A stretch of DNA of 7,397 nt from JAMORN01 sp027063545 [NCBI: bacterium] (lineage in GTDB: Bacteria; JAMORN01). The notes under the pieces were generated by a model. The model saw nothing but the letters and a program-made list of their open reading frames with translations. It had not been told where the DNA came from and searched no databases. Each line of letters opens with the position of its first letter. Position 1 is the first letter of the stretch. A program made the position numbers and the translations under genes. This document shows, one piece after another, positions 1 through 7,397 of this stretch. The stretch is taken from positions 1 to 7,397 of the forward strand of contig JAMORN010000133.1 in assembly GCA_027063545.1 (NCBI GenBank), written 5' to 3'.

Positions 1-2
1 CC

Positions 3-797
3 AACACCTTTTCTATTATAGATAATGAGTCTAATAATACCTATAATAATTTTACAATAGTTTATATGTACCCTGTAAGCTTTATAAAACAACTATATTA
101 TTTATTACTAAGAGAATTTAAAATTACTTTCAGAAATAAGGGGATTTTAATTTTTTGGATGCTACAGGGTATTATTATGTCTGTATTAATTGGGATTTTA
201 TATTATAATGTGGACGAATACTTTACTTTTTCTTTAGTTGTAACAATTGCATTATTTTGGATAGGGGCTAATAATGCTTTAAGAAGTATTGTAAAAGAAA
301 ACAATTTATATATAAGAGAACGGCATATAAATCTTAGTTTATTATCTTATTTATTTTCTAAAACCATTGTTTATACTATTTATACTATAATTGAAATATT
401 GATCTTTATGGTAATACTCTTTTTATTTATCGAGTTGTCTCATATAAGTACACTAATTTTATATTCCATTTTAATAGGAACTACAGGAGTATTTTTAGGA
501 CTTTTAATATCTTCTATTTTTAAAAAAGAAGAGAATACACTTATTGCATTACCTTTAGTCCTTATTCCTCAAATAATATTTTCAGGAGGGTTAATAGAGA
601 CAGATAAAATGAATGAAATATCCCAGATTATTTCTAAAATTATACCTTTAAACTATTTTTTTTATTACTTTAAAGAGTTATTAATATGGGATAATGCAAA
701 TATAAAAGGTTTTATTTATATAAATTTAGTATTCATAGTTATATTTTTTATATTTATGATATTAAGCCAATGGAGAAAGGATAAATGGAGTATTTAA
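3..797 (+). CDS. ABCG-like ABC transporter, membrane (permease) part; 5' end outside window
   Basis: This is the integral-membrane part of an ABC-2/ABCG-type exporter. Counting from the ATG at 66 (243 residues), hydrophobic segments lie near 27-47, 54-72, 100-122, 127-150, 157-177 and 216-235, giving about six membrane spans. Two stretches fit bacterial ABCG-like proteins: a charged 'KENNLYIRERHINL' segment (77-90) after the second span, and 'PQIIFSGGLI' (168-177) in the fifth. The ATG at 66 has no Shine-Dalgarno sequence. The frame is open from base 3 and encodes an Asn-rich stretch before that Met, which looks like an interdomain linker. In the known family an ATPase domain, often with FHA domains, is fused upstream of this membrane domain. 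I therefore infer that this is the C-terminal part of such a fusion, although a separate permease starting at 66 is possible. It overlaps the kinase gene by 13 bases. The substrate is unknown. Confidence 0.8.
   Translation, partial: NTFSIIDNESNNTYNNFTIVYMYPVSFIKQLYYLLLREFKITFRNKGILIFWMLQGIIMSVLIGILYYNVDEYFTFSLVVTIALFWIGANNALRSIVKENNLYIRERHINLSLLSYLFSKTIVYTIYTIIEILIFMVILFLFIELSHISTLILYSILIGTTGVFLGLLISSIFKKEENTLIALPLVLIPQIIFSGGLIETDKMNEISQIISKIIPLNYFFYYFKELLIWDNANIKGFIYINLVFIVIFFIFMILSQWRKDKWSI
772..780 (+). promoter_or_regulatory. Ribosome binding site of the kinase gene
   Basis: The purine run GGAGAAAGG ends four bases before the ATG at 785. It lies inside the 3' end of the upstream transporter gene, so it fixes the kinase start and suggests that the two genes are translated from one message. 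Confidence 0.75.
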
Positions 798-2236
798 ATA
801 AATTATCTCCAGAGTTTAAAAAATTTTTAGAGTCTAAGTATGAGATAATTGAAGAAGTCGGCTCTGGAGGGATGGGTTTTGTTATTAAAGTAAGAAATAA
901 AAAGCTAGATAGATTAGAAGCAATTAAAATTCTTTATCCAACTGTTTTATTAAATGAACATTTAACTCGTTTTGAACAAGAAGCTTATATAATAGCTCAG
1001 CTTGACCATCCTAATATTGTTACAATATATTCTTATGATAATTTTGATGAATTAAGATATATTGTAATGCAATACTTACCAGGTGGAAGTTTAGATAATT
1101 TATTAAAAGAGAAAGGAAGATTATCTGAAGAAGAAGCAATAAAAATTACAATAGATATACTTTCAGGTTTAGATTATGCCCATTCAAAAAATATAATACA
1201 TAGGGATATAAAACCCTCAAATATTCTTTTTGATTCTTTAAATAGAGCAGTTATTACAGATTTTGGTATAGCAAAGATAATAAATGATGATTCTAGATTA
1301 ACTAAAACAGGAGAGTTTGTCGGAACTCCAGAGTTTGTTTCGCCAGAACAGGCTCAAGGAGAGAAAGGGGATCAACAAAGTGATTTATATTCTGTAGGAA
1401 TTTTGTTGTATTATATGGTGACTGGTAGATTACCATTTTATGGTGATAATCCAATGAGTATATTACATAAACATATATATGAAGAACCTAAACCTCCTTC
1501 AGAGATTGTACCTGTTAGTATAGAACTTGAGAATATTATATTTAAGGCTTTAGAGAAGGATAAAAAAAATAGATATTTATCAGCCCAAGAATTTATAAAT
1601 GATTTACGTATGATTGAAAATATGACTAAAGTATCAAACACTATTACTTCAAATGCTATATATATATCAGATTATAAAGAAAAATCATACTGGAATCGTG
1701 TTTTTTTTCTTTTATTTATTTTTTTTATTGTTCTTTTGATTTTTTTTGGATATAAATATTATGTGAATAGCTATAAAGGAGAGCATAAAATAAAAGAGGT
1801 AATTATAACAGCTTCAAGTTATGATATTGAAAAAAATGGAGTTTCATATTCTCCTAGTAATGTATATGATGGCAAAAGAGAAACTGCATGGGCAGAGGGA
1901 GTTGAAGGAGATGGAATTGGCGAATATTTAATTTTTAAGTTTAAATACCCTGTATATGTGACAAAAATAGGAGTAATTCCAGGATATGATAAAAAAATGG
2001 ATGATAAGTTTGGAGATAGATGGTATAAGAATCCAAGAATAAAAAAAGCAAAGTTAGTTTTTTCAGATGGATCATTTATGATATTAAATTTAAGAGATTC
2101 AAGGGAAATGCAGTATTTTAAAATTAATAAAACGACCAAGTATATTAAATTTATAATATTAGATGTTTATAAATCACAAAAATGGCATGATACATCTATT
2201 TCAGAAATTGAGATATGGGGGATAAAAGCGCAATGA
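785..2236 (+). CDS. Transmembrane Ser/Thr protein kinase with extracellular discoidin-like/NADase-type glycan-binding domain
   Basis: This is a Hanks-type (PknB-like) kinase of 483 residues with a complete catalytic set. It has the glycine loop GSGGMG (26-31), the ATP lysine in AIK (K48), the C-helix Glu (E66), HRDIKPSN (139-146), DFG (159-161), the GTPEFVSPE activation/P+1 segment (180-188) and the F-helix Asp (D200). The kinase domain ends near 276. One hydrophobic span (about 303-323) anchors it with the kinase in the cytoplasm. Residues about 339-481 resemble the discoidin/F5-8C-like 'NADase-type glycan-binding' domain: an 'ITASS' start, 'YSPSNVYDGKRETAW', 'EGDGIGEYLIFKF', and an ending of 'DTSISEIEIWG'. 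PASTA repeats, common in Gram-positive PknB, are absent. I infer that it senses an extracellular glycan or other ligand and phosphorylates cytoplasmic partners. The adjacent ABC transporter is a plausible target, especially if that protein carries FHA domains. The kinase call is firm; the ligand and substrates are unknown. Confidence 0.93.
   Translation: MEYLNKLSPEFKKFLESKYEIIEEVGSGGMGFVIKVRNKKLDRLEAIKILYPTVLLNEHLTRFEQEAYIIAQLDHPNIVTIYSYDNFDELRYIVMQYLPGGSLDNLLKEKGRLSEEEAIKITIDILSGLDYAHSKNIIHRDIKPSNILFDSLNRAVITDFGIAKIINDDSRLTKTGEFVGTPEFVSPEQAQGEKGDQQSDLYSVGILLYYMVTGRLPFYGDNPMSILHKHIYEEPKPPSEIVPVSIELENIIFKALEKDKKNRYLSAQEFINDLRMIENMTKVSNTITSNAIYISDYKEKSYWNRVFFLLFIFFIVLLIFFGYKYYVNSYKGEHKIKEVIITASSYDIEKNGVSYSPSNVYDGKRETAWAEGVEGDGIGEYLIFKFKYPVYVTKIGVIPGYDKKMDDKFGDRWYKNPRIKKAKLVFSDGSFMILNLRDSREMQYFKINKTTKYIKFIILDVYKSQKWHDTSISEIEIWGIKAQ
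2217..2221 (+). promoter_or_regulatory. Probable ribosome binding site for the HAD phosphatase gene
   Basis: A GGGGG run inside the 3' end of the kinase gene lies 11 bases before the ATG at 2233. This supports 2233 over the in-frame ATG at 2215, which has only a weak purine stretch upstream. The spacing is somewhat long, so reinitiation at the ATGA overlap may matter as much. Confidence 0.45.
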
Positions 2237-2922
2237 ATGAGAAAAAGTTTTATATAGCATTTGATATTGATGGAACAATTTTTTCTTCTGAGGATATTTT
2301 ACTAGAAGCATATAAAAGAGGAATAGAGGAGTTTAATATATTAAAAGGGTATAAATTATCTCCACCTACAAATGAAATGTTATTTTCTTTAGTAGGAAGA
2401 CCTTATAGAGAAATTTTTAAAACATTATATCCTCAACTTAAAGAGGAAGATTTAGAAGATTTTGGTTTTTATATAAGAAAGTATTTAAATTCTTTAGTAA
2501 GAGAGGGTAAGGGACTATGGTATGATGGAATATGTGAGACTATAAAAGAGTTAAAAAATAGAGGCAATTTAATATTGGTAGCTTCAAATGGTAATGAGAC
2601 TTATATAAAAAGTGTTTTAGAAACAAAGGATATATTGGATTTTTTCGAACCAATAATAACATTAGATTTTAATAGAATAAATACAAAAGGTGATATTCTT
2701 TTAGAATATATTAATAAATATGATATTGATCCTAAAAGATTAATAATGGTAGGAGATAGAAAATCTGATATAGACGCAGCTAAAACAGCAGGATGTTGGT
2801 TTGTTGGAACATTATATGGGCATGGAGAAATAGAAGAGATAAGCCAAGCAGATTTTTTAATAAATTCTCCAAGAGAGTTATTAGATATTATAGATGATAT
2901 ACTACATTATGAAAAAGTATAA
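2233..2922 (+). CDS. HAD-family hydrolase, phosphoglycolate phosphatase/PpaX-like
   Basis: This is a HAD-superfamily phosphatase of 229 residues, about the usual length for Gph/PpaX-type enzymes with a helical cap. All four catalytic motifs are present. Motif I is DIDGT (D11 nucleophile, D13 acid/base), motif II is ASNG (S118), motif III is the Lys in NTKGD (K152), and motif IV is GDRKSDIDAA (D175, D179). The segment between about 20 and 90 is the helical cap. The enzyme should be a cytoplasmic Mg-dependent phosphatase acting on a small phosphorylated metabolite, but the substrate cannot be read from sequence; phosphoglycolate, pyrophosphate and nucleotides are all known in the family. I chose the ATG at 2233 because it forms an ATGA overlap with the kinase stop and places the DxD motif at the usual distance. 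An in-frame ATG at 2215 would add six residues. The 3' end overlaps the next gene. Confidence 0.88.
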   Translation: MNEKKFYIAFDIDGTIFSSEDILLEAYKRGIEEFNILKGYKLSPPTNEMLFSLVGRPYREIFKTLYPQLKEEDLEDFGFYIRKYLNSLVREGKGLWYDGICETIKELKNRGNLILVASNGNETYIKSVLETKDILDFFEPIITLDFNRINTKGDILLEYINKYDIDPKRLIMVGDRKSDIDAAKTAGCWFVGTLYGHGEIEEISQADFLINSPRELLDIIDDILHYEKV

Positions 2923-3277
2923 TTTACGTTTTATAGGCTCTAATATTGAAAAATATTGCATTGATTATTTAAAAAATATAGGTTATGAGATAATAACACA
3001 AAATTATAGATCTAAAGTAGGAGAGATAGATATAATTGCAAAAGATAAAGATCAATATGTATTTATAGAAGTTAAATATATAGCAGATAATAAATATTAT
3101 AATATTAGAAAAAAAATCTCAAATAACAAAATTTATAGAATATATAAAACAGCTTTAGTATTTTTAAAAGAACATAAAATAGATATAGACAAAGTTAAAC
3201 TGAGAATAGATGCTATATTTGTTGATAAAAATTTTAATATAAATTATATAAAAAATATCTTTCAGGAGTCAAACTAG
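2909..3277 (+). CDS. yraN: YraN/UPF0102 family nuclease-fold protein
   Basis: This is a 122-residue member of UPF0102 (YraN), a small cytoplasmic family with a PD-(D/E)XK nuclease-like fold and a poorly defined role, probably in DNA processing. The family signature is clear. An N-terminal helix carries E14, followed by 'LKNIGYEIITQNYRSKVGEIDIIA' elements, with GEID (38-41) supplying E39 and D41. 'VFIEVK' (51-56) supplies E54 and K56, and 'RIDAIFV' comes near the end. The usual Thr-Arg after EVK is replaced by Tyr-Ile, and the following loop is less conserved than normal. I prefer the ATG at 2909, which gives a family-typical N-terminus. An in-frame ATG at 2894 would add five residues. Neither has a good Shine-Dalgarno sequence, so translation probably depends on coupling to the overlapping phosphatase gene (14-base overlap). 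Confidence 0.85.
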   Translation: MKKYNLRFIGSNIEKYCIDYLKNIGYEIITQNYRSKVGEIDIIAKDKDQYVFIEVKYIADNKYYNIRKKISNNKIYRIYKTALVFLKEHKIDIDKVKLRIDAIFVDKNFNINYIKNIFQESN

Positions 3278-3295
3278 AAAAAAATAGGTAAAATT

Positions 3296-4261
3296 ATGAT
3301 AGATCCAATATCAGAATTCCATGAAGGAAAGGTAATTTCAAAACAATTTCAGCTTGTATCTATAGATGAGAGAATTGCTTCAACAGGTAGTAAGTACTAT
3401 ATTTTTCATTTAAAAGATGATACTGGAAAAATCTCAGGTTTTTATTTTCAATCTATAGATAAAGAGGTTTTTGAAAAATTAAAAAATGTAAATATTGTAT
3501 TTATTGAGGGTATTGTTGAAAAAGATAAGAATTCGGAATTAGTAATAAAGATTACCCATTTTAAAGGGATAGATAAAAAAGAAGATATAAGGAAAGAAGA
3601 TATTTTTAAAAGAGAAGATAATATTGAAGTTTATTGGAAAGAATTGGAAAAGTTAATAGATTTAGTTGATGATGGAGAAATAAAAAAGCTTTTAACAATA
3701 ATTTTTTCCCATGAAAAAATTAGAGAGCGATATAGTGAATATCCTGCTGCGAAAAGTGTTCATCATATTAAATTAGGGGGACTTTTAAGACACACAATAG
3801 AGGTTGCTAAAATTGCCTATAATATCTATAAAGTTTTTCCTGACAAATTAGATAAAAGTTTATTAATTGCAGGAGCTTTACTTCATGATTTGGGAAAAAT
3901 AGAGGAATATGAGGTTTATTATGATAGAGAAATTACCGATAGAGGACGTTTTTTAGGTCATATAATAATGGGTGTTATGAGGGTAAGGGATGTTATAAAA
4001 AAAATAGGCGATTTTTCTCCCAAAAAGGCAGTTTTATTGGAGCATATAATATTAAGTCATCATGGAAGATTAGAGTACAATTCCCCTGTTGTACCTTTAA
4101 TTCCAGAGGCTTTTATTATTCATTATGCTGATGAGATATCGACAAAATTAGATATTTTTGATATCCAAAAGGAAAAAAATAATAAGGAAGAAAATTGGTC
4201 AAATTATGTAAGAAGTATAGAAAGAAAGTTATATATAGGTGACTATAATGATTTAAAATAA
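3296..4261 (+). CDS. yhaM: YhaM-type 3'-5' exoribonuclease (OB fold plus HD domain)
   Basis: This 321-residue protein has the domain order and length of the YhaM/Cbf1 family of metal-dependent 3'-5' exonucleases. An N-terminal OB-fold nucleic-acid-binding domain spans about 10-92 ('YYIFHLKDDTGKISGFYF'). A linker follows, and then an HD phosphohydrolase domain from about 150. The metal ligands are visible: H166 in GGLLRHT, H197-D198 in LLHDLGK, H222 in GHI, H255-H256 in LSHHG, and D279 in YADEIS. The 'SPVVPLIPEAFIIHYAD' segment (263-279) is strongly typical of YhaM. The enzyme is expected to trim the 3' ends of RNA, and possibly single-stranded DNA, in the cytoplasm. The start at 3296 has a short AGGT (3286-3289) six bases upstream and lies 18 bases after yraN. 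A general HD nucleotide hydrolase is less likely because of the OB domain. Confidence 0.88.
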   Translation: MIDPISEFHEGKVISKQFQLVSIDERIASTGSKYYIFHLKDDTGKISGFYFQSIDKEVFEKLKNVNIVFIEGIVEKDKNSELVIKITHFKGIDKKEDIRKEDIFKREDNIEVYWKELEKLIDLVDDGEIKKLLTIIFSHEKIRERYSEYPAAKSVHHIKLGGLLRHTIEVAKIAYNIYKVFPDKLDKSLLIAGALLHDLGKIEEYEVYYDREITDRGRFLGHIIMGVMRVRDVIKKIGDFSPKKAVLLEHIILSHHGRLEYNSPVVPLIPEAFIIHYADEISTKLDIFDIQKEKNNKEENWSNYVRSIERKLYIGDYNDLK

Positions 4262-4282
4262 ATTGGAGAATTGTATAAAAAA

Positions 4283-4288
4283 GAGAGG
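4283..4288 (+). promoter_or_regulatory. Ribosome binding site of rex
   Basis: GAGAGG lies seven bases before the ATG at 4296 in the 34-base gap after the exoribonuclease gene, the largest gap in the window. This fixes the Rex start. I see no clear promoter or Rex-type inverted repeat in the gap. Confidence 0.7.
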
Positions 4289-4295
4289 TTAATAA

Positions 4296-4955
4296 ATGGA
4301 TAATAAAGAAAATTTTAAAGCAAATATAGTTTCAAAAAAGATTGTAGAAAGATTAACTATATATAAAAGAGAAATTGAAAAATTAATAAAAGAAGGTAAA
4401 GAGACAATATTCTCTTACGAATTAGAAAAAATAACAGGTATACCTGCTACAACAATAAGAAAGGATTTTTCAATACTTGGAGTAAAATTAGGACATGTAA
4501 AATATGGATATAATTTAATCTATTTAAAAAGAGTATTTGATGAAATTTTAGGAGTAAAAAAGCCGTGGAATATAGCAATTGTTGGTATAGGGAATTTAGG
4601 AAGGGCTTTAATGGGTTATACTGGATTTGAAAAAAGAAATTTTAATGTTATTTGTGGATTTGATATAGATGAAAAGGTGGTTGGTACTAAATATAATAAT
4701 AAACCAATCTTTCATCTTAATGAAGCCCCTCAAATTTTAAAAGAGTATGATATACATATAATAGTTTTAACTGTACCATCAGAGGTTACTGAAAGTGTTT
4801 TTAAGTATTTTTATGATTTAGGTATTAGAGCCTTTTTAAATTTAACACCTGTTATAATAAATTGCTCTTCATGTGTTTATGTGGAGAATGTAGATTTAAC
4901 TTCTCCTTTAGAGAAGTTAACATATTATGTTGATAAAAATATTTGTAATTCATAG
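4296..4955 (+). CDS. rex: Redox-sensing transcriptional repressor Rex
   Basis: Rex is a homodimeric repressor that leaves its operators when the NADH/NAD+ ratio rises, controlling fermentation and respiration genes. The 219-residue length is normal. The N-terminal winged helix-turn-helix spans about 15-80, with recognition helix 'TTIRKDFSILG' and wing 'GHVKYGYN'. The C-terminal Rossmann domain follows, with the dinucleotide loop GIGNLGRAL (97-105), the 'GFDIDEKVVG' strand end whose acidic residues (D123, D125) fit NAD(H) rather than NADP(H), 'VLTVPSE' (157-163) and the late 'VENVDLTSPLEKL' element (196-208). One oddity is a Cys-Ser-Ser-Cys pair (C190, C193), in a loop that usually lacks cysteine. 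The gene sits upstream of the STAS-like and ATPase-domain genes. Co-transcription is likely from the 24-base gap, but a functional link is unproven. Confidence 0.95.
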   Translation: MDNKENFKANIVSKKIVERLTIYKREIEKLIKEGKETIFSYELEKITGIPATTIRKDFSILGVKLGHVKYGYNLIYLKRVFDEILGVKKPWNIAIVGIGNLGRALMGYTGFEKRNFNVICGFDIDEKVVGTKYNNKPIFHLNEAPQILKEYDIHIIVLTVPSEVTESVFKYFYDLGIRAFLNLTPVIINCSSCVYVENVDLTSPLEKLTYYVDKNICNS

Positions 4956-4967
4956 CAAATTATATAA

Positions 4968-4973
4968 AAGGAG
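4968..4973 (+). promoter_or_regulatory. Ribosome binding site deciding the GTG start at 4980
   Basis: AAGGAG, the best Shine-Dalgarno sequence in the window, ends six bases before a GTG codon. Its position decides in favour of the GTG start; there is no in-frame ATG nearby. Confidence 0.8.
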
Positions 4974-4979
4974 AAAATA

Positions 4980-5330
4980 GTGCTTGATTTTGTAGAGTTT
5001 GAAATAGAAGAAGGAAGGTTTTATATAAAAACTCTAAGTTTAGAAAAGTTATCTACCAGTGAAGTTGACTTATTTACAGAATCTATCATTGTATATTGGA
5101 AAAAAAATGAGGATAAATATACTCATATTGTAGAAAAGTTCCCTATAATTTCGATAAAAGATTTGAAAAATCTTACATTATTTGGAGTATTATTTTTGAG
5201 ATTTGTTCTATACAAATTAAAAGAAAGTAAAATAAGTGTTCAAATCGAAATAGAAGATAAAAGTTGTTATAGTAAATTAGAAAATTTAATATTGGACCCT
5301 TATTATGATAATGTTATTATTAATGATTAA
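4980..5330 (+). CDS. Small STAS-like (anti-anti-sigma-like) protein, divergent
   Basis: This is a 116-residue soluble protein with no signal peptide or membrane span. I do not recognise it by direct similarity. Its size and its order of strand and helix elements fit a STAS fold of the SpoIIAA/RsbV type. There is an N-terminal strand pair, then a hydrophobic strand and 'IISIKDLKNLTLFGVLFLRFVLYKLKES' (56-83), which falls where family members have the 'DLS...DSSG' turn and following helix; after it come 'ISVQIEI' (85-91) and a C-terminal helix and strand. At the phosphoacceptor turn the usual Asp-Ser is replaced by Thr-Leu (T66, L67), leaving only G69, so regulation by Ser phosphorylation looks unlikely. 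The next gene encodes an RsbW-like ATPase domain, the normal partner of such proteins, which supports the call. The start is GTG with a strong AAGGAG. The assignment is inferred from pattern and context. Confidence 0.5.
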   Translation: MLDFVEFEIEEGRFYIKTLSLEKLSTSEVDLFTESIIVYWKKNEDKYTHIVEKFPIISIKDLKNLTLFGVLFLRFVLYKLKESKISVQIEIEDKSCYSKLENLILDPYYDNVIIND

Positions 5331-5363
5331 TGAAGTAAAATTTAAAATTAATGTAGACGTATT

Positions 5364-6785
5364 ATGAAGGAAATTGTTTTTCTGTTTTTTCTAAAGGATA
5401 AAAGTTTAGAAGCAATATTAAGAAAATTTGGTGTAAATATTATCTCTGTTTTAAATAGTAAATTTAAACTTAATTTTTTATATAGTTTAGATGAGTTTTT
5501 TAATCTAGAAATCACAGGTGATGAGTTTTTCTTTTTAATAGAAGATGAATTTTTTGAAGAGAATAGACATTTTTTTTATCATTATAAAAAAATTTTTAAC
5601 TATTGTTTTATTGTATTTCTTTCCTATTTTAGATATCAAGAATATAAAGATTTAGGCATATTCAATTATTTAATAATAAAAGATACAGAGTCAATATTAC
5701 TCCAGCAGTTATATACTGTATATAGATTGGAACAGGCAAGAATGAAGATTACATCTTTAAATATAGAATACAAAGAATTTTTTAATAATAGTTTAGAGGC
5801 TTATAAAAGAGCAATTAAATATGAATTAAGTAATATCCCTAATTATTTACATGTGGATTTTCATATAATTCATGGTAAAAATTTTCCCAACTGGCTATTT
5901 CATATAAAAGAAGATAAAAAAGAAAAAAGAACTCTTATCGTTTATATAGAAAAATTAGGAGATATGACAGTTGATAGTATAAGGGAATTATTTTTTATAT
6001 ATGGACGAGTAAGAGAAAGAGGTATAGATAAAGTAAAAGAGTTTGTTCAAGGTATATCAAAAGATGAAGAATTTGGATTTATTTTAATTGAGGTGAATAA
6101 TTTATTGAAATATAATATATCATACTACAATATATCTAAAGATAGAGTGTTTAGATATAATGATACTAAAGGGAACTATAAATATTTCCTTATAGATAAT
6201 TTTATTGGTAATAATTTTCAAATGTTAAAGTATAGAAAGAAGATTTTTTTAGAAAAGAACATAGAAAAGGTTATTTTTAGTAAGACAGAAAGGGTTATAA
6301 ATAATGATACTCTTTTCTCATTAGTTATTAAAATAACAAAAAAAGAAAAGGTATTCCATTCTACTATTAATTATAATGTGTATAATAGATTTTATTTATC
6401 AAAATTATACAGAATTATAGAAGTAAAAGATATAGAGGAAGTTATGAAAGATTTAGATAATATTGATATAAAGAATAAATTTTCCCAAAAAAAATATAAT
6501 AATTTAAAAATAGTACTTATGGAAGTTTTGAAAAATAGTATTTATCATGGTTTTGAATTTAATCCTAATTTAATGGTTTATTTATTATTATTAATAAGAA
6601 AAAATAAAGTAATTTTTATACTCGAAGATATTTCATTGAGAAAATTTAAATTTGCAAAAAAGAAAAAAGAGTTATTCTCCCTTGGCGGTAGAGGACTTTT
6701 TTTAATAGAAAAATTAAGTGATAAAATAGATGAATATAAAAATGTATATTTAAAGATAGAGTTTAATTTTGATAAAAAAAAATAG
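5364..6785 (+). CDS. Degenerate receiver / SpoIIE-type PP2C / RsbW-like ATPase-domain regulator
   Basis: This 473-residue protein reads as three fused signalling domains, each eroded. Residues 1-125 look like a response-regulator receiver: 'CFIVFLSYF' (81-89), then 'KDLGIFNYLIIKD' (95-107), match its fourth strand and its Ala/Gly-x-x-tyr-leu-x-Lys end, but the acidic pocket and phosphorylatable Asp are not convincing. Residues about 140-328 follow a SpoIIE PP2C layout, ending in 'NNDTLFSLVIKI' like the usual 'DDxTLxVxxx'. D278 and D315 may remain, but the GGDxYD-type motif is missing (around 175-181) and the second metal Asp appears to be Glu (E196). Residues about 376-468 are a GHKL/RsbW-like ATPase domain, with N box 'EVLKNSIYHG' (E387, N391) and G2 box 'GGRGLFLIEKLSD'. 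The G1 box keeps D422 but lacks its glycines. I infer a pseudoenzyme or scaffold, or an anti-sigma-like factor acting on the upstream STAS-like protein. There is no Shine-Dalgarno sequence at the ATG; an upstream in-frame stop at 5349 limits extension. Confidence 0.65.
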   Translation: MKEIVFLFFLKDKSLEAILRKFGVNIISVLNSKFKLNFLYSLDEFFNLEITGDEFFFLIEDEFFEENRHFFYHYKKIFNYCFIVFLSYFRYQEYKDLGIFNYLIIKDTESILLQQLYTVYRLEQARMKITSLNIEYKEFFNNSLEAYKRAIKYELSNIPNYLHVDFHIIHGKNFPNWLFHIKEDKKEKRTLIVYIEKLGDMTVDSIRELFFIYGRVRERGIDKVKEFVQGISKDEEFGFILIEVNNLLKYNISYYNISKDRVFRYNDTKGNYKYFLIDNFIGNNFQMLKYRKKIFLEKNIEKVIFSKTERVINNDTLFSLVIKITKKEKVFHSTINYNVYNRFYLSKLYRIIEVKDIEEVMKDLDNIDIKNKFSQKKYNNLKIVLMEVLKNSIYHGFEFNPNLMVYLLLLIRKNKVIFILEDISLRKFKFAKKKKELFSLGGRGLFLIEKLSDKIDEYKNVYLKIEFNFDKKK

Positions 6786-6787
6786 AT

Positions 6788-6793
6788 AAGGAG
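6788..6793 (+). promoter_or_regulatory. Ribosome binding site of secA
   Basis: AAGGAG lies eight bases before the ATG at 6802, only three bases after the preceding stop codon. It supports 6802 over the in-frame ATG at 6808. Confidence 0.7.
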
Positions 6794-6801
6794 AGAAGAA
6801 A

Positions 6802-7397
6802 ATGTTAATGAAGATTTTGAGAAAAATTTTTGGATCAAGAAATGAGAGAATAATAAAAAAATTGAGAAAAGATGTAGAAGTAATAAATTCTCTGGAAGAG
6901 GAAATATCAAAATTAACTGATAAACAATTAAGGGATAAAACTAATGAATTTAGAAGAAGATTGGCAAAAGGAGAGAAGTTAGATGATATAATGCATGAAG
7001 CTTTTGCAGTGGTTAGAGAAGCTGCTAAAAGAACCTTAGGGATGCGTCATTTTGATGTCCAAGTAATTGGGGCTATTGTTCTTCATCAAGGTAAAATTGC
7101 TGAAATGAAGACAGGAGAGGGAAAAACTTTAGTTGCTACAATGCCTGCTTATTTAAATGCATTAGCTTTGAGTGATAAATGGGTAGAAAGAGCAAGAAAA
7201 GAGTTTGGGAAGGATCCAGAAAATTGGATATTTGAACCTTTTGATGATAGAACACCTGTTGGGAAAGGAGTACATGTAGTAACAGTAAATGATTATCTAG
7301 CAAAAAGAGATGCCGAGTGGATGGGACCTGTTTATGAGTTTCTTGGTTTAAAGGTGAGTTATATTTTAACTACATCTTCGCATAAGGAGAGAGTAGA
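6802..7397 (+). CDS. secA: Preprotein translocase ATPase SecA, N-terminal part (cut by window end)
   Basis: SecA is the cytoplasmic motor that drives unfolded preproteins through the SecYEG channel using ATP. The first 198 residues are present, with no stop before the window ends. The N-terminal helix is followed by the nucleotide-binding-domain-1 landmarks: '[26 protein letters not shown]' (77-102), Walker A 'MKTGEGKT' (102-109), 'PAYLNAL' (115-121) and '[23 protein letters not shown]' (156-178). Between 'YLNAL' and 'GKGVHVVT' most SecA proteins have only about two residues, whereas here there is an extra charged, Trp-containing segment of about 32 residues (122-153). It is in frame and flanked by perfectly conserved sequence, so it is a real insert rather than a sequencing error. 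The gene starts 16 bases after the previous one and may share its transcript. Confidence 0.97.

What the first reader, a model, noticed from the sequence alone, without database searches (positions are those of the whole stretch)
5364..6785. Three-domain SpoIIE/RsbW-like regulator in which every catalytic site looks eroded
The protein follows the known fused receiver-PP2C phosphatase-ATPase layout, yet the receiver lacks a clear acidic pocket, the PP2C domain has lost most metal ligands, and the ATPase domain has a good N box and GGRGLFLI motif but no G1 glycines. All three domains keep their secondary-structure pattern in a 473-codon uninterrupted frame, so it is under selection and not a pseudogene. 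It may be a pseudoenzyme scaffold version of the partner-switching system, which would be unusual. The domain matching was done by eye and is an inference.
Basis: partly seen in the sequence, partly recalled or inferred. Interest (0 to 1): 0.62.

Follow-up and report, generated by a model that had tools for sequence, protein, structure and literature searches.

The report
RsbW-like protein with altered ATP site
A bacterial gene encodes a regulator whose last quarter is clearly an RsbW-type ATPase domain missing two usual ATP-site glycines, while the claimed receiver and phosphatase parts could not be shown to exist, so the 'three eroded enzymes' picture stays a guess.

Summary
The 473-codon gene at 5364-6785 is real. 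Its C-terminal quarter (aa ~358-458) is an RsbW/SpoIIAB-type HATPase domain, shown by Pfam and by a strong custom-profile hit. That domain is only partly eroded. The N-box Glu387 and Asn391, the G1 aspartate Asp422 and the GGRG box are kept. Both G1 glycines are gone. The same loss occurs in 3 of 4 such domains of this genome, against 2 of 55 elsewhere in my (non-random) set.

The receiver (aa 1-125) and PP2C (aa 126-345) assignments are not supported by sequence. Pfam lists nothing. The receiver score is matched by 2-8% of windows from other proteins of the same genome, and the PP2C score by 32-41%. The AlphaFold model is unusable (pLDDT 33). An eroded receiver-PP2C origin is therefore neither shown nor excluded. 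The upstream 116-aa ORF has a weak STAS-like model, suggestive of a partner protein.

Best reading: a divergent partner-switching regulator that acts mainly by binding partners, with an unidentified 345-residue N-terminal region. The fused layout (HsbR, CrsR) and kinase-negative RsbW homologues (M. smegmatis RsbW1, RsbW3) are already known. Interest is modest.

The parts
5364..6785 (+). Q: 473-aa protein, intact frame
5364..5738 (+). aa 1-125: N-terminal part, at best weakly receiver-like; no family match
   Evidence: no Pfam hit; REC score matched by 24 and 94 of 1152 G000 windows in two versions
5739..6398 (+). aa 126-345: middle part of unknown fold; PP2C relation not shown
   Evidence: no Pfam hit; PP2C score matched by 156 and 198 of 482 G000 windows
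6435..6737 (+). aa 358-458: HATPase_c_2 (RsbW/SpoIIAB-type) domain
6519..6551 (+). N box MEVLKNSIYHG (Glu387, Asn391, His395, Gly396 kept)
6624..6638 (+). G1 position EDISL: Asp422 kept, both glycines of DxGxG lost
6684..6707 (+). G2 box GGRGLFLI, kept
4980..5330 (+). P7: 116-aa ORF (GTG start), 33 bases upstream of Q; possibly STAS-like partner
   Evidence: no relevant Pfam hit; low-confidence model (pLDDT 54.5) whose VIA-align list holds 11 STAS entries of 50 (my count from titles and ranges), best Z 6.1; STAS profile no better than chance

Best explanation
Q is a divergent regulator of the RsbW/SpoIIAB (HATPase_c_2) type. Its C-terminal GHKL domain binds a partner, probably the STAS-like protein of the neighbouring gene and/or a sigma or anti-sigma factor. 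Its 345-residue N-terminal region, of unproven fold, gates that binding. Because both G1 glycines are replaced, nucleotide binding and Ser/Thr kinase turnover are probably weak or absent, so the switch would work mainly by regulated protein binding. Shown: the gene, the HATPase domain, and the motif state. Inferred: partner, gating, weak ATP use.
For: The HATPase domain is unambiguous: 56.1 bits, and 0 of 1183 windows from other proteins of the genome reach its profile score. No glycine lies between Asp422 and Gly441, while Glu387, Asn391, Asp422 and GRG are kept. The same genome has other partner-switching parts: SpoIIE phosphatases on C224 and C88 and one cut by a contig end on C155, three further HATPase_c_2 matches, one of them under the cut-off, a STAS protein, and three Sigma70_r4 matches. 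P7 lies 33 bases upstream on the same strand, with a STAS-leaning low-confidence model. RsbW homologues that did not phosphorylate RsfB, and act by binding, are known: M. smegmatis RsbW1 and RsbW3 (PMC7693655, passages read).
Against: Glu387 and Asn391, the catalytic-base and Mg positions in SpoIIAB (recalled), are conserved, which argues that ATP chemistry may persist. P7 shows no STAS signal by profile (963 of 1357 windows as good), its Foldseek list is led by non-STAS entries, and BCH domains tie with STAS near the top of its VIA list (Z 5.3 and 5.2). No interaction data exist. No orthologue was found, so conservation of the gene pair or of any motif is untested.
Confidence: 0.5

Rival explanations
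1. One reading: Q descends from a receiver-PP2C-HATPase fusion (HsbR/CrsR layout) in which all three sites have decayed, leaving a pseudoenzyme scaffold. (This concerns origin and is compatible with the binding-switch reading.)
For: The order REC > linker helix > PP2C > HATPase is a known layout (L046; HsbR/CrsR). The best glocal alignments are colinear with it, e.g. FGFILIEVNNLLKYNISYYNI against FVTlFYgviDlrtgeltYsnAGH. The REC score is high against own shuffles (2 and 5 of 300 as good), and the joint receiver+PP2C score too (5 of 300; 12 of 182 windows). The poor model still shows a helix 134-156 followed by beta-beta-beta-alpha-alpha-beta-beta, the order I expect for the N-terminal half of a SpoIIE-type PP2C (my reading).
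Against: The PP2C score is no better than chance (156 and 198 of 482 windows; 88 and 125 of 300 shuffles), and the receiver score is matched by 2-8% of windows. There is no Pfam match. If homologous, aa 304-325 would have to join the TDG motif directly to the last PP2C strand, deleting about 45 residues (eye alignment).
Confidence: 0.3
2. The N-terminal 345 residues are an unrelated or new sensor region fused to an RsbW-type domain; no receiver or PP2C was ever there.
For: No family match for aa 1-345. HATPase_c_2 domains also occur in other fusions, e.g. inside a receiver/sigma-54-activator-like protein (L041).
Against: Lack of signal in a very AT-rich protein without known homologues is weak evidence of a new fold. 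The receiver score is mildly elevated.
Confidence: 0.35
3. The HATPase domain is a working kinase with a non-canonical nucleotide pocket.
For: Glu387, Asn391, Asp422 and GRG are kept. Loss of the G1 glycines recurs in 3 of 4 HATPase_c_2 domains of the genome, which would fit a tolerated variant rather than decay.
Against: Loss of both G1 glycines is rare elsewhere in my set (2 of 55; 1 of 42 after thinning at 70% identity), and the loop after Asp422 is lysine-rich (sequence).
Confidence: 0.25
4. Decaying gene under AT drift with no retained function.
For: GC is 20.5% and the F/I/L/K/N/Y share is 60%, near the upper end of the window's genes.
Against: Intact 473-codon frame; codon usage favours the frame; the N box and GRG box are intact. 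YraN in the same window is even more AT-rich (18.5% GC) and is a recognised family.
Confidence: 0.07

Closest known systems
HsbR (P. aeruginosa) / CrsR (S. oneidensis), receiver-PP2C-kinase/anti-sigma proteins (PMC6482189, passages read)
   Same: C-terminal GHKL anti-sigma/kinase-type domain; a STAS-like partner is plausible
   Different: Receiver and PP2C not detectable in Q; G1 glycines lost
RsbW / SpoIIAB anti-sigma factor kinases (Pfam HATPase_c_2)
   Same: N box Glu/Asn/His-Gly, G1 aspartate, G2 GRG box
   Different: No G1 glycines; 345-residue N-terminal extension
M. smegmatis RsbW1/RsbW3 (PMC7693655, passages read)
   Same: RsbW-type proteins that did not phosphorylate RsfB and act by binding
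   Different: Much smaller (RsbW3 is 194 aa); their G1 boxes were not compared here
G356 protein L046:5285-6868 (receiver-SpoIIE-HATPase, 528 aa)
   Same: HATPase region of its family profile aligns with Q (93 columns, 27% identity)
   Different: All three domains match Pfam
Same-genome HATPase proteins on C224 (270 aa) and C155 (501 aa)
   Same: HATPase_c_2-type domain without glycines at the two G1 columns (C155 has one glycine three residues after the Asp)
   Different: Other N-terminal parts; C155 scores under the Pfam cut-off

Membership tests
HATPase_c_2 (RsbW/SpoIIAB type) | Profile score over the curated cut-off | tested here: met
   28.3 and 32.4 bits against 27.4; 56.1 bits with own profile
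HATPase_c_2 (RsbW/SpoIIAB type) | N box Glu...Asn | tested here: met
   Glu387, Asn391
HATPase_c_2 (RsbW/SpoIIAB type) | G1 box DxGxG | tested here: not met
   Asp422 kept, no glycine before Gly441
Active anti-sigma kinase (RsbW) | Phosphorylates a STAS antagonist | not testable with these tools
   Needs protein
Receiver domain (Response_reg) | Family profile match | tested here: not met
   aa 1-130 not listed by Pfam, nor in the own-genome PF00072 search at E up to 1
Receiver domain (Response_reg) | Receiver fold | tested here: inconclusive
   Model pLDDT 33; score matched by 2-8% of windows
PP2C SpoIIE phosphatase | Family profile match | tested here: not met
   aa 126-345 not listed by Pfam; Q not among the own-genome PF07228 matches at E 0.001
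PP2C SpoIIE phosphatase | Metal ligands (SpoIIE Asp628, Asp746, Asp795; Asp610 a would-be second-metal ligand; PMC3517971, passages read) | tested here: inconclusive
   No alignment above chance, so columns cannot be assigned
PP2C SpoIIE phosphatase | PP2C fold | tested here: inconclusive
   Model unusable
STAS domain (neighbour P7) | Family profile match | tested here: not met
STAS domain (neighbour P7) | STAS fold | tested here: inconclusive
   pLDDT 54.5; 11 of 50 VIA entries are STAS (my count), best Z 6.1, rmsd 2.4, 61 aligned; BCH rows at Z 5.3 and 5.2

The most novel reading that the evidence does not exclude
In this deep, nearly unsampled lineage, partner switching has become largely phosphorylation-independent. 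Most RsbW-type domains found (3 of 4) have lost the G1 glycines. Q plus the STAS-like P7 form a signalling pair built from a receiver, a phosphatase and a kinase that no longer catalyse anything and act only as binding modules.
Probability: 0.1. Interest if true: 0.6.

Novelty: new variant of a known kind. Interest (0 to 1): 0.25.

Why it matters
If the G1 loss is a real lineage trait, it would be a natural test of how much of partner switching needs ATP turnover and how much is plain competitive binding. For the finding as given, the main value is a correction: one domain is real, and two are not demonstrable from this sequence.

Tried and rejected
Close homologues: none in genome contigs or viral contigs; both scans start from exact short peptides, so they reach only near relatives. 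Across 386 genomes, 30 had a match at E<=0.01, G000 included; 29 of the 31 non-self rows lie in the HATPase region and the other two are short N-terminal pieces. In 42 genomes of the phylum of G102, 7 had matches at E<=0.01; 6 of the 7 rows lie in the HATPase region and the seventh has five stops. In 39 genomes of the phylum of G256, which is also that of G118, 5 had a match at E<=1e-5, all in the HATPase region (the same genomes). No other genome of the window's own phylum is held.

A genome-contig scan with Rex to find relatives gave nothing. SecA was then used: G102 and G118 match it best and share its insertion, but no Q orthologue turned up in their phyla. The SecA-flanking ORFs of G102 and G118 were only read by eye; none looked like Q.

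Solved-structure sequence search: five rows, best E 0.38; three are SpoIIAB at E 0.79-0.88.

Profile tests: the first glocal run was wrong because X residues (masked or gap) were scored as alanine. It was redone with 64 of 255 ORFs dropped (54 contain X; the rest are from C224 and C155 or are known SpoIIE or receiver proteins), leaving 191. The null comes from 83 of 355 contigs plus five window proteins. It holds unverified ORFs, and its windows overlap, so they are not independent. Reversed windows gave the same picture (receiver 16 and 46 of 1152; PP2C 136 and 188 of 482). HH-style local alignment of aa 1-345 gave probability 0.2%; shuffles as good in 7 of 60 (receiver), 5 and 14 of 60 (PP2C, two cuts). 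A segment of the C155 protein that looks receiver-like by eye scored 49.2, the same as Q. The power of these tests for a strongly eroded domain is unknown.

Structure: Q folded as a single sequence, pLDDT 33. The Foldseek and VIA lists for it are noise or match mainly the helical stretch 105-161, and say nothing about the domains. Foldseek for P7 had no hit below E 0.07.

Rfam and tRNA scans of the window: nothing. Promoter-like sites in 4250-6900 at chance level. One paper search for the lineage was of no use.

Considered and rejected: pseudogene; frame artefact.

Full report
What is there. The window is a whole contig (C133) of a 1.57-Mb, 355-contig, 83% complete genome (G000) that is the only one held from its phylum. 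Genes, all on +: an ABC-2 permease part, a Ser/Thr kinase with an NADase-type discoidin domain, a HAD hydrolase, YraN, a YhaM-like HD protein, Rex, an unassigned 116-aa ORF (P7), the 473-aa protein Q of the finding, and the start of SecA (SecA named by me and matched to long frames in 97 other genomes). Q is a real gene: an open frame of this length at its base composition has a chance of about 6e-25, and codon usage supports the frame.

The HATPase domain. Pfam HATPase_c_2 matches aa 358-458 just over its cut-off, and better when the C-terminus is scanned alone. A profile built here from 72 domains gives 56.1 bits at aa 365-456. None of 1183 windows from other proteins of the same genome reaches its glocal score (123.4; highest 94.4). 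Glu387, Asn391, His395, Gly396, Asp422 and GGRG 441-444 are present. The G1 box reads D-I-S-L-R, and there is no glycine until 441.

Is the G1 loss special? Among the 58 domains with the N-box glutamate in my set (Q not counted), 57 keep the aspartate, 53 the first glycine and 34 the second. Both glycines are missing in 3 of 4 domains of this genome (Q, the 270-aa C224 protein and the 501-aa C155 protein, which has one glycine three residues after its Asp) against 2 of 55 elsewhere, 1 of 42 after thinning at 70% identity (Fisher p 0.0012 on the unthinned set). The set was collected by similarity to Q and to L046, contains repeats, columns were assigned by hmmalign, and the C155 domain is under the Pfam cut-off. 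This is a lead and not a result.

The receiver and PP2C claims. The positive control L046 (receiver-SpoIIE-HATPase, 528 aa) is recognised in all three parts by Pfam. Q is recognised in one. Segments aa 1-130, 126-345, 151-327 and 1-345 have no Pfam match (limit E 10, but filters drop most above about 0.1). A glocal profile aligner with windows of 191 other ORFs of the same genome as null gave, for the receiver, scores of 49.0 and 48.7 in two versions, matched by 24 and 94 of 1152 windows and by 2 and 5 of 300 shuffles. For PP2C the scores were 67.0 and 67.7, matched by 156 and 198 of 482 windows and by 88 and 125 of 300 shuffles. Intact controls from the genome scored 164 (receiver) and 256-281 (PP2C). 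Two narrower PP2C versions also gave no support: a core (173 of 764 windows) and aa 141-330 (151 of 629). A joint receiver+PP2C test was matched by 12 of 182 windows and 5 of 300 shuffles. The best alignments are colinear with the claimed layout, which is why the eye finds it convincing, but the null shows that other proteins align about as well. The power of the test for a truly eroded domain is unknown, so the layout is unproven and not disproved. Single-sequence AlphaFold gave pLDDT 33; its predicted strands and helices are at most a hint.

Neighbour and setting. P7 has no profile match to STAS, but its low-confidence model (pLDDT 54.5) lists 11 STAS entries among the 50 shown by VIA-align, best BicA STAS Z 6.1 (my count, some named STAS from residue ranges and recall). 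BCH domains come next at Z 5.3 and 5.2. All Z are under 8, so this is suggestive only. Elsewhere the genome has SpoIIE phosphatases on C224 and C88 and one cut by a contig end on C155, eight receivers over the cut-off, and three Sigma70_r4 matches, one in a 71-aa frame. The parts of a partner-switching network therefore exist in which Q could act.

Mechanism. The most likely role is a binding switch: an RsbW-type domain that holds a STAS-like partner or a sigma/anti-sigma factor, gated by the N-terminal region, with little ATP turnover. RsbW homologues that did not phosphorylate their antagonist and work by binding have been described (RsbW1/RsbW3, PMC7693655, passages), and three-domain receiver-PP2C-kinase regulators too (HsbR/CrsR, PMC6482189, passages). 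I searched the library for degenerate or pseudoenzyme versions; the listed titles and abstract starts show none of this exact form. I read listings there, not full texts, and the library lacks most subscription papers, so this is no proof of absence.

Verdict. Observation partly confirmed, interpretation partly supported. It is a new variant of a known kind at most, of modest interest. The odds given for the rivals are not exclusive: the origin of the N-terminal region and the activity of the HATPase domain are separate questions.

Noticed in passing
window 6802-7397 (SecA start); L087, L088: SecA carries an insertion before the VTVNDYLA motif. Of 98 genomes with a SecA match (the window's own included), only G102 and G118 besides the own genome have a match that runs across it, so it may be a phylogenetic marker for this lineage.
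   Followed up: partly
L041:2158-4947 (-) and L169:352-3075 (+): Two genomes of one phylum encode 908-930-aa proteins with an RsbW-type HATPase between a receiver/sigma-54-activator-like half and a second AAA-like half; an unusual fusion (Pfam for L041 only).
   Followed up: no
L012:1693-3198 (-), contig C155: 501-aa protein that by eye has STAS, a Cys-rich and a receiver-like part, plus a weak HATPase match (18.5 bits, below cut-off), next to a SpoIIE gene cut by the contig end.
   Followed up: partly
L011:1121-1933 (-), contig C224: 270-aa protein with a HATPase_c_2 domain that keeps Glu/Asn and GRG but lacks the G1 Asp and glycines, in a gene row with an intact SpoIIE, a second HATPase and a STAS protein.
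   Followed up: partly
window 785-2236: PknB-like Ser/Thr kinase with a C-terminal NADase-type discoidin/glycan-binding domain.
   Followed up: no
window 4896-4920: Terminator-like hairpin inside the 3' end of rex, 60 bases before P7 (2 terminator-like sites found in 4250-6900 against 0.1 expected).
   Followed up: no
L101:2516-4069 (+): Receiver-PglZ fusion in the same genome, the PorX-like layout (PorX name recalled).
   Followed up: no
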